From contig NZ_JAAZTS010000001.1 of assembly GCF_019239235.1 (NCBI RefSeq), forward strand, positions 62,001 to 126,000: 64,000 nucleotides of DNA, in the 5' to 3' direction. The stretch is from Caecibacteroides pullorum (GTDB taxonomy: Bacteria; Bacteroidota; Bacteroidia; Bacteroidales; Bacteroidaceae). Position 1 is the first letter of the stretch, and each line of letters begins with the position of its first letter. Position numbers and translations under genes: made by a program. Below, one piece after another: positions 1 through 64,000 of the stretch. Below the pieces are notes generated by a model. The model saw only the letters and a program-made list of their open reading frames with translations. It searched no databases and had not been told where the DNA came from.

Positions 1-573
1 CCAAAAGAGGGCGTCTACGGCCAGTACCACATAGCCGTGTCGGGCCAGGTAGTCGCCTACGTACTGCCCGTCATAGCATTGGCTGGCCCATTGGTCGGCA
101 TCCTCCATGACCTCGGGCGCGACGTGGAAGGGACGTACCATCTTTTCCTTTCCGATGGAGAAATGGGCGCCATGGTCGTGTAGCAGGACGATGGCGGGGA
201 AAGGTCCTTCGCCTTCAGGAACAAGCAGGTAGGCAGGGACGCGGCTCCATTCGGAGAGGTTGAAGCGTATCTTGCGGGCTTCGTAGCCATCGCGTTGTTC
301 GCGGTCGGTCACTTCCATGGCATACGCCTTGGGGGCGGGTTGGAGGTTCTGCATGCATTCGGCCAGCACGTGGCGTGCCTGTGCTTTCCATTTCGCAAAG
401 TCTTTTTCTTCCGCCTTTCCCCATGCCAGGGGGTAGGTGAGCTGTTGTTTCATCTGTTGGTAGAAGACGGGCATGTTGCCGGTCACTTCGTAGGCTGCGC
501 TGTCCGTCTGTGCGGAAGCGATTGAAAGGCTCAGGAGGGAGGCGAACAACAGGGGAAGAAGTTTGTGTTTCAT
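1..573 (-). CDS. Secreted alpha/beta hydrolase (esterase-like), partial
   Basis: Open to the left edge of the window; 191 residues are visible and the C-terminus is missing. It begins with a signal peptide (MKHKLLPLLFASLLSLSIASAQ), so it is probably periplasmic or secreted. The part around residues 110-190 has the alpha/beta-hydrolase look: PAYLLVPEGEGPFPAIVLLH, then DHGAHF, then GYVVLAVDALFW. This resembles the large dienelactone-hydrolase/acetyl-esterase-like families common beside Bacteroides PULs. The nucleophile elbow lies beyond the edge, so activity cannot be judged. It is divergent from the HTCS at 657, with a 83-base shared promoter region. A role in deacylating a glycan controlled by that HTCS is inference. 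Confidence 0.8.
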   Translation of the reverse strand, partial: MKHKLLPLLFASLLSLSIASAQTDSAAYEVTGNMPVFYQQMKQQLTYPLAWGKAEEKDFAKWKAQARHVLAECMQNLQPAPKAYAMEVTDREQRDGYEARKIRFNLSEWSRVPAYLLVPEGEGPFPAIVLLHDHGAHFSIGKEKMVRPFHVAPEVMEDADQWASQCYDGQYVGDYLARHGYVVLAVDALFW

Positions 574-596
574 ATTTGTGAGAGTTTTTTCGTGTG

Positions 597-605
597 ACAA
601 AAATA
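597..605 (-). promoter_or_regulatory. -7 promoter box for the hydrolase
   Basis: Read on the minus strand this is TATTTTTGT, matching the Bacteroidetes -7 consensus TAnnTTTGY, 24 bases ahead of the start codon at 573. No clear -33 box is seen. Confidence 0.5.
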
Positions 606-626
606 AAGTTTTTTTCATGAAATCCT

Positions 627-635
627 TATATTTGC
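627..635 (+). promoter_or_regulatory. -7 promoter box for the HTCS gene
   Basis: TATATTTGC matches TAnnTTTGY and lies 21 bases ahead of the ATG at 657. It supports that start and a very short leader. Confidence 0.55.
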
Positions 636-656
636 ATCCATATATTCGCGGATACT

Positions 657-3600
657 ATGAAGCAAAGGTTATTATATCTGATACTGGCCGTTTTGTCGGC
701 CCCCTTCTTGAAAGCACAGCCGGAGGGCTCTTTTACGCATTATTCGTCGGATGATGGTTTGTCCGAAAACACAGTCATGGACATGTTGCAGGACAGTCGT
801 GGCAACATGTGGTTCTCCACTTGGAATGGCATCAACAAGTTCGACGGCTATACTTTCAAAACGTACAAAGCGCGTCAGGACAATCAGATCGCTTTGACCA
901 GCAATCGGATGGACCACATGGAGCAGGACCGTTATGGCTTTATTTGGGTTCAGACCTATGACGATCGGGCTTTCCGCTTCGATCCTCGTACGGAGGTTTT
1001 CGAATCTGTACCGGCCGAAGGTGAGCCTGGCAGTCAGATGGCCGTTTCGTCCATCAAGGTGTTGGCCGACGGTACGGTTTGGTTGTTGAGCGGACGTGAA
1101 GGCGCGCTTCGTGTGACAACCGACTCTGTGAACTATCGGCTGACTACCACTTGGTATTCACCGACGTCGGAAGGGTTGCAGCTCTCTCATGTGTTTGATG
1201 TTTGTCGTGCAGACAGTTGCGAATGGGTTCTTTCGGATAATGGCTTGGGATGTTTCAGCCCAGGTTCGTCGATACCGACCGTTTATTTTGAAAATGGTGG
1301 TAGCAGGCAAAAACAGGGCTTCTATGCCATGGAAGATTGTGGCGACTATCTTCTTTTTGGTTCGGACAATGGTACCGTCTGGGTCTATCAGAAGCATACA
1401 AAGACGTTCAAGCCTGTCCAGCTCGATGCTGTTTCACGCATCAGTGGCATTAAATGTCTGAAGAAACTTTCGCAAGTCGTTGTTTCGACTCTTTCCGACG
1501 GCTTTTTTGTTTATACCCTGTCTACAGGCGAAGTGAGCCATTATTCGGCGGACAGTTTACCTCCTGAGAAGATAAAGGCAATTTATAGGGATTCGTCCGA
1601 TGAAATCTGGTTTGAACAGGACGTTGTGGGCGAAGTGGCCCATTTCAATCCTTATACCCGTAAGCTGAAGTGTGAGAAAGTGTATGCCGAACCTACCAAT
1701 ACCGACCGCTCACGTCCGGCTTTCCATATCCATGAAGACATCTTCGGCATGTTGTGGGTGCATCCTTATGGAGGAGGTTTTTCTTATTTCGATCGTAAAA
1801 ACAACTGCCTGCGTCCGTTTTACAACAGCATGACGGGCGAGAACTGGCGTTTTTCCAACAAGATACATTCTGCCTTCTCCGACCGTCAGGGCAATTTGTG
1901 GATGTGTACCCATTCCAAGGGGTTGGAAAAGGTGACGTTTCGTACGGAGCGTTTTCATCTGCTGTTTCTGGTCAATCATTCCTACGAATCTTTGAGTAAC
2001 GAAGTGCGCGCGCTTTGTGAGGATAAGGACGGCAACATGTGGGTCGGGCTGAAGGACGGCATGCTGCGTGTGTATGACAGAAATAGGAATGAGATAGGCT
2101 ATCTGACAGAAACTGGCACGGTAGCTAAGAGTGGAAAACCTCTGTTTGGTAATACCTATTACGTCATGCAGGACAGTAAAGACAATCTTTGGATAGCGAC
2201 GAAGGGAGCAGGAGTGGTGAAAGCTGAACCCATGCCAGGAAAGCTTCGTTACAGACTGACGCGCTATCGTTACAGTGCCGACGATGTCTACAGCCTGTCG
2301 GACGACAACGTTTATTGCATCTATGAAGATCGTCAAGGGCGTATCTGGATGGCAACATTTGCCAATGGTGTCAGCTATCTGACTCGCGATGCCGAAGGGA
2401 AGGAAATCTTCATCAGCCATCGCAACAATCTGAAAAATTTCCCCATCAAGTACTGTAGCAAAGTACGTTGCATTACGGGTGACTCGAAAGGACATCTTTG
2501 GATAGGTACTACCGTAGGCTTGCTAATGGTAAACGATGGTTTTGAGCGTCCTGAAGATGCCCGGTTTTATCATTATCTGCGTGCGCCTGAGAAGGCTAAT
2601 GCGTTGAGCAATAATGATATCCATTGGATTAAACCTACACGGAAGGGAGAACTGTATGTAGCTACTTTCGGAGGAGGGCTAAATCAATTGGTCGATTTGA
2701 ACGATGGCGGTCAGGCTCGTTTTAAGGCATATACTGTACGTGACGGACTTCCTTCGGACATTCTGCTTTCCATTCAGGAGGATAAGAAGGGACAGTTGTG
2801 GATCAGCACGGAGAACGGTCTGAGTAAATTTACTCCCGATCTGGAGCGTTTTGAAAACTTTCAGAACAAGTATAGCAACTCCAGTATTCGTTTCAGTGAG
2901 GCTGCTTCGGCGTATGCATCCGATGGAGATATGCTGTTTGGAACCAATCATGGCATTTTTTATTTCAACCCCGATTCCATCCAGAAGAGTATTTACGTGC
3001 CTCCCATTGTCCTGTCACAATTGCTATTGGCCAATGAACGGGTTTCTCCAGGGGAACATTCGTTGTTGAAACGTACGCTCGATGCTGTGGACGAATTGCA
3101 GTTATCTCATAGAGAGAATATCTTTACGATCCAATATGCAGCCTTGGACTTTACAGCCCCTTCAGATATCCAATATGCTTACATGCTGGATGGTTTCGAG
3201 AAAACGTGGAATTACGTGGGAAAACAACGGACGGCTACTTATACCAACTTGCCCAAAGGGCACTATGTGTTTAAGGTTCGTTCGACCAACGCAGATGGTG
3301 TGTGGTCCGACAATATACGTACGTTGGATATCGAGGTACTTCCTTCTTTTTGGGAGACTCCCTTTGCCTATTTCCTGTACGTGTTTTTCCTCCTGTTGAT
3401 TATGGTGACGGCGGTATATATTCTGTTTACCATCTACCGACTGAAACACAAGGTGGTGATGGAACAACAGCTGACTAATATGAAGCTGCGTTTCTTCACT
3501 GATATTTCGCACGAGTTGCGCACTCCCTTGACGTTGATATCCGGACCGCTGGAATATGTATTGGAAAATACCGCTTTGCCTGCTGATGCCAGAGAACAAT

Positions 3601-5096
3601 TGATGGTAGTCGAGCGGAACTCCAATCGTATGTTGCGTCTGATAAATCAAATATTAGACTTCCGTAAGATTCAGAATAAGAAGATGAAGATGCGCGTCCA
3701 ACATGTAGAAGTTGTAGGTTATACTCGTAAGATCATGGAAAATTTCGAGGCGCTGGCCGAGGAACACCACATCGATTTCTTGTTCGAAACAGAAAAGGAA
3801 GCGATTTATCTGTGGGTGGATATCGATAAGTATGAAAAGATTGTCTATAATCTTTTGTCGAATGCCTTTAAATATACTCCTGAGGGAAAAATGATTACGG
3901 TGTTTGTGCGTGAGAATGAACAGACAGTGTCTGTTGGCGTTCAGGATCAAGGTATAGGAATTGCAGAAAACAAAAAGAAATCTTTGTTTGTCCGTTTTGA
4001 AAATCTGGTGGATACCAATCTGTTTAACCAATCCAGTTCGGGTATTGGCTTGTCCTTGGTACGCGAGCTGGTGGAGATGCACAAAGCAAGCATTTCTGTA
4101 GATAGTAAGCTGGGCGAAGGCAGTTGTTTCCGTGTTGATTTCCTGAAAGGAAGGGAGCATTATGACGAAACGGTAGAGATTTTGCAGAGTGATCTGAACG
4201 TATCTGGAGTAGATTCTCCATCGGTTACAATGTCAGAATCCCACGCTTCGCATGAAGATGTACATCCTGAAGAGGGAGATCTGTCGTCGGTAAAGAGTCT
4301 GATGCTGCTGGTTGAAGACAATGCGGAATTGCGTTTGTTCCTTCGCAGCATTTTTGCATCCGATTATCGGGTTGTGGAAGCTGCGAATGGGGTAGAGGGC
4401 TTTGACAAGGCTTTGAATCTGGTGCCGGATATTATCATTAGCGATGTCATGATGCCCGAGAAAGACGGTCTTGAGATGATGAAGGAATTGCGTAGTGAAA
4501 TGACTACCAGCCATATTCCAATGATCCTGCTTACAGCCAAGACGGCTATAGAAAGTAAATTGGAGGGCTTGGAGTATGGTGCCGATGATTATATTACGAA
4601 ACCTTTCAGTGCCACTTATCTGAAAGCTCGTGTGAAGAATATCCTGCTTCGCAGGCAGAAACTTCAGGAACTGTATCGCGAACAGTTGATGAATGCCGGA
4701 AGCATGATGTCGGTGGAAGAAGTGCACGAAGAGGAGAAGGTTCCTGATATGTCGCCCAACGATCGTAAGTTTATGGATAAGCTGATGGAGCTGATGGAGA
4801 AGAACATGGATAACGGTGACTTGATCGTCGACGACTTGGTACAGCACATGGCAGTGAGCCGTTCGGTTTTCTTCAAGAAACTGAAAACGCTTACAGGTCT
4901 GGCTCCTGTAGAATTTATCAAGGAAGTGCGTATTAATCGTGCTGTTCAGCTCATAGAAACAGGTGAGTTTTCCATGACTCAGATTGCGTACATGGTTGGC
5001 ATCAATGATCCCCGTTACTTCAGCAAGTGTTTCAAGCAGAAGATGGGGATGACTCCGACGGAATATAAGGAAGCAAGAAGAAAAAAACAGAATTGA
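657..5096 (+). CDS. Hybrid two-component system sensor/regulator (HTCS)
   Basis: A 1479-residue one-protein two-component system of the Bacteroides PUL type. In order: signal peptide (about 1-21); an extracytoplasmic sensor built of repeated two-component-regulator propeller blades (recurrent D-x-x-G-x-x-W motifs such as DSRGNMWFST, DKDGNMWVGL, DRQGRIWMAT) to about 770; a YYY domain (about 800-895); one membrane helix (about 898-930); HisKA with DISHELRTPLT and phospho-acceptor His952; HATPase_c; a receiver domain (VEDN at 1219-1222, phospho-acceptor Asp1263, Lys1315); and a C-terminal AraC-type HTH (about 1375-1475). Such proteins bind an oligosaccharide in the periplasm and switch on a nearby PUL. 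The plus-strand neighbours are not glycan genes, so the target is either the locus to the left (starting with the hydrolase) or the pectin-type PUL at 12.6-25 kb. All catalytic residues look intact. Confidence 0.95.
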   Translation: MKQRLLYLILAVLSAPFLKAQPEGSFTHYSSDDGLSENTVMDMLQDSRGNMWFSTWNGINKFDGYTFKTYKARQDNQIALTSNRMDHMEQDRYGFIWVQTYDDRAFRFDPRTEVFESVPAEGEPGSQMAVSSIKVLADGTVWLLSGREGALRVTTDSVNYRLTTTWYSPTSEGLQLSHVFDVCRADSCEWVLSDNGLGCFSPGSSIPTVYFENGGSRQKQGFYAMEDCGDYLLFGSDNGTVWVYQKHTKTFKPVQLDAVSRISGIKCLKKLSQVVVSTLSDGFFVYTLSTGEVSHYSADSLPPEKIKAIYRDSSDEIWFEQDVVGEVAHFNPYTRKLKCEKVYAEPTNTDRSRPAFHIHEDIFGMLWVHPYGGGFSYFDRKNNCLRPFYNSMTGENWRFSNKIHSAFSDRQGNLWMCTHSKGLEKVTFRTERFHLLFLVNHSYESLSNEVRALCEDKDGNMWVGLKDGMLRVYDRNRNEIGYLTETGTVAKSGKPLFGNTYYVMQDSKDNLWIATKGAGVVKAEPMPGKLRYRLTRYRYSADDVYSLSDDNVYCIYEDRQGRIWMATFANGVSYLTRDAEGKEIFISHRNNLKNFPIKYCSKVRCITGDSKGHLWIGTTVGLLMVNDGFERPEDARFYHYLRAPEKANALSNNDIHWIKPTRKGELYVATFGGGLNQLVDLNDGGQARFKAYTVRDGLPSDILLSIQEDKKGQLWISTENGLSKFTPDLERFENFQNKYSNSSIRFSEAASAYASDGDMLFGTNHGIFYFNPDSIQKSIYVPPIVLSQLLLANERVSPGEHSLLKRTLDAVDELQLSHRENIFTIQYAALDFTAPSDIQYAYMLDGFEKTWNYVGKQRTATYTNLPKGHYVFKVRSTNADGVWSDNIRTLDIEVLPSFWETPFAYFLYVFFLLLIMVTAVYILFTIYRLKHKVVMEQQLTNMKLRFFTDISHELRTPLTLISGPLEYVLENTALPADAREQLMVVERNSNRMLRLINQILDFRKIQNKKMKMRVQHVEVVGYTRKIMENFEALAEEHHIDFLFETEKEAIYLWVDIDKYEKIVYNLLSNAFKYTPEGKMITVFVRENEQTVSVGVQDQGIGIAENKKKSLFVRFENLVDTNLFNQSSSGIGLSLVRELVEMHKASISVDSKLGEGSCFRVDFLKGREHYDETVEILQSDLNVSGVDSPSVTMSESHASHEDVHPEEGDLSSVKSLMLLVEDNAELRLFLRSIFASDYRVVEAANGVEGFDKALNLVPDIIISDVMMPEKDGLEMMKELRSEMTTSHIPMILLTAKTAIESKLEGLEYGADDYITKPFSATYLKARVKNILLRRQKLQELYREQLMNAGSMMSVEEVHEEEKVPDMSPNDRKFMDKLMELMEKNMDNGDLIVDDLVQHMAVSRSVFFKKLKTLTGLAPVEFIKEVRINRAVQLIETGEFSMTQIAYMVGINDPRYFSKCFKQKMGMTPTEYKEARRKKQN

Positions 5097-5103
5097 TTTC
5101 TTG

Positions 5104-5156
5104 AACCGCACTTTTGCGGGGAGCATGTGCTCAATGGTTCGGTTTTTGTTTTTATT
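5104..5156 (+). terminator. Terminator after the HTCS gene
   Basis: AACCG (5104-5108) pairs with CGGTT (5140-5144). Inside are CCGCA/TGCGG and the palindrome GAGCATGTGCTC (5121-5132). A T-rich tail follows at once. Confidence 0.7.
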
Positions 5157-5503
5157 GTGATATAAGAAAAAATTACTATTTGATTCAAGAGCGCATCAAG
5201 ATGGTAAATGCTTCGATTTAAGAATTTTGTCATTCTGTGAATAATGTAATTTTCTATCTTATTTCTGATAATATGCTGTATATCAATGATAAGACAGGGC
5301 TCTTTGGTGAGATTTTTTAAGCTCAACGCTCACGACCGCCACTATGGACCCCTTGTCGAGAGAGAAAAATTTTATAAAAAGTTAAAATGTAAAATATAAT
5401 AACTGTATTGGGGCTTGTAAATGTTCCACAGATATACAAGGAAAGGTGAGATTATCATATCTCGGCTGTATTCACGCTACGTTGTTTTGTATGAAAATAA
5501 TAG
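5157..5503. other. Non-coding stretch with left arm of an inverted repeat
   Basis: AT-rich sequence without a credible gene. The only structure I see is the 5312-5360 repeat arm, annotated separately. The frame of the next gene is closed by a TAG at 5501. Confidence 0.5.
5312..5360 (+). repeat. Inverted repeat, left arm
   Basis: The core TTTTAAGCTCAACGCTCACG recurs exactly, inverted, at 12316-12335. Similarity continues inward as TGGAC-CCC-TGTCGAG, so each arm spans roughly 45-50 bases. The two arms bound the block from 5.3 to 12.3 kb. Confidence 0.7.
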
Positions 5504-5527
5504 GATAAAACGCAGAATAAAGCGAAT

Positions 5528-5923
5528 TTGAGCATTCTCACTGACGGTCAGAGGGTTTGGCTTCGGGTGGCACGGAATGACATAAGGGCGGAAAAACGGA
5601 TTTGGGCGGATTACAGCAATAGATGCAAGGTATTTTCTCTTTTGGTCGGCATGGGCGTCGTGTGCAGCCTCTCCGTCTGGGGAAACATCGAACTCTGGAA
5701 GTCCAAACGCCAATATGCGGACGATGCTTTGAAGTTCCGTGTTATCCGTTCATGGGGAGGATGCAACGCAAAGACCATCCTTTGGCTAAACGATGTGTTC
5801 GACATCCGGCGTGACGAGGAAACCATTGAATGGCTGCGCCAAGAGGCTGACGGCTATGACAGGGACTTGAAAGCTGTATCCGACAGCCTGATGCAAGATA
5901 AAATCAGGCAACAAGGGGAATAA
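5528..5923 (+). pseudogene. 5'-truncated small membrane protein, probable mobile-element remnant
   Basis: The open frame runs from 5504 and encodes about 131 residues from the first usable start, which is TTG at 5528. No ATG exists between the TAG at 5501 and the core, and no ribosome site is visible. One membrane helix (about residues 35-57, VFSLLVGMGVVCSLSVWGNI) is followed by a charged, helix-rich tail with many D, E and R residues. The composition recalls small accessory proteins of Bacteroides conjugative or mobilisable elements, but I cannot name a family. Odd start, missing 5' end and position just inside an inverted repeat suggest a leftover of an integrated element. It could instead be a live gene using TTG. 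Confidence 0.45.
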
Positions 5924-5948
5924 TTTGTAATTCTATTTGCATTTACAA

Positions 5949-5989
5949 TTTACGACAGAGGGATATTAAATGTATCCCTTTGCCGTAAA
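5949..5989. terminator. Hairpin between convergent genes
   Basis: TTTACGACAGAGGGATA and TATCCCTTTGCCGTAAA pair at 15 of 17 positions around a 7-base loop. It sits between the remnant (+) and the aldo-keto reductase (-), as expected of a two-way terminator, though the T-runs are weak. Confidence 0.5.
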
Positions 5990-6012
5990 TATACAAAGAC
6001 CGTCACCTTTTA

Positions 6013-6879
6013 TCATTTATTCGGGTTAAAATTCTTATCGTAGTTAATAAGATATTTGGCCATTGCCGGGTCATTGAAGTCCACTTTCAATTTGCCTGTG
6101 TCCATCTTGCGTATGGTTTCCATATCTTCTTCTGATAACTTGAAATCATCAATGGCGAGATTGCTTGCCATACGTTCCTTATGAATAGATTTCGGTATGG
6201 CTACAATGCCTTCGTTGAGCAAAAACTTCAAGGCTACTTGCGCATTGGTCTTACCATATTTGTCTCCGATGGCTTTCAAGGTCTCGTTGGTAAAAATGCC
6301 GTCAGTTCCTTGTGCAAGCGGTCCCCATGCCATTAACTGCGTACCGTAATCCTTAATGAGTTCACGCATTTTTCGCTGTTGGGAGAAAACGTGAGTTTCC
6401 AATTGCAGCACGGCTGGTTTCACCTCCATGTTTTCCACCAAATCCACAAAACGGGCATCGTAGAAATTACTCAAACCGATGGCACGAGCTTTGCCCTCTT
6501 TGTAGGCCTTTTCCAGTGCACGGTAAGTCCCGTAATAGTCTCCGAAAGGTTGGTGGATAAGCAAGAGGTCAACGTAATCTGTCTTCAATTTGTGGAGCGA
6601 TTCGTCTATGCTTCGGGCTGCGTTTGCTTCGCCTGCATTGGAAATCCATACCTTGGTTGTAAGGAACAGCTCGTTCCGGGGTACGCCACATTTGCTGATA
6701 GCTGCGCCCACACCTTCCTCGTTGTAATAAGCCTGTGCCGTGTCTATCAGGCGATAACCTACGCTGATGGCATCCAACACACAACGTTCGCACTCTTCCG
6801 GGCTGACGAGGAATACACCGTAGCCCAACATCGGCATCTCAACGCCGTTGTTCAGTTTAATCGTTTTCATATCAGTCAT
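6013..6879 (-). CDS. Aldo-keto reductase (2,5-diketogluconate reductase-like)
   Basis: A 288-residue NADPH-type aldo/keto reductase in the AKR5-like group, cytosolic. The catalytic tetrad is recognisable: Asp and Tyr in LIDTAQAYYNEEGVG, Lys in LFLTTKVW, His in LLIHQPFGDY. The C-terminal cofactor-binding motif AIPKSIHKERM is present. Length and order match the family. Its start overlaps the last bases of the preceding aldo-keto reductase, so the two are probably co-translated; an in-frame ATG 9 bases further in (6870) is an alternative start. The natural substrate (aldehyde, diketone or keto-sugar) cannot be read from sequence. Confidence 0.9.
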   Translation of the reverse strand: MTDMKTIKLNNGVEMPMLGYGVFLVSPEECERCVLDAISVGYRLIDTAQAYYNEEGVGAAISKCGVPRNELFLTTKVWISNAGEANAARSIDESLHKLKTDYVDLLLIHQPFGDYYGTYRALEKAYKEGKARAIGLSNFYDARFVDLVENMEVKPAVLQLETHVFSQQRKMRELIKDYGTQLMAWGPLAQGTDGIFTNETLKAIGDKYGKTNAQVALKFLLNEGIVAIPKSIHKERMASNLAIDDFKLSEEDMETIRKMDTGKLKVDFNDPAMAKYLINYDKNFNPNK

Positions 6880-7720
6880 GTATTTTATAAGTTCCGAATC
6901 CTCTTACGGTAGGTAAGTCCATGTCGTCATAAATGGGGCTTTTGCCCGTGTCCAGTCCGGAGATGGCTTTCATATCCTCATCCGTAAGCGTGAAATCAAA
7001 GATATTCAAGTTTTCTATCATCCGTTCCTTGCGAACACTTTTCGGGATGATGATGATGCCGCGCTGGTTCAGCCAACGCAGGATGACATTGCCCACTGTC
7101 TTGTCGTGATGCTTCGCAATGGTTTGCAGCACGGGGTTGTGGAAGATGTCGTTTTTCCCTTCGGCAAACGGTGCCCATGCCTCGTGTACGATACCTTCCT
7201 GGCGCAGGAAAGCATTGGCTTCTTTCTGCTGAAAGAACGGATGGGTCTCTAATTGGTTGACGGCAGGTTTCACCTCGTTGTGCAGGAAGAGGTCTTGTAC
7301 CCGCTCGCTCCAAAAACTGGTGATGCCGATGGCACGGATGCGCCCCTCCTTGTACAATCTTTCGCAAGCCCGCCAAGCCGCATAGTAATTGCCGTAAGGC
7401 TTGTGCAGCAGGTAGAGGTCCAAGTAATCCAGCCCCAAAAGTTTCATCGACTTGTCGAAAGCACGCAGGGTGTCATCGTACTCATAGTCCTGCACCCACA
7501 GTTTGGTGGTGATGAACAAGTCCTCGCGTTTCAATCCACTGCGGCGGATGGCATTGCCCACTTGCTCCTCGTTGAAATAAGAGGCAGCCGTGTCTATCAT
7601 CCGGTAGCCGACTTCCAACGCATCGCTAACCACTTTTTCAGTCTCGTTTACCGGAATCTGGAATACGCCGAAGCCGATGGCCGGCATCGTCACTCCGTTG
7701 TTCAATTTTACTTCTTTCAT
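6872..7720 (-). CDS. Aldo-keto reductase, paralogue of the next gene
   Basis: A 282-residue aldo/keto reductase sharing layout with its neighbour: MIDTAASYFNEEQVG (Asp, Tyr), LFITTKLWV (Lys), LYLLHKPYGNYY (His), IIPKSVRKERM (cofactor). The two sequences are clearly related but well diverged, so the tandem pair is an old duplication or two separate acquisitions. It is first in the two-gene unit and has its own -7 box 46 bases upstream. Expected role: NADPH-dependent reduction of reactive carbonyls. Confidence 0.9.
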   Translation of the reverse strand: MKEVKLNNGVTMPAIGFGVFQIPVNETEKVVSDALEVGYRMIDTAASYFNEEQVGNAIRRSGLKREDLFITTKLWVQDYEYDDTLRAFDKSMKLLGLDYLDLYLLHKPYGNYYAAWRACERLYKEGRIRAIGITSFWSERVQDLFLHNEVKPAVNQLETHPFFQQKEANAFLRQEGIVHEAWAPFAEGKNDIFHNPVLQTIAKHHDKTVGNVILRWLNQRGIIIIPKSVRKERMIENLNIFDFTLTDEDMKAISGLDTGKSPIYDDMDLPTVRGFGTYKIHD

Positions 7721-7765
7721 TTCTATTCGTATTTTAATATTCTTTTTCCTGTTTTTAATGACGAT

Positions 7766-7774
7766 ACAAAATTA
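7766..7774 (-). promoter_or_regulatory. -7 promoter box for the tandem aldo-keto reductases
   Basis: Minus-strand TAATTTTGT fits TAnnTTTGY, with a TTG about 17 bases upstream as a partial -33. It separates this pair from the upstream MFS unit. Confidence 0.5.
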
Positions 7775-7843
7775 AGATAATCAATTGACAATGCAGTTAT
7801 ACAAAAAGACGGGTTATTTATACCTTTTTTCGGTTATTTACCT

Positions 7844-9235
7844 TTAGCGATGTTTTGAGCCGCCTGCTTTTAGTGTATACAGATAGCGCATAGACGGGAA
7901 AGCCGAAATTCCCAAGGCCAGTATGATACAAACGAGAGCCACGGCCATGCCTATATGACAACGCATTCCTGCATCTACGACACCATTGCTTGCCGCTGTC
8001 ATCAACGAAAGTCCCAATGCACCTCCTATCTGATGAGAGGCATTGACCAATCCGGATGCCGCACCGGAATCACGCTTGTCAACATCTTCTATCCCCAAAT
8101 TGGTCAGCGGACTCATAGCCAACCCTTGCCCGATACCAATAAACAGCATAGGAAAAGCTATCCCGTATAGATATGATTTTCCAACAGTCAAGGACAAGAG
8201 CAAAAAGAAGCCTAAAAGAACAAGAGACAAACCGACATACAAGATTTTCTTATTGCCATATTTATGCACTAATTTGGGGACTTCCACCGCACCTAAAAAT
8301 GTGGTGATAGTCATTGGCAGGAACGCCAGTCCGGTCAATAAGGGGGTAAAGTGGAATGCATCCTGCATGAATTCGGATATGAAGAAATTATACCCCATCA
8401 AGGCGGCGATGAGCAACGCCCTTGCCACGTATGCGTTCCTTCTTGTACGGCTGTGGAACAAGGACAAAGGCATGATGGGCATAGGGGCTTTTTGTTCGGC
8501 ATGTACCAACAGGGTAAGAAGTACAATGCCCGACACGAGCCATAAAGCTACAGCTGATGCTCCGTCTATGGCATAGATTACGCAAAACACGCCAGCCACC
8601 GACAGTAGTGTGCCGATTATGTCGAAACGATGCTTTGTCAAGTCGGCATTGAGCAGATATTTCACGGAAAGGAAAAGCATGACGCCGACTATCGGCACAT
8701 TTATCAGGAATCCGTCCCTCCACGTAAGATACGTTGTAACCGCACCTCCAATAATAAGCCCGAAACACAGACCTATTCCCGATATAGAACCGTACCAAGC
8801 TACGGCTTTCGTCCGTTTTTCCCCTTCAAAGTAGTCCATTATCAATGCCAATGCCGCAGGTGCCATGACTGCCGCCCCGACACCTTGTACAAACCGTGCG
8901 GCAATCATGATTCCTGCCGAAGGAGCCACCCCTGCACCCAGTGACCCGAAGCCAAACAGCATCAATGAAAGATTGAACATCCGTTTCCGTCCGAGCGTAT
9001 CACCCAACCGTCCTCCCAGCAGCATGAATCCGCCAAATACTAGCACATAGGCGTTTTGCACCCATGACAAGGATACACTTGACAACTGCAAGTCCTCCGC
9101 AATTCTCTTCAACCCGGTGATGACAATAGAGCCATCTATTGCTGTGATAAAGTAACTGGATAAGACAAGAAACAGGGCAATGCTTTTCACTGTCCGTTCA
9201 TTGCATTTCCTGTTTTCCTTGATACATTCAAACAT
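7844..9235 (-). CDS. MFS drug-efflux-type transporter (DHA2/EmrB-QacA-like)
   Basis: A 463-residue inner-membrane transporter with about 14 hydrophobic segments. Family marks are DGSIVITGLKRIAEDL in the first helix, WVQNAYVL, and GGRLGDTLGRKRMF in the 2-3 loop. These are typical of proton-driven multidrug exporters of the EmrB/QacA group. A longer frame begins at a TTG (9265) overlapping the upstream gene; I chose the ATG at 9235, which gives a normal N-terminus and a 16-base gap. It is last in the unit 10867-9252-9235, after an aldo-keto reductase and a cyclophilin-like protein. That context suggests detoxify-and-export of an electrophile or antimicrobial. The substrate is unknown. Confidence 0.88.
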   Translation of the reverse strand: MFECIKENRKCNERTVKSIALFLVLSSYFITAIDGSIVITGLKRIAEDLQLSSVSLSWVQNAYVLVFGGFMLLGGRLGDTLGRKRMFNLSLMLFGFGSLGAGVAPSAGIMIAARFVQGVGAAVMAPAALALIMDYFEGEKRTKAVAWYGSISGIGLCFGLIIGGAVTTYLTWRDGFLINVPIVGVMLFLSVKYLLNADLTKHRFDIIGTLLSVAGVFCVIYAIDGASAVALWLVSGIVLLTLLVHAEQKAPMPIMPLSLFHSRTRRNAYVARALLIAALMGYNFFISEFMQDAFHFTPLLTGLAFLPMTITTFLGAVEVPKLVHKYGNKKILYVGLSLVLLGFFLLLSLTVGKSYLYGIAFPMLFIGIGQGLAMSPLTNLGIEDVDKRDSGAASGLVNASHQIGGALGLSLMTAASNGVVDAGMRCHIGMAVALVCIILALGISAFPSMRYLYTLKAGGSKHR

Positions 9236-9251
9236 AAAACAACATTCTGTC

Positions 9252-9827
9252 TTATTGGTTGGCAAGCTCTATCCGGACGCTGAAGCTGCCATGCAGTTTT
9301 TCAATTTCAGACAGCCGACAATCCACTTTCCCTAAATTAACTTGTTCTCCGTATGCCTCAGACTCCTCTTCATGCCCGATGAGGATGGTAAACCAATTCC
9401 CGTCCGGCACAAAGTTGATGTCTCCGTTCAGCCAGCCATACCGTTTTTCGTCCTCTTTGTAAGGAAGTGCCGGATGCATGGTGCCACAGAGGTCGAACTC
9501 ATATCGGCTTACATTCACGTGCAGAGGTAATTTGCTTAACAATGCTTTTGCTGCACTCGTATTTCCTATCGTGGCAGGGATGGCGGTTTCTCCAAAATGG
9601 AGAGTTACTTTGGTTCCTGTTTCTATAACCCGTGTGGCAAGGTCTTTGTCGCTTTTCTGCATATTGGCATCATCCGATGCCTTTTTCCTTTCTTGTCTCA
9701 TGCTTTTTTCAATTTTAATGTTTTCATTTGAACTGGCTTTCAATGATTGGCTCTGCATGGAACTGACCAACAAAAGGATGACAGTCAATGCGGATGCTGC
9801 CATTGACAGCCTGATAAGTCTTTTCAT
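9252..9827 (-). CDS. Cyclophilin-like fold protein, membrane-anchored or exported
   Basis: A 191-residue protein. The N-terminus has a hydrophobic stretch (about residues 5-25), then a charged linker. The C-terminal 120 residues, from VTLHFGETAIPATIGNTSAA through FDLCGTMHP to GDINFVPDGNWFTILIG, match the bacterial cyclophilin-like domain often found beside flavodoxins and aldo-keto reductases. True prolyl-isomerase activity is not established for that group and I do not claim it. The start overlaps the preceding aldo-keto reductase by four bases (ATGA), a sign of coupled translation. Its role in this unit is unknown. Confidence 0.75.
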   Translation of the reverse strand: MKRLIRLSMAASALTVILLLVSSMQSQSLKASSNENIKIEKSMRQERKKASDDANMQKSDKDLATRVIETGTKVTLHFGETAIPATIGNTSAAKALLSKLPLHVNVSRYEFDLCGTMHPALPYKEDEKRYGWLNGDINFVPDGNWFTILIGHEEESEAYGEQVNLGKVDCRLSEIEKLHGSFSVRIELANQ

Positions 9828-10867
9828 TGTTTGTTTTCTTTATTCTGTCCTTTCTTTTCGTCTTCCCAATTTTTCCCGAAGTCCACCTGTTCCGTTTCCA
9901 CATGACCACGATGTCCATATACCGTGCAGGCATTCAAGGCGGTTTCCAACTTACGGAATTCGTCATCGGTCAGTTCCACATTGGCCGCTCCGAGGTTTTC
10001 CAAGATACGTTCTTGGTTCTTCGACCCGGGGATGGGCACCACGTTGGGATATTTGTGGAGCATCCATGCTAAAGAGATTTGCGCATTGGTGGCATGTTTC
10101 TTTTCCGAGAACTCAGCCAAGATGTCCAGTATGGGTTGGTTGGCTATGATGTTTTCCTTGCTCAGTTGCGGTACGAATTTGCGCACATCGTCCACTTTCT
10201 CGAACTCGGTGTCCGCCTTGATTTTGCCTGAAAGGAATCCGCTGGCTATCGGCGAGAACGGGACAACCGCTATGTCATGCTCCAGACAATAGGGGAAAAT
10301 GTCTTTCTCGCAATCACGTTCTACCATCGAATAAAGGTTCTGCACGGCGGCGACAGGAGTAATGGCGTGTGCCCTGGCTAAAGTGTCCGCTCCCACTTGC
10401 GACATTCCCCATTCACGTATCAAGCCTTCCTGAATGAGCTTCCCCATGACTGCGGCCACTTCCTCGAAAGGTACATCCTGATTGACACGATGGAGGTAAT
10501 ACAAATCCACGTAATCCGTGTCTAAGTTTTTCAAGGATGCTTCCAAGTGACGACGCGTTGCTTCGTAGATACTTGTGCCGTCCGCCAGTTCATCGGGATG
10601 AAGGAAGAATTTGGTTGCCAATACAATGTCTTTGCGGAAATCTTTGACCGCCTTGCCCACCAGTTGCTCATTATGTCCTGGATAGAACACCACATCACCA
10701 TATACTTCTGCTGTATCAAAGAACGTACAGCCAAAATCATACGCCTTGCGGATAGCTTCAATACTATACGCTTCTTCGGGCACTTTCCCATACCCGTGTG
10801 AGAATCCCATACACCCCATGCCTATTTCAGACACTTCCAAACTTCCGATTTTTCTTTTCTTCATCAT
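9824..10867 (-). CDS. Aldo-keto reductase (long, AKR11/YakC-like)
   Basis: A 347-residue cytosolic oxidoreductase of the longer aldo/keto reductase branch. Landmarks: FFDTAEVYG (Asp, Tyr), IVLATKFF (Lys), LYYLHRVNQDVPFEE (His), and PIPGSKNQERILENLGA near the C-terminus for NADP(H). It differs clearly from the two shorter reductases downstream. It is the first gene of a three-gene unit with the cyclophilin-like protein and MFS exporter, and it is divergent from an AraC-type regulator, the likely controller. Confidence 0.9.
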   Translation of the reverse strand: MMKKRKIGSLEVSEIGMGCMGFSHGYGKVPEEAYSIEAIRKAYDFGCTFFDTAEVYGDVVFYPGHNEQLVGKAVKDFRKDIVLATKFFLHPDELADGTSIYEATRRHLEASLKNLDTDYVDLYYLHRVNQDVPFEEVAAVMGKLIQEGLIREWGMSQVGADTLARAHAITPVAAVQNLYSMVERDCEKDIFPYCLEHDIAVVPFSPIASGFLSGKIKADTEFEKVDDVRKFVPQLSKENIIANQPILDILAEFSEKKHATNAQISLAWMLHKYPNVVPIPGSKNQERILENLGAANVELTDDEFRKLETALNACTVYGHRGHVETEQVDFGKNWEDEKKGQNKENKQ

Positions 10868-10891
10868 ATTACGCTATTTTTAATTTACGAT

Positions 10892-10900
10892 GCAAAGTTA
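10892..10900 (-). promoter_or_regulatory. -7 promoter box for the AKR-cyclophilin-MFS unit
   Basis: Minus-strand TAACTTTGC is an exact TAnnTTTGY match 25 bases from the start codon at 10867. It lies in the 162-base gap shared with the divergent AraC-type gene. Confidence 0.6.
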
Positions 10901-11000
10901 CTGGACATTATCTAAAACTCTTATAAACAGATGTCGGCTTGTATTATACTTTTTTCTGTTTTTTAGGACATACTCCTTAATCACTCTTCTGATTATTCAT

Positions 11001-11009
11001 TATTTTTGT
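11001..11009 (+). promoter_or_regulatory. -7 promoter box for the AraC-type regulator
   Basis: TATTTTTGT fits TAnnTTTGY, 20 bases ahead of the ATG at 11030. No convincing -33 box. Confidence 0.45.
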
Positions 11010-11029
11010 ACCCAAAAATATGAGAATGT

Positions 11030-11851
11030 ATGATAGCACAAGAGATTCTTTTTGCGGATGATTTCAGCTTTATGGCCTCCAAAGAGATAGACCGTTATGT
11101 CACCCATGCGCTTTGTCATGAGGGAGAAGCCTCCTTCCACTTGGCAGGACAACCGTTTAGGATGAGAAAGGGCGATTGTATCGTGATTACTCATGGAGAA
11201 TTGGTTACAGATATGTCTGTTTCTGATGATTTCCGCGTGACGGTGCTTTACCTTTTAGGCGAATATGCCTTAAAGAACATGCCTAAGAATGATTATGATG
11301 TGATAGGAAAACTGACCCTGCTCCGCAATCCCGTGCTTCCGCTCACTGAGCATGAACGGGAGGTATTCATGGAAGATGTCAATCTGATAAAGCGTAGATA
11401 CACGGGAACAGACCATCATTTCCACGATGAATTGGTAGGTTGTCTCACGATGGCTTTCTGTCTGGATATTTATGATTTCCATGCCCGAATCTACGAAAAT
11501 CCACAGATTAGCAAACAGGGGGCAGCCATTCTGACACGATTTATCGACATGTTGAAATCCGGTGAATATGTACGGCATCGTGAAGTGTCCTACTACGCAT
11601 CACAGCTCTTCATCACCCCAAAATACCTGTCTGAAATATGCAAGAAAACCAGCGGATTCAGTGCGAACTTCTGGATAAGCCGATTCACCATTACTGGAAT
11701 TACCCGTCTGCTTGCCGAGAAAGATTTAACATTGAAAACCATTTCGGATAATTTCAACTTTTCTTCCTTGCCTTATTTTTGCAGATATGTGCAGAACCTG
11801 TTGGGAGTCACGCCCTCTGAATACAGAGAAGGTCTGACATCACATGGATAA
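11030..11851 (+). CDS. AraC-family transcriptional regulator
   Basis: A 273-residue regulator. The N-terminal half (about 1-160) is a cupin-like sensing domain (CHEGEASFHLAGQPFRMRKG). The C-terminal 100 residues are an AraC/XylS double helix-turn-helix, with YYASQLFITPKYLSEICKK in the first HTH and TLKTISDNFNFSSLPYFCRY with GVTPSEYRE in the second. It is transcribed away from the aldo-keto reductase/MFS unit across a 162-base gap holding promoters for both directions. That arrangement suggests it controls that unit and perhaps itself. The inducer is unknown. Confidence 0.88.
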   Translation: MIAQEILFADDFSFMASKEIDRYVTHALCHEGEASFHLAGQPFRMRKGDCIVITHGELVTDMSVSDDFRVTVLYLLGEYALKNMPKNDYDVIGKLTLLRNPVLPLTEHEREVFMEDVNLIKRRYTGTDHHFHDELVGCLTMAFCLDIYDFHARIYENPQISKQGAAILTRFIDMLKSGEYVRHREVSYYASQLFITPKYLSEICKKTSGFSANFWISRFTITGITRLLAEKDLTLKTISDNFNFSSLPYFCRYVQNLLGVTPSEYREGLTSHG

Positions 11852-12290
11852 TGTTTGGCGACATAATTTGTTATGCGAATTCCACAACTATATAAATTCC
11901 TTGTTTGTCTAAAAAGGAAAGCAGTATGCAGTATAACAACAAATTAACAGATTAACTTTATAAGATTTTGTAGATTACAAAAAAATGATTAGCATTTGCA
12001 TTATGCTAATCACCCCACTTCAAAGCGATGAAGAATACAGAAGTTAGCACGTTACAAATCCATTACCTATTTTTAAAATAGCATCTCACAATTAACTGAT
12101 AGATAATGATTTGCATTTAGGAAGAATAGTTGTTGCCAAGTCATTACCTCACTCTTTGAGAAAAGCTTATAAATAGCTTGTTTCTAACAGATTCCTATTT
12201 GTGTATCGAATTTTTATTGAAAAATCTTGCATCCGATTCTTGCAGAATAGACAGTGGAAATAGCCTAAAACGGCTTGAGAGATTGTTTGG
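11852..12290. other. Non-coding stretch after the AraC-type gene
   Basis: AT-rich, no credible reading frame. It contains a small palindrome at 11987-12011 and otherwise nothing I can identify. Confidence 0.4.
11987..12011. repeat. Perfect 9-bp inverted repeat
   Basis: GATTAGCAT and ATGCTAATC flank a 7-base spacer. No T-run follows, so it is more like an operator or a structured transcript end than a simple terminator. Confidence 0.4.
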
Positions 12291-12336
12291 CTCGACAGGG
12301 CGTCCAAGGGATAAACGTGAGCGTTGAGCTTAAAAT
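12291..12336 (-). repeat. Inverted repeat, right arm
   Basis: Inverted partner of 5312-5360. Twenty bases match exactly (12316-12335) and a further stretch around CTCGACAGGG and GTCCA matches imperfectly. Confidence 0.7.
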
Positions 12337-12378
12337 TATCATACACTTGGAGGTCTCTGTTATAGTTCAGATGAGTTC

Positions 12379-12439
12379 CGTAACTATCTACTTTAGCGCG
12401 CTAAACACCCACTTTAGCGGCGTAACTATGGACTTGAGG
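12379..12439. repeat. Short tandem/palindromic repeat cluster
   Basis: Three units of about 20-22 bases. CGTAACTAT occurs twice (12379 and 12421), ACTTTAGCG occurs twice, and TTTAGCGCGCTAAA (12392-12405) is a perfect 14-base palindrome. It does not code and lies just outside the right inverted-repeat arm. Confidence 0.6.
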
Positions 12440-12560
12440 AAAAGTACGACGATAGTTGGGCTTTACAGGCTATGCAGGTATGCCCATGACGGGTAACTTG
12501 CTATTTTTTGGGTTTTGTTTCGAATTCATGTGGTTTGATATACCCCTACTATTAAAACAA

Positions 12561-12594
12561 AAGTCCTGATAACTAATTGAAGTTATCAGGACTT
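12561..12594 (-). terminator. Terminator of the susC-susD-DUF5123 unit
   Basis: A perfect 14-base stem (AAGTCCTGATAACT / AGTTATCAGGACTT) with a 6-base loop. On the minus strand it is followed by a run of T (TTTTGTTTTAA). It sits 23 bases past the stop of the last gene. Confidence 0.85.
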
Positions 12595-12617
12595 TGTGTT
12601 ATGTAGATATCAGATTA

Positions 12618-14192
12618 TCAATACCAGCGTGGGTCACCAACTTGATAATAGATAAGGTCTTCGTTAGATAATGTGAAATCTCCATTAGCGGCGTCTTTAT
12701 ATCCAGGATCAAGGGTTGTGCCTTTTTCATCAAAGAATTTAGCAGTTCCACCATCGTTGGAGATAAAGTTGGTTGTATTGAAATAGTTGTTGTTGCCAAA
12801 TGTTGGAATGGCTGTATTTCCACTGTCTGAGAATCCTCTTCCGCATGCATTCATATTGGAAAGGATATTGTTAGTAAATGTGATGCTGTTGTTCTTGAAA
12901 CGTACATAGAAGAAACGTCTGCTGGCATCGTTACTAACTCCGTCAATTGTACAATGGTCAATTGTAATCACAGGGGCTGCACCAGCAAAGCTGCTTGACG
13001 CGTCATCGTAGCGGACAAAATCACGCGTTTTACAGCTGTTCCATACCGTTGTGTTGGAGATGTTGAGAGCTGCAATGTAACCTTTTCGGCAGTCAAACAT
13101 ATCCCCGCCATCGCATTCAATATTTGAAATCAAACAATTATTGATTGTTATTTCTGCAATTTGGGCTGCTACGTTGACATAATAGAAGCCTTTACCGTAG
13201 TTTTTGATTTCACAATCATCAACGATTAACTTGTCATAATTTGCTGCGGTCTTGAAATCGAACGCTTGGCTTCCGTCTGTATTACTTCCATCGAGTACAA
13301 CTTGCTTAATGCTCAGTGATGCGCCATCGTTCAGTGTGATGCATCCATTGATGATAGGACGATCGCTGGGACGTACGGCTTTGATTTCTATACTTGTGCT
13401 GATATTGAGTTTACCTACACCTCCTTCTTCGCTTGGAATAGTGTAAGTACCCGGATGGAGAGCAAAAGCATCTCCTGCATTGGCAGCAGCGATCATGGCT
13501 ACTAAGTCATCTTCGGGTTTAACTTCGATGGCACCTCCCAGATCGATTAGTGTTGTAAATGTCTGGCTACCACGTGTCTTATCTCCGTTCATCAGTTTGG
13601 CTGTGTATTGCGTTTCAGCTTTTAAACCTGTGATCGTTGCTGTACCTGCCGCTATTTCTTCAGCAGTAACAGCATGTGCTGGTACATCAGCAGGCGTCAG
13701 CACAATTTCTGTAGCAGTCTGTCCTGGAGTCCAATGTAATGTGACAGAGTTGAATGTTAAATCCTCTTCTGTGACGGGTGACAGAATTTGTTCTGTATCA
13801 GTTTCGAAGAAAACGCCACTCCATTTGGATGCTTTGCTTTCGTCTTCGCATATGGCCTGAATTCGGGCTGAATATTGAGTCTCTCCTTCTAACCCTATGA
13901 TTTGGTAGGGCATTTGGTCAGCAGTAATACCATTATAGGTATTAGAAGGTGAACCTGTAAAAGTAAGACTGTCATTTGCAAACAATTCGATGTTATAAGC
14001 TGTAGCTCCTTTTGTAGGTGTCCAGGTCAATTGTACGTTGGTTCTGTTCGTAACACGTGCTTCTACGTTGATGGGAGCAAAAAGGCGACTATAATCAATG
14101 CTTGTGATTTCTTCGCTTTGATCTTCACAAGCTGTAGTCAGGGCTGCCAAAGCTAGCCCTAACACAAAAGTATATTTTTTTAATCTGTTCAT
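12618..14192 (-). CDS. DUF4957/DUF5123 lipoprotein of a pectin-type PUL
   Basis: A 524-residue surface lipoprotein: signal peptide with lipobox LTTAC (Cys22). Two fibronectin-III-like domains follow at about 35-125 (NVQLTWTPTKGATAYNIELF) and 130-215. A repetitive Asn- and Ile-rich region (about 220-520) matches DUF4957 then DUF5123, a predicted right-handed beta-helix (AEITINNCLISNIECDGG, ITIDHCTIDGVS). Proteins of this make-up sit right after SusC/SusD in homogalacturonan loci of Bacteroides. They are thought to bind pectin chains; catalysis has not been shown to my knowledge. It follows susD by 29 bases and ends the transcription unit at a strong terminator. Confidence 0.85.
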   Translation of the reverse strand: MNRLKKYTFVLGLALAALTTACEDQSEEITSIDYSRLFAPINVEARVTNRTNVQLTWTPTKGATAYNIELFANDSLTFTGSPSNTYNGITADQMPYQIIGLEGETQYSARIQAICEDESKASKWSGVFFETDTEQILSPVTEEDLTFNSVTLHWTPGQTATEIVLTPADVPAHAVTAEEIAAGTATITGLKAETQYTAKLMNGDKTRGSQTFTTLIDLGGAIEVKPEDDLVAMIAAANAGDAFALHPGTYTIPSEEGGVGKLNISTSIEIKAVRPSDRPIINGCITLNDGASLSIKQVVLDGSNTDGSQAFDFKTAANYDKLIVDDCEIKNYGKGFYYVNVAAQIAEITINNCLISNIECDGGDMFDCRKGYIAALNISNTTVWNSCKTRDFVRYDDASSSFAGAAPVITIDHCTIDGVSNDASRRFFYVRFKNNSITFTNNILSNMNACGRGFSDSGNTAIPTFGNNNYFNTTNFISNDGGTAKFFDEKGTTLDPGYKDAANGDFTLSNEDLIYYQVGDPRWY

Positions 14193-14221
14193 AATGGGTC
14201 CTGTTATAGAAGATTATACGA

Positions 14222-16003
14222 TTAGTCATTGCTCAACATACCATTGCTGCTGTCAATGAATGTTTGCCAAATGGGCCAAACTTGGTTTTCGTCAGGGTTT
14301 TGGGTATAGAGTGCATTGATGAGTGCATCTTCCAGTTTTTCTGTAGAAAGCCAAGTCGTGTTGCTTTCGTAGCCCAGTGCTTCGCCTGCCTCGTCTGTAT
14401 CACCATGGTTTAGACCATAAATCATCAACGTTTCACCATCTTCTGCAGTTTGGTAGTATAGTTTTTCAGGAAGGTCGTTGTAAGGAGCTTCTCGGCGAGC
14501 CAGTTTCATCATTTTGTCTTTGGCTTCGTCTAGTTTGACTTTCAGCAGATTCCAGCGGATTAAGTCTGCTTTTCTGAGCGATTCACCCGCAAATTCAAAC
14601 GCGCGTTGATCTACGATCGCATTGAAGAATGCATCTTTGCTTGCGGTAGCGCTAGCCATATAAGCTGAGACTTTGGCTGCAGGTAGAGCACGGTCTAGGA
14701 TTGGTTTCAGGTATTGTGCTGCATTAGCTGGACCTTCAAGCTCATTAATTGCTTCAGCTGCCATCAAATAGACGTCTGCTAGGCGCATATATTGCCAGTT
14801 GACACCATCATCGTTTGTTGATGTGACAATACGATTCATCCATTCGTAACGGAGTTTGCCAAAGCACCAGCTTTTTACGCTGCGAAGCTCTTGTTTAGAA
14901 CGGCCGTTTACTAATTCTTTGGACCAGTCGTATGGAACACAGGTTATGTCACGGCGTATATCTTCAACGTCGTAGTCATAGAACAAATAGGGCAGAGGAC
15001 CATTGACACCACCTTGAGCTTGCTGTGTATATTGGTCTTTGGCATTATGTTTTACTCCAAATGTGTATAAAACACGTCCACGTCCATCAGAAAACGGTAT
15101 TTCCCACAAAGATTCTGCTCCGGCTGAAACGATATCTTGGCAGAGTCTCAGGAAGTTGTCTTTAAATGCAAGATTTGCTAAGGAAGGGCAATGATTGATG
15201 ACGTCCAAGCATTCGTCACGGGCAATGGTGTACATGGAAGTACGTGAAAGTTCTGGGTCATTACTCAGGCGAATACCATCGGTACGCTGGCTATAGCCAC
15301 CCGCATAAAGAGCTATGCGTGCACGTAATCCCTTTACGAAAGCCTTGTTGACACGTTCTACGGATTGTGTTACACTGCTTCCGTTAGGCCATGTTACTAA
15401 GTTGCTTGCTTCTTCAAGGTCGGCTAACAGTTGTTTGTAGATGACGTCTCTGTCTGCTCTGCCCTGATACATGGTTTCTGTGGTTATTGGTTCGAAACGT
15501 GCAGGTACGTCTCCCCATCCTTTGACAAGATCCAGGTATAGTACGGCACGAAGAGTTAATGCTTCTCCCAGTAGTTGAGCCATAGTAGCGTTGGTCTCTA
15601 CATTTCCATAGTTGCGAAGACCGACGATGGCTTGATTGGCACGTTCAATTCCTTCATAGAATTTGGCATATGCATTGTTGGTCGTATTCATCTGTGTATT
15701 TGTTGCAGTAGCCGCATATGTACACAGATCATATTTTCCAGCATCCGGCATTTTGGTTGGTTCCATGTTGTTGATCCATTCCACGTCCGAGTTTATGCCA
15801 TAATAAGGAAGGAAACGTCCGCGGTAAGAGTTGGTTTCACCAAAAGACTGGTGAATGCCCATTACTGCAGCTTCTGCCAATGAGGGAGTGGAAAAAATGA
15901 CGGAGGAATCCAATGCCGACTGGCTTGGTGCATCCAGGTCACAAGATGACATCAGTCCTGTCAAGGACAATGATAAAAGGGAAATATATACTATCTTTTT
16001 CAT
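14222..16003 (-). CDS. susD-like: SusD/RagB-family glycan-binding lipoprotein
   Basis: A 593-residue outer-surface lipoprotein with signal peptide and lipobox LMSSC (Cys21). The body has the SusD tetratricopeptide-like helices and the C-terminal segment DQRAFEFAGESLRKADLIRWN, a family hallmark. SusD-like proteins form the lid of the SusC pore and deliver oligosaccharides into it. It lies 21 bases after the SusC gene and 29 before the DUF5123 gene, so the three are co-transcribed. Ligand is inferred as a pectin fragment from the GH28 in the locus. Confidence 0.95.
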   Translation of the reverse strand: MKKIVYISLLSLSLTGLMSSCDLDAPSQSALDSSVIFSTPSLAEAAVMGIHQSFGETNSYRGRFLPYYGINSDVEWINNMEPTKMPDAGKYDLCTYAATATNTQMNTTNNAYAKFYEGIERANQAIVGLRNYGNVETNATMAQLLGEALTLRAVLYLDLVKGWGDVPARFEPITTETMYQGRADRDVIYKQLLADLEEASNLVTWPNGSSVTQSVERVNKAFVKGLRARIALYAGGYSQRTDGIRLSNDPELSRTSMYTIARDECLDVINHCPSLANLAFKDNFLRLCQDIVSAGAESLWEIPFSDGRGRVLYTFGVKHNAKDQYTQQAQGGVNGPLPYLFYDYDVEDIRRDITCVPYDWSKELVNGRSKQELRSVKSWCFGKLRYEWMNRIVTSTNDDGVNWQYMRLADVYLMAAEAINELEGPANAAQYLKPILDRALPAAKVSAYMASATASKDAFFNAIVDQRAFEFAGESLRKADLIRWNLLKVKLDEAKDKMMKLARREAPYNDLPEKLYYQTAEDGETLMIYGLNHGDTDEAGEALGYESNTTWLSTEKLEDALINALYTQNPDENQVWPIWQTFIDSSNGMLSND

Positions 16004-16024
16004 TATCTTATGCTTTTATACGGT

Positions 16025-19000
16025 TTAGAAATTCAGGTTTACACCTACTACAAATTGACGACTCTTGGGGTATGCAGAGTAATCAACGCCAGGAGTCAGA
16101 TTAGTCTTACGTATGGTTGATACTTCTGGGTCATAACCCGTGTAGCTTGTCAGGCAGAAGAGATTGTATCCTGTTACGTAGAAGCGCAGATTTTGTATTT
16201 TTACTTTGCTCAGTAATGATTTCGGGAGCGTGTATCCCAAAGTTAATGTGTTCAAACGGAGGAATGAACCGTCTTCTACAGCCCAGTCGCTGAATATCAT
16301 ACGATCGGTTAATGGAGACCACATGGTTGTGTTGGCATTCATGGCTGCCAATTCTTCCAAATCGGTACTGAGTGTACCGTCAGCTCTCAGGTTAGTCCAA
16401 CGTTTTCCATCTGCCATTTCAGAGGTCATGTTACGATATTGATATTTACCTGTTTGGGTAAACTCGATTTTGTTGGCATTGTAGACATCGTTGCCGAAGC
16501 TCCAGTTGAAATTGGCGCTCAGATCAAAACCATAGGCGTATGCGCTAATACCAAAACCACCTGTATGCAACGGGTTGGCATCACCAATAATTTCGCGATC
16601 GTCGGTTGTAACTTTGTTATCTTCGCTTCCATCTATATTTTTCAGCTTCATGGAGCCTGGACGGATTTTACCAACAACAGCGGATGCGTCTACTACACCT
16701 TCTTTCAGAATCCAGGAATCTGTAGCTGCGTCATAACCTACAAAGTCACTTGCTTCGTAGCGTCCGTCTGAACGGTAACCATACATTTGGCCTACAGAAC
16801 CACCTTTAGCAATCCAGAAGTCATTTCCGATTTCAGAAGAAGCCCAGTAGGTTTCTGCTCCGAAATCGTTCATCATACCCAGATCTTTAATGGTATTTTT
16901 ATTGAAGCCGATATTAGCATTGAAGCTTACTCCCCAATCTTTTTTGTTAACAATAGTCCAATTGATGCTTGCTTCGATACCTTTGTTTTCAGTCTTACCC
17001 ATATTTCTGTATTGTGTATCATATCCGGTTCCACCTACAGGGAATTGGATAAGCAAATCAGTTGTGGTATTCAAATAGGCTTCGATGGTACCATTCAACT
17101 TACCACCAAGTACAGTGAAATCCAAACCTAAGTTACGGGTAATGGTTGTTTCCCATTTTAAATCGGGGTTAGCCATTGTCTTGGAAGGTGCCCAATAGTT
17201 GGAGAAACCATTGATCCAAGAAGTAGCAGAGTTACTATAAGTTTGTACCATCTGTCCTGAAGGAATGTTATTGTTTCCTGCAGTACCATAGCTAAATCGG
17301 AGTTTTAAGTCGTCCAACCATTCTTTAGTACCTTCCATGAAGTTTTCAGAAGATACACGCCATGCGACAGCTGCTGAAGGGAAGTATCCCCACTGGTTGC
17401 CAGCTGCAAATTTGGAAGAACCATCGGCACGGAAAGTTGCGCTCAATAGATATTTGCTTTGGTAGTCGTAGTTTATACGTCCGAAGTAGGACAAGAGTTT
17501 GTCATCTGGATCATAGAAATTGTCGATAGAGAAGGGGGTTCCCATAGAAGTCAGTTTCCATGCATCAGCGGCTGTAAATGTTTCGGGGAAACCATGTACA
17601 ATATTGGTAAGTTTGCTGGATTTGGTGATGATCCACTCATGGCCGATCATTGCATTCAAATGGTGGCTGTCTCCTTTGAATAAGTCAGAGAAGTCGTAGC
17701 TGATAGTATTGGTGTTGCGGAACTTATGACGATTGGTATTGGCAATTTGAATAGCCGGTAGGTTTTGGTTCTCTGCAGAAGGTACATTCTTTACATAATA
17801 GGTGGTAAGTCCATAAAAACGAAGATCGTCATTGCGGTAATCATCATATCCAAGTTCGGTTTTGAACTTGAAATTTTTGAAGATTTCCCATCCGAAGCTG
17901 CCTGACATATTCAGTGTCTTGCGCTCTTGGTCGCGATCATTGTCCGAGATAGCAGTCAACGGGTGATAGAGATTACCTAAATCATCGTCTGAACTACCTG
18001 CTGAGGAATCCATGTTTTCCAAAGGTATCGGAGTGTAGATGACAGAGTACTTCAGTCGTTTATCTGAGTCATAAGTACTGCTGACATCATTAGCTCCACC
18101 ACCTCCAATATTGGTTTCTGAGTAACGGATAGAGAAGTCAAGAGTTACGTTCTTAACAGGTTTGGTGTTCAATTTCAAGCTAAAGTTGTCACGTTTGTAG
18201 TCAGAACCTTCCATGATGGCTTTGTCGTTCATGTGGCTGTAGCTGAATGCGTATTTTATTTTTTCACTACCGCCGGTTATGCTTAAATTGTGGTTGAAGG
18301 TGTTACCTGTTCGTCCGAAAGTTAAATCTTGCCAATCATTATAAGGTATATTCTTATACATGTCCAAGTCTTCGTAAGAGCCAAAGTAGCTTTCATAGTC
18401 TTCTACATAGCTGTTTCCTCTCAGCAATGCTTGTTCGTATTGCCATTTTGCATAATCGTAAGGATCGAGTACATCCAGTGTTTTGGCTATTTTTTTCCAG
18501 CTGTAATAGGCGTTGTAGCTGACGTTGATTTTTCCTTCTTTACCAGATTTGGTCGTAACAAGAATTACACCATTTGCACCACGAGAACCATAGATGGCTG
18601 TAGAAGAAGCATCTTTCAGAACGGTGATGTCCTCGATGTCTGAAGCTGGTATATCGGAAATGGATTCAACAGGGAAACCATCTACAATAAACAGAGGGGT
18701 ATTGTCTCCTGTAATTGAGCCGCCGCCACGTACGCGGATTTTCATTTCTGCGTCAGGAGAACCTTCAGTCGTGGTGATTTGTACACCAGCCATTTTACCA
18801 GTCAGGGCTTCTGTTGCTGATGCCACAGGTACTGCAGCCAATACATCTGAGCTTACGGTGGCTACAGAACCTGTCAAATCTTTACGTTTGACTGAGCCAT
18901 AACCGATGACCACAACCTCTTCCAAGGCTTGGGCGTCGTCTTCCATAACGATGTCAATGGTTGTTTTACCCTTAACGGACACTTCTTGGGTGGTCATACC

Positions 19001-19252
19001 CACATAAGAGAATACAATGGTGGCATTCGATGGAACACTCAAGGTGTAGTTTCCGTCAATGTCTGTGATGGTACCATTACTGGTATTCCCTTTCTCAACT
19101 ACAGAAGCACCGATGACGGTTTCTCCTGTTTTGTCTTTCACGGTACCTTTTACGGTTACGTTTTGCGCCGATACGCTGAGCGATATCAGGGCTACTAATA
19201 GGGTTAGTAGCGCGGTGCGCGTGGTTTTCATCTTGTTAGACATTCTTAGCAT
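16025..19252 (-). CDS. susC-like: SusC/RagA TonB-dependent outer-membrane transporter
   Basis: A 1075-residue outer-membrane importer. Signal peptide (ending SVSAQ), a carboxypeptidase-regulatory-like beta-sandwich (about 30-110, GTVKDKTGETVIGASVVEKG), a TonB-linked plug with EEVVVIGYGSVKRKDLTGSV, the SusC signature KDASSTAIYGSRGANGVILVTTKSG, and a 22-strand barrel ending in NLNF. It takes up oligosaccharides with SusD using TonB energy. It lacks the N-terminal STN domain, so control by an HTCS or other regulator is more likely than by a sigma/anti-sigma pair. Starts at ATG 19252, 19243 or 19231 are all possible; the last gives the tidiest signal peptide. Confidence 0.96.
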   Translation of the reverse strand: MLRMSNKMKTTRTALLTLLVALISLSVSAQNVTVKGTVKDKTGETVIGASVVEKGNTSNGTITDIDGNYTLSVPSNATIVFSYVGMTTQEVSVKGKTTIDIVMEDDAQALEEVVVIGYGSVKRKDLTGSVATVSSDVLAAVPVASATEALTGKMAGVQITTTEGSPDAEMKIRVRGGGSITGDNTPLFIVDGFPVESISDIPASDIEDITVLKDASSTAIYGSRGANGVILVTTKSGKEGKINVSYNAYYSWKKIAKTLDVLDPYDYAKWQYEQALLRGNSYVEDYESYFGSYEDLDMYKNIPYNDWQDLTFGRTGNTFNHNLSITGGSEKIKYAFSYSHMNDKAIMEGSDYKRDNFSLKLNTKPVKNVTLDFSIRYSETNIGGGGANDVSSTYDSDKRLKYSVIYTPIPLENMDSSAGSSDDDLGNLYHPLTAISDNDRDQERKTLNMSGSFGWEIFKNFKFKTELGYDDYRNDDLRFYGLTTYYVKNVPSAENQNLPAIQIANTNRHKFRNTNTISYDFSDLFKGDSHHLNAMIGHEWIITKSSKLTNIVHGFPETFTAADAWKLTSMGTPFSIDNFYDPDDKLLSYFGRINYDYQSKYLLSATFRADGSSKFAAGNQWGYFPSAAVAWRVSSENFMEGTKEWLDDLKLRFSYGTAGNNNIPSGQMVQTYSNSATSWINGFSNYWAPSKTMANPDLKWETTITRNLGLDFTVLGGKLNGTIEAYLNTTTDLLIQFPVGGTGYDTQYRNMGKTENKGIEASINWTIVNKKDWGVSFNANIGFNKNTIKDLGMMNDFGAETYWASSEIGNDFWIAKGGSVGQMYGYRSDGRYEASDFVGYDAATDSWILKEGVVDASAVVGKIRPGSMKLKNIDGSEDNKVTTDDREIIGDANPLHTGGFGISAYAYGFDLSANFNWSFGNDVYNANKIEFTQTGKYQYRNMTSEMADGKRWTNLRADGTLSTDLEELAAMNANTTMWSPLTDRMIFSDWAVEDGSFLRLNTLTLGYTLPKSLLSKVKIQNLRFYVTGYNLFCLTSYTGYDPEVSTIRKTNLTPGVDYSAYPKSRQFVVGVNLNF

Positions 19253-19282
19253 GTTATTAAATAAAAGAGTTAGTTTCTATTT

Positions 19283-19323
19283 AGTGTGGTCGAACACACT
19301 GTTAATACATCGCTGCAAATGTA
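19283..19323 (-). promoter_or_regulatory. Promoter box and 5'-leader hairpin of susC
   Basis: Minus-strand TACATTTGC (19315-19323) is an exact TAnnTTTGY match. Between it and the gene, AGTGTG and CACACT (19283-19300) form a 6-base inverted repeat in the leader. Confidence 0.55.
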
Positions 19324-19406
19324 TAAGATTGTAAACGAGGGTATGTGGAATATTTGTTTTTAGGGTGGGAATTTTTGTTATGTATGTGGACTTTAAGAAT
19401 ATTCTC

Positions 19407-19437
19407 CCAGAAAACATGTTGGAAAACATGTTTCTGG
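19407..19437 (-). terminator. Weak hairpin after the HAD gene
   Basis: CCAGAAAACATG and CATGTTTCTGG pair with one bulge around an 8-base loop, 28 bases past the HAD stop on the minus strand. There is no good T-run, so termination is uncertain. Confidence 0.4.
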
Positions 19438-19464
19438 AAGTGAGAGGGTTGTTATAGCTTTGGC

Positions 19465-20118
19465 TCAGGCTAAAACGATGTTTTCGATGGCTTCTGTCGT
19501 GTCGACAATATGTTTCGGACAGAAGGCCTCCAATTCGGTGCGCGGACGGAACCCCCACGTGACGCCACAGGCGGTGACATGGGCATTGAGGGCCGTCTGC
19601 ATGTCGACACCCGAATCGCCTACGTAGAGGGTATCGTCGGGAGCGATGGAGGTCTGCTTCAGGATGTCGAAGACGATGGTGGGGTCGGGCTTGGTAGCTA
19701 TTCCTTCACGCTGGCCATAGACGGCGGCGAAGCGGATGGTGGGGAAGTAGTGGGCAACGAGCTTTTCGGTAGCCGACTGGTATTTGTTGGAGGCCACGGC
19801 CAGCTGGACTTGGCGGGATTGGAGGCGGGACAACAGCTCGGGGATGCCTGGGTAAGGACGGCTTTTGTCGGCGTTGTGCTGGTCGTAGTAGGGAACGAAA
19901 TGGCTACGGACTTTCAAGACGTTTTCTTCCGTCTTTTCTCCTTCGGGCAAGGCACGTTCGAAGAGCTTGTTGATGCCGTTGCCTACCATGAACTTGTAGG
20001 CGGCTTCTTCGTGGGTGGGGTAGCCCAGGGTCTCAAGGGCGTGGTTGGTGCTTTGCGCCAGGTCGGCGATGGTGTTCAGCAGGGTGCCGTCGAGGTCGAA
20101 TATAACCAGTTTTTTCAT
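19465..20118 (-). CDS. HAD-superfamily phosphatase (phosphoglycolate phosphatase-like)
   Basis: A 217-residue cytosolic HAD hydrolase. Motif I FDLDGTLLNT holds the nucleophilic Asp, motif II is VASNK, the motif III Lys is in KPDPTIV, and motif IV is GDSGVDMQTA. A helical cap lies between motifs I and II (about residues 15-85). This fits the Gph/PGP-like group, which removes phosphate from 2-phosphoglycolate or small sugar phosphates; the exact substrate is not readable. It has its own -7 box and a strong AAGGAGG ribosome site. It therefore looks like an independent gene sitting within the PUL rather than a PUL member. Confidence 0.88.
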   Translation of the reverse strand: MKKLVIFDLDGTLLNTIADLAQSTNHALETLGYPTHEEAAYKFMVGNGINKLFERALPEGEKTEENVLKVRSHFVPYYDQHNADKSRPYPGIPELLSRLQSRQVQLAVASNKYQSATEKLVAHYFPTIRFAAVYGQREGIATKPDPTIVFDILKQTSIAPDDTLYVGDSGVDMQTALNAHVTACGVTWGFRPRTELEAFCPKHIVDTTEAIENIVLA

Positions 20119-20151
20119 CTTGTTTCCTCCTTCTGTTTCGTCTTTTTCTGC

Positions 20152-20160
20152 GCAAAAGTA
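20152..20160 (-). promoter_or_regulatory. -7 promoter box for the HAD gene
   Basis: Minus-strand TACTTTTGC matches TAnnTTTGY 34 bases ahead of the start. A purine-rich AAGGAGG lies just before the ATG, unusually strong for this phylum. Confidence 0.6.
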
Positions 20161-20200
20161 GTATTTATTTCGATAGGGCGGTCGGGAGCGTGTGGAAAAA

Positions 20201-20257
20201 GCACTGTTTTACGAGGAAGAAAACGGCCTTTTCCTGTCCGTAAAACATAGTTTTGCG
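20201..20257. repeat. Interspersed repeat copy A
   Basis: Starts GCACTGTTTT and carries AAAACGG about 10 bases later. A related copy lies at 31261-31317, about two-thirds identical by eye. Confidence 0.45.
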
Positions 20258-20268
20258 TGAAAAGGCCG
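20214..20268 (-). terminator. Terminator of the DUF4861-GH43 unit
   Basis: CGGCCTTTTC (20224-20233) pairs perfectly with GAAAAGGCCG (20259-20268), and the minus strand continues into a T-rich tail. It follows the GH43 stop by 34 bases. Confidence 0.65.
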
Positions 20269-20302
20269 ATTTCCTTGTGTGGTGGTTAGGAAACCCCGCC
20301 TG

Positions 20303-21982
20303 TCAGGGAGTGATGCGGAACCAGTCGATGTCTGCCCATCCGCCGTCGTTTGTCTTGATGGCGGGGCGGGTGCAGAAGGTGCCTATCTTGGCGCCTATCC
20401 ATTTGCCTTCCTTGGCTTGGAAGGGGTTGCCCAGCTTCTTGAAGCTCTTCCCGTTGAGGCTATAGCTGAAGTCGCACATCACCACGAGGTCGTGACCACC
20501 TTCACTCTCGGCTATCTTTTGGCCGTCGCAACTGAACTTGACACGCAGATAGACGGTCGGGTCGGTCAGGGGGACGGAAGCGTTGACCTGTTCGGGCGTA
20601 CCTTTTTCTGCTTTGGGGCACTCCACTTGCGAGAGTACCAGACCTTTTTCCGTATTCTCAAGGATGAGGCTAGCGTAGTCGAGACCCATTACGACGAGGC
20701 CTGTGCGTTCGCCCTTGTATTTGCTGATGGGCTTGAACGTGAGCTTCATCGTGGCGGTGAAGTTGGGGGCAGGTGTCTTCTGAAGGAGCAGGTTGGCTAC
20801 GTCCCACAGATTTTTGTAATCCTTTACGACAGGGTAGGAGTAGAGGCGGACGAGGCTTTGGTCGCCGGCATAGTAGGCCCACTTCTCGTTGATGTTGGCG
20901 TGCCATTGCCATTGGGGCGAGAGGGTGTAGCCGTCGAACTCGTCGCTCTCCTGTGGGGTGCAGACGGGGTAGGTCTTACCCACATTGGGCTTCTTGTGTG
21001 TCAATACAGGTTGGCCACATCCGTCGCCGTCCTTATCCTCTCCGATAACGGGCCATCCGTCCACCCACTTCATGGGTTGGAGGTGAACGAGGCGGCCATA
21101 GGCGCCTACGTCCTGAAAGTGGAGGAACCAGTCTTCACCCGTCGGCGTGTCCACCCACGAGCCTTGATGGGGGCCGTTGACGGGCGTGTCGCCTTGTGCC
21201 AGCACGGTTCTCCATTCATAGGGGCCGTAGACGTTCTTCGAACGGAGTACGACCTGCCAGCCTGTGGGTACGCCGCCGGCAGGGTGGAAGATGTAGTAAT
21301 AGTCGCCCTTCTTGTAGAACTTGGGGCCTTCGCACGTCTCGTGCGCCTCATGGCCGTCGAAGACGATGCGCGAGGGGGTGATGGCTTGCGTGGCTTCGGC
21401 GTTCAGTTCGCAGATGGCGATGACGCTCTTCAGCTCGGCACGGCTGCCCGCATAGGCATGTACCAGATAGACTTTGCCGTCGTCATCCCACAAGGGGCAG
21501 GTGTCGATGATGCCTTTGCCGGCTTTTACGAGTACAGGCTCTGTCCACGGCCCCTTGGGGTCTTTGGCTTTCACCATGAAGGCGCCCTGGTCGGGGTCGC
21601 CCCAGAAGATGTAGAATTCGCCGTTGTGGTGGCGGATGGAGGGGGCCCATACGCGGTTGCCATGTTCAGGCCGTTCGGGCGTACTTTCAGGAGTCAGTTT
21701 ATAGGGGATGGCCGCGCCGATGAGGGTCCAATTCACCAGGTCCTTGGAGTGGAGGATCTGGAGGCCGGGCAGGCAGTTGAAGCTCGACGAGGTCATGTAG
21801 AAGTCGTCGCCCACGCGGCAGGCATCGGGGTCGGAGTAGTCGGCATAGAGGACGGGGTTCTTGTAGGTGCCGTCGCCCTGGTCGGCCACCCATACCTTCG
21901 ATACGTAGTTTTCCGTCTGTTGGGCGGCTAGTGGCAGGCCGACCAACAAGCTGAGTCCTAATAGTGCTTTTGACAAATTCAT
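20303..21982 (-). CDS. GH43 glycoside hydrolase
   Basis: 559 residues from the ATG at 21982, which gives a clean signal peptide (ending PLAAQ); an upstream in-frame GTG at 22018 is less likely. The five-bladed propeller carries the GH43 acidic triad: Asp51 in YADYSDPD (base), Asp in DTCPLWDDDGKVYLVHAY, and Glu in HETCEGPKFYKKG (acid). The last 200 residues form a beta-sandwich typical of GH43 enzymes with an exo-acting beta-xylosidase, alpha-arabinofuranosidase or galactosidase specificity. In a GH28 locus, trimming of arabinose, xylose or galactose from pectin is the best guess. It follows the DUF4861 gene by 52 bases and ends at a terminator. Confidence 0.92.
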   Translation of the reverse strand: MNLSKALLGLSLLVGLPLAAQQTENYVSKVWVADQGDGTYKNPVLYADYSDPDACRVGDDFYMTSSSFNCLPGLQILHSKDLVNWTLIGAAIPYKLTPESTPERPEHGNRVWAPSIRHHNGEFYIFWGDPDQGAFMVKAKDPKGPWTEPVLVKAGKGIIDTCPLWDDDGKVYLVHAYAGSRAELKSVIAICELNAEATQAITPSRIVFDGHEAHETCEGPKFYKKGDYYYIFHPAGGVPTGWQVVLRSKNVYGPYEWRTVLAQGDTPVNGPHQGSWVDTPTGEDWFLHFQDVGAYGRLVHLQPMKWVDGWPVIGEDKDGDGCGQPVLTHKKPNVGKTYPVCTPQESDEFDGYTLSPQWQWHANINEKWAYYAGDQSLVRLYSYPVVKDYKNLWDVANLLLQKTPAPNFTATMKLTFKPISKYKGERTGLVVMGLDYASLILENTEKGLVLSQVECPKAEKGTPEQVNASVPLTDPTVYLRVKFSCDGQKIAESEGGHDLVVMCDFSYSLNGKSFKKLGNPFQAKEGKWIGAKIGTFCTRPAIKTNDGGWADIDWFRITP

Positions 21983-22034
21983 GATAGACAGGTTTATCGT
22001 TTGGGTATTTATACGCACGAAGGCTGTTTTACAC

Positions 22035-23261
22035 TCAACGGATGATGGTGACTTTTATTGGATTCTCCAACTCTTCCTTCCACTCCTGCATGTACTCGAA
22101 CCAGGCTTCCGAGGTGGGGTAGCCGAAGGTTTCCTTGCGCGAGGTGAACATGGTGTAGTAATAGAAGTTGTCGCTACCAGGTGCAGAGACGGTGTAGAGG
22201 AAATTGTCCTTGTCCTTCACTTCCTTGCGGACATATTTTTGTGGAATGTAGGTGGCGATGCCGATGGTCTCCTTGGCATATTTCACCGTGTCGTTGACGG
22301 GCCAGTGTTTTCCCCAGCTACCTACCAGTCCTTTGTGGTCAGAGTAGGAGACGGTTTCGTTGCCCATGATGTTTTGCACGCCTGTACAGAAGGTTTCTTC
22401 CTCCAGCGGCTCTGCAAAGGTGGTCTCGATGCGCAGGTCGCGATGGCCGGCATAGAGGATGTAGCGGTGGGTCATGGTCAGTTCTTTCCCCTGGTATTCC
22501 CATCCTTTGGCTTCCACCTCCGCAACGGTGCGGATAGGACCATAGGCCAGGATGCGCTCCGTGCGGAAGGCGACAGGTGCCACGTGGGTGGCCTTCTGTC
22601 CGTCCCAACCCTTAAGGGCGCCGATGCCGCAACTATTTCCCACAAGCAACACATCGTCGCCAAAGCCGCGTGCCAGCTGTTCATCGTTGGGATAGAACTG
22701 GCTTTCCTTCAGCTCCATGCCTTTGTTGAACTTGCCGTAGGGGTCAAGAGTCTGTTTTTCATTGAAGTAGACGCGATAGCCTACGAGCTCGGATTCGAAC
22801 ATGGGGCCGTGGCCGTGTACCATGCTATAGAAATCTGTCGTGCCAGGCACGGTGATGGATTGTACGGGTGCGTGGCGGTTGTTCTTGGCGTCGCGTGCCA
22901 GCATTTGAGCGAATACGCGGGCGGGGTATTGTTTGGTTGGTTTGGCTGAGGAAAGGGTGAGGGTCAATTCTTTATTCGTGTGGGCAGGCATGTCGATGAC
23001 AAAGGCCAGTTCGTCTGCCTTCAGGTCGCCGTTGAGGTCGTCCAGCTGGGAGGGGATTTCCTGCTTGTTGTCCATGACCACGGCCGAACGTACCTGGAAG
23101 GTGGCTCCCGTCTGGTCGAGGCGGATGACTACGGGCGCATCCTTTTGTGTGCGGTCGCCTGTGTTCTCGAGTTTGATTTTCAGTTGTGTCGTTTCTTGTG
23201 CGGTCATCAGCATGCAGCTACCGCAAAGAATGCCCAGCAGGGCAAATAGTTCTTTTTTCAT
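22035..23261 (-). CDS. DUF4861-family secreted protein
   Basis: A 408-residue protein with a signal peptide (ending MLMTAQ). The rest matches the DUF4861 family: an N-terminal beta-rich segment (TTQLKIKLENTGDRTQKDAPVVIRLD), a middle part with HGHGPMFESELVGYRVYFN, and a C-terminal part with NFYYYTMFTSRKE. DUF4861 proteins recur in pectin-degradation loci of Bacteroidetes next to GH28 and GH43 or GH105; an enzyme or binding role is likely, but I know of no firm assignment. It has its own -7 box and heads a two-gene unit with the GH43. Confidence 0.85.
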   Translation of the reverse strand: MKKELFALLGILCGSCMLMTAQETTQLKIKLENTGDRTQKDAPVVIRLDQTGATFQVRSAVVMDNKQEIPSQLDDLNGDLKADELAFVIDMPAHTNKELTLTLSSAKPTKQYPARVFAQMLARDAKNNRHAPVQSITVPGTTDFYSMVHGHGPMFESELVGYRVYFNEKQTLDPYGKFNKGMELKESQFYPNDEQLARGFGDDVLLVGNSCGIGALKGWDGQKATHVAPVAFRTERILAYGPIRTVAEVEAKGWEYQGKELTMTHRYILYAGHRDLRIETTFAEPLEEETFCTGVQNIMGNETVSYSDHKGLVGSWGKHWPVNDTVKYAKETIGIATYIPQKYVRKEVKDKDNFLYTVSAPGSDNFYYYTMFTSRKETFGYPTSEAWFEYMQEWKEELENPIKVTIIR

Positions 23262-23293
23262 GATGTGTATGTGGCTTTTTAAATTACTTTGTT

Positions 23294-23302
23294 ACAAAAG
23301 TA
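23294..23302 (-). promoter_or_regulatory. -7 promoter box for the DUF4861-GH43 unit
   Basis: Minus-strand TACTTTTGT matches TAnnTTTGY, 33 bases ahead of the ATG. Confidence 0.5.
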
Positions 23303-23355
23303 ATCAAAAAAATGAAAGTTTGCGATGATTTCTCCAATTCAATCATAAAGAATTT

Positions 23356-23392
23356 CGCCCCTGCGGCCTGATGTGACAGACCACAGGGGGCG
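23356..23392 (-). terminator. Hairpin after the GH28 gene
   Basis: A GC-rich stem (CGCCCCTGCGGCCTG with CAGACCACAGGGGGCG) and a 6-base loop, 56 bases beyond the GH28 stop. The following T-run is short. Confidence 0.55.
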
Positions 23393-23448
23393 ATCTTAAT
23401 GAAACCTCTATACCTTTAGTTGTGTTGATTTATGCCGGTGGGTTAATG

Positions 23449-25020
23449 TTATTCGTTATGGTAGGTTTTTCCGTTAACTTTCACATTCTTGGAGTCTTTT
23501 ACCTGCAACACTTCTCCTTGTGTATTTACTTGCGTGTTGTCAATCGTTACGTTTTCTGCCTGGCTGATGACAATACCCTGCCTGGCGTCGTTGATGACTA
23601 CGTCCTTGATGTTGACGTTGCGTATCGGCATTTCAGGCAGGCCGTTGAAGAACATGGCCCGACCTATGTTGCTGGCCGTGATGTTCGAGATATGGATATC
23701 GCGGAAAGCGGGTGTTTCTTCTGTCACAGGCGGGATGGCGGCTTTCATGCGTCCAGCCAGCTCCTCTTCGGTCTCTTCACCTGCTCCCTTGCCGCCATAG
23801 AAGAGGTCGAACAGCAGGGCTTCATGAGGGATATCTATCATGTTGATGCGGTCGATGTAGATGTTTTCTACCACACCACCACGTCCGCGGGTGCTCTTGA
23901 AACGCAGGCCTACGTCGGTGCCCAGGAAAGTACAGTCGGCTACGTAGATGTTCTTCACGCCGCCCGACATCTCGCTACCTACCACGAAGCCGCCATGTCC
24001 ATGCAGGACAACGTTGTTCTTTACGATAACATTCTGGCAGGGCTCTCCGCGTTTGCGCCCGTCCTCGTCTTTGCCGGACTTGATGCAGATGGCGTCATCG
24101 CCTGCATCGAACACGTTGTTGATAATCAATGCGTTGTTGCACGATTCCAAATCGAGCGCATCGCCGTTTTGTGAATACCAGGGGTTGAATACCTTGACGT
24201 TGTTGATCGTGATATGTTCGCACGACAGGGGGTGCAGGCACCAGCTGGGTGAGTTCTTGAAGGTCACGCCTTCGAGCAGGACGTTCTTGCTTTTTACAAT
24301 GTTGAGCAGGACGGGGCGAAGCCAGGGGCGGATTTCGTCCCATTCTTCATCGGTTTCGATGCCGACGGGGTTGTTGAATTCCTTGCAGGCTTTGGCGCCC
24401 TTGAGTGAACCTTCAGTGGGATACCAGATATCATCTTCCACTACACCGCCCGAGGCAACAAGCGTCTTCCATTGCGAGGATGTCATTTTGCCTTTCTTGA
24501 CAGGGCGCCAGCTGTCGCCCGAGCCGTCGAACACGCCATGGCCTGTGATGGCGATGTTTTCAGCGTTTCGTGCCGAGATGGGCGACTGGCAACGGCGTGT
24601 TTCCAGTCCTTCGAACGAGGTTTTTATGATGGGATAAGCCTGAAAGTCGTCTGTAAACAATACCAGTGCGTTCTTTTCTGTATAAAGATTGACGTTGCTC
24701 TGCAGTTCGATGGGCCCCGTCAGCCATAAACCTTCAGGGATGACCACTTTGCCTCCTCCCTTTTCGTGGACGGCTTTGATGGCGTCGTTGATGGCTTGGG
24801 TGTTCAACGTCTTGCCATCGGCTTGGGCTCCAAAGTCTTTGATATTGACCGTATAGTCGGGGAAAGACGGTTGGATGACTTGGGGCATACTGAAGGGAAG
24901 GTTCTCGTAGATGCTGTTGTCAATGCTGCTTTTGCATTGCGTGGTTTCCGCCTGTTGTGCGCAGGCCACAGGGACAATTGCGCTGGCAAGCACCAATAAC
25001 TTCTTGACAAATGTGTTCAT
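23449..25020 (-). CDS. GH28 polygalacturonase-type hydrolase
   Basis: 523 residues from the ATG at 25020. An in-frame ATG at 25047 lies too close to the -7 box (25049-25057) to be in the transcript. The N-terminus is a lipoprotein-like signal (IVPVAC), followed by the pectin-lyase-like start NIKDFGAQADGKTLNTQAIN. GH28 catalytic motifs are all there in order: NGDALD, AGDDAICIKSG, GHGGFVVGSE and RFKSTRGRGG. It hydrolyses alpha-1,4-galacturonosyl or related bonds in pectin, probably in the periplasm and exo-acting on imported oligomers. It is the strongest evidence that this PUL targets pectin. Confidence 0.93.
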   Translation of the reverse strand: MNTFVKKLLVLASAIVPVACAQQAETTQCKSSIDNSIYENLPFSMPQVIQPSFPDYTVNIKDFGAQADGKTLNTQAINDAIKAVHEKGGGKVVIPEGLWLTGPIELQSNVNLYTEKNALVLFTDDFQAYPIIKTSFEGLETRRCQSPISARNAENIAITGHGVFDGSGDSWRPVKKGKMTSSQWKTLVASGGVVEDDIWYPTEGSLKGAKACKEFNNPVGIETDEEWDEIRPWLRPVLLNIVKSKNVLLEGVTFKNSPSWCLHPLSCEHITINNVKVFNPWYSQNGDALDLESCNNALIINNVFDAGDDAICIKSGKDEDGRKRGEPCQNVIVKNNVVLHGHGGFVVGSEMSGGVKNIYVADCTFLGTDVGLRFKSTRGRGGVVENIYIDRINMIDIPHEALLFDLFYGGKGAGEETEEELAGRMKAAIPPVTEETPAFRDIHISNITASNIGRAMFFNGLPEMPIRNVNIKDVVINDARQGIVISQAENVTIDNTQVNTQGEVLQVKDSKNVKVNGKTYHNE

Positions 25021-25048
25021 TCGTGATATCTTTTTAATTTTTACCATT

Positions 25049-25057
25049 GCAAAAGTA
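25049..25057 (-). promoter_or_regulatory. -7 promoter box for the GH28 gene
   Basis: Minus-strand TACTTTTGC is an exact match to TAnnTTTGY. It decides the GH28 start in favour of 25020. Confidence 0.6.
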
Positions 25058-25164
25058 CCGTAATGTTCTCTGTCTCGTGTGTATTATTTGTTGGTTTAGG
25101 TGTATTTTTTGTCATTCAGCCACTTTCTTTCCTTGTTTTTCAAGAAACTTACGTGGAAACTTCC

Positions 25165-25173
25165 TATCTTTGC
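25165..25173 (+). promoter_or_regulatory. -7 promoter box for fabI
   Basis: TATCTTTGC matches TAnnTTTGY, 24 bases ahead of the fabI ATG. It rules out the longer upstream in-frame extension. Confidence 0.6.
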
Positions 25174-25197
25174 GGCGTGAACTTTATAAAAATAGGT

Positions 25198-26055
25198 ATG
25201 AGTTACAATTTATTGAAAGGAAAAAAAGGCATTATTTTCGGTGCTCTGAACGAGCAGTCCATTGCCTGGAAGGTTGCAGAAAAAGCTGTTGAAGAGGGTG
25301 CAACCATTACGTTGTCTAACACTCCTGTAGCTGTCCGCATGGGCGAAGTATCTGCCCTGGCCGAGAAGTTGCATTGTGAGGTAATCCCTGCCGACGCTAC
25401 CAGCGTAGAAGATCTGGAGAACGTGTTCAAGCGCTCCATGGAAGTGCTGGGCGGACCGGTTGACTTTGTACTTCACTCCATCGGAATGTCTCCCAACGTG
25501 CGTAAGAAACGTACGTACGACGATTTGGATTACGATATGCTGAGCAAGACACTGGATATTTCTGCCGTGTCTTTCCACAAGATGATACAGGCTGCCAAGA
25601 AACTGGGTGCTATTGCCGACTATGGTTCTATCCTGGCTTTGAGTTACGTGGCTGCCCAGCGTACCTTCTATGGTTACAATGATATGGCCGACGCTAAAGC
25701 TCTGCTTGAGTCTATCGCACGCAGCTTCGGTTACATCTACGGACGTGAACACCACGTGCGTGTGAACACCATCTCTCAGTCACCTACAATGACTACGGCT
25801 GGTTCAGGTGTGAAGGGTATGGACAAATTGTTCGACTTCGCCAACCGTATGTCTCCGCTGGGCAACGCTTCGGCCGACGAATGTGCCGACTATTGCATCG
25901 TGATGTTCTCTGACCTCACCCGCAAGGTTACTATGCAGAACCTCTACCACGACGGTGGTTTCTCCAGCGTGGGTATGAGCCTCCGTGCCATGGCTACTTA
26001 CGAGAAAGGTCTTGACGAGTATAAGGATGCTAACGGAAATATTATCTACGGATAA
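25198..26055 (+). CDS. fabI: Enoyl-[acyl-carrier-protein] reductase
   Basis: 285 residues from the ATG at 25198. A short-chain-dehydrogenase-fold enzyme for the last reduction of fatty-acid elongation, using NADH. The N-terminal cofactor region is KGKKGIIFGALNEQSIAWKVA; LHSIGMSPN follows near residue 95. The active-site Tyr and Lys are in the FabI-type Y-x-x-M-x-x-x-K arrangement (YNDMADAKALLES), and the C-terminal motif ISQSPTMTTAGSGV is present. A longer frame exists upstream but lies before the promoter. It stands alone, divergent from the GH28 gene. Confidence 0.95.
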   Translation: MSYNLLKGKKGIIFGALNEQSIAWKVAEKAVEEGATITLSNTPVAVRMGEVSALAEKLHCEVIPADATSVEDLENVFKRSMEVLGGPVDFVLHSIGMSPNVRKKRTYDDLDYDMLSKTLDISAVSFHKMIQAAKKLGAIADYGSILALSYVAAQRTFYGYNDMADAKALLESIARSFGYIYGREHHVRVNTISQSPTMTTAGSGVKGMDKLFDFANRMSPLGNASADECADYCIVMFSDLTRKVTMQNLYHDGGFSSVGMSLRAMATYEKGLDEYKDANGNIIYG

Positions 26056-26060
26056 AATTT

Positions 26061-26150
26061 TATAATTGAGAATTGAAAATTGAGAATGGAGAATTAAATG
26101 GAGGATGAATTTTTCATTTTCAATTTTCAATTCTCCATTTTCAATTCATT
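26061..26150. repeat. AT-rich interspersed repeat forming an inverted pair
   Basis: The motif TTGAGAATGGAGAATT is followed by an inverted copy containing AATTCTCCATTTTCAATT, filling the whole gap between fabI and the methylase gene. Related sequence occurs at 28890-28916 and 33590-33618. Confidence 0.55.
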
Positions 26151-26152
26151 TA

Positions 26153-26857
26153 ATGGAAATCGCACTCTATCTGCTGCCCGTTACCTTGGGCGACACTCCC
26201 TGGGAGAAGGTCTTGCCTGGATATAACAAGGAAATCATAGTGGGTATCCGCCACTTTATTGTGGAGGACGTCCGTTCGGCCCGTCGTTTTCTGAAGAAAG
26301 TAGACAAGGACATTGATATTGATGCCCTGACTTTTTATCCGCTCAACAAGCATACGTCTCCTGCGGATATTTCGGGCTATCTGAAACCGCTTGAGGGCGG
26401 TTTATCTATGGGAGTTATTTCCGAAGCAGGTTGTCCTGCTGTGGCCGATCCGGGTGCAGATGTGGTGGCCATTGCACAGCGCAAGGGCTTGAAGGTAGTG
26501 CCACTTGTAGGTCCTTCGTCCATCATCCTGTCAGTCATGGGTTCGGGTTTCAACGGGCAAAGCTTTGCCTTCAACGGATACTTGCCTATTGAACCAGCCG
26601 AACGCGCCAAGAAGCTGAAGCAACTCGAACAGCGTGTCTACGCCGAGCATCAGACACAATTGTTCATTGAGACACCTTATCGTAACAATAAGATGCTGGA
26701 CGATATTCTTCAGAATTGCCGTCCTCAAACGAAACTTTGCATTGCCGCCAACATTACATGCGAAGGAGAGTTCATCAAAACACGGAGCGTAAAGGACTGG
26801 AAGGGGCATACACCCGATCTGACTAAAATACCTTGCATCTTCCTGCTCTATCAGTGA
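26153..26857 (+). CDS. RsmI-like SAM-dependent methyltransferase (tetrapyrrole-methylase fold)
   Basis: 234 residues from the ATG at 26153. It has the tetrapyrrole-methylase/RsmI fold: MGVISEAGCPAVADPGADVV and LVGPSSIILSVMGSGFNGQSFAFNGYLP match the SAM-binding and substrate loops of RsmI, which methylates cytidine 1402 of 16S rRNA. The usual RsmI N-terminus (LYVVATPIGNL) is replaced by ALYLLPVTLGDTPW and the C-terminal extension is missing, so this is a shorter, diverged relative. It may be a second paralogue rather than the true RsmI. The last 7 bases overlap the convergent membrane-protein gene. Confidence 0.8.
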   Translation: MEIALYLLPVTLGDTPWEKVLPGYNKEIIVGIRHFIVEDVRSARRFLKKVDKDIDIDALTFYPLNKHTSPADISGYLKPLEGGLSMGVISEAGCPAVADPGADVVAIAQRKGLKVVPLVGPSSIILSVMGSGFNGQSFAFNGYLPIEPAERAKKLKQLEQRVYAEHQTQLFIETPYRNNKMLDDILQNCRPQTKLCIAANITCEGEFIKTRSVKDWKGHTPDLTKIPCIFLLYQ

Positions 26858-27969
26858 GCATTGTGTGTGGATAAGTTTCCGCCACATTCATCAATCATTG
26901 AAAAAACACGATTGTATTCGTCTTCGAAGCAATGGTAGAAGTAGTTCTGCCCGATGTTTTGTTCGATCTGCTGGATGGTCCATAGTTTCCCGACTTGTCC
27001 TTTGTTACGTTTCAGTTGGCTTTCGTGGTCGACGGTTATTGTGAAGACATATACCAGGCGGTTGGTCATTTCGTTTTCCAATTTATATTTGAAATTGAAT
27101 TTGAGGTCTTGCATGGATATTTCGGGCAGGACTTGACGTACCAACCGATGAATGCCCTGCTTCAGCGTTTCGCCATAGAGCAGATAGCCTTCGACCGGCA
27201 GGTCGACTTTGCCTTTTTCAAAAGAAGAGCATTGAAGCCGTGGGCAGAGGTAAAGCATACCGTTCAGCGTGACAGCTACGCGTACAAAGGGTATCATATA
27301 TTTCTGCTTCTTGCTCAAGGCATCGGAAGCCAATGCTTTGCCCACTACGTTGCCTTCGGCATTGACTATGGGGATGAAGATCGTCCGTTTCATCAGGCGG
27401 TTGAAATAGCTGATGCCTATCTGGTTGAATAGAATACTTAGGATGAATACCGCAGGCGGTGCTACGTGATGTAGAATGAAACTTGATTCGCCTTGGAAAA
27501 AGGAAGCGCCTGTCAACAGTAGGGCGAGCAAATGAATAGCGCCGAAAAGCAATACGACACGGGCCGATACGATAGTGGCTTCAACGCTTTGAGCCGACGA
27601 CTGATGCTTCCTTTTAAAAGAACCGTAGTAAGCTTTCAGCGATTTACGGTTCAGGTAGAAGAGCAGAATTAATAGTAGGGTGCCTACTTCGAGGGTGAAG
27701 GAGTACCATTGCGGCTGGCAGCTGGCGGCGTAGAAATAATAGGTGAAGGCAAGCAGAACCAGCATAGCGGTAATGCCATATAACAGAATTTGCGGCAAGT
27801 GGCTTCCTTTTCGCAAGAATGTATAGGTGGAGAGGACGATACCCAGCAGGGCGCCCGCATAGATGGCCGTACCTAGCGTGGCTAGTTCGGACAGTATCAT
27901 GGACACCAGGACGGGAATAAACCCCCATGCCATGTTATACTTGAAAGAAAGAATACTTTGTCGGCTCAT
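26851..27969 (-). CDS. Six-helix membrane protein with degenerate Nudix-like domain
   Basis: A 372-residue protein I do not recognise as a named gene. Residues 1-190 hold about six hydrophobic helices. Residues 195-372 look like a Nudix fold: FIPIVNAEGNVVGKA..., a beta-strand MLYLCPR, then a segment aligned to the Nudix box. Gly261, Glu267 and Arg275 keep the G-x5-E-x7-R spacing, but the metal-binding glutamates of the REUxEE part are replaced (Leu276, Gln279, Val280). A catalytic Nudix reaction is therefore unlikely; a ligand-sensing role is possible. It lies 27 bases beyond the lipA terminator and overlaps the convergent methylase gene by 7 bases. Confidence 0.6.
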   Translation of the reverse strand: MSRQSILSFKYNMAWGFIPVLVSMILSELATLGTAIYAGALLGIVLSTYTFLRKGSHLPQILLYGITAMLVLLAFTYYFYAASCQPQWYSFTLEVGTLLLILLFYLNRKSLKAYYGSFKRKHQSSAQSVEATIVSARVVLLFGAIHLLALLLTGASFFQGESSFILHHVAPPAVFILSILFNQIGISYFNRLMKRTIFIPIVNAEGNVVGKALASDALSKKQKYMIPFVRVAVTLNGMLYLCPRLQCSSFEKGKVDLPVEGYLLYGETLKQGIHRLVRQVLPEISMQDLKFNFKYKLENEMTNRLVYVFTITVDHESQLKRNKGQVGKLWTIQQIEQNIGQNYFYHCFEDEYNRVFSMIDECGGNLSTHNAH

Positions 27970-27996
27970 GGGTGTATCGCTTTTTCCTTTTAAACA

Positions 27997-28026
27997 AAAA
28001 AGAGGCTGAGTTGTTCAGCCTCTTTT
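27997..28026 (-). terminator. lipA terminator
   Basis: AAAAAGAGGCTGA pairs with TCAGCCTCTTTT around GTTGT, starting 3 bases after the lipA stop. On the minus strand it runs into TTTTTTGTTT. Confidence 0.8.
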
Positions 28027-28028
28027 CT

Positions 28029-28886
28029 TTATTTCTTCAGGTAACGGAGTGACTTTTCCGCGTGGTAGGATGATCGTACCAGCGGGCCGCTCTCTACCTG
28101 CGTGAAGCCTTTGGCCAACCCCGTTTCTTCGTAGCGTTTGAATTGGTCGGGGGTGATATACTCGGATACGGGGTAGTGACGATGCGAGGGTTGCAGGTAC
28201 TGGCCGATGGTCATGATCTGGCAACCGGCGGCGCGAAGGTCGTCCATCAGTTCCTCTACCTCGGCGGGTGTTTCGCCCAGGCCTACCATGATGCCCGACT
28301 TGGCCGTGATGCCACTGGCGGCTATCTGGCGGATTACCTCGAGGCTCGTGTCGTAGCGGGCGGCGCTGCGCACCAGGGGGCTGATGCGGCGCACGGTCTC
28401 CATGTTGTGGCTGATGATGTCGGACCTTGCTTCAATGACCTGCTCCACCAGCTCCCTGCGCCCCTGGAAGTCGGGGATTAGCACTTCGATGGTGGTTTCG
28501 GGGTTCAGACGGCGTATCTCGCGGATGGTCTGCGCCCAGTGGGCGGCGCCTAGGTCGGGCAGGTCGTCGCGGTCGACAGAGGTCACCACGGCGTGCGAGA
28601 GCTTCATCAGCCGTACTGATTCGGCCACGTGCGTAGGTTCCTGCGGGTCGAGAGGCAGGGGGCGTCCTGTCTGTGTGTTGCAGAATTTACAACTACGGGT
28701 ACAGATGTTGCCGCCTATCATGAAGGTGGCTGTGCCCCGTCCCCAGCATTCGCCCATGTTGGGGCATCGGCCGCTGCTACAGATGGTGTGCAGGCAGTGC
28801 GACTCGACGATGCGTTTCGTCTCGGTGTAGCGTTCGTTGGCGCCGATGCTTATCTTGAGCCATTCAGGCTTGCGTACTCGTTCCAT
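28029..28886 (-). CDS. lipA: Lipoyl synthase
   Basis: A 285-residue radical-SAM enzyme that inserts two sulfurs into octanoyl groups on lipoyl domains. Both iron-sulfur clusters are visible: the auxiliary C-x4-C-x5-C (CSSGRCPNMGEC) and the radical-SAM C-x3-C-x2-C (CTRSCKFC). VTSVDRDDLPDLGA, GLGETPAEVEELM and the C-terminal VRSSYHAE are family hallmarks. It follows the DPP-IV-type peptidase gene by 36 bases filled with an interspersed repeat, and is closed by a strong terminator. Confidence 0.96.
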   Translation of the reverse strand: MERVRKPEWLKISIGANERYTETKRIVESHCLHTICSSGRCPNMGECWGRGTATFMIGGNICTRSCKFCNTQTGRPLPLDPQEPTHVAESVRLMKLSHAVVTSVDRDDLPDLGAAHWAQTIREIRRLNPETTIEVLIPDFQGRRELVEQVIEARSDIISHNMETVRRISPLVRSAARYDTSLEVIRQIAASGITAKSGIMVGLGETPAEVEELMDDLRAAGCQIMTIGQYLQPSHRHYPVSEYITPDQFKRYEETGLAKGFTQVESGPLVRSSYHAEKSLRYLKK

Positions 28887-28889
28887 TTC

Positions 28890-28916
28890 AAAAATTGAAA
28901 ATTGAGAATGGATAAT
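28890..28916. repeat. AT-rich interspersed repeat
   Basis: A copy of the TTGAAAATTGAGAATGG-type repeat between the peptidase gene and lipA. Confidence 0.5.
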
Positions 28917-28922
28917 GGAGAA

Positions 28923-31142
28923 TTAATTCCCCATTAACCATTGATTAAAGAATTCAGTCAAGCGCGTGTACAGGTGCATGCGCGTGTTGCCGCCGAAAAT
29001 GCTGTGGTTGCGGTTGGTATAGACCTGCATGTCGAACTGCTTGCCCAGCTGAACCAGATGTTCGGCATACTCGGCACAGTTCTGGTAGTGCACGTTGTCG
29101 TCGGCCATGCCGTGTACCAGCAGGAGGCGTCCGTTCAGCTTGTCGGCACGGGTGAAGGCCGACGATGCCTTGTAGCCCTCGGCGTTCTCCTGTGGCGTGC
29201 GCATGAAGCGTTCGCCATAGACGGTGTCGTAGTAGTTCCAGTCAGTCACAGCTGCTACGGCCACACCTGCCTTGAATACGGGAGTACCCTCGCTCATACT
29301 CATGATCGTCATGTAGCCGCCGAAGCTCCAGCCCCAGATGCCGATGCGGTTCTTGTCCACGTAGGGCAGGCTACCCAGGTAAAGGGCCGTCTCCACCTGG
29401 TCGCGGGCTTCTTTGACGCCCAGGTTCAGGTAGGTGCATTTCTCGAAGTCGGCACCGCGTCCGCCTGTGCCTCGTCCGTCCACGCAAACTACAACGTAGC
29501 CTTGCGAAGCCATGAACGTCTCCCAGCTGATGCCGAAGGCGTCGAGCACCTGTTGCGAGCCGGGGCCGCTATACTGGTATTGCAGGGCGGGATATTTCTT
29601 GGAGGGAGAGAAGTCGGTGGGCTTCATCATCCAGCCGTTCAGCTGGGTACCGTCGGTAGTGGTGAAGCTGAAGAATTCCTTCTTCGGCAGGTTGTATTCA
29701 GCCAGCTGGGCACGGAGCTTCTGGTTGTCTACGAGGGTGGTGAGCACCTGTCCGCGGTTGTTGTTCAGCGTGATGACCATCGGCGTGTCGAGGCTGGTGT
29801 AGCGGTTTAGGTAGTACTTCATGTCCGTGCTGAACTGGGCCGAATTGGTGCCCTGTTGCGTGGAGAGTTTCAGTTTCTTGCCTTTGCGGTCGGTCTTATA
29901 GACGGCGGTACGCATGGGGCTCTCCTCGTTGCTGGTGTAGTAGAAGGAGCCTTCCTGCGGGTCGTAACCCAAGAAATCTTTTACCTCGAAGTTGCCCGAA
30001 GTGACCTGCTTGGCCAGGCTGCCCGTCATGTTGTACCAGTAGAGGTGGTTGTAGCCGCTGCGTTCGCTGACGAAGCTGAAGTTGTTGTCGTAGAAAACGA
30101 CCTGATCGAATACGTTCTCTTTGATATACTTGTCGCTCTCGTCGCGGAGTATCAGCTTGCACATCGTGCTGCGCGGATTGGCGAAATAGAGGTCGAGGCG
30201 GTTCTGATGGCGGTTCAGTGTCATGATGGCCAGCTTTTCGGGGTCTTTGGTGAAGCGGATGCGGGGAATGTAGCCGTCTTCGTCCATCGGCACGTCGATC
30301 TTGCGGATGATGCGGCTCTTGATGTCGAACGTGTGGACGCTGACCTTCGAATTGGCTTCGCCCGTCTTGGGGTACTTGTATTCATAGGCGCCGGGATACT
30401 TCTCGTAGGCCTCGATGTGGGGCTTGTCGCCGGCAAAGACGGGGAAGGAGTAAGATTTTACTTCGCTCTCGTCCCAGCGCACAAAGGCCAGCATCTTGCT
30501 GTCGGCGCTGAACTCTAGGGCGCGGTTGTAGGAGAACTCCTCTTCGTACACCCAGTCGGGCGTGCCGTAGATGATCTTGTTGCGTTCGCCGTCCTTGGTA
30601 ACCTGACTTTCGCTGTTGCCGTAGTAACGTTTCACGAGGAAGATGTTGTTGTCGCGTACGAAGGCCACCATCGAGCCGTCCGGCGAGAATACAGGCACCT
30701 GTTGCGGTCCGCCGTCGGAGAGTTTCTCCACCACGTTGTTGATTTTCCCCTCGAGGTTGCGCTTCAGGCTGTACAGATAGTGCACGGCCGTGTACGAGCG
30801 GCGGTAGATGGGGGTCGTCTCGGTGGCGATGAGCAGCATCGAGCCGTCGGGCGAGAAGCTGTAGCTGTCGAAGCGCTTGAAGGGGCACTCGCGGGCTGTG
30901 GCGGCGTCGAACAGCACTTCCACCTGTTTGCCGGTCTTGAAGGAGTATTTGATGATTTGTGTACCTTCGGCGTTCATTTGCGAGTAGTGTTCGCCGTCGC
31001 CGGGGATGGGGATGACTCCGTAGATGTTTTCCACGCGGAACGTGCCCGTCACGACATCCTTCAGCGTGAGCGGCTTTCCGCCTTGAGCGTAGGCTGCCAG
31101 CGTCAGGAGGCAGCAGAGTAGGGTAATGCTGATTTGCTTCAT
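28923..31142 (-). CDS. Dipeptidyl-peptidase IV-type S9 serine peptidase
   Basis: 739 residues from the ATG at 31142; the frame is open further upstream but that part precedes the promoter at 31162-31194. Signal peptide (ending LAAYAQ), so periplasmic or surface. An eight-bladed DPP-IV propeller (about 40-480) is followed by an alpha/beta-hydrolase domain: nucleophile Ser606 in GWSFGGYM, Asp in HGMADDNVHYQN, His in NRNHSIFGG. Such enzymes remove Xaa-Pro or Xaa-Ala dipeptides. Complete and normal in length. Confidence 0.94.
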   Translation of the reverse strand: MKQISITLLCCLLTLAAYAQGGKPLTLKDVVTGTFRVENIYGVIPIPGDGEHYSQMNAEGTQIIKYSFKTGKQVEVLFDAATARECPFKRFDSYSFSPDGSMLLIATETTPIYRRSYTAVHYLYSLKRNLEGKINNVVEKLSDGGPQQVPVFSPDGSMVAFVRDNNIFLVKRYYGNSESQVTKDGERNKIIYGTPDWVYEEEFSYNRALEFSADSKMLAFVRWDESEVKSYSFPVFAGDKPHIEAYEKYPGAYEYKYPKTGEANSKVSVHTFDIKSRIIRKIDVPMDEDGYIPRIRFTKDPEKLAIMTLNRHQNRLDLYFANPRSTMCKLILRDESDKYIKENVFDQVVFYDNNFSFVSERSGYNHLYWYNMTGSLAKQVTSGNFEVKDFLGYDPQEGSFYYTSNEESPMRTAVYKTDRKGKKLKLSTQQGTNSAQFSTDMKYYLNRYTSLDTPMVITLNNNRGQVLTTLVDNQKLRAQLAEYNLPKKEFFSFTTTDGTQLNGWMMKPTDFSPSKKYPALQYQYSGPGSQQVLDAFGISWETFMASQGYVVVCVDGRGTGGRGADFEKCTYLNLGVKEARDQVETALYLGSLPYVDKNRIGIWGWSFGGYMTIMSMSEGTPVFKAGVAVAAVTDWNYYDTVYGERFMRTPQENAEGYKASSAFTRADKLNGRLLLVHGMADDNVHYQNCAEYAEHLVQLGKQFDMQVYTNRNHSIFGGNTRMHLYTRLTEFFNQWLMGN

Positions 31143-31161
31143 GTCTCTTTTTGTTTTTTTT

Positions 31162-31194
31162 GCAAAGATAAGCCACATTCGGCCGAATGCCAAA
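31162..31194 (-). promoter_or_regulatory. Full -33/-7 promoter for the DPP-IV gene
   Basis: Minus strand: TTTG (31191-31194), a 20-base spacer, then TATCTTTGC (31162-31170). Both boxes and spacing match the Bacteroidetes consensus. It fixes the start at 31142. Confidence 0.75.
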
Positions 31195-31440
31195 AAAGTG
31201 TCTCCGTTAAGACTTAAAATTCTGTTAACAAAACACGGATTTCGTGTTAATAAAACTAATGCACTGTTTTGCGGGTGGTAAAACGGTACTTTCGTACAGG
31301 TAAAGCGATGCTTTCTGATTGGTGATGCGGTGTTTGTTTTCTGTAGGTTGAGAGGATAAATCGATTTCAAAGACGGGGGAAAATGACGTTCCCGATGCGA
31401 ATTTGCTCCCGATTTGCTGGATACTTCTGATAAAATACCG
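31195..31440. other. Divergent intergenic region between the DPP-IV gene and hisS
   Basis: No gene is supported here. It holds interspersed repeat copy B (31261-31317, starts GCACTGTTTT, with AAAACGG) related to 20201-20257, plus the promoters on each side. Confidence 0.5.
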
Positions 31441-31449
31441 TAACTTTGT
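31441..31449 (+). promoter_or_regulatory. -7 promoter box for hisS
   Basis: TAACTTTGT matches TAnnTTTGY, 31 bases ahead of the hisS ATG. A TTTG lies 24 bases upstream of it, slightly far for a -33 box. Confidence 0.55.
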
Positions 31450-31480
31450 GGCTCGATTTTGAAATGTAACTGATACGAAT

Positions 31481-32845
31481 ATGGCAGCAAAACCTTGTAT
31501 TCCGAAAGGAACCCGCGACTTTTCGCCCATAGAGATGGCGAAGCGCAACTATATATTCAACACCATCCGCGACGTTTACCACCTCTACGGCTTCCAGCAG
31601 ATAGAGACACCCGCCATGGAGATGCTCTCCACGCTGATGGGCAAGTATGGCGAAGAGGGCGACAAGCTCCTGTTCAAGATACAGAATTCCGGCGACTACT
31701 TCTCCGGCCTGACCGACGAGGAACTGCTGAGCCGCAATGCTTCCAAGCTGGCTTGCAAGTTCTGCGAGAAGGGCTTGCGCTACGACTTGACCGTGCCCTT
31801 TGCGCGCTACGTGGTGATGCATCGCGACGAGCTGACGTTCCCCTTCAAGCGCTACCAGATACAGCCTGTATGGCGTGCCGACCGTCCGCAGAAGGGACGC
31901 TACCGCGAGTTCTACCAGTGCGACGCCGACGTGGTGGGCAGCGACTCCCTGCTCAACGAGGTGGAGCTGATGCAGATTGTGGACACCGTCTTCAGCCGCT
32001 TCGGCATCCGTGTGTGCATCAAGATCAACAACCGAAAGATACTGACGGGCATCGCTGAGATTATTGGTGAGGCCGACAAGATAGTGGACATCACCGTAGC
32101 CATCGACAAACTGGACAAGATAGGCTTGGACAACGTGAACGCTGAACTGCGCGAAAAGGGCATCGGCGACGAGGCCATCGCCAAGTTGCAACCCATCATC
32201 CTGCTCAGCGGTACGAACGAAGAGAAGCTGGCTACGCTGAAAGAGGTGCTGGCCACCAGCGAAACGGGCCTCAAGGGCGTGGCCGAGACGGAATTCATCC
32301 TGACCACCCTGAAGGCGCTGGGCCTGAAGAACGAAATCGAACTGGACTTGACGTTGGCTCGCGGTCTGAACTACTACACGGGCGCCATCTTCGAAGTGAA
32401 GGCGCTCGACGTACAGATAGGAAGCATCACCGGCGGCGGACGATATGACAACTTGACAGGTGTCTTTGGCATGGCAGGTGTCAGCGGTGTGGGCATCTCG
32501 TTTGGTGCCGACCGTATCTTCGATGTACTTAACCAGCTCGACCTCTATCCGAAGGAAGCCGTGGACGGCACGCAGCTGCTCTTCATCAATTTCGGTGAAA
32601 AGGAAGCGGCTTTCTCCATGCAAGTCCTGGCGCAAGTCCGTGCGGCAGGCATACGCGCCGAAATTTTCCCCGACGCCAGCAAGATGAAGAAGCAGATGAG
32701 TTATGCCAACGCCAAGGGCATTCCTTTCGTGGCACTGGTAGGCGAGAACGAGATGAACGAGGGTAAGGTGACGCTGAAAAACATGGAAAGCGGCGAGCAA
32801 TGTCTGCTCACCCCTGCCGAACTGGTGGCAGCCATACGCAAATGA
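31481..32845 (+). CDS. hisS: Histidyl-tRNA synthetase
   Basis: A 454-residue class II aminoacyl-tRNA synthetase charging tRNA-His. Start [16 protein letters not shown] is typical. Motif 2 lies in [21 protein letters not shown], the histidine-binding motifs are [10 protein letters not shown] and GGGRYDNL, and motif 3 is GISFGADRI. The C-terminal anticodon-binding domain (about 360-454) is complete. Single gene with its own promoter and terminator. Confidence 0.97.
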
Positions 32846-32870
32846 GCGGTAAAAAAACAAAATACTATTA

Positions 32871-32897
32871 AAAAGGAGCGGATTCCGCTCCTTTTTT
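32871..32897 (+). terminator. hisS terminator
   Basis: AAAAGGAGCGG pairs with CCGCTCCTTTT around a 3-base loop, followed by T residues, 25 bases past the stop. Confidence 0.85.
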
Positions 32898-32943
32898 CGT
32901 ATATTTGTATCGGGCGTGAAATAAAAATGTAACGTAGTGGCGC

Positions 32944-32952
32944 TACTTTTGC
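32944..32952 (+). promoter_or_regulatory. -7 promoter box for the 53-residue gene
   Basis: TACTTTTGC matches TAnnTTTGY, 35 bases ahead of the small gene's ATG. Confidence 0.5.
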
Positions 32953-32987
32953 ACCGTTGCATTACATAAAGAAGAAGGAGGTAAAAT

Positions 32988-33149
32988 ATGGTTTCCATTC
33001 CGTTGAATGAAGAAAACAAACACAATTTGTTGATCGGTGTAATTATGGTTATTTTGGCTGTCCTATTCCTATTATATATGGGCAGCTCGATGGTGAGGTC
33101 CACCAAGGCTTTTTGGGAAGAAGGTAACATAGAACGTCTGCTCGAATAA
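32988..33149 (+). CDS. Small single-helix membrane protein (53 residues)
   Basis: Not a recognised family. The ATG is preceded by GAAGAAGGAGG at a good distance, far stronger than the ribosome sites of most neighbours. The protein begins MVSIPLNEENKHN, has one membrane helix (about 14-33, LLIGVIMVILAVLFLLYMGS) and a short charged tail ending NIERLLE. It has its own -7 box and lies between the hisS terminator and the groES regulatory region, so it looks like a stand-alone transcript. Tail orientation and role are unknown. The strong translation signals argue against a chance frame. Confidence 0.65.
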   Translation: MVSIPLNEENKHNLLIGVIMVILAVLFLLYMGSSMVRSTKAFWEEGNIERLLE

Positions 33150-33193
33150 GGGCAGGCGTTTTTTGTTTTCGGACAAATTGGACGTATTGCGAC

Positions 33194-33240
33194 ATTTTGG
33201 CAGTTTCTTTCTGCCAAAATAAGTTTGGCACGCTTTTCGT
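33194..33240 (+). promoter_or_regulatory. Inverted repeat and sigma-54-like element ahead of groES
   Basis: ATTTTGGCAG (33194-33203) and CTGCCAAAAT (33211-33220) form a perfect 10-base inverted repeat with a 7-base spacer. Four bases on, TTGGCACG then CTTT then TCGT (33225-33240) resembles a sigma-54 -24/-12 promoter: GG-N10-GT instead of GG-N10-GC. No CIRCE element is present. The last half-site repeats the TTTGGCA of the inverted repeat. Confidence 0.5.
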
Positions 33241-33313
33241 ATATTCTTTTTCGCTTGCGCCAAGCAGGCAGAAAAAAGAAAATAAAGTATAACATATAAA
33301 ACGAAAAGTGACT

Positions 33314-33586
33314 ATGAACATTAAACCATTGGCAGACAGAGTTCTGATACTCCCTGCACCCGCAGAAGAAAAGACAATCGGCGGTATCATCATTCCTGAT
33401 ACAGCAAAGGAGAAACCTTTGAAAGGTGAAGTGATAGCAGCCGGAAACGGTACGAAGGACGAAGAAATGGTGCTGAAAGCAGGCGACCACGTACTCTATG
33501 GCAAGTATGCCGGCACGGAAATCGAACTCGACGGTACCAAATATCTGATCATGCGTCAGAGCGATGTACTCGCCGTACTGGGATAA
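33314..33586 (+). CDS. groES: Co-chaperonin GroES
   Basis: 90 residues from the ATG at 33314; a GTG six bases earlier is a less likely start. [20 protein letters not shown] opens the conserved beta-barrel, and the mobile loop ([18 protein letters not shown]) that docks on GroEL is intact. [20 protein letters not shown] closes it. It is followed 43 bases later by groEL. Confidence 0.97.
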
Positions 33587-33589
33587 AAA

Positions 33590-35264
<1,675 letters not shown>

Positions 35265-35300
35265 TCGGCCGATTTCCCCTGATACATTAAACATATAAGC

Positions 35301-35338
35301 AGCCACGGTGTCTTGTCAGAGAGATACCGCGGCTTTTA
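35301..35338 (+). terminator. groEL terminator
   Basis: AGCCACGGTGTCT and AGAGATACCGCGGCT form an imperfect GC-rich stem followed by TTTATTAT. Confidence 0.7.
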
Positions 35339-35379
35339 TTATATGAACCATTAACCATTTTAACCATCAATCATTAACT

Positions 35380-36333
35380 ATGGCTTTTATCGATTATTAC
35401 CAAGTATTGGGTGTGGACAAAAGCGCCTCGCAGGATGACATCAAGAAGGCGTACCGCAAGCTGGCGCGCAAGTTTCATCCTGACCTGAACCCGAACGACC
35501 CCACGGCCAAGGAAAAGTTTCAGGCCATCAACGAGGCAAACGAGGTGCTGAGCGACCCCGAGAAGCGTAAGAAGTACGACGAGTATGGCGAACACTGGAA
35601 GCATGCCGACGAGTTCGAGGCACAGAAGCAGGCCCGTCAGCAGGCAGGTGGCTTTGGAGGTTTCGGTGCCGGAGCGCAGGGCTTCCACACGGACGGTAAC
35701 GGTACCTATTGGTATTCGTCCGACGGACAGGAGTTTACGGGCAGCAATGCAGGCGGCTTCTCCGACTTTTTCGAGGAACTCTTCGGCCATCGCGGACGGA
35801 GTGGGCGGAGTGCTCAGGGAGGTTTTCGCGGCCAGGACTATCAGGCCGAACTGAACCTGACGCTTCGTGAGGCCGCGCAAACTCATAAACAGGTGCTCAG
35901 TGTGGGCGACAAGCAGGTGCGCATCACCATTCCTGCCGGCGTGGCCAACGGGCAGGTCATCAAGCTGAAAGGCTATGGAGCTCCGGGTGTGAACGGAGGT
36001 CCTGCGGGCGATCTCTACATCACGTTTGTCATTGCCGACGATCCCGTGTTCAAGCGGTTGGGCGACGACCTGTATGTCGATGTCAATACCGATCTCTATA
36101 CGGCCCTGCTGGGTGGCGAACAGTTGGTGAATACTCTGGACGGACAGGTGAAACTGAAAGTAAAGCCAGGCACGCAAAACGACACCAAGGTGCGCCTCAA
36201 AGGCAAGGGATTTCCTGTCTATAAGCAGGAAGGCGTGCAGGGCGACCTGATTGTGACCTACCACGTCCAGTTGCCTACCAACTTGACGGAGGAACAGAAA
36301 GACATGTTCCGTAAAATTCAGCGTATGAACTAA
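35380..36333 (+). CDS. cbpA: DnaJ-class co-chaperone (CbpA-type)
   Basis: A 317-residue Hsp40. The J domain (1-70) has the HPD motif ([10 protein letters not shown]) that stimulates DnaK. A Gly/Phe-rich linker follows (about 85-125). The C-terminal substrate-binding region (about 150-310) lacks the zinc-finger Cys motifs of classical DnaJ. That layout is CbpA. It is followed 19 bases later by a CbpM-like modulator and lies just after groEL. Confidence 0.93.
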
Positions 36334-36352
36334 CTAAAAAAAACAAACCGTT

Positions 36353-36649
36353 ATGCAGAATGAATTGATTGTTGTCAGCGATTATTGCGACAAATGTCAT
36401 ATAGAGCCGTCGTTCATCGACCTCCTGCAGGAAAATGGACTGGTCGACATCTTGTTCGATGAAGGCCGTCCCTGCCTCACTTTCTCCCAGTTGCCCGACG
36501 TGGAGCGTTACAGCCGTATGTACTACGACCTCTCTATCAATATGGAGGGTATTGATGCCATCCATCACCTGCTGGAGCGTATGGACGAGATGCAACGCGA
36601 GATACGCGACCTGCGTACCCGTTTGCGGATGTATGGAGATGTGTTTTGA
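36353..36649 (+). CDS. cbpM: CbpM-type chaperone modulator (MerR-like)
   Basis: A 98-residue protein. The N-terminal half (ELIVVSDYCDKCHIEPSFID, then LTFSQLPDVERYSRMYYDL) resembles a MerR-type winged helix. The C-terminal half (GIDAIHHLLERMDEMQREIR) is a coiled coil. This is the CbpM arrangement, which binds the J domain of CbpA and blocks its activity. Its position right behind cbpA supports the call. Confidence 0.85.
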   Translation: MQNELIVVSDYCDKCHIEPSFIDLLQENGLVDILFDEGRPCLTFSQLPDVERYSRMYYDLSINMEGIDAIHHLLERMDEMQREIRDLRTRLRMYGDVF

Positions 36650-36687
36650 GGTTTCCCGCAATGGCCTGAACGAAGCGGAAAAGATTG

Positions 36688-36719
36688 TTTGGCTTATCGA
36701 TAAATTTGACTATCTTTGT
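36688..36719 (+). promoter_or_regulatory. Full -33/-7 promoter for the C1 peptidase gene
   Basis: TTTG (36688-36691), 19-base spacer, TATCTTTGT (36711-36719), 33 bases ahead of the ATG. A textbook Bacteroidetes promoter. Confidence 0.75.
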
Positions 36720-36752
36720 AGCCAATAATGAAAACTTCTAAATAATGTAATC

Positions 36753-37946
36753 ATGATGAAAAAAACAATCCTCGTTGCCGCATTGGCATTGCTGGCCTTC
36801 GACATGTCGGCCAAGAAGAAGACTGAGCCCAAAGAAGAAGGCTTCGTTTTCACTACCGTAAAGGAAAACCCCATCACCAGCATCAAGAACCAAAATCGTT
36901 CGAGCACGTGCTGGAGCTTCTCCAGCCTCGGCTTCTTGGAGAGTGAATTGCTGCGCTTGGGTAAAGGTACTTACGACCTGTCCGAAATGTTCGTTGTACA
37001 TCACACCATGGTAGACCGTGCCGTTAACTACGTGCGCTATCACGGTGATGCTCCCTTCTCGCCGGGCGGAAGCTTCTATGACATCATGTATTGTATGAAG
37101 AATTATGGCCTTGTGCCGCAGGAAGCCATGCCGGGTATCATGTACGGCGATTCACTGCCTGTACACAACGAACTGGATGCCGTTGCCGGCGCCTATGTAA
37201 AAGCCATCGGCAAGGGCAACTTCAGCAAGCTGACCCCCGTATGGAAGAACGGTATCAGTGCTATCTACGACACTTATCTGGGCAAATGTCCCGAGAAGTT
37301 CACTTATATGGGTACGGAGTACACACCGAAGAGCTTTGCCGCCAGTCTGGGCATCAATCCTGATGACTACGTGTCACTGACTTCGTACACACATCACCCG
37401 TTCTACACCCAGTTTGCCATCGAGATTCAGGACAACTGGCGCAACGGCTTGTCCTACAACCTGCCTATCGACGAACTGATGGCCGTTATGGACAATGCCA
37501 TTCGCACAGGTTATACTTTTGCATGGGGTAGCGATGTGAGCGAACAGGGATTTACCCGTGATGGTATCGCTGTTATGCCCGATGCAGCTCGTGGTGCCGA
37601 ACTGACTGGCTCTGACATGGCTCGCTGGACAGGTATGACTGCTACGGACAAGCGTAAGGAATTGACTTCTCGTCCTTTGCCTGAAGTAGAAGTAACGCAG
37701 GAAATGCGTCAAGTTGCTTTCGATAACTGGGAAACGACTGATGATCATGGTATGGTTATCTATGGTATTGCCAAAGATCAGACCGGTAAAGAATATTTCA
37801 TGGTTAAGAACTCTTGGGGATTGAGCGGCAAATACAAAGGTATTTGGTATGCTTCCAAAGCTTTCGTTGCTTATAAGACGATGAACATCCTGGTACATAA
37901 AGATGCCGTACCTGCTGAGATCAAGGCCAAGCTGGGTATTAAATAA
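36753..37946 (+). CDS. Exported C1-family cysteine peptidase (PepC/bleomycin-hydrolase-like)
   Basis: 397 residues. A signal peptide (MMKKTILVAALALLAFDMSA) is followed by the papain-like active site: Cys in NQNRSSTCWSFSSLGFLESE, His in TDDHGMVIYGIA, Asn in MVKNSWG. The central part with LSEMFVVHHTMVDRAVNYVR is typical of aminopeptidase C/bleomycin hydrolase. Classical PepC is cytosolic and about 440 residues; this one is exported and shorter, as in other gut Bacteroides. Likely a periplasmic aminopeptidase. Confidence 0.9.
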   Translation: MMKKTILVAALALLAFDMSAKKKTEPKEEGFVFTTVKENPITSIKNQNRSSTCWSFSSLGFLESELLRLGKGTYDLSEMFVVHHTMVDRAVNYVRYHGDAPFSPGGSFYDIMYCMKNYGLVPQEAMPGIMYGDSLPVHNELDAVAGAYVKAIGKGNFSKLTPVWKNGISAIYDTYLGKCPEKFTYMGTEYTPKSFAASLGINPDDYVSLTSYTHHPFYTQFAIEIQDNWRNGLSYNLPIDELMAVMDNAIRTGYTFAWGSDVSEQGFTRDGIAVMPDAARGAELTGSDMARWTGMTATDKRKELTSRPLPEVEVTQEMRQVAFDNWETTDDHGMVIYGIAKDQTGKEYFMVKNSWGLSGKYKGIWYASKAFVAYKTMNILVHKDAVPAEIKAKLGIK

Positions 37947-38023
37947 GAGAATAGAAACAAATCCTAATGTGAAGGGTATCCAATGTTTTTTGGATGCCCT
38001 TTATTTTTTTCGATGTTTTTCAC

Positions 38024-38032
38024 TACATTTGT
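38024..38032 (+). promoter_or_regulatory. -7 promoter box for the ECF sigma gene
   Basis: TACATTTGT matches TAnnTTTGY, 18 bases ahead of the ATG at 38051. It excludes the longer in-frame start at 37994. Confidence 0.55.
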
Positions 38033-38050
38033 CTGTTACAAAATGTATTT

Positions 38051-38647
38051 ATGGAAGAAGCACTCATTAAAAAGCATCTGAAACAAGGGGACGAAAGGGC
38101 ATTCAAATACCTTTACGAGCAACATTATGCACTTCTTTGCCGTTTTGCTGCTCAGCTGACCAATGATATTTCCCTTGCCGAAGAGATGGTAGACGATGTG
38201 ATCTTCTATTTGTGGGAACACCATACAGAGATTGAAATTTCAGGCCCACTACGCAATTATCTGCTTCGTGCCGTTCGCAACCGTTGCTTGAACGAATTGA
38301 ATTCACAGACCTATCGGATGGAGCAAAACTGTTCTTCCTATCTGCTTCTTGAGAATGTTCAACTGATAGAAAACTTGTTTCCTTCCGAAGATCATCCGTT
38401 GGAAAATATGCTCACTCAGGAATTGGAGGACTTGTTGCGTCAGAGCATAGAGGAACTGCCGGATGCTTGCCGGACAGTTTTCAAAAAAAGTCGGTTCGAA
38501 GAGAAAAAATATGAAGAAATTGCTTCCGAACTTAATATCTCGATAAATACAGTCAAGTATCACATAAAGAATGCTTTAGATATCCTTCAGAAAAAGATGG
38601 CTCCCTATTTGGAAGTGCTTTTCCTCTATTTTTTCATCAAAATCTGA
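38051..38647 (+). CDS. ECF sigma factor of the PUL
   Basis: 198 residues from the ATG at 38051. Sigma region 2 spans about 20-90 (AEEMVDDVIFYLWEHH, then LLRAVRNRCLNEL). Region 4 spans about 130-180 with the HTH YEEIASELNISINTVKYHIK. It directs RNA polymerase to the SusC/SusD operon when freed from its FecR-type partner, encoded 69 bases downstream. The hydrophobic last residues (YLEVLFLYFFIKI) are a common oddity of Bacteroides ECF factors. Confidence 0.92.
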   Translation: MEEALIKKHLKQGDERAFKYLYEQHYALLCRFAAQLTNDISLAEEMVDDVIFYLWEHHTEIEISGPLRNYLLRAVRNRCLNELNSQTYRMEQNCSSYLLLENVQLIENLFPSEDHPLENMLTQELEDLLRQSIEELPDACRTVFKKSRFEEKKYEEIASELNISINTVKYHIKNALDILQKKMAPYLEVLFLYFFIKI

Positions 38648-38716
38648 AAAAAAACAGCATTTTACACTACCCTTGATGCCTTGAATTTTGTCTTTACTAT
38701 ATAACCGTCGAAAAAG

Positions 38717-39730
38717 ATGCCAAACAAAGAGTCATATATCGAAATGGATCGCCTGATAGATCAGTACATATCAGGACATGCTGACAGAGATTGCATTGAA
38801 CAACTGAAACAATGGAGTCTCGAATCGGATGCACACCGTATTTATATACGTGACCGGATCGAATTATGGTATACTACATCCACTTTGTATGGGCAAAACC
38901 AACCCGATGCAGAACTGGCTTTTTTAAGATTCAAGAATCGAATCAAAAAACAGACTGCAGAGATTCATCCTCACAAACAACAATCGTTTGCTCGATATTT
39001 TTGGCGTATTGCTGCTGCTGTATTGGTGTTGGTGTTGCCTTTGGCCGGTTATTGGGGAGGGAAGCAAAACATGGAGAATGCCTTTGCCGATATCGTGATC
39101 GAAGCTCCTGTCGGAGCCCGTACCTGTATGTACTTGCCCGATGGTACCCAAGTATGGTTGAACGCTTGTTCACGTTTGACCTATTCCCAGGGATTCGGAA
39201 TCAACGATCGTAATTTGAAACTGGAGGGTGAAGGCTATTTTGAGGTATCGCACAACGAACAGCTTCCTTTCATTATTCATACGCAGGAAGTTGATGTGAC
39301 CGTGTTGGGAACTCAATTCAACTTCAAGAACTATGCAGACGATTCGGAAGCCAGTGTTTCGCTTTTGTCGGGTAAAGTGAAGTTGAGTAATCATCTCAGA
39401 CAAGAGGAGACGTTATATCTGCAACCCAATGAAAAGATGACGTTGAACAAATTGACTGGAGAAATGAAGACTACTCGTACTCAGGTGCAGAATTCCAAGA
39501 TATGGACCCATGATGAGCTGTTTTTCGATGAAGAGTTGTTGGAGGACATCGCTAAAAAGCTGATGCGCAATTACGATGTAAAGATAGAGGTGGCCGATTC
39601 ACTCAAAAATACTCGTTTTTATGGTAGTTTCAAGATGTCGGGAAGCACCATTGAACAGGTATTGGAGACCATTTCTTCGACCAACCGTATGAAATATAAG
39701 CAAGAAAAAGGAATATATATTCTATACTAA
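38717..39730 (+). CDS. FecR-family anti-sigma factor
   Basis: 337 residues, inner membrane. A cytosolic N-terminal segment (1-90) binds the sigma factor. One helix (about 93-112, RIAAAVLVLVLPLAGYWGG) crosses the membrane. The periplasmic FecR domain contains IVIEAPVGARTCMYLPDGTQ and EGEGYFEVSHNEQLPFIIHT, and a C-terminal DUF4974-type segment (FYGSFKMSGSTIEQVLETIS) follows. It passes the signal from the STN domain of SusC at 39963 to the ECF factor. Confidence 0.93.
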   Translation: MPNKESYIEMDRLIDQYISGHADRDCIEQLKQWSLESDAHRIYIRDRIELWYTTSTLYGQNQPDAELAFLRFKNRIKKQTAEIHPHKQQSFARYFWRIAAAVLVLVLPLAGYWGGKQNMENAFADIVIEAPVGARTCMYLPDGTQVWLNACSRLTYSQGFGINDRNLKLEGEGYFEVSHNEQLPFIIHTQEVDVTVLGTQFNFKNYADDSEASVSLLSGKVKLSNHLRQEETLYLQPNEKMTLNKLTGEMKTTRTQVQNSKIWTHDELFFDEELLEDIAKKLMRNYDVKIEVADSLKNTRFYGSFKMSGSTIEQVLETISSTNRMKYKQEKGIYILY

Positions 39731-39962
39731 CTTAATGTAGAACCTTAAAAGAGAACAAAACCATGAAACATTCCCTTTCCGGATAAATCCGAGCGACAGA
39801 AAGGCTTGCATAAAAAAGGAGGATGCGGTCACATCCCCCCTTGAATACTCTGCCAAGCCACAGCAATGCCTCATTCGCGTTTGGAGAGCATGCAAAAATA
39901 CACAAAACTCTTCAAATCTAGCGACCTGAATCTAGTAATAATCATTAAATCAAAGAGAAATT

Positions 39963-42900
39963 ATGAATTATATCCAAAAGGCTATTTTAATAGCCGGAGC
40001 AGCCTTTTGCTTTAATCTGACGATGTCTGCTCAAGATATTACATTGAAAAACAAGAATATAACCGTCAAAGAGGCGATGGAAGAATTGAAAAAGACGTCT
40101 GGATATTCGTTTGTCTTTTCGTCAAAAGATGTGAACACGGGAAAGAGAATTTCCATATCCGCTAATAAAGCCTCTATCGAAGAAGTTGTCAATCAAATAT
40201 TGAAGGGACAGACTGATTTGACGTATGAAATACGCGACAAAAAGATTATTGTGCGCAAAGCCGTATCCAATGCAGCTCCTGCTCAGGCTGGTAAAGTAAA
40301 AGGTACTATTACCGATGCGACAGGTATGCCGGTCATTGGCGCCGCTGTCAAGGAAAAAGGTACCAGCAACGGAGTTGTGTCAGATATCGATGGCAACTTT
40401 GCTCTGGAAGTAGGTGCCAATGCAACTCTTGAAATCTCCTATATAGGTTATAAGACTCTTGAAGTAAAAGCCTCTCAGCAACCGATGAACATTACGATGG
40501 TAGAAGACGCTGAGATGCTGGACGAGGTGGTAGTCGTAGGTTATGGTTCCCAGCGTAAGTCCGACTTGACGGGTGGTATTGCTTCTGTTAATGCCGAACA
40601 GTTGGAGATGGTAACCAGCAACAACCTGTTGGACAAACTGGCGGGACAAGTACCGGGTTTAAGTATTACCACAACTAATGCTCGTCCGGGAGAAGAACAA
40701 TCATTGCGTATACGTGGTATTAACTCCTTGACAGCCAGCAATACTCCGTTGATTGTGTTGGATGGTATTCCTTATAATGGTTCGTTGGGCGATATCGACC
40801 CCGAAATCATTGAAAGTCTTTCAGTTCTGAAGGATGCTTCTTCAGCTGCTATTTATGGTTCGCGTGGTTCGAATGGCGTTATCCTGATTCAGACAAAGAA
40901 AGGTAAACAAGGTAAGCCGCAAGTGACGTATAAAGGACAGATAGGTCTGGAGCAGACTCAAAGTCGGTTGAACTTGATGGACGGACCCGAATATCTGCAA
41001 ATGCGACAGGAATACAATCGCGAGAAATTGGGGTGGGAAGGTGACCAACTGGCTCCTGAGAACATTTTGCACCCTATAGAACTCGAAGCTTACAATGCAG
41101 GTATTAGTACGGACTGGCAGGACTTAGTGTTCCGCAATGCTTTGACCAATCGCCACACAGTGAGTGTAACCGGTGGAACAGAGGCTACCCAATATTCAGC
41201 CACCATTTCCAATCTGAAGCAAGAGGGCGTAATGAAGAATACAGGTATTCGTCGTACCAATCTGTCGTTGAATGTGGTGCAGAATTTCAATGCTTGGTTA
41301 AAAATAGGTATCGGTACGCAGTTTGTCGGCAAAGACGTGGACAAGAACCAACCCAATCTGGAAGCTGCTCTGAAAATGAGCCCCTATGGAAAATTCTTGG
41401 ACGAGTCCGGCAACTATGTCGATTATCCGATGCAGGAAACGCTGTTCTCCAATCCGCTGGCCAACATCAATGCTACGACCGATAATAACTACCGCAACCT
41501 GTTTCTGTCGGCATTTGCGGAAATCAAGTTGCCGGTCAAGGGATTAAGTTATCGTACGAATTTCGGTTATAACTATCGTAATTCTTTCGAAGGATCTTAC
41601 TACGGCCGTAACACGCTGAGCGGAAAGAATTCGGAAGGTAGCGCTTCTATCTACAACAGGCAATACGTCGATTATACTTGGGAAAACCTGGTGAATTACA
41701 GCAACCAGTTCGGTAAGCATAAACTGGATTTGACGGGACTGTTCAGTATGCAACAAACTTCAGATCAGAATGCTAATCAGAGTGCCGACTGTTTCGTGAA
41801 CGATGATTCTGAATATCACAACATGAACGCCGGTGAGAAAAATATCAAAATAACTTCAGGCCTGACGGAAACCGCCACCTTGTCTTACATGCTTCGTGCC
41901 AACTACAACTTCGACAACCGCTACATGTTGACCTTGACAGGACGTGCAGACGGCTACTCGGCTTTCGGTGCTAACAACAAGTACGCCTTCTTCCCCTCGG
42001 CTGCTGTAGCCTGGAACATCAGTTCGGAAGATTTTATGGAAAAGGCACGCGACAAGGGAGTAGATATGTTGAAGCTACGTTTATCATACGGTAGTAATGG
42101 TAACCAAGCCATCAGCGCTTACCAAACGTTGGACCGCTTGAGTACTTCCAAATATATTTGGGGTGACGGAACTACCGGTGTAAATGGTAGTTATATGGGA
42201 TTTGGCAGCGTAGGTAACCCCAATTTGAAATGGGAGACTACCCATAGCTTCAATCTCGGTATCGACTTCAGTTTCTTTGGTGAACGCCTGAGTGGTAGCA
42301 TCGAAACCTACGTAGCCAATACCAAAGACCTATTGATGAGCCGTAAGGTGCCGGTGATGAATGGTTTCAGCAGCATCATGGACAACATCGGCCAAACACG
42401 TAACAAGGGTGTGGAAATCAACTTGAACTCCGTAAACATCCAGACTCCGGATTTCACTTGGAATACTAACTTGAACTTCTTCTTGAATCGAGATAAAATT
42501 GTTGATTTACGTGGAGACGGCAAGGATGACATCGATAACAAATGGTTCATCGGTGAGCCGCTAAGAGTTTTCTATGACTATAATGTAGTGGGAGTTTGGC
42601 AATATGACGATCCCGGATATAAAGCGGAGAAAATTGTAGGAAGTGATGGTAAGGTGACCATTAAAGAAGGTTTCTACAATGAGGAAGGTAAAGAAATACA
42701 AGCCGGTGCGAAGCCTGGTTCGGCCAAGCTGGAAGATGTGAATGGAGACGGCCGTATTACTGCTGCTGACAAGAAGATCATCGGTTCCAAGACTCCAAGC
42801 TTCCTGATGTCCATGGGCAACCAGTTCCATTACAAGAACTTCTCCCTGTCGTTCTTGCTGAACGGTGTATTCGGTCAATGGAAAGAACGTCATGACCTGA

Positions 42901-43247
42901 ATCTGGAACGTTGGGATATGCGTTTCAATTATATCAGCGGTATGGAATACTGGACACCGGAAAACCACAGCAACAAGGTGACTTCGCTGATTTATACGCC
43001 TTATGATAAACACTCGTTCTACTCCAAAGTGAGCTATGTGACGGTGAAGAACATCACCTTTGGTTATGACCTGGAGAAGAAATGGGTGAAAGCCATGGGT
43101 GTCCAAGGAGTGAACATCAACGTGAGTGTCAACAACCTTTGTTCGTTCAGCAACATGGACAATACGACCAACCTTGATGCCGACAACATGTACTACGGCT
43201 ACCCTACTAACCGCTCTTACATGTTCGGACTTAACGTAACATTCTAA
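39963..43247 (+). CDS. susC-like: SusC-type TonB-dependent transducer with STN domain
   Basis: A 1094-residue outer-membrane importer. After the signal peptide (ending LTMSAQ) comes an STN domain (about 25-100, ITLKNKNITVKEAMEELKKT), which SusC proteins use to signal to an anti-sigma factor. A carboxypeptidase-like domain follows (KGTITDATGMPVIGAAVKEK), then the plug with DEVVVVGYGSQRKSDLTGGI and the signature DASSAAIYGSRGSNGVILIQ, then the barrel ending FGLNVTF. The sigma/anti-sigma/STN-SusC order forms a complete trans-envelope switch. Preceded by a 232-base non-coding leader. Confidence 0.96.
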   Translation: MNYIQKAILIAGAAFCFNLTMSAQDITLKNKNITVKEAMEELKKTSGYSFVFSSKDVNTGKRISISANKASIEEVVNQILKGQTDLTYEIRDKKIIVRKAVSNAAPAQAGKVKGTITDATGMPVIGAAVKEKGTSNGVVSDIDGNFALEVGANATLEISYIGYKTLEVKASQQPMNITMVEDAEMLDEVVVVGYGSQRKSDLTGGIASVNAEQLEMVTSNNLLDKLAGQVPGLSITTTNARPGEEQSLRIRGINSLTASNTPLIVLDGIPYNGSLGDIDPEIIESLSVLKDASSAAIYGSRGSNGVILIQTKKGKQGKPQVTYKGQIGLEQTQSRLNLMDGPEYLQMRQEYNREKLGWEGDQLAPENILHPIELEAYNAGISTDWQDLVFRNALTNRHTVSVTGGTEATQYSATISNLKQEGVMKNTGIRRTNLSLNVVQNFNAWLKIGIGTQFVGKDVDKNQPNLEAALKMSPYGKFLDESGNYVDYPMQETLFSNPLANINATTDNNYRNLFLSAFAEIKLPVKGLSYRTNFGYNYRNSFEGSYYGRNTLSGKNSEGSASIYNRQYVDYTWENLVNYSNQFGKHKLDLTGLFSMQQTSDQNANQSADCFVNDDSEYHNMNAGEKNIKITSGLTETATLSYMLRANYNFDNRYMLTLTGRADGYSAFGANNKYAFFPSAAVAWNISSEDFMEKARDKGVDMLKLRLSYGSNGNQAISAYQTLDRLSTSKYIWGDGTTGVNGSYMGFGSVGNPNLKWETTHSFNLGIDFSFFGERLSGSIETYVANTKDLLMSRKVPVMNGFSSIMDNIGQTRNKGVEINLNSVNIQTPDFTWNTNLNFFLNRDKIVDLRGDGKDDIDNKWFIGEPLRVFYDYNVVGVWQYDDPGYKAEKIVGSDGKVTIKEGFYNEEGKEIQAGAKPGSAKLEDVNGDGRITAADKKIIGSKTPSFLMSMGNQFHYKNFSLSFLLNGVFGQWKERHDLNLERWDMRFNYISGMEYWTPENHSNKVTSLIYTPYDKHSFYSKVSYVTVKNITFGYDLEKKWVKAMGVQGVNINVSVNNLCSFSNMDNTTNLDADNMYYGYPTNRSYMFGLNVTF

Positions 43248-43264
43248 ACAAAACTTAACAAGAT

Positions 43265-44896
43265 ATGAAAATGAAAAAGATAGGATATATAGCCATTGCT
43301 TCCCTGCTCGCATTGAGCAGTTGTTCAGATTTTCTGGACGAAAACCTGAAGGGTTCGCTCGCTCCAAGCAACACGTATACCAGTACCCATGGTTTTGAAG
43401 TGGGTGTCACCGGCCTGTATGAATATTGCCGTTCGGAATGGAACTGCTGGGGCGGTGAAGGTAATTCTTACAGCCACGGAGGTGCCACGCCTTACGAAGT
43501 ACTCCAGATAGGTACCGACCTGGCCAACACCGGGCACAATGACGGTACGTTGCAAGTGTTCGATAATCTGTCGTACACACCACAGACTTCTTTTATCAAG
43601 TCATGGTGGGAGTTTGGCTACGGATTGGCCTCCAATGCCAACCTGATATTGGAATATTCAGAACATCCTGATGTGGCATGGGACAAACCAACAGACAAAA
43701 TAGGTTTCCAGGCCGAAGCCCGTTTCTTCCGTGCATATGCCTACCGTTATTTGGTTTATCTGTATGGCGACGTGCCGTATGTGGACAAGGTGGAACGCGA
43801 TTTCCGCATCGACTTCACCCGTACGCCAAAGGATGAGGTATTGGGTCACATGATTGATGACCTGAAATTTGCCGCAGAAAACCTTCCTAAAGATCCGGAT
43901 GCCGTACTGCCGGGACGCCTGACCAAATGGGCAGCCCTGCATCTGTTGAGTGAAGTCTATCTGATGGCCGGCATGAATGCCGAAGCCGAAGATGCAGCCG
44001 AACAGGTCATCAATTCCGGCTACTTCCACCTGATGAAGGAGCGTTTCGGTACACAAACCAAAGAACCGGGCGATGTGTTCTCTGATCTTTTTAAGGAAAA
44101 CAATCAGAATCGTACGTCGGACAACATGGAGTCCATCTGGGTGATGCAGCTCGAATACAATGTCATTGGCGGCGGTGATGAGAGTGAAGACTGGACCAAG
44201 CGTGCCTGGGTGCCCAAATACTGGGATATCGCCGGCTTCCAGATTGCCGATTCTTTAGGCGGACGCGGATTGGCCCAGCTCATGGGACTGCCCTGGTGGA
44301 TTGGCAACGACAGCCATTTCTTTGAGGATACAGATATCCGTAACTCTGAATACAACATCAAGCGTCATTGGTATTACAATAACCCTGATGTAACGGATAC
44401 TTACGGCAAGCCCTGTGAAATGACCGATGATCTTTGGCAGGCTGGCAAGCTTTGTCCGGCCATTACGAAGTTCTTCTATGGCGTCATCGGACGTGGTGGC
44501 GACGAAGGCTATGGTGGCAATACGAAAGACCGCATGAAGTTCCGTCTGGCCGAGACCTACCTGCTGCTGGCCGAAGCCCGAATGAACCAGGGTGATACGC
44601 AGGGGGCTGCCGACGCCATCAACGAAGTGCGCCGCCGTGCCGGAGCCAGCGAAATCACTGCAGCCGATGTGACAAAAGACTTCCTGGCAGACGAGCGTAT
44701 CCGTGAGTTGGCCGGTGAGGAGCTGCGCCGCTTCACTCTCTCGCGTCTGGGTATTCTGAAGGAACGTTCCGTGAAGTACAATGACCGGGTTGCTCCCCGC
44801 TGGGACGACAAGTTCCTCTTGTGGCCCATTCCGCAGAGTGTTATCGACTCCAATACAGGAGCCGAATTCCCGCAGAATCCGGGCTGGGAACAATAA
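43265..44896 (+). CDS. susD-like: SusD/RagB-family glycan-binding lipoprotein
   Basis: A 543-residue surface lipoprotein: lipobox LSSC (Cys20) after MKMKKIGYIAIASLLALS. The SusD helices include FQAEARFFRAYAYRYLVYLYGDVPYVDK and the C-terminal family block RLAETYLLLAEARMNQGD. It starts 17 bases after susC. Together they form the glycan-uptake complex of this locus. Confidence 0.95.
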   Translation: MKMKKIGYIAIASLLALSSCSDFLDENLKGSLAPSNTYTSTHGFEVGVTGLYEYCRSEWNCWGGEGNSYSHGGATPYEVLQIGTDLANTGHNDGTLQVFDNLSYTPQTSFIKSWWEFGYGLASNANLILEYSEHPDVAWDKPTDKIGFQAEARFFRAYAYRYLVYLYGDVPYVDKVERDFRIDFTRTPKDEVLGHMIDDLKFAAENLPKDPDAVLPGRLTKWAALHLLSEVYLMAGMNAEAEDAAEQVINSGYFHLMKERFGTQTKEPGDVFSDLFKENNQNRTSDNMESIWVMQLEYNVIGGGDESEDWTKRAWVPKYWDIAGFQIADSLGGRGLAQLMGLPWWIGNDSHFFEDTDIRNSEYNIKRHWYYNNPDVTDTYGKPCEMTDDLWQAGKLCPAITKFFYGVIGRGGDEGYGGNTKDRMKFRLAETYLLLAEARMNQGDTQGAADAINEVRRRAGASEITAADVTKDFLADERIRELAGEELRRFTLSRLGILKERSVKYNDRVAPRWDDKFLLWPIPQSVIDSNTGAEFPQNPGWEQ

Positions 44897-44932
44897 GTAA
44901 ACGTATTTTCATTACTAAAAAGTTTTGTAACA

Positions 44933-45298
44933 ATGAAAAAGATATTCAACTTTGTGCTGCTTTTTGTAGCCTGCCTGTTCGTAAATACAGCTTGTCAAGA
45001 TGATGAAGAAAGATTATATACCGTTGATTATGAGCGAGGAGTATTTGATTTGAATTCTGTTAGTTCGCTGAAAATGATTGAATACAACAATGCGAACGAT
45101 TCTATTACGGAGCATACACTTATGTTTCGCACAGGGAACGTCAAATCATTGGCACCTCGTCCTCAGTCCACGCAGTTGGAAATTATAATTGACGATACGT
45201 TGAGGGTGCAAGAAAAATTCTTCTTGAAAGAAGATGGACGTACACTAATTTTGATAAATAATCAAACCGCTGTTGAGGATATACATGCAAAGAATTGA
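44933..45298 (+). CDS. Small lipoprotein of unknown function in the PUL
   Basis: A 121-residue protein with signal peptide and lipobox NTAC (Cys21). The mature part is short, acidic and probably beta-rich (LEIIIDDTLRVQEKFFLKED). I do not recognise a family. It follows susD by 36 bases and is the last gene before a hairpin, so it is likely co-transcribed with susC/susD. Small lipoproteins here are often surface glycan-binding proteins, but this one is short for that role. Confidence 0.65.
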   Translation: MKKIFNFVLLFVACLFVNTACQDDEERLYTVDYERGVFDLNSVSSLKMIEYNNANDSITEHTLMFRTGNVKSLAPRPQSTQLEIIIDDTLRVQEKFFLKEDGRTLILINNQTAVEDIHAKN

Positions 45299-45350
45299 AT
45301 AGTTTTGAAAATTAAAAAACATTTATGAAGTAGTAAAATTAAAATATGAT

Positions 45351-45387
45351 ACCAGTCAGGGTATTAAATCTCCCTATCCTGACTGGT
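45351..45387 (+). terminator. Hairpin after the susC-susD-lipoprotein unit
   Basis: ACCAGTCAGG pairs perfectly with CCTGACTGGT around a 17-base loop. The tail is only moderately T-rich. Confidence 0.55.
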
Positions 45388-45445
45388 GTATATTCTTCAT
45401 AAAATAACCGAATTTATCTATTAACCAAGAAAAACGAATCATACC

Positions 45446-46234
45446 ATGGCAACAACCGACATCAAATATACCCTGAATGCACAACTGGCAGATAATACTT
45501 TGACCGTAGACGACAAAGACGACAAGATTCTGACCCTCGTCAGTGCCGGAACGGCAGACAAGCAACGCCTTATCAGCGAAATCATGGAAATCAATCCTGG
45601 ATTGGAGCGTGAAACCGTCGAGGCCGTCATCAACCTGGAACAGCGCGTTCTGAAGAAATTGCTCCTGACGGGCTATCGCGTGAACACGGGCCTGTTCAGC
45701 GCCGTGGCACAGTTCACCGGAACGGTGGAAAACAACGTCTTCGACCCAGCCCGCAACAGTATCCGTATCGCTATGACGCAGGGCAAGGAGTTGCGTGAAG
45801 CCATCGAAGCCACTACGGTGAATATCGTGGGCGAAAAGGGAAGTGCCATGTATGTGGCAGGAGGTACCGATACGGCTACCAGTCTGTCAGGCTTCACCGC
45901 TACAGCCGGCCGTAACTTTACGCTGACGGGACAGCGCATCAAGCTGGCGGGCGACGATCCTTCGGTAGGCATTACCTTGACCGACGCCGAGGGCGAAGTG
46001 ACCCGCATCACCGATGACATGATAGCCCTGAACCAGCCTTCGAAACTCATCTTCCTTATCCCTGCCGGACTGGCAGACGGCGAATATAAGCTGACCGTAA
46101 CCACACAGTACAGCAGCGGACAGCTGCTGAAGACACCGCGGAGCGTCACCAAAACGCTCTACATCGGTCAGGCGCCAGCCAGAGGAGGAGAACCCGGCGG
46201 CGGAGATGAAGAAGAAGGTGGAAGCCCGCTGTAA
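45446..46234 (+). CDS. HU-like/DUF4469 DNA-binding-domain protein
   Basis: A 262-residue protein without a signal peptide. The N-terminal 120 residues resemble the HU-like domain of Bacteroidetes (ADKQRLISEIMEINPGLERE, LLTGYRVNTGLFSAVAQFTG). The C-terminal part (about 135-245) matches DUF4469, a beta-sandwich (GQRIKLAGDDPSVGITLTDA), and ends in a Gly/Glu-rich tail. Members are usually described as DNA-binding; their role is unclear. It is the only cytosolic-looking protein among the exported PUL genes, and is flanked by a hairpin upstream and a repeat array downstream. Confidence 0.75.
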   Translation: MATTDIKYTLNAQLADNTLTVDDKDDKILTLVSAGTADKQRLISEIMEINPGLERETVEAVINLEQRVLKKLLLTGYRVNTGLFSAVAQFTGTVENNVFDPARNSIRIAMTQGKELREAIEATTVNIVGEKGSAMYVAGGTDTATSLSGFTATAGRNFTLTGQRIKLAGDDPSVGITLTDAEGEVTRITDDMIALNQPSKLIFLIPAGLADGEYKLTVTTQYSSGQLLKTPRSVTKTLYIGQAPARGGEPGGGDEEEGGSPL

Positions 46235-46255
46235 CTTTACCGAATGATAGGGACT

Positions 46256-46388
46256 TTATCTGCCGGTGGATAAGCCTCTAATCCGGGAGCAGATAAGCCC
46301 TTTATCTACCGGTGGATAAACTCTTTATCCGGGAGCAGATAAGCTCCTTATCTACCGGTGGATAAACTCTTTATTTGGAAGTAGATAA
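46256..46388. repeat. TTATC/GATAA tandem palindromic repeat array
   Basis: Nearly three units of about 47 bases. Each holds two TTATC...GATAA palindromes, e.g. TTATCTACCGGTGGATAA and TTATCCGGGAGCAGATAA. The first unit differs slightly and the last decays. It fills most of the gap between the DUF4469 gene and the broken gene; the rest of the gap shows nothing. Confidence 0.8.
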
Positions 46389-46504
46389 ACTCTTCATAAA
46401 ATAGACAAGATTAAGAAGCTTGTTTTCAATCGAGGTATTGCTTTGGGGTAAAGATTGATTCTCAGGATAACATTTTCCAGATAGACATTTCCAACATTTT
46501 AATC

Positions 46505-46724
46505 ATGAATAGACTACTACTCTTTATATTCAGTCTCTGCATCGGTTTCGGCCTGTCGGAGGCTGCCATCCCTCAATTGTCTCCCCATCCCCAGAAAGTG
46601 AAGGAAAACGGAAAAGCCTTTCCCGTTTGAGCAAAACGACCGGTCTACAGCAGCTGGGGCGGCAAGCTTGGGAACGGCAGTCATACAACCCTTGATTAAG
46701 CACATTATGGAAACCAAATTTTAA
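46505..46724 (+). pseudogene. Truncated, frameshifted secreted-enzyme fragment
   Basis: An ATG opens a signal peptide (MNRLLLFIFSLCIGFGLSEA) and the start of a mature protein (IPQLSPHPQKVKENGKAFPV), which stops at a TGA (46628-46630). A neighbouring frame continues sensibly as AGAASLGTAVIQPLIKHIME to a TAA at 46722-46724. The P-x-P-Q-x-V opening resembles the first residues of secreted GH20/GH84/GH115-type enzymes, but too little remains to choose. It reads as a 5' leftover of an enzyme gene with an internal deletion and frameshift, ending 12 bases before the GH2 gene. Confidence 0.6.
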
Positions 46725-46736
46725 ACAACCAAACTT

Positions 46737-49481
46737 ATGAAAAAAGGATTATTATACCCCTTATTGTCCGCGGCTTTATGGATGACGGCAAGTGGACTTA
46801 ATGCCCAGACGCAGGAAGTGGATCTTTCCGGCACATGGGGCTTCCAGACCGATTTTATGGATTTCCGTCGCGGCTCGCTCGATGTACGCTACATGCATCG
46901 CCTGCAAGATACTATCGTCCTACCTGCCATTACGGATGATTACCAGATAGGATGGAAATCACCTTACTGTCACATTGACCGCTTAACGCGTAAGTATGAA
47001 TACATGGGGCCCGCCTGGTACCAGCGTGAAATTGCTTTCCCAAAAGAATGGGCGGGCAAGCGTATTTTCATGTACTTCGAGCGTACTCACTGGCTTAGCT
47101 CTATCTTCGTGGATACGAAGGAGGTTAGCAAGTTGGATTACATAAGTGTCCCTCATTGCCATGAGTTGACAGACTTCGTGAAGCCCGGAAAAACGCATCT
47201 CATCACTTTGTGTATTGACAATCGGTATCAGTATGATACGCACAAGTGGAATCACGCACACACAGAGTTCACCCAAATCAACTGGAACGGTATCTTGGGT
47301 GAAATGAAGCTTATTGCCGTTGATCCCGTTTATGTCGATGATATGCAACTCTATCCTGATGTGACGGAAAAGACTGTCACTGCTCGCTTGCAAATACGCA
47401 ACTACACCGGTAAGCCTTTTGAAGGCACCGCGCGTTTCCATATAACGGGTGATGACGGATACAATCTGACCCGCGAACTGCCCGTGAACGGCAAGGACAG
47501 TCTTGTCAGCTTTGAAGGTAAAATTGCCTTGGGTAAGGACATTCAGTTGTGGGACGAGTTTCATCCCAATCTATACCGTGTGGAGTGTAAACTCCTGACC
47601 AGTGTTGGAGAAACCAATTATGAGCATGAGAAGGAGGTTACCTTCGGTATGCGTGAAGTGGCACAGGGCAAGAACCATGTTCTTGTCAATGGCCATCCCA
47701 TACACTTACGTGGTACGGTGGAGAATGCAGTCTTTCCTAAGACTGGCTATGCTCCGGTGGACGACGCGTCGTGGGAACGTATTTTCCGTATCCTCAAAGA
47801 TTATGGTATGAATCACATGCGTTTCCACTCCTGGTGTCCTCCTGCGGCCGCCTTCCGCATGGCGGACAAGCTGGGTGTATACCTACAGGTGGAACTGCCC
47901 ATGTGGGGGAAAGACGGAGAACCGGGCGAACCTGCCCGTTGGGACTTCTTCCGTCGTGAACAGAAGGCTATCCTGAAAGAATATGGCAATCATCCTTCTT
48001 TCATACTCTATTGTAATGGTAATGAGATAAGTGGTGATTTTGACTTTATCGAAGAGTTGACCCGCTACGGTCGGGAGCATGACAGTCGTCATCTCTTCAG
48101 CGGATCCACTGCTCGCAAGCGTGTGGCTTCCGACCAGTTCTATACCACTCATCAGACTACAAGTGGTGGCGCTACCGTCTATGAAGGCCGTCCCTATACC
48201 GACTGGGACATCTGCAAGGGAACAAACATTGACGTACCTGTCATTTCGCATGAAACCGGCCAGCGTTGTGTTTATCCGGACTACAGCATCATCGCTAAGT
48301 TTGATGGCCCCGTTGAAGCGCGCAACTTGGAAAAGTTCCGTAGTCAGTTGGAAGCTAATGGTATGGGTGATCAGGCTGATGATTTCTTTCGTGCTTCGGG
48401 TGCGCAGACTGTCTTCGAGTACAAGGATGTCATTGAAGCACAGCTTCGCACTTCTACTTCAGCCGGCTTTCAGTTGCTCTCTATCAACGACTTGCCTGAA
48501 CAAGGTTATGCGCCGGTGGGCATTCTTGATCCCTTTTGGGATTCAAAAGGATTGATTACCCCTGAAGAGTTCCGCCACTTTTGTTCGCCCACCGTACCTC
48601 TACTTCGTTTTGAGAAACGTGTTTGGAATGGTGGAGAGACTTTTGAAGCCGTAGCAGAAGTCTATAACTTTAGCGATCGCTCTTTGAAGAACTCCAAAGT
48701 GTCTTGGCAACTGCTGGATGAACAGGGTAAGACACTGCGGCAAGGCAAGCTGAAGACGCAAACCTTTTTGTGTGATACTGTAATACGAGCAGGTTCGTTC
48801 AGCTGTATACTACCTGAAGGATCAGAACCGCAGAAGCTGACTGTACAATTGCTCGTAGGTAAGGATTATGTTAACAGTTGGGACATTTGGGTTTATCCCA
48901 AAACTGGGCAGCTGATGCAATCCACCGCTGATGTACTCTACACCACAACTTTCGATGCTGTGGCCAAGCAGCAGCTACAGGCTGGGAAGAAAGTTGTCTT
49001 ATTGCCTAATCCGAAACAAGTGAAAGGGCGTCGTTCTTCGTTCCACAATCACTTCTGGAACCCTATTATGTTCAAGTGGGCACCCATGACGTTAGGGTGG
49101 CTTATCCATGATGACAGTCCCGTGTTCGACCATTTTGTCACCGAGAATCATCCCGATTGGCAGTGGTGGGACATACTGAACTATGCCAAGGTTATCGAAC
49201 TGCAAGAGACTCCGCAAGCTTTGCGTCCTTTTATCCAAACTATCGACTCCTATGATAGCAACCGCAAATTGGGTATCGGTTTTGAGGCACGGGTAGGCGG
49301 AGGTAAGCTGTTAGTGCTGGCGCTGGACACGCAAAAAGACATGGACAAACGTCCTGCTACCTGTCAGTTGCTGGAAAGCATTGACCGCTATGTGAAAAGT
49401 GAGAAGTTCAATCCGCAGGTGGAATTGGACACCGCTTTCATCGATTCATTCCTTACCACTAAACAAACCTTCAAGAAATGA
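46737..49481 (+). CDS. GH2-family glycoside hydrolase
   Basis: 914 residues with a signal peptide (ending SGLNAQ). A jelly-roll and immunoglobulin-like domains (about 25-320) precede the barrel. The GH2 acid/base is Glu430 in CNGNEISG and the nucleophile is Glu506 in VISHETGQ. A C-terminal region of about 280 residues is extra. It belongs to a diverged GH2 branch; beta-galactosidase, beta-glucuronidase or a related exo-activity are all possible. Its stop overlaps the next start by four bases (ATGA). Confidence 0.9.
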   Translation: MKKGLLYPLLSAALWMTASGLNAQTQEVDLSGTWGFQTDFMDFRRGSLDVRYMHRLQDTIVLPAITDDYQIGWKSPYCHIDRLTRKYEYMGPAWYQREIAFPKEWAGKRIFMYFERTHWLSSIFVDTKEVSKLDYISVPHCHELTDFVKPGKTHLITLCIDNRYQYDTHKWNHAHTEFTQINWNGILGEMKLIAVDPVYVDDMQLYPDVTEKTVTARLQIRNYTGKPFEGTARFHITGDDGYNLTRELPVNGKDSLVSFEGKIALGKDIQLWDEFHPNLYRVECKLLTSVGETNYEHEKEVTFGMREVAQGKNHVLVNGHPIHLRGTVENAVFPKTGYAPVDDASWERIFRILKDYGMNHMRFHSWCPPAAAFRMADKLGVYLQVELPMWGKDGEPGEPARWDFFRREQKAILKEYGNHPSFILYCNGNEISGDFDFIEELTRYGREHDSRHLFSGSTARKRVASDQFYTTHQTTSGGATVYEGRPYTDWDICKGTNIDVPVISHETGQRCVYPDYSIIAKFDGPVEARNLEKFRSQLEANGMGDQADDFFRASGAQTVFEYKDVIEAQLRTSTSAGFQLLSINDLPEQGYAPVGILDPFWDSKGLITPEEFRHFCSPTVPLLRFEKRVWNGGETFEAVAEVYNFSDRSLKNSKVSWQLLDEQGKTLRQGKLKTQTFLCDTVIRAGSFSCILPEGSEPQKLTVQLLVGKDYVNSWDIWVYPKTGQLMQSTADVLYTTTFDAVAKQQLQAGKKVVLLPNPKQVKGRRSSFHNHFWNPIMFKWAPMTLGWLIHDDSPVFDHFVTENHPDWQWWDILNYAKVIELQETPQALRPFIQTIDSYDSNRKLGIGFEARVGGGKLLVLALDTQKDMDKRPATCQLLESIDRYVKSEKFNPQVELDTAFIDSFLTTKQTFKK

Positions 49482-50266
49482 TGAAGAAACAATTATTGAC
49501 AGCCATTTTGATGCTTGCCGGGCTTGTTCCTGCAAGCAAGGTGACAGCACAGGAAATTCTTTTCAAAGAGGCTGCTTCGCTGGAACAAATGAGCGAGGAA
49601 AGCCAGGAATGGGAGGAACTGCCTTCTATGAACGACTTGGGCATGGATGCAGGTGGATATGCTCTCTATGAAACTCAAGTGACCGTCAGCGGAGGTAAGG
49701 CCACGCTGGAAATAGAAAATGTGCGCGACTATGCGGTAGTTTGCCTGGATGGGGAAACTGTGGGTGAATTGGATAATGATTCCCGTAGCCTGACATTCCA
49801 GGCAACAGACGGAACGCATACGATGCAACTCTATGCTGAAAACATCGGCCGTATCACTTACGGCCCCGAAATATTGGACAATTCGAAAGGCTTGTTCGGC
49901 ACAGCCACGCTGGATGCTGAACCGTTGACAGGTTGGATAGTCACTCCGTTGGCTATTCATGCCTGTGACGGGGTGGACCAGCTGAACTTTGGACCGATGG
50001 AGGAACCTCATCGTCCTTGCTTCTACCGAGGAACATTCACTGCCCCGACTGGTGGAGAATGGCATTTGGACATCAGAGGGTGGGGCATGGGTGAAGTATG
50101 GCTCAATGGCGAATATTTGGGCACATACTGGGAACAGAATGCCCAACAGTCATTGCCCGTTCCCGCTTCGATGCTGAAAAATGGTGAAAATACGCTAATA
50201 GTATTTGATTTGAAGAATAACGGAAAGCGTACCATGAAGCTGACTGACAAACCTATATTCAACTAA
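49478..50266 (+). CDS. Free-standing GH35 C-terminal-type beta-sandwich protein
   Basis: 262 residues with a signal peptide (ending KVTAQ). The mature part matches the two non-catalytic beta-sandwich domains found after the barrel in GH35 beta-galactosidases: VRDYAVVCLDGETVGELD, YAENIGRITYGPEI, LTGWIVTPLAIH, FYRGTF, LDIRGWGMGEVWLNGEYLG, LKNGENTLIVFDL. The same order appears in the full GH35 at 52455-54782 (LRDYAVVLLNGKYVGSLD, LDVRGWGKGAAWINGHSLG). There is no catalytic domain or lost upstream part, and it is translationally coupled to the GH2 gene. It may be a carbohydrate-binding partner of that enzyme. Confidence 0.8.
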   Translation: MMKKQLLTAILMLAGLVPASKVTAQEILFKEAASLEQMSEESQEWEELPSMNDLGMDAGGYALYETQVTVSGGKATLEIENVRDYAVVCLDGETVGELDNDSRSLTFQATDGTHTMQLYAENIGRITYGPEILDNSKGLFGTATLDAEPLTGWIVTPLAIHACDGVDQLNFGPMEEPHRPCFYRGTFTAPTGGEWHLDIRGWGMGEVWLNGEYLGTYWEQNAQQSLPVPASMLKNGENTLIVFDLKNNGKRTMKLTDKPIFN

Positions 50267-50284
50267 TCCGACAAATAAATTTCT

Positions 50285-52396
50285 ATGAAAAAAAAATACC
50301 TGTTTATTTTACTTCTCGTCGCAGTGCTATTTTGTCCTGTAGCGCAGGCACGTAAAATTACCTGTTTCAACGAAGGATGGCAGTTTATTAAAGGCCCCTT
50401 TGCAAACAATATCGTGTCCGCCCAAAACCAATGGAAGCGGAAATGGAATCCTGTTACCCTGCCTCACACTTGGAATGCTCGTGACATGCAGGAAATCGAA
50501 CGGAACTTCTACGAAGGCGAAGCCTACTATCGAAAAGAATACTTCTGTCCTGCCGAACTGAAAGGAAAACGTCTCTATTTGAAATTTGAAGGTGTAGGAA
50601 GTTGTGCTGAAGTTTACGTGAATGGTAAGTTGGTAGGTAGCCACAAAGGTGCTTATGGGGCTTTCGTTTGTGAAATGGGCAATGCCTTGAAATATGGTGA
50701 AAATAACCAGATTGTGGTCAAGGTGAGCAATGCATCCCGTCCGGATGTTATCCCCGTCAATCATAGCTTATTCGGTGTTTATGGAGGTATTTATCGTCCT
50801 GTTTGGTTGATTGTTACTGAACCTTGTAGTATTACTTTGTCTGACTATGCTTCGTCTGGCGTCTATATCACTCAAAATAATGTTTCTTCTAAAAGTGCAG
50901 ATGTGAAGATAAAAGTGAAACTGGACAATGGTACTTGGCAACCCTCACAAGTGAAACTTGAGAACGCTATTTATACTCGGGAGGGGAAAAAAGTTTGTTC
51001 GGATGTACAGGACATTCGTCTTTCGCCTCAAGGTATCAAAGACTACGTGTCAGAGTTTACTGTGAAGAAACCTCATCTGTGGCAAGGACGTAAAGATCCC
51101 TATCTTTACAAGGTAGTGACTCGTTTGATACAGGATGACAGGGTCGTCGACGAAATGGTACAACCACTCGGTTTGCGGCACTATGAAATCGTGGCTGGAA
51201 AAGGCTTTTTCCTGAACGGTGAAAAATATCCCATGTATGGTGTGACTCGTCATCAAGATTGGTGGGGGTTGGGTAGTGCTCTCAGTAATAAGGAGCATGA
51301 CACCGATCTTGCCATGATTATGGACATTGGTGCTACTACCGTGCGTTTTGCCCATTATCAGCAGTCGGATTATATCTACTCGAAATGTGACAGCTTAGGA
51401 CTTATTATTTGGGCAGAAATTCCTTTTGTAAATCGTGTGACTGGGCAAGAAAGGGAAAATGCGCATTCTCAGTTGCGCGAACTGATTCGTCAGAGCTTCA
51501 ATCATCCATCTATCTATGCATGGGGACTGCACAACGAAGTGTATGAACCGCATGAATATACGGCAATGTTGACGAGGGAACTGCACGAACTGGCCAAGAC
51601 AGAAGATCCCGACCGTTATACTGCTGCTGTCAACGGTTATGGCCATGCGGAACATCCTGTGAACTTTAATTCCGATATTCAGGGGATGAATCGTTATTTC
51701 GGTTGGTATGAAAAGAAAATACAAGATATCAAACCTTGGGTGGAGGAACTGGAAAAGAAATATCCTGAGCAGATACTGATGCTGACTGAATATGGGGCTG
51801 GTGGGGTCGTGACACATCAAACCGAGCAATTGGCCGAGTCTGGAAATCCTTGGGGACAGTTTTATCCTGAAACTTTTGAAACAAAGCTACATGAATACCA
51901 GTGGAGTGTAATAGCTGAGCATCCCTACATCATCGCTTCCTATTTTTGGAATATGTTCGATTTTGCTGTTCCTACAAGAGTCGGTGGATGTATCCCTGCG
52001 CGTAATATGAAAGGTTTAGTGACTTTCGATCGAAAAATAAAGAAAGATGCTTATTATTTTTACAAAGCTAACTGGAGTCGAGATCCTGTGGTCTATCTGA
52101 CTGAACGTCGTTATATAAACCGCGAACGAAAAAATACACATGTGACTGTATATTCCAACGTAGGAATTCCCAAAGTCTATTTGAATGGTAAGGAACTGAC
52201 CACCATGCATCAGGGATACACTCAAATACATTACGTGTTTGATGCTACGTTGGACATGGGAAAGAATGTGGTGGAAGCCATAGTAACAGCTCCCGATGGG
52301 AAAGTGTACCGTGATCGTATAGAATGGAACTATGGCGGAGAAAGTGACCGAAAAATGAATGTATATGAAAACCCAAATGAACATTTTGGCCTTTAA
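50285..52396 (+). CDS. GH2-family beta-galactosidase-type hydrolase
   Basis: 703 residues, signal peptide (ending VAQA). Sugar-binding domain opening with GWQFIKGPF and LPHTWNARD, NGKLVGSHKGAYGAF, then the immunoglobulin-like and barrel domains. Acid/base Glu418 in LHNEV and nucleophile Glu502 in LTEYGAGG are intact, and FWNMFDFA is conserved. A short C-terminal domain follows (about 600-700). Fits an exo-beta-galactosidase, acting in the periplasm on imported oligosaccharides. Starts 18 bases after the beta-sandwich gene. Confidence 0.93.
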   Translation: MKKKYLFILLLVAVLFCPVAQARKITCFNEGWQFIKGPFANNIVSAQNQWKRKWNPVTLPHTWNARDMQEIERNFYEGEAYYRKEYFCPAELKGKRLYLKFEGVGSCAEVYVNGKLVGSHKGAYGAFVCEMGNALKYGENNQIVVKVSNASRPDVIPVNHSLFGVYGGIYRPVWLIVTEPCSITLSDYASSGVYITQNNVSSKSADVKIKVKLDNGTWQPSQVKLENAIYTREGKKVCSDVQDIRLSPQGIKDYVSEFTVKKPHLWQGRKDPYLYKVVTRLIQDDRVVDEMVQPLGLRHYEIVAGKGFFLNGEKYPMYGVTRHQDWWGLGSALSNKEHDTDLAMIMDIGATTVRFAHYQQSDYIYSKCDSLGLIIWAEIPFVNRVTGQERENAHSQLRELIRQSFNHPSIYAWGLHNEVYEPHEYTAMLTRELHELAKTEDPDRYTAAVNGYGHAEHPVNFNSDIQGMNRYFGWYEKKIQDIKPWVEELEKKYPEQILMLTEYGAGGVVTHQTEQLAESGNPWGQFYPETFETKLHEYQWSVIAEHPYIIASYFWNMFDFAVPTRVGGCIPARNMKGLVTFDRKIKKDAYYFYKANWSRDPVVYLTERRYINRERKNTHVTVYSNVGIPKVYLNGKELTTMHQGYTQIHYVFDATLDMGKNVVEAIVTAPDGKVYRDRIEWNYGGESDRKMNVYENPNEHFGL

Positions 52397-52454
52397 TAAG
52401 TGTGTAACTGAATTTTTAGTTATAGATAAAAAGAAAATAGAAACAGTAAATTAT

Positions 52455-54782
52455 ATGAGAAGAGTAATATATAATTATCTACTTTTAACTATTATTGCTT
52501 TTTTAGGTGGAGCATGTAATGAAGAAAAAGGAATTTTCCAAATTAGAGACCATGCTTTTTATCTGAACGGGAAATCTGTCCAACTCATTTGTGGCGAAAT
52601 GCACTATCCGCGTATTCCGCAAGAATATTGGCGCGACCGCATTAGGCGTGCCAAAGCGATGGGTATAAATACAATTTCTACTTATGTGTTTTGGAATATA
52701 CATGAACGTCAGCCTGGAGTATTCGATTTCGAGGGACAAGCTGATTTGGGTAAATTTGTAAAAATTGCCCAAGAAGAAGGTCTGTATGTTATATTACGTC
52801 CGGGACCCTATGTTTGTGCTGAATGGGACTTTGGCGGTTATCCGGCATGGCTTCAACAGAATGAAGACATGGTATATAGAAGCCGGGATCCAAAGTTTCT
52901 GAATGCTTGCGAACGGTATATTAACAGATTGGGAAAAGAAGTAGGTGATCTTACTATTTCTAATGGAGGCCCTATATTGATGGTGCAGGTGGAAAATGAA
53001 TATGGATCTTATGGTAATGATAAGGAGTATTTAAGTAAATTGCGGGATATGTTGCGGAATGCTGGATTTAATGTCCCGCTCATAACTTGTGATGGTGGTG
53101 GACAGATAGCCGCCGGTTCTATAGAAGGCGTTTGGCCTACAATCAATGGTTCTACAGGCGAGGATATTATACAGACTTTGGATAATTATGTTCCCGGTGG
53201 TCCTTATTTCGTGGCAGAATTTTATCCAGCTTGGTTTGATGTTTGGGGACAACCTCATTCTGTTCGTAATTATGAAAAACCGGCCAAGCAGCTGGATTGG
53301 ATGTTGCAACATGGTATATCGGTCAGTATGTATATGTTCCATGGAGGTACCAATTTTGATTATACTAATGGAGCCAATACAGCTTATGGGTATGCTCCTC
53401 AACCTACCAGTTATGATTATGATGCGCCTTTAGGAGAGTATGGAAATGCTACTCCGAAGTATTATGCTTTTCGTGAAGTTATTCAGAAATATCTACCTGA
53501 AGGAGAAAAGCTTCCTGACGTACCAGAAGAAAATCCAATCATATCCTTTCCGACTGTGAAATTGGCACAGTCCGCTCCATTGTCTGCCGCATTTACGAAA
53601 CGAATCAAAACTCGTGTTCCTTTAACAATGGAAGCTGTCCATCAGGATTTTGGATACATCCATTATGAAACAGAGTTGACCGAACAGATTAAAGACGGTA
53701 TTCTGGTACTAAAAGATTTGCGCGACTATGCTGTTGTTTTGTTGAACGGCAAATATGTAGGAAGTTTGGATAGAAGACATCGGCAGAATAAATTGCGGAT
53801 TTCTGTTGATGAAATTCCGGCACGGCTTGAAATTCTTGTAGAGAATGTTGGACGTGTGAATTATGGGGAAGATATTCAGAATAACTTAAAAGGTATTACG
53901 GATAAAGTATTGTTGAATGGTAAAGAAGTAGAAGGGTGGATAGTCAGTCCCCTTCCGCTTTATCAGGCTGATGTGAGAAAATTCAACTGGAATGACGCTT
54001 CGGTCAAAGGATCTCCAGCCTTCTTTAAAGGTACGTTCCATTTGGATAAGATTGGCGATACCTTCCTGGACGTACGTGGATGGGGAAAAGGAGCGGCATG
54101 GATTAATGGGCATTCTTTGGGTAAATTTTGGTATATAGGACCTCAACAGACCTTATATGTGCCGGGACCTTGGCTTAAAGAAGGTGAAAATGAAATCGTA
54201 ATATTCGAAATGGAAGATCAAGGATGTCGTACTGTATGCGGATTGGACAAGCCAATATTAAACGATGTTAGAAAAGATAAAAATGCACCAGAGCGCGAAA
54301 CAAAATATGATGAGCAAGAACCCATATTGGACAGAGGAGACCAAATTTATGAAGGACAGATGGAGAAAAATGCAGACTGGCAGACATTTATGTTTAATGG
54401 AAAAAAAACGTTGCGGCATTTATGTTTAGAAGTCTTGTCGTCTTATGATGGAAAACATTCTTGTATTAGCGAAATAGAATTGCTGGACGGAGAAGGAAAG
54501 AGCCTTTCGAAAGATTATTGGAAAATATTATATGCCAGCACGGAACAGAAGGGCGAAGGGTATGCTGACCAGTTGATAGATGGTGATGTACATTCTTATT
54601 GGCATTCTCAATGGCAAAGCACTGCTTCTCATTTTCCTCATCAGTTGATTATAGATTTAGGAGAAATACAAGTGATCGGAGGAATACGTATAAAGTTACG
54701 TAATTCACAGGCTGCCGGTTGTATTAAAGACTTTCGGTTATATGGACGTCCTCAATTCTTTTTGTTTCGTAACCGCAAATAA
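52455..54782 (+). CDS. GH35 beta-galactosidase with C-terminal discoidin/CBM32-like domain
   Basis: 775 residues from the ATG at 52455, which gives a lipoprotein signal (AFLGGAC); an earlier in-frame start overlaps the previous gene and lacks a signal. The barrel carries GEMHYPRIP, PGPYVCAEWDFGG, acid/base Glu182 in VQVENEYGSYG and nucleophile Glu255 in VAEFYPAW. Two beta-sandwich domains follow, then a discoidin-like domain (about 640-770) with YWHSQWQSTASHFPHQL. It removes terminal beta-galactose and is probably surface-anchored. Confidence 0.94.
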   Translation: MRRVIYNYLLLTIIAFLGGACNEEKGIFQIRDHAFYLNGKSVQLICGEMHYPRIPQEYWRDRIRRAKAMGINTISTYVFWNIHERQPGVFDFEGQADLGKFVKIAQEEGLYVILRPGPYVCAEWDFGGYPAWLQQNEDMVYRSRDPKFLNACERYINRLGKEVGDLTISNGGPILMVQVENEYGSYGNDKEYLSKLRDMLRNAGFNVPLITCDGGGQIAAGSIEGVWPTINGSTGEDIIQTLDNYVPGGPYFVAEFYPAWFDVWGQPHSVRNYEKPAKQLDWMLQHGISVSMYMFHGGTNFDYTNGANTAYGYAPQPTSYDYDAPLGEYGNATPKYYAFREVIQKYLPEGEKLPDVPEENPIISFPTVKLAQSAPLSAAFTKRIKTRVPLTMEAVHQDFGYIHYETELTEQIKDGILVLKDLRDYAVVLLNGKYVGSLDRRHRQNKLRISVDEIPARLEILVENVGRVNYGEDIQNNLKGITDKVLLNGKEVEGWIVSPLPLYQADVRKFNWNDASVKGSPAFFKGTFHLDKIGDTFLDVRGWGKGAAWINGHSLGKFWYIGPQQTLYVPGPWLKEGENEIVIFEMEDQGCRTVCGLDKPILNDVRKDKNAPERETKYDEQEPILDRGDQIYEGQMEKNADWQTFMFNGKKTLRHLCLEVLSSYDGKHSCISEIELLDGEGKSLSKDYWKILYASTEQKGEGYADQLIDGDVHSYWHSQWQSTASHFPHQLIIDLGEIQVIGGIRIKLRNSQAAGCIKDFRLYGRPQFFLFRNRK

Positions 54783-54824
54783 ATCATACTCAATTTAGTA
54801 CTTAATTTTAAGTTGTAGAGAATT

Positions 54825-56774
54825 ATGTTTAAAATATTCGTTACTCTTTTGTTTTTGTGTGTCCATATCCTAGTTGACGCACAAGAAAACAAGCCTTTCG
54901 TCATCCCCGAACTGAAAGAATGGAAAAGTGCTGAAGGTACATTCACGCCCACCGATGGAGGACGTGTTGTTTATAGCGCCCGTCAGCCGGAACTGAAAGC
55001 TACTGCAATCACCTTTGCCGAAGATCTTCATCTTATGTTCGGCAGCATATGGACTGTCAGCACCGACAAAGCTCGTCCGGGAGACATCGAACTGACACTC
55101 CACACTAAACGTCCTAAACATTCACCGGAAGAATACGAAATCAACATCGGTAAAAAAGTCCGCATAACCGCTCCGCAAGCTGTCGGTATCTATTGGGGAA
55201 CACGTTCACTGCTACAAATCATGGAACAGAATGATACACACGCACTGCCCTGTGGTACCATTACCGACTGGCCCGACTATGCTGTGCGCGGCTTCATGCT
55301 GGACTGCGGTCGAAAGTTCATCCCCCTAGAATTTCTTCAGGATTACGTCCGGATCATGTCCTACTACAAGATGAACACTTTCCAGATACACCTGAATGAC
55401 AATGCCTTTCCGCGGTTTTATCACTGGGATCTGATGAAGACTTACTCTGCCTTCCGACTGGAGTGTGACACCTATCCGGGACTGACGGCACAAGACGGCT
55501 CCTATACGAAACAAGAGTTCATCGACCTGCAGATATTGGCCGAAAGCAAGTTCGTCAACATCATCCCCGAAATCGATGTCCCTGCCCATTCACTGGCCTT
55601 TACCCAATACAAACCCGAAATAGGGAGTCAGAAATACGGAATGGACCATCTGGACCTGTTCAATCCGGAGACCTATAAGTTTGTAGACAATCTCTTCAAG
55701 GAATATCTGGAAGGGGAGAATCCGGTTTTCAGAGGGAAACAGGTACACATCGGTACGGACGAATACTCCAACAAGGACACGGCTGTAGTCGAAAAGTTCA
55801 GGTACTTCACCGACCACTACATCAAATATGTTGAGAAGTTCGGCAAGCAGGCATGTATTTGGGGCGCACTGACGCATGCCGCCGGAAAAACACCGGTCAA
55901 GTCGGAAAATGTCATTATGAACGCCTGGTACAACGGATATGCCGACCCGGCAGAAATGATCAGACAAGGCTACAAGCTGATAAGTATCCCCGACGGATGG
56001 TTATACATCGTACCCGCAGCCGGATATTATTATGACTATCTGAACACCGAACGGCTTTACAAGGAATGGACGCCTGCCCGTATCGGGAAGGCTGTTTTCG
56101 AAGAAAAACATCCCTCCATTCTGGGAGGCATGTTTGCCGTCTGGAACGATCATGCTGGCAATGGCATTTCAACTAAAGACATTCACGACCGTGTATTCCC
56201 TGCCGTACAGACATTGGCTGTAAAGATGTGGACTGGAGCACACCCGGTATTACCCTTTGAAGCTTTCGATCAAGAACGCAAGCAACTAAGTGAAGCACCA
56301 GGAGTTAATCAAAGGGGAAAGATAGGAAAAGGACAAGGACTGGTTTATGAACAATCCCAAATACACCCCAATTCGACTCTGCCTTATCGGGAAGCCGGAT
56401 ACGGCTATCGAATCGAATTCGACCTGCAAGGACAACCTGAAGCCTACGGTACAGAACTGTTCCGCTCGCCTACAGCCGTATTCTATCTGTCCGACCCCAT
56501 CAAAGGCATGATGGGATTTGCTCGCGACGGTTATCTGAACACCTTCCCCTATCGGGTAAAAGACGAACAGGTAAAAGTCTGCGTGGAAGGTGACAACCGT
56601 TCAACACGTCTTTATATCAACAACAAACTGATAGAAGACATGCAAATAGGTCGCCAATATTTCAACGGGGGGAAAGACTCCATGAAATATGTACGCACAC
56701 TGGTGTTTCCATTGGAAAAATCGGGAAACTTTAAAAGTCGGGTAACCAATTTGAAAGTATTTCAACAACAATAG
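54825..56774 (+). CDS. GH20 beta-N-acetylhexosaminidase-type hydrolase
   Basis: 649 residues, signal peptide (ending LVDAQ). The GH20 N-terminal domain spans about 25-135. The barrel has RGFMLDCGRKFIPLEFLQDY, IIPEIDVPAHS and the catalytic pair Asp312-Glu313 in HIGTDEYS, used for substrate-assisted cleavage. A C-terminal concanavalin-like domain (about 480-649) is attached. It removes terminal beta-GlcNAc or GalNAc. With the galactosidases around it, this suggests a substrate with alternating galactose and HexNAc. Confidence 0.93.
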   Translation: MFKIFVTLLFLCVHILVDAQENKPFVIPELKEWKSAEGTFTPTDGGRVVYSARQPELKATAITFAEDLHLMFGSIWTVSTDKARPGDIELTLHTKRPKHSPEEYEINIGKKVRITAPQAVGIYWGTRSLLQIMEQNDTHALPCGTITDWPDYAVRGFMLDCGRKFIPLEFLQDYVRIMSYYKMNTFQIHLNDNAFPRFYHWDLMKTYSAFRLECDTYPGLTAQDGSYTKQEFIDLQILAESKFVNIIPEIDVPAHSLAFTQYKPEIGSQKYGMDHLDLFNPETYKFVDNLFKEYLEGENPVFRGKQVHIGTDEYSNKDTAVVEKFRYFTDHYIKYVEKFGKQACIWGALTHAAGKTPVKSENVIMNAWYNGYADPAEMIRQGYKLISIPDGWLYIVPAAGYYYDYLNTERLYKEWTPARIGKAVFEEKHPSILGGMFAVWNDHAGNGISTKDIHDRVFPAVQTLAVKMWTGAHPVLPFEAFDQERKQLSEAPGVNQRGKIGKGQGLVYEQSQIHPNSTLPYREAGYGYRIEFDLQGQPEAYGTELFRSPTAVFYLSDPIKGMMGFARDGYLNTFPYRVKDEQVKVCVEGDNRSTRLYINNKLIEDMQIGRQYFNGGKDSMKYVRTLVFPLEKSGNFKSRVTNLKVFQQQ

Positions 56775-56782
56775 TAAATGAG

Positions 56783-59251
56783 ATGAAAATGAAAAGATTG
56801 ACAGTCATGTTATTATGCGCCGGAATGTGCTTTCCGGCTTTAGCTAGAAAAATTCAAGATCCATTTCCCCACAAAAAGGAAATCTATAAAAAGGGCTGGA
56901 TCGACTTTAACAAAAACGGAAAGAAGGACATCTATGAAGACCCGACACAGAATATCGAGAAACGAATCGACGACCTGCTTTCACAAATGAACCTGGATGA
57001 AAAGACTTGCCAACTGGCTACCTATTACGGTTACAAGAAAGCTCTGGAAGACAGCGTACCTACCGCCGCATGGAAAACAAATATACTGAAAGACGGAATA
57101 GCCAACGTAGACGAACACCTGAACAAGGAAATTGGAGATCCGAATACATTGGCCACGGCGCTGGCCGAAACTCAACGTTTCTTTGTGGAATATACTCGAT
57201 TGGGTATTCCTGTGGATTTTACAAATGAGGGAATTAGAGGTCTATGCGCGCGTAGTGCAACCAGTTTTCCGTCGATGAATGGACTGGGATGTACATGGGA
57301 CAAGGAACTGGCTTATATGCAAGGTGTCATTGAAGGCCGGGAAGCCCGTGCCATGGGCTACACCAACATCTATGCCCCTATTCTGGATGTAGCGAGAGAC
57401 CAACGCTGGGGGCGGTGGGAAGGGTCTATCGGTGAAGATCCCTATTTAGTAGCACGTATCGGAGTAGCCATGAGCAAAGGTATACAGAGCCAGCGGGTTG
57501 TATCCACTCCCAAACACTATGTCGGTTACGGTGACTGTAAGGCGGCCCGTCAATGGGATTCGCGTACTGATCCTCATATTACTCCTTCGGAAATGTATTA
57601 TATTCATGAATACCCCTTCCGGAAAGTCTTTCAGGAAGCAGGCGCTTTGGGCGTGATGTGTGCCTACAATGACTACGACGGGGTACCTATGGCCGGTAAT
57701 TATCATTATCTGACAGAAGTTCTGCGTAAAGAAATGGGATTCAAGGGTTATGTAGTATCAGACAGCTATGCTATTGGCCGTTTGAATGGTGTACACAAGG
57801 TTACCCCCAATTATAAGGAATCTGGGCGTAAGGCTATAGAGGCAGGACTGAATGTACGCACCGAGTTCAATGATCCTACTGAATACATCACAAATATTCG
57901 CGAATTGGTACTGGAAGGCAAGCTATCTATGGAGAGGGTAGATGAATTGGTAAGAGATGTCTTGTATGTTAAGTTCTGGTTGGGCTTGTTCGACAATCCC
58001 TATACCGGTTCTACCAAGGAGGCTTCCGATATCGTTTCATGCGAAGATCACTTGAATACCGCATTGCGGGCTTCGCGTGAATGCCTCGTACTGTTGAAGA
58101 ATGCTGATAACATGCTTCCCCTCCAGACCCGATACCGCAAGATTGCCGTCATCGGTCCCAATGCCGACTCGAAAGATTACATTCCAGCACATTATGGTCC
58201 GATGGGCTTCGAACGTTTTTATAGTGTAGTCGACGGACTCAAAAGTGTCTATCAACATGATGATGTAGAAATCAATTACGTCAAAGGTATCGATATCGTA
58301 AACCCGGGTTGGCCCGAAAACGAACTGATGTGCGACACCCTGACGACCGGCGAACAACAATCCATACAGGAAGCCGTAGAACTGGCACGCCGCAGTGACG
58401 TGGCCGTACTGGTATTGGGAGATAACCAACGCACATCCGGCGAAAGCCGTACACGTAGCAGCCTAGATTTGCCCGGACATCAGGAACAGTTGCTCGAAGC
58501 AGTCGTAAAGACAGGAAAACCTGTTGTGTTGGTTCTCATCTGGGGACGTCCCGCAACTATTAACTTCGCTGATCGTTATTGCAAAGGTATTTTGGCTGCT
58601 GGATATCCGGGTGCACAAGGTGGACTGGCCATTGCAGAAGCATTGAAGGGAGACTATAATCCTGGAGGCAAACTTACCGGTACTTGGCCAAAAACGGTCG
58701 GCCAGCTTCCAATGAATATACCGACCAAGCCCAATGCTAATTGGGAACCTATGAAATATCATTCGGTTGCCAACAAAGGATTACTGTATTGCTTCGGACA
58801 TGGATTATCCTATACAACTTTCCGTTATGATGATTTGAAGATAGACAGTATTCACACCCAGACCGCTCATGTCAAAGTATCGTGCCGAGTGACTAATACG
58901 GGAAGTGTGGCTGGAGACGAAGTGGTACAGCTATATGTCAACGATGTAGTAAGTTCTACCACCACCTATGAGAAGAATCTTAGGGGATTTGAACGTATCC
59001 ATTTGCTGCCAGGTGAAAGTAAGGAAATCACTTTCAACATCGTTCCCGATGATTTGATACTTATTAACGAACAGAAGGAACGGGTAGTAGAACCTGGCGA
59101 GTTCAAAGTGATGGTGGGCAGCTCATACGAGGACATTCGTCTGGCTGATAGTTTCTACTATCGTTCGGATATCGCAACGGATGGAGATCTTCAGCCTATA
59201 GAAAAAGGAAAGATGATTGATGAATCGAACTTCAAGGAAGAAAAGGAATAA
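56783..59251 (+). CDS. GH3-family beta-glycosidase
   Basis: 822 residues, signal peptide (ending FPALA). It opens with an EF-hand-like DFNKNGKKDIYED (calcium-type loop, about 38-50), then the GH3 barrel with NEGIRGL, KHYVGYGD and nucleophile Asp327 in VVSDSYAIGRL. The second domain has HQEQLLEAVVKTGKPVVLVL, and an FN3-like C-terminal domain starts at VSCRVTNTGSVAGDEVVQLY. Probable exo-beta-glucosidase, xylosidase or glucosaminidase. Last gene of the PUL, 8 bases after the GH20 gene and before a strong terminator. Confidence 0.93.
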   Translation: MKMKRLTVMLLCAGMCFPALARKIQDPFPHKKEIYKKGWIDFNKNGKKDIYEDPTQNIEKRIDDLLSQMNLDEKTCQLATYYGYKKALEDSVPTAAWKTNILKDGIANVDEHLNKEIGDPNTLATALAETQRFFVEYTRLGIPVDFTNEGIRGLCARSATSFPSMNGLGCTWDKELAYMQGVIEGREARAMGYTNIYAPILDVARDQRWGRWEGSIGEDPYLVARIGVAMSKGIQSQRVVSTPKHYVGYGDCKAARQWDSRTDPHITPSEMYYIHEYPFRKVFQEAGALGVMCAYNDYDGVPMAGNYHYLTEVLRKEMGFKGYVVSDSYAIGRLNGVHKVTPNYKESGRKAIEAGLNVRTEFNDPTEYITNIRELVLEGKLSMERVDELVRDVLYVKFWLGLFDNPYTGSTKEASDIVSCEDHLNTALRASRECLVLLKNADNMLPLQTRYRKIAVIGPNADSKDYIPAHYGPMGFERFYSVVDGLKSVYQHDDVEINYVKGIDIVNPGWPENELMCDTLTTGEQQSIQEAVELARRSDVAVLVLGDNQRTSGESRTRSSLDLPGHQEQLLEAVVKTGKPVVLVLIWGRPATINFADRYCKGILAAGYPGAQGGLAIAEALKGDYNPGGKLTGTWPKTVGQLPMNIPTKPNANWEPMKYHSVANKGLLYCFGHGLSYTTFRYDDLKIDSIHTQTAHVKVSCRVTNTGSVAGDEVVQLYVNDVVSSTTTYEKNLRGFERIHLLPGESKEITFNIVPDDLILINEQKERVVEPGEFKVMVGSSYEDIRLADSFYYRSDIATDGDLQPIEKGKMIDESNFKEEKE

Positions 59252-59270
59252 CGAAGGAGTTTCTAAAATG

Positions 59271-59316
59271 AAAGAGCCAGCTTCTGCATGAAAATGCGAG
59301 AGCTGGCTCTTTTTGT
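59271..59316 (+). terminator. Terminator of the second PUL
   Basis: AAAGAGCCAGCT pairs with AGCTGGCTCTTT, extended inward by an imperfect stem, and is followed by TTTTTG. Confidence 0.9.
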
Positions 59317-59561
59317 ATCGTCTTATTTCTACTGTCATTTCGGCAGGGCTTTTTTACACTTCGGTAGTTTTTTCATGATTGCAACAGTAATAACCATTAC
59401 TTTTACTTCCGCAAAAATAAAGAAATCTTGAGATGCTTGAATAAAGGATAAAAATGCTTCTGCTTAAGCATTATTAGTCAAAATACAAGCAGTAAAAAGG
59501 CATGGATTTTGTTTTAATAATAAAGCTTGGGTAATGTTGCCCGGCAGAAAAAATGTGAACG
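59317..59561. other. Non-coding stretch before the DUF4251 gene
   Basis: No gene supported. AATGCTT and AAGCATT (59453-59472) form a 7-base inverted repeat that may be regulatory. No clear promoter box is seen. Confidence 0.4.
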
Positions 59562-60116
59562 ATGAAGAATTTGACATGGATGATGGCGATGTTCCTGCTC
59601 ATGCTGGCAGGGAGCGCCGCAGCACAAGAAGAAAAGGAATTGACAAAGGTTGAAAAGAAAGCCTTGCAGGAACGTATTGACAAGTATCTGCACGATGAGG
59701 CAGAAGAGGCTCTTAACAACCGCGCTTTCACACTGGAGGCTGATCAGGTGATATTCAAGTATGGACAAACGGCACATGTGACGGCTAATACCAACTTTGT
59801 TTCGGTGAAGGATGACCATGCCGTTGTGCAGACTGCTTTCAATATCCCTGTCAGTGGTCCGAATGGACTGGGCGGTGTGACTGTAGAAGGGATATTTTCG
59901 GACTATGAGCTGAAAAAGGACAAGAAAGGAAATATCTCGCTTTCTATCAACGTGATGGGTACAGGTATTTCGGCTCGTGTGGACATCACGCTCTATGAGG
60001 GAAGTAACAAGGCTACGGTCAGCATTACGCCTAACTTCAATTCGAATCGCATGACGCTTAACGGTGTGATCGTGCCGATCGAAAAAAGTAGCGTATTCAA
60101 AGGACGTTCTCTATGA
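59562..60116 (+). CDS. DUF4251-family secreted protein
   Basis: 184 residues with a signal peptide (ending GSAAAQ). A charged helical stretch (EEKELTKVEKKALQERIDKY) is followed by a beta-rich domain with FTLEADQVIFKYGQTAHVTA and FVSVKDDHAVVQTAF. This matches DUF4251, a Bacteroidetes periplasmic family without known function. It heads a row of three small envelope genes. Confidence 0.85.
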   Translation: MKNLTWMMAMFLLMLAGSAAAQEEKELTKVEKKALQERIDKYLHDEAEEALNNRAFTLEADQVIFKYGQTAHVTANTNFVSVKDDHAVVQTAFNIPVSGPNGLGGVTVEGIFSDYELKKDKKGNISLSINVMGTGISARVDITLYEGSNKATVSITPNFNSNRMTLNGVIVPIEKSSVFKGRSL

Positions 60117-60162
60117 GAAGGACAGGACAAATGATGTGCAATAAACTTAACTATAGAAATTT

Positions 60163-60783
60163 ATGAAAAAGATTTTATTATTGGCTTGCATGGCGCTGAC
60201 GATTGCGGCATGTGAAAAAGATCCCGATCTGGGACAACTGGATTCGGATATGGTGGTTTACACCGATTATGACAGCGAGACGGATTTCAGTAAATTCCAG
60301 ACTTATTTCCTGCCGGACAGTATTCTGGAGGCAGGAAGTCACCACGCTACATACTGGAAAGACGAGAATGCGCAAAAACTTATTGATGCTGTAGTGGCTG
60401 AAATGAATAGTCGTGGTTATCAACGGATCACTGACCCTGAACTGAAGTCGGAGGCTGACCTTGGTGTACAGCTTTCCTATATCGCCCAGCGAGTAAATAT
60501 CTCCAGCGGTTGGTGGGGTGGCTGGTGGGATTACGGCTATTGGGGTCCCTGGTGGGGCGGCTGGTACTATCCTTACACTGTCAACTATAGCTATGATACC
60601 AATACGCTGGTTATGGAAATGGTAGACCTCTCGGATGGGGGAGAAGAGAATGCCAAATTGCCTGTGGTATGGTATGCTGACGCATCGGGTTACCAATATA
60701 ATTCGAATTACGATATCCGCCTGATGACCGAGGCCATTGGACAGGCTTTTGAGCAGTCACCCTATATTCAGTCTAACAAATAA
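60163..60783 (+). CDS. DUF4136-family lipoprotein
   Basis: 206 residues, lipobox IAAC (Cys17). The mature part opens with DSDMVVYTDYDSETDFSKFQ and matches DUF4136 envelope lipoproteins. An unusual aromatic insert near residues 116-143 (WWGGWWDYGYWGPWWGGWYY) is almost all Trp, Gly and Tyr. Such a stretch could be a surface loop or protein-binding site; its role is unknown. It lies 46 bases after DUF4251. Confidence 0.85.
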   Translation: MKKILLLACMALTIAACEKDPDLGQLDSDMVVYTDYDSETDFSKFQTYFLPDSILEAGSHHATYWKDENAQKLIDAVVAEMNSRGYQRITDPELKSEADLGVQLSYIAQRVNISSGWWGGWWDYGYWGPWWGGWYYPYTVNYSYDTNTLVMEMVDLSDGGEENAKLPVVWYADASGYQYNSNYDIRLMTEAIGQAFEQSPYIQSNK

Positions 60784-60799
60784 GAAACGGAGGTTTACA

Positions 60800-61444
60800 A
60801 TGAAAACAATATATAACCAAAACATACTGAAGACTCTAGCGTTGGCAGCTTGCATGCTGCTGGCCTTCCTTCCACAAGCACAGGCTCAATATGCTTCGCA
60901 GCGAAAAGTACACTTTGCCGTAGATTGGCAGATGAATGCTCCTCTGGCTACCGATTTCACTGACAAAATCAGTGGCTGGGGTATGAATTTTGAAGGCGTT
61001 TACGACGTGACGTCCCATTTTTCGGCTGGTGCGTTCCTCTCGTTTCATACCAATCATAGCTACGTAGGGCGCCAGACCATCAGTCTTTCGCCAACCGAAA
61101 GCCTGACTACGGACCAGCAACGCTCGGCTTTCCAATTACCTTTCGGAGCCACGACGGCTTATACCTTCTGCACGAATTCGAACGTCCGCCCTTATGTCGG
61201 CGTCAAGCTGGGAGCCATGTTTGGCCGTTATACTACTTACTTTGGTACAGGTGGTCTTTATGATACCAGCTGGGGATTTTATGCCTCGCCTGAAGTTGGC
61301 CTCAAAATCTATCCGAACTTACAGAAGAACTGGGGCTTCCATATTGCCGGTTACTATAGTTATGCGACGAACCGGGCAGAGACATTGACTGTCGATATTG
61401 AGGGACAGAACAACGTCGGGTTCCGCCTGGGTGTCTTGTTCTGA
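60800..61444 (+). CDS. Outer-membrane beta-barrel protein (porin-family type)
   Basis: 214 residues from the ATG at 60800, preceded by ACGGAGG. A signal peptide (ending QAQAQ) is followed by alternating amphipathic strands: VHFAVDWQMNAPLATDF, WGMNFEGVYDVTSHFSAGAF, VRPYVGVKLGAMFGRY, WGFYASPEVGLKIYP, and a closing VGFRLGVLF that ends in the C-terminal aromatic typical of barrel proteins. An eight-strand OmpA/OmpW-like barrel is likely. Third gene of the small envelope row. Confidence 0.82.
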   Translation: MKTIYNQNILKTLALAACMLLAFLPQAQAQYASQRKVHFAVDWQMNAPLATDFTDKISGWGMNFEGVYDVTSHFSAGAFLSFHTNHSYVGRQTISLSPTESLTTDQQRSAFQLPFGATTAYTFCTNSNVRPYVGVKLGAMFGRYTTYFGTGGLYDTSWGFYASPEVGLKIYPNLQKNWGFHIAGYYSYATNRAETLTVDIEGQNNVGFRLGVLF

Positions 61445-61485
61445 ACGAGGACAGACCGTCCTTTTTATATTCTGTGATTTATTTG

Positions 61486-61534
61486 AAGAGCCCGCAGGCT
61501 TGTCATAATCTTTGGCAAACTTGCGGGCTTTTCT
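61486..61534 (+). terminator. Terminator after the barrel-protein gene
   Basis: AGCCCGCA (61489-61496) pairs with TGCGGGCT (61522-61529), followed by TTTTC. A smaller GGAC/GTCC hairpin with a T5 tail (61448-61467) lies just before it. Confidence 0.75.
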
Positions 61535-61641
61535 TGTAAATAACAGGAGGAAAATGGGTAGGGGAACAGGGTGTAATTGCTCATTCCCGTCTGTATTGTG
61601 CATTTTCTGTCCCTATTTCTTGCCAAACCCGACACTTTCCG

Positions 61642-61650
61642 TAAATTTGC
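61642..61650 (+). promoter_or_regulatory. -7 promoter box for the etf operon
   Basis: TAAATTTGC matches TAnnTTTGY, 75 bases ahead of the etfB start. Confidence 0.5.
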
Positions 61651-61725
61651 AGGCTGATAGCCAACTATATATTGACAGTTGACAGAAATAAAAAAGAGAA
61701 ATACTTATACTAATTATTTAATATC

Positions 61726-62613
61726 ATGAGTTTGAAAATCGTAGTATTGGCAAAACAAGTGCCCGACACCCGCTGTGTGGGCAAGGATGCCATGAACGCC
61801 GACGGTACCATCAACCGTGCGGCCCTTCCGGCCATTTTCAATCCGGAAGACCTCAATGCGCTGGAGCAGGCGCTACGTCTGAAAGACGCATACCCGGGAT
61901 CGACCGTCACCATGCTCACCATGGGACCGGGACGTGCAGCCGAAATCATTCGCGAAGGACTTTACCGCGGTGCCGACGGCGGCTATCTGCTGACCGACCG
62001 TGCCTTTGCCGGTGCCGACACGCTGGCCACCTCGTATGCACTGGCCACGGCCATCCGCAAGATAGGCGAGTATGACATCATCCTCGGCGGCCGCCAGGCC
62101 ATCGACGGCGACACGGCACAGGTAGGCCCGCAGGTGGCCGAAAAGCTGGGCTTGCCGCAGATTACGTACGTAGAGGAAATCCAGGAAGTGAAGAACGGCC
62201 GTATCCGCGTGAAGCGCCATATCGATGGTGGCGTGGAGACCGTAGAAGGTCCGCTGCCCATTGTGCTCACCGTGAACGGTAGTGCCGCTCCTTGCCGTCC
62301 GCGCAACGCCAAGTTGGTGCAGAAGTACAAACGTGCCATGGGCGGACAGGAGAAAGCTGCTCTGACTAAAGACGGTGCTGAACTGCCCTATGCTTCGCTC
62401 TACGAACAGCGCCCCTATCTGAACATCACGGAGTGGAGCGTGGCTGACGTCAACGGCGATACCAAGCAATGCGGTCTCAGCGGTTCGCCCACCAAGGTGA
62501 AGAAAATCGAGAATATCGTCTTCCAGGCCAAGGAGAGCAAGACCCTGACAGGCAGCGATGCGGATGTAGAAAACCTGATTGTTGAACTTTTGGCTAACCA
62601 CACTATCGGATAA
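61726..62613 (+). CDS. etfB: Electron-transfer flavoprotein beta subunit (EtfB/FixA)
   Basis: A 295-residue soluble flavoprotein subunit. KIVVLAKQVPDTR opens the family domain. NPEDLNALEQALRLKD, VTMLTMGPGRAAEIIREGLYRGADGGYLL and GRQAIDGDTAQVGPQVAEKLG are conserved nucleotide-binding blocks, and GPLPIVLTVNG follows. With EtfA it shuttles electrons from acyl-CoA dehydrogenase. First gene of a tight three-gene operon (6-base gap to etfA). Confidence 0.95.
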   Translation: MSLKIVVLAKQVPDTRCVGKDAMNADGTINRAALPAIFNPEDLNALEQALRLKDAYPGSTVTMLTMGPGRAAEIIREGLYRGADGGYLLTDRAFAGADTLATSYALATAIRKIGEYDIILGGRQAIDGDTAQVGPQVAEKLGLPQITYVEEIQEVKNGRIRVKRHIDGGVETVEGPLPIVLTVNGSAAPCRPRNAKLVQKYKRAMGGQEKAALTKDGAELPYASLYEQRPYLNITEWSVADVNGDTKQCGLSGSPTKVKKIENIVFQAKESKTLTGSDADVENLIVELLANHTIG

Positions 62614-62619
62614 AGAATT

Positions 62620-63639
62620 ATGAACAACGTATTTGTATATTGTGAGATGGACGGCTGCCATGTTGCCGACGTCAGTCTCGAACTTTTGACCAAAGGCCGT
62701 AAGTTAGCCAATGAATTGGGCTGCCAGCTGGAAGCCATTTGCGCCGGCACCGGCCTCGAAGGTGTAGAAAAACAAGTGATGCCTTTCGGCGTAGACCGCG
62801 TACACGTGTTCGACGCTCCGGGTCTCTTCCCTTATACTTCCCTGCCCCACACTTCCATCCTTGTCAACCTGTTTAAGGAAGAGAAGCCTCAGATCTGCCT
62901 GATGGGTGCCACCGTCATCGGCCGTGACCTCGGCCCGCGTGTATCTTCGGCCCTGACCAGCGGATTGACCGCCGACTGTACACAGCTGGAAATCGGTAGC
63001 CACGAGGACAAGAAGCTCGGCAAGACTTACGAAAACCTGCTCTACCAGATCCGTCCTGCTTTCGGCGGTAACATCGTAGCCACCATCGTCAACCCCGAAC
63101 ACCGTCCGCAGATGGCTACTGTCCGCGAAGGCGTGATGAAGAAAGAGATTCTCGACGAAAACTATCAGGGGGAAGTAATCCGTCACGATGTGGCCAAGTA
63201 CGTGCCCGAAACGGATTATGTAGTTAAGGTTATTGACCGCCACGTGGAGAAGGCCAAACACAACCTGAAAGGCGCTCCCATCGTAGTGGCCGGAGGTTAT
63301 GGTATGGGCTCGAAGGAAGGCTTCGACATGCTGTTCGAACTGGCCAAGGAACTTCACGCTGAGGTCGGTGCCAGCCGTGCTGCCGTCGATGCCGGCTTTG
63401 TCGACCACGACCGTCAGATCGGTCAGACTGGTGTAACGGTTCATCCCAAGCTGTATATTGCCTGTGGTATCTCCGGCCAGATCCAACACATCGCTGGTAT
63501 GCAGGACGCAGGTATCATCATCTCTATCAACAATGACGAGAACGCTCCCATCAACGCCATTGCCGACTATGTCATCAATGGAACGGTGGAAGAGGTAATT
63601 CCTAAAATGATTAAGTACTACAAAAAGAACAGTAAGTAA
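62620..63639 (+). CDS. etfA: Electron-transfer flavoprotein alpha subunit (EtfA/FixB)
   Basis: A 339-residue FAD-binding subunit. The C-terminal domain carries the FAD site: VAGGYGMGSKEGF, GASRAAVDAGFVDHDRQIGQTG, KLYIACGISGQIQHIAGMQD and NNDENAPINAIADYVI. Complete, in an operon with etfB; its stop overlaps the next start by one base (TAATG). Confidence 0.96.
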   Translation: MNNVFVYCEMDGCHVADVSLELLTKGRKLANELGCQLEAICAGTGLEGVEKQVMPFGVDRVHVFDAPGLFPYTSLPHTSILVNLFKEEKPQICLMGATVIGRDLGPRVSSALTSGLTADCTQLEIGSHEDKKLGKTYENLLYQIRPAFGGNIVATIVNPEHRPQMATVREGVMKKEILDENYQGEVIRHDVAKYVPETDYVVKVIDRHVEKAKHNLKGAPIVVAGGYGMGSKEGFDMLFELAKELHAEVGASRAAVDAGFVDHDRQIGQTGVTVHPKLYIACGISGQIQHIAGMQDAGIIISINNDENAPINAIADYVINGTVEEVIPKMIKYYKKNSK

Positions 63640-64000
63640 TGGCAAACTTTTATACTGAACACCCGGAATTGCGCTTCCATCTGAACAACCCGCTGATGGA
63701 ACGCATTTGCGAACTCAAGGAACGCAACTATAAAGACAAGGATGAGTACGACTACGCGCCGCAGGACTATACCGACGCGATGGACTCATACGATAAAGTA
63801 TTGGAAATCACCGGTGAGATTACCGGCGAGGTGATTGCCGCCAACGCAGAAGGCGTGGACGAGGAAGGTCCCCACTGTGCCAACGGCCGTGTGGAATATG
63901 CCAGCGGTACGAAACAGAACCTCGACGCCATGGTGAAGGCCGGCCTGAACGGCATGACCATGCCGCGCCGCTACGGTGGCCTCAACTTCCCCATCACTCC
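63639..64000 (+). CDS. Acyl-CoA dehydrogenase, N-terminal part
   Basis: 120 residues are visible before the window edge. ANFYTEHPELRFHLNNPLME, then DYTDAMDSYDKVLEITGEIT and MVKAGLNGMTMPRRYGGLNF-P match the N-terminal helical domain of the long (about 570-residue) acyl-CoA dehydrogenases that accompany EtfB/EtfA in Bacteroides. Flavin-dependent; the active-site Glu lies beyond the edge. Confidence 0.9.
   Translation, partial: MANFYTEHPELRFHLNNPLMERICELKERNYKDKDEYDYAPQDYTDAMDSYDKVLEITGEITGEVIAANAEGVDEEGPHCANGRVEYASGTKQNLDAMVKAGLNGMTMPRRYGGLNFPIT

Follow-up and report, generated by a model that had tools for sequence, protein, structure and literature searches.

The locus and its gene

The window, a 64,000-nucleotide stretch of the Caecibacteroides pullorum genome, carries on its minus strand an open reading frame that runs from ATG to stop and encodes a protein of 372 amino acids (P0001), at the place given by the first-pass annotation of this DNA. 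The genome (G000; 3.6 Mb, 60 contigs, 99.6% complete) lies near those of 'Candidatus Bacteroides merdavium' and Mediterranea massiliensis, whose copies of the protein are 79% and 75% identical. The features of the locus are the following:

26851..27969, minus strand: whole gene, 372 amino acids, IspA/YciB-like membrane domain plus catalytically dead Nudix domain (open reading frame, homologues, predicted model)
27385..27969, minus strand: membrane domain (residues 1-195) with six long helices in the model, a diverged homologue of IspA/YciB (PF04279)
26890..27384, minus strand: Nudix-fold domain of the YfcD/IPP-isomerase type, residues 196-360 (fold matches, dN/dS)
27121..27189, minus strand: degenerate Nudix box, residues 261-283
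27998..28026, listed on the plus strand, the same stem also being readable on the minus strand: terminator-like hairpin between lipA and the membrane-Nudix gene (scan)
28029..28886, minus strand: lipoyl synthase LipA (NCBIfam lipA)
28923..31490, minus strand: DPP-IV family S9 peptidase (Pfam DPPIV_N and Peptidase_S9; start codon uncertain)

On this strand the order is DPP-IV, LipA and the membrane-Nudix gene, followed by a convergent rRNA methyltransferase-like gene (26105-26857), which the 3' end of the membrane-Nudix gene overlaps by 7 bases, and by FabI. Farther along the window, a GroEL-like frame and then a DnaJ-like frame were recognized by eye only (33630-36333).

The AlphaFold2 model of the protein, built with 51 sequences (mean pLDDT 84.9, pTM 0.70), contains both parts of the architecture that had been proposed from the sequence, six helices joined to a Nudix domain. 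The long helices span residues 13-29, 32-52, 61-79, 86-106, 120-153 and 161-195, with a short one at 108-116; the Nudix fold comes after them and is followed by a low-confidence tail (365-372). The charged loops RKGSH (53-57), NRKSLKAYYGSFKRK (107-121) and NRLMKR (190-195) suggest that both ends of the protein are in the cytosol.

A Nudix fold without its catalytic box

The first-pass annotation had staked its assignment on a Nudix-like predicted structure, and the model indeed matches Nudix folds in both Foldseek and VIA-align, which places the domain in the Nudix fold superfamily. The best Foldseek match is Escherichia coli YfcD (2fkb, E 7.5e-8), and VIA-align superimposes the model on the same entry with Z 17.7 over 158 residues at 2.5 A. 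Similar values were obtained for DR0079 (2o5f, Z 16.5) and for most entries of IPP isomerase (Z 15.9-16.7; 12.8-13.2 for three shorter entries), and the longer matches begin at residue 191-197 of the model. The relationship also shows when the protein is aligned to its soluble paralogue and to relatives. Pfam NUDIX does not match the window protein and gives one weak match (E 0.064) among 51 aligned proteins, while MutT is a sub-threshold match on the window protein in the Pfam and NCBIfam scan (0.038). The Nudix kinship is thus real but very diverged.

The box retains G261, E267 and R275 and has lost the metal-binding glutamates of REUxEE, as the first-pass annotation had read; L276, Q279 and V280 take their places, with P282 beside these. 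The protein thus lacks the motif GX5EX7REUXEEXGU with the three glutamates that marks active Nudix hydrolases. The expected conservation of the 261-283 segment holds among close homologues, E267 and R275 being invariant in the 51-protein alignment, but fails at larger distances, where E267 is kept in 91 and R275 in 84 of 106 rows of dead relatives; thus, the remaining Nudix spacing is best described as residual homology.

These 106 rows come from sorting the family by its glutamate triplet, which is complete in 55 membrane fusions and 32 standalone proteins; the remaining rows have none (91), one (14) or two (1) of the glutamates, and because the triplet defines the groups, these counts describe the sorting and are no independent test. 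Rows with an absent or gapped box (the N-terminal piece of L128, L189, L190, L192 and L213) were set aside. Two proteins with two locus ids each were counted twice (L114/L221 within the 106, L144/L238 within the 32). The 106 rows, which include partial rows (the C-terminal piece of L128, L220) and long branches (L154, L191), are related to one another and collapse to 69 at 80% identity and to 42 at 60%.

The first-pass annotation had found the joining of a membrane part to a dead Nudix domain unfamiliar. The joining is real, but distant two-domain homologues keep all three glutamates at the same place as the box of the dead form (55 rows), so the window protein represents an enzyme architecture that has lost catalysis here, not a parentless combination. 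In agreement, hhalign relates the Nudix part of dead proteins (89 rows) to that of intact fusions (55 rows) with a probability of 100. Of the first-pass reading, the fold, the joining to a membrane part and the lost glutamates are therefore supported, and its nucleotide-ligand sensor or regulator is a proposal.

Replacement of the second metal site

Type I IPP isomerase has a Nudix fold and catalyzes its reaction by Cys67 and Glu116. The relatives of the window protein possess an IPP-isomerase-like second metal site, which was not used for sorting and is largely dismantled in the dead form. Intact fusions were aligned to the isomerase by HMMER; in the numbering of the fusion L036, the site consists of H217, H224, H261, E300 and E302, which we take to correspond to isomerase H25, H32, H69, E114 and E116. 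These residues are kept in 53, 53, 55, 52 and 51 of the 55 intact fusions, respectively; the 32 standalone rows keep them without exception. Among the 106 dead rows, the three histidine columns hold (i) Ile or Leu in 67 rows, (ii) Asn in 59 rows or still His in 32, the latter at position 226, and (iii) Tyr in 85 rows; the two glutamate columns hold Thr in 81 rows and Arg in 92. Another histidine of the fusions (H228) is replaced by R230 in 104 of the 106 rows. The window protein itself has L218, I226, Y262, T302, R304 and E260 in the columns of H25, H32, H69, E114, E116 and C67, so that it carries none of this isomerase residue set. Some pocket residues are retained (K254, D256, K328, W330, E351). 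Among the 42 representatives at 60% identity, R230 is found in 40, R304 in 31, E260 in 27 and T302 in 23; the support for R304 and T302 is therefore weaker after removal of near relatives.

Judged from these columns, the old metal sites appear to have been largely rebuilt rather than only eroded, with carboxylates and histidines giving way mostly to Arg and Thr. Such a replacement would be expected if the pocket bound an anion with no metal present.

E260 is a new glutamate, found in 85 of the 106 dead rows, and with it the dead form may perform different chemistry. A repurposed enzyme, with a new reaction that is metal-independent or catalyzed differently, as in IPP isomerase, would agree with the position of E260 in the Cys67 column, with the nearness of the fold to YfcD and the isomerases, with the retention of D256, E267 and E351 in most rows, and with an overlap of the gene with miaA in one family (see below). 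We consider it unlikely, since the isomerase-type metal ligands are largely gone and the share of E260 falls to that seen in the 60% representatives.

The membrane domain is related to IspA/YciB

Profile comparison identifies the membrane part as a diverged member of IspA/YciB (PF04279). PF04279 gives no match above the cut-off on the window protein and none in the 51 aligned proteins at E up to 1; the assignment comes through the intact fusions. All three fusions scanned match PF04279 (L036, 2.5e-15; L038, 1.3e-13; L039, 1.1e-12), and the same three match NUDIX (PF00293) above the cut-off. The membrane parts of 74 dead rows, that is, all dead rows minus 15 from other families, align with those of the 55 intact rows by hhalign over 175 columns with a value of 98.7 (reversed control, 0.5), and the 15 rows from other families give 97.5 (reversed control, 1.8). 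To our knowledge, E. coli YciB is without a Nudix part.

The membrane domain alone has no Foldseek match among solved structures at E 0.001 or better, and VIA-align superimposes it on helix bundles over about 100 residues at Z 8.2 or lower. Other assignments were rejected. YabQ (0.0049) and DUF350 (0.15) are sub-threshold on the window protein and were dropped because profile alignment to the IspA-Nudix fusions covers almost all of the protein; UbiA, found in 3 of the 51 aligned proteins (best 1.9e-4), was taken as membrane-helix noise.

No protein of the window genome matches PF04279 above the cut-off, the sole match elsewhere in this genome having E 0.309, and 10 of 10 further genomes that carry the dead form had no match at E 0.1; the dead form is thus the only recognizable YciB-like protein in these genomes. 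In 4 of 4 genomes with an intact fusion, the fusion was the PF04279 match.

IspA-type membrane domains without a Nudix part were observed in two genomes of the same order (L189 in G333, L190 in G141), in which the Nudix half has possibly been lost. A third such domain, L192, is truncated at a contig end.

Distribution, phylogeny and selection

We sampled 393 genomes of the order (completeness at least 80%) and scored up to five candidates in each. The full-length intact IspA-Nudix fusion is present, with its boxes read, in 54 of these genomes and the dead form in at least 33, with the reservation that the box in G349 is gapped and the row from G271 is partial; G268, G313 and G360, for example, are further genomes that may hold it. 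The dead form and the intact fusion were not found together in any of the 393 genomes among the up to five candidates per genome. Within the order, the dead form occurs under ten or more family codes. Several near-complete genomes from the same genus or family lack it (G011, G024, G328, G394 and G453, for example), so the gene is dispensable there. In a phylum-wide sample of 392 genomes, seven genomes matched at E 1e-40, and the sole full-length fusion came from G697, outside the order.

Trees of the Nudix domain were built from 28 of the 55 intact rows, 15 standalone and 35 dead rows after deletion of the three glutamate positions. In the careful tree (76 domains, unrooted), from which the long rows L191 and L154 were left out, the 33 remaining dead rows lie on one side of a branch with support 100/99 that is present in 100% of 200 bootstrap trees. 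On this subset of rows, a single clade and a single origin of the dead form are supported. The quick tree, also unrooted, groups 13 of the 15 standalone proteins together amid the intact fusions (SH-aLRT 91).

The two omitted rows are very diverged membrane-Nudix proteins with broken boxes, L154 (contig G388:C80, 4348-5550) and L191 (G402:C1, 4990-5943). In the quick tree, L154 groups with the dead rows (SH-aLRT 97) and L191 falls outside, so that the box loss in L191 is probably separate from the dead clade, a second loss of catalysis.

A standalone soluble Nudix protein with all three glutamates, each box read, accompanies the dead form in 23 of the 33 genomes. An ancestral membrane Nudix enzyme could therefore have divided into a soluble active copy and an inactive membrane copy, the latter now recruiting or allosterically controlling the former by Nudix-Nudix contact. 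The separate occurrence of dead form and intact fusion and the cluster of standalone proteins among the fusions speak for such a split enzyme, but 10 of the 33 genomes are without a standalone match at E 1e-20 among the matches listed (G107, G204, G226, G282, G307, G349, G369, G388, G417 and G468 show a single match each), and in the window genome the two genes lie on different contigs, the standalone one on C4 and the dead membrane form on C11. We regard this explanation as rather unlikely.

For 22 computable of 27 pairs (82-98% identity), dN/dS of the Nudix part is 0.013-0.150, lower than in the membrane part in 20 pairs, tied in one and higher in one. Since dS is above 1 in many cases and species recur among the pairs, these ratios are used only against decay. 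The loss of the catalytic motif and one copy split into two frames (L128) would fit a decaying pseudogene; these ratios, the full-length open frames in dozens of species and the spread over family codes make this reading highly improbable. The Nudix fold could also persist as a structural relic, a stable, ligand-free cytosolic cap for the membrane domain. The lost catalytic residues and the membrane-domain homologues without a Nudix part in two genomes are in keeping with a relic; several of the best conserved residues, however, sit at the metal-site columns of the relatives, and with dN/dS this low, we find such a role improbable.

Gene neighborhood

A DPP-IV gene lies upstream on the same strand at 63 of 74 dead loci and a LipA gene at 52 of 74, compared with 0 of 22 intact-fusion loci for either (loci with at least 3 kb upstream; many of the 74 belong to one genus). 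At one intact-fusion locus, L186, a DPP-IV match occurs on the other strand, 4.3 kb downstream. In the window, 59 bp separate lipA from the membrane-Nudix gene; of 29 relatives measured, 28 have a gap of 46-114 bp and one a gap of 312 bp. L121, with no LipA match upstream, was left out of the measurement. Such gaps are compatible with co-transcription. Of 30 relatives tested, only the two nearest have a hairpin comparable to that of the window. A lipA-linked role was considered and dropped, because LipA is missing upstream in 22 of the 74 dead loci.

The intact fusions have no common neighborhood that names a substrate; their commonest neighbor cluster occurs in 5 of 26 loci. By eye, a C1-type peptidase-like frame of the window (36753-37946) resembles the neighbor of this cluster, which is seen at L168 and other loci.

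Neighbor families were also scanned for L037 (family f60) and L032 (family f20). In f60, the dead membrane-Nudix gene and miaA share 4 bp (L037, 3985-6074; L150, 4990-7037), an overlap that suggests translational coupling. MiaA, tRNA dimethylallyltransferase, uses dimethylallyl diphosphate as substrate. In f20 (L032, L152), the upstream genes encode an ArnT-like glycosyltransferase and a protein of the GtrA type. We take the miaA, ArnT-like and GtrA-type neighbors to be genes related to prenyl diphosphates or polyprenyl phosphates, and they give a faint hint that the ligand may belong to this class.

A maintained pseudoenzyme and its possible role

The window protein is a maintained pseudoenzyme, because the dead form makes one clade, its second metal site has been largely replaced, its dN/dS is very low and its gene context recurs. 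The ancestor was a membrane-tethered Nudix enzyme that combined an IspA/YciB membrane domain with a Nudix domain of the YfcD/IPP-isomerase type. One lineage of the order has lost the metal-binding glutamates of the Nudix box and most of the second metal site, with R230, T302 and R304 becoming fixed at former metal-site places and some pocket residues being retained. This ancestry, the loss, one origin in the tree and continued selection of the dead form are supported. Many Bacteroides carry this dead but strongly conserved form, and relatives in other parts of the order have an intact-looking enzyme on a membrane anchor of the same kind; this suggests that an enzyme has turned into a sensor or regulator.

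Ligand binding is the most likely function of a pseudoenzyme that is under selection and whose metal sites have been rebuilt rather than only eroded. We give a probability of roughly one half to a metal-independent sensor of an anionic ligand that is coupled to the YciB-like membrane domain. On the cytosolic face, the Nudix domain would bind an anionic, probably phosphate-bearing, ligand with no metal and no hydrolysis; the long last helix (161-195) would relay a conformational change to the membrane domain, which in turn may act on envelope or membrane homeostasis. This sensor is favored because of the AraR precedent and the role of YciB with DcrB in membrane fluidity; its output is a guess, since the function of YciB itself is poorly known.

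A bolder version can be put forward tentatively, with much more doubt than conviction: within the order, a membrane-bound Nudix enzyme would have split into a soluble active Nudix protein and a membrane pseudo-Nudix that has a fixed Arg/Thr pocket in place of its two metal sites and serves as a metal-free ligand reader reporting to the YciB-type domain. If true, the membrane copy reads the ligand that its ancestor hydrolysed and possibly reports to the soluble enzyme.

The intact and dead versions of one membrane-Nudix architecture within one order, with metal sites replaced consistently between them, constitute a natural experiment. The substrate of the intact fusions may relate to the ligand of the dead form, so the fusions could point to this ligand. 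The dead form further opens a way to study, in gut bacteria, the envelope protein YciB, whose function is unclear.

Comparison with known systems

Three known systems resemble parts of the protein. The first is YciB/IspA/IspZ (PF04279), to which the membrane domain is homologous by way of the intact fusions; the window protein differs from it in lacking a direct PF04279 match and in carrying a Nudix domain. PMC9487459 describes YciB of E. coli as a small protein integral to the membrane that, with DcrB, takes part in the maintenance of membrane fluidity.

The second comprises E. coli YfcD, DR0079 and type I IPP isomerase, the closest folds to the Nudix domain. Unlike these, the window protein has lost all box glutamates and most of the His/Glu ligands, and it is membrane-tethered.

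The third comprises the regulators NrtR and AraR, which make a dead Nudix domain acting as a sensor a known principle. In AraR of Bacteroides thetaiotaomicron, as described in PMC4666351, a Nudix domain without two or three of the glutamates binds L-arabinose, and binding moves the 'Nudix switch'; the likeness lies in a Nudix domain that is retained for effector binding without its catalytic glutamates (PMC4666351). VIA-align superimposes our model on AraR with Z 11.6; the window protein differs from NrtR and AraR in that its best matches fall within the YfcD/IPP-isomerase part of the superfamily. Our literature searches on Nudix-septation fusions, membrane-anchored Nudix proteins of Bacteroidetes and inactive transmembrane Nudix proteins in Bacteroides returned nothing, and no description of a membrane-bound dead-Nudix version was found in the literature searched. 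NrtR and AraR carry a winged helix-turn-helix DNA-binding domain at the C-terminus, whereas the model of the window protein ends in the Nudix domain and a tail, and the protein carries a membrane domain instead.
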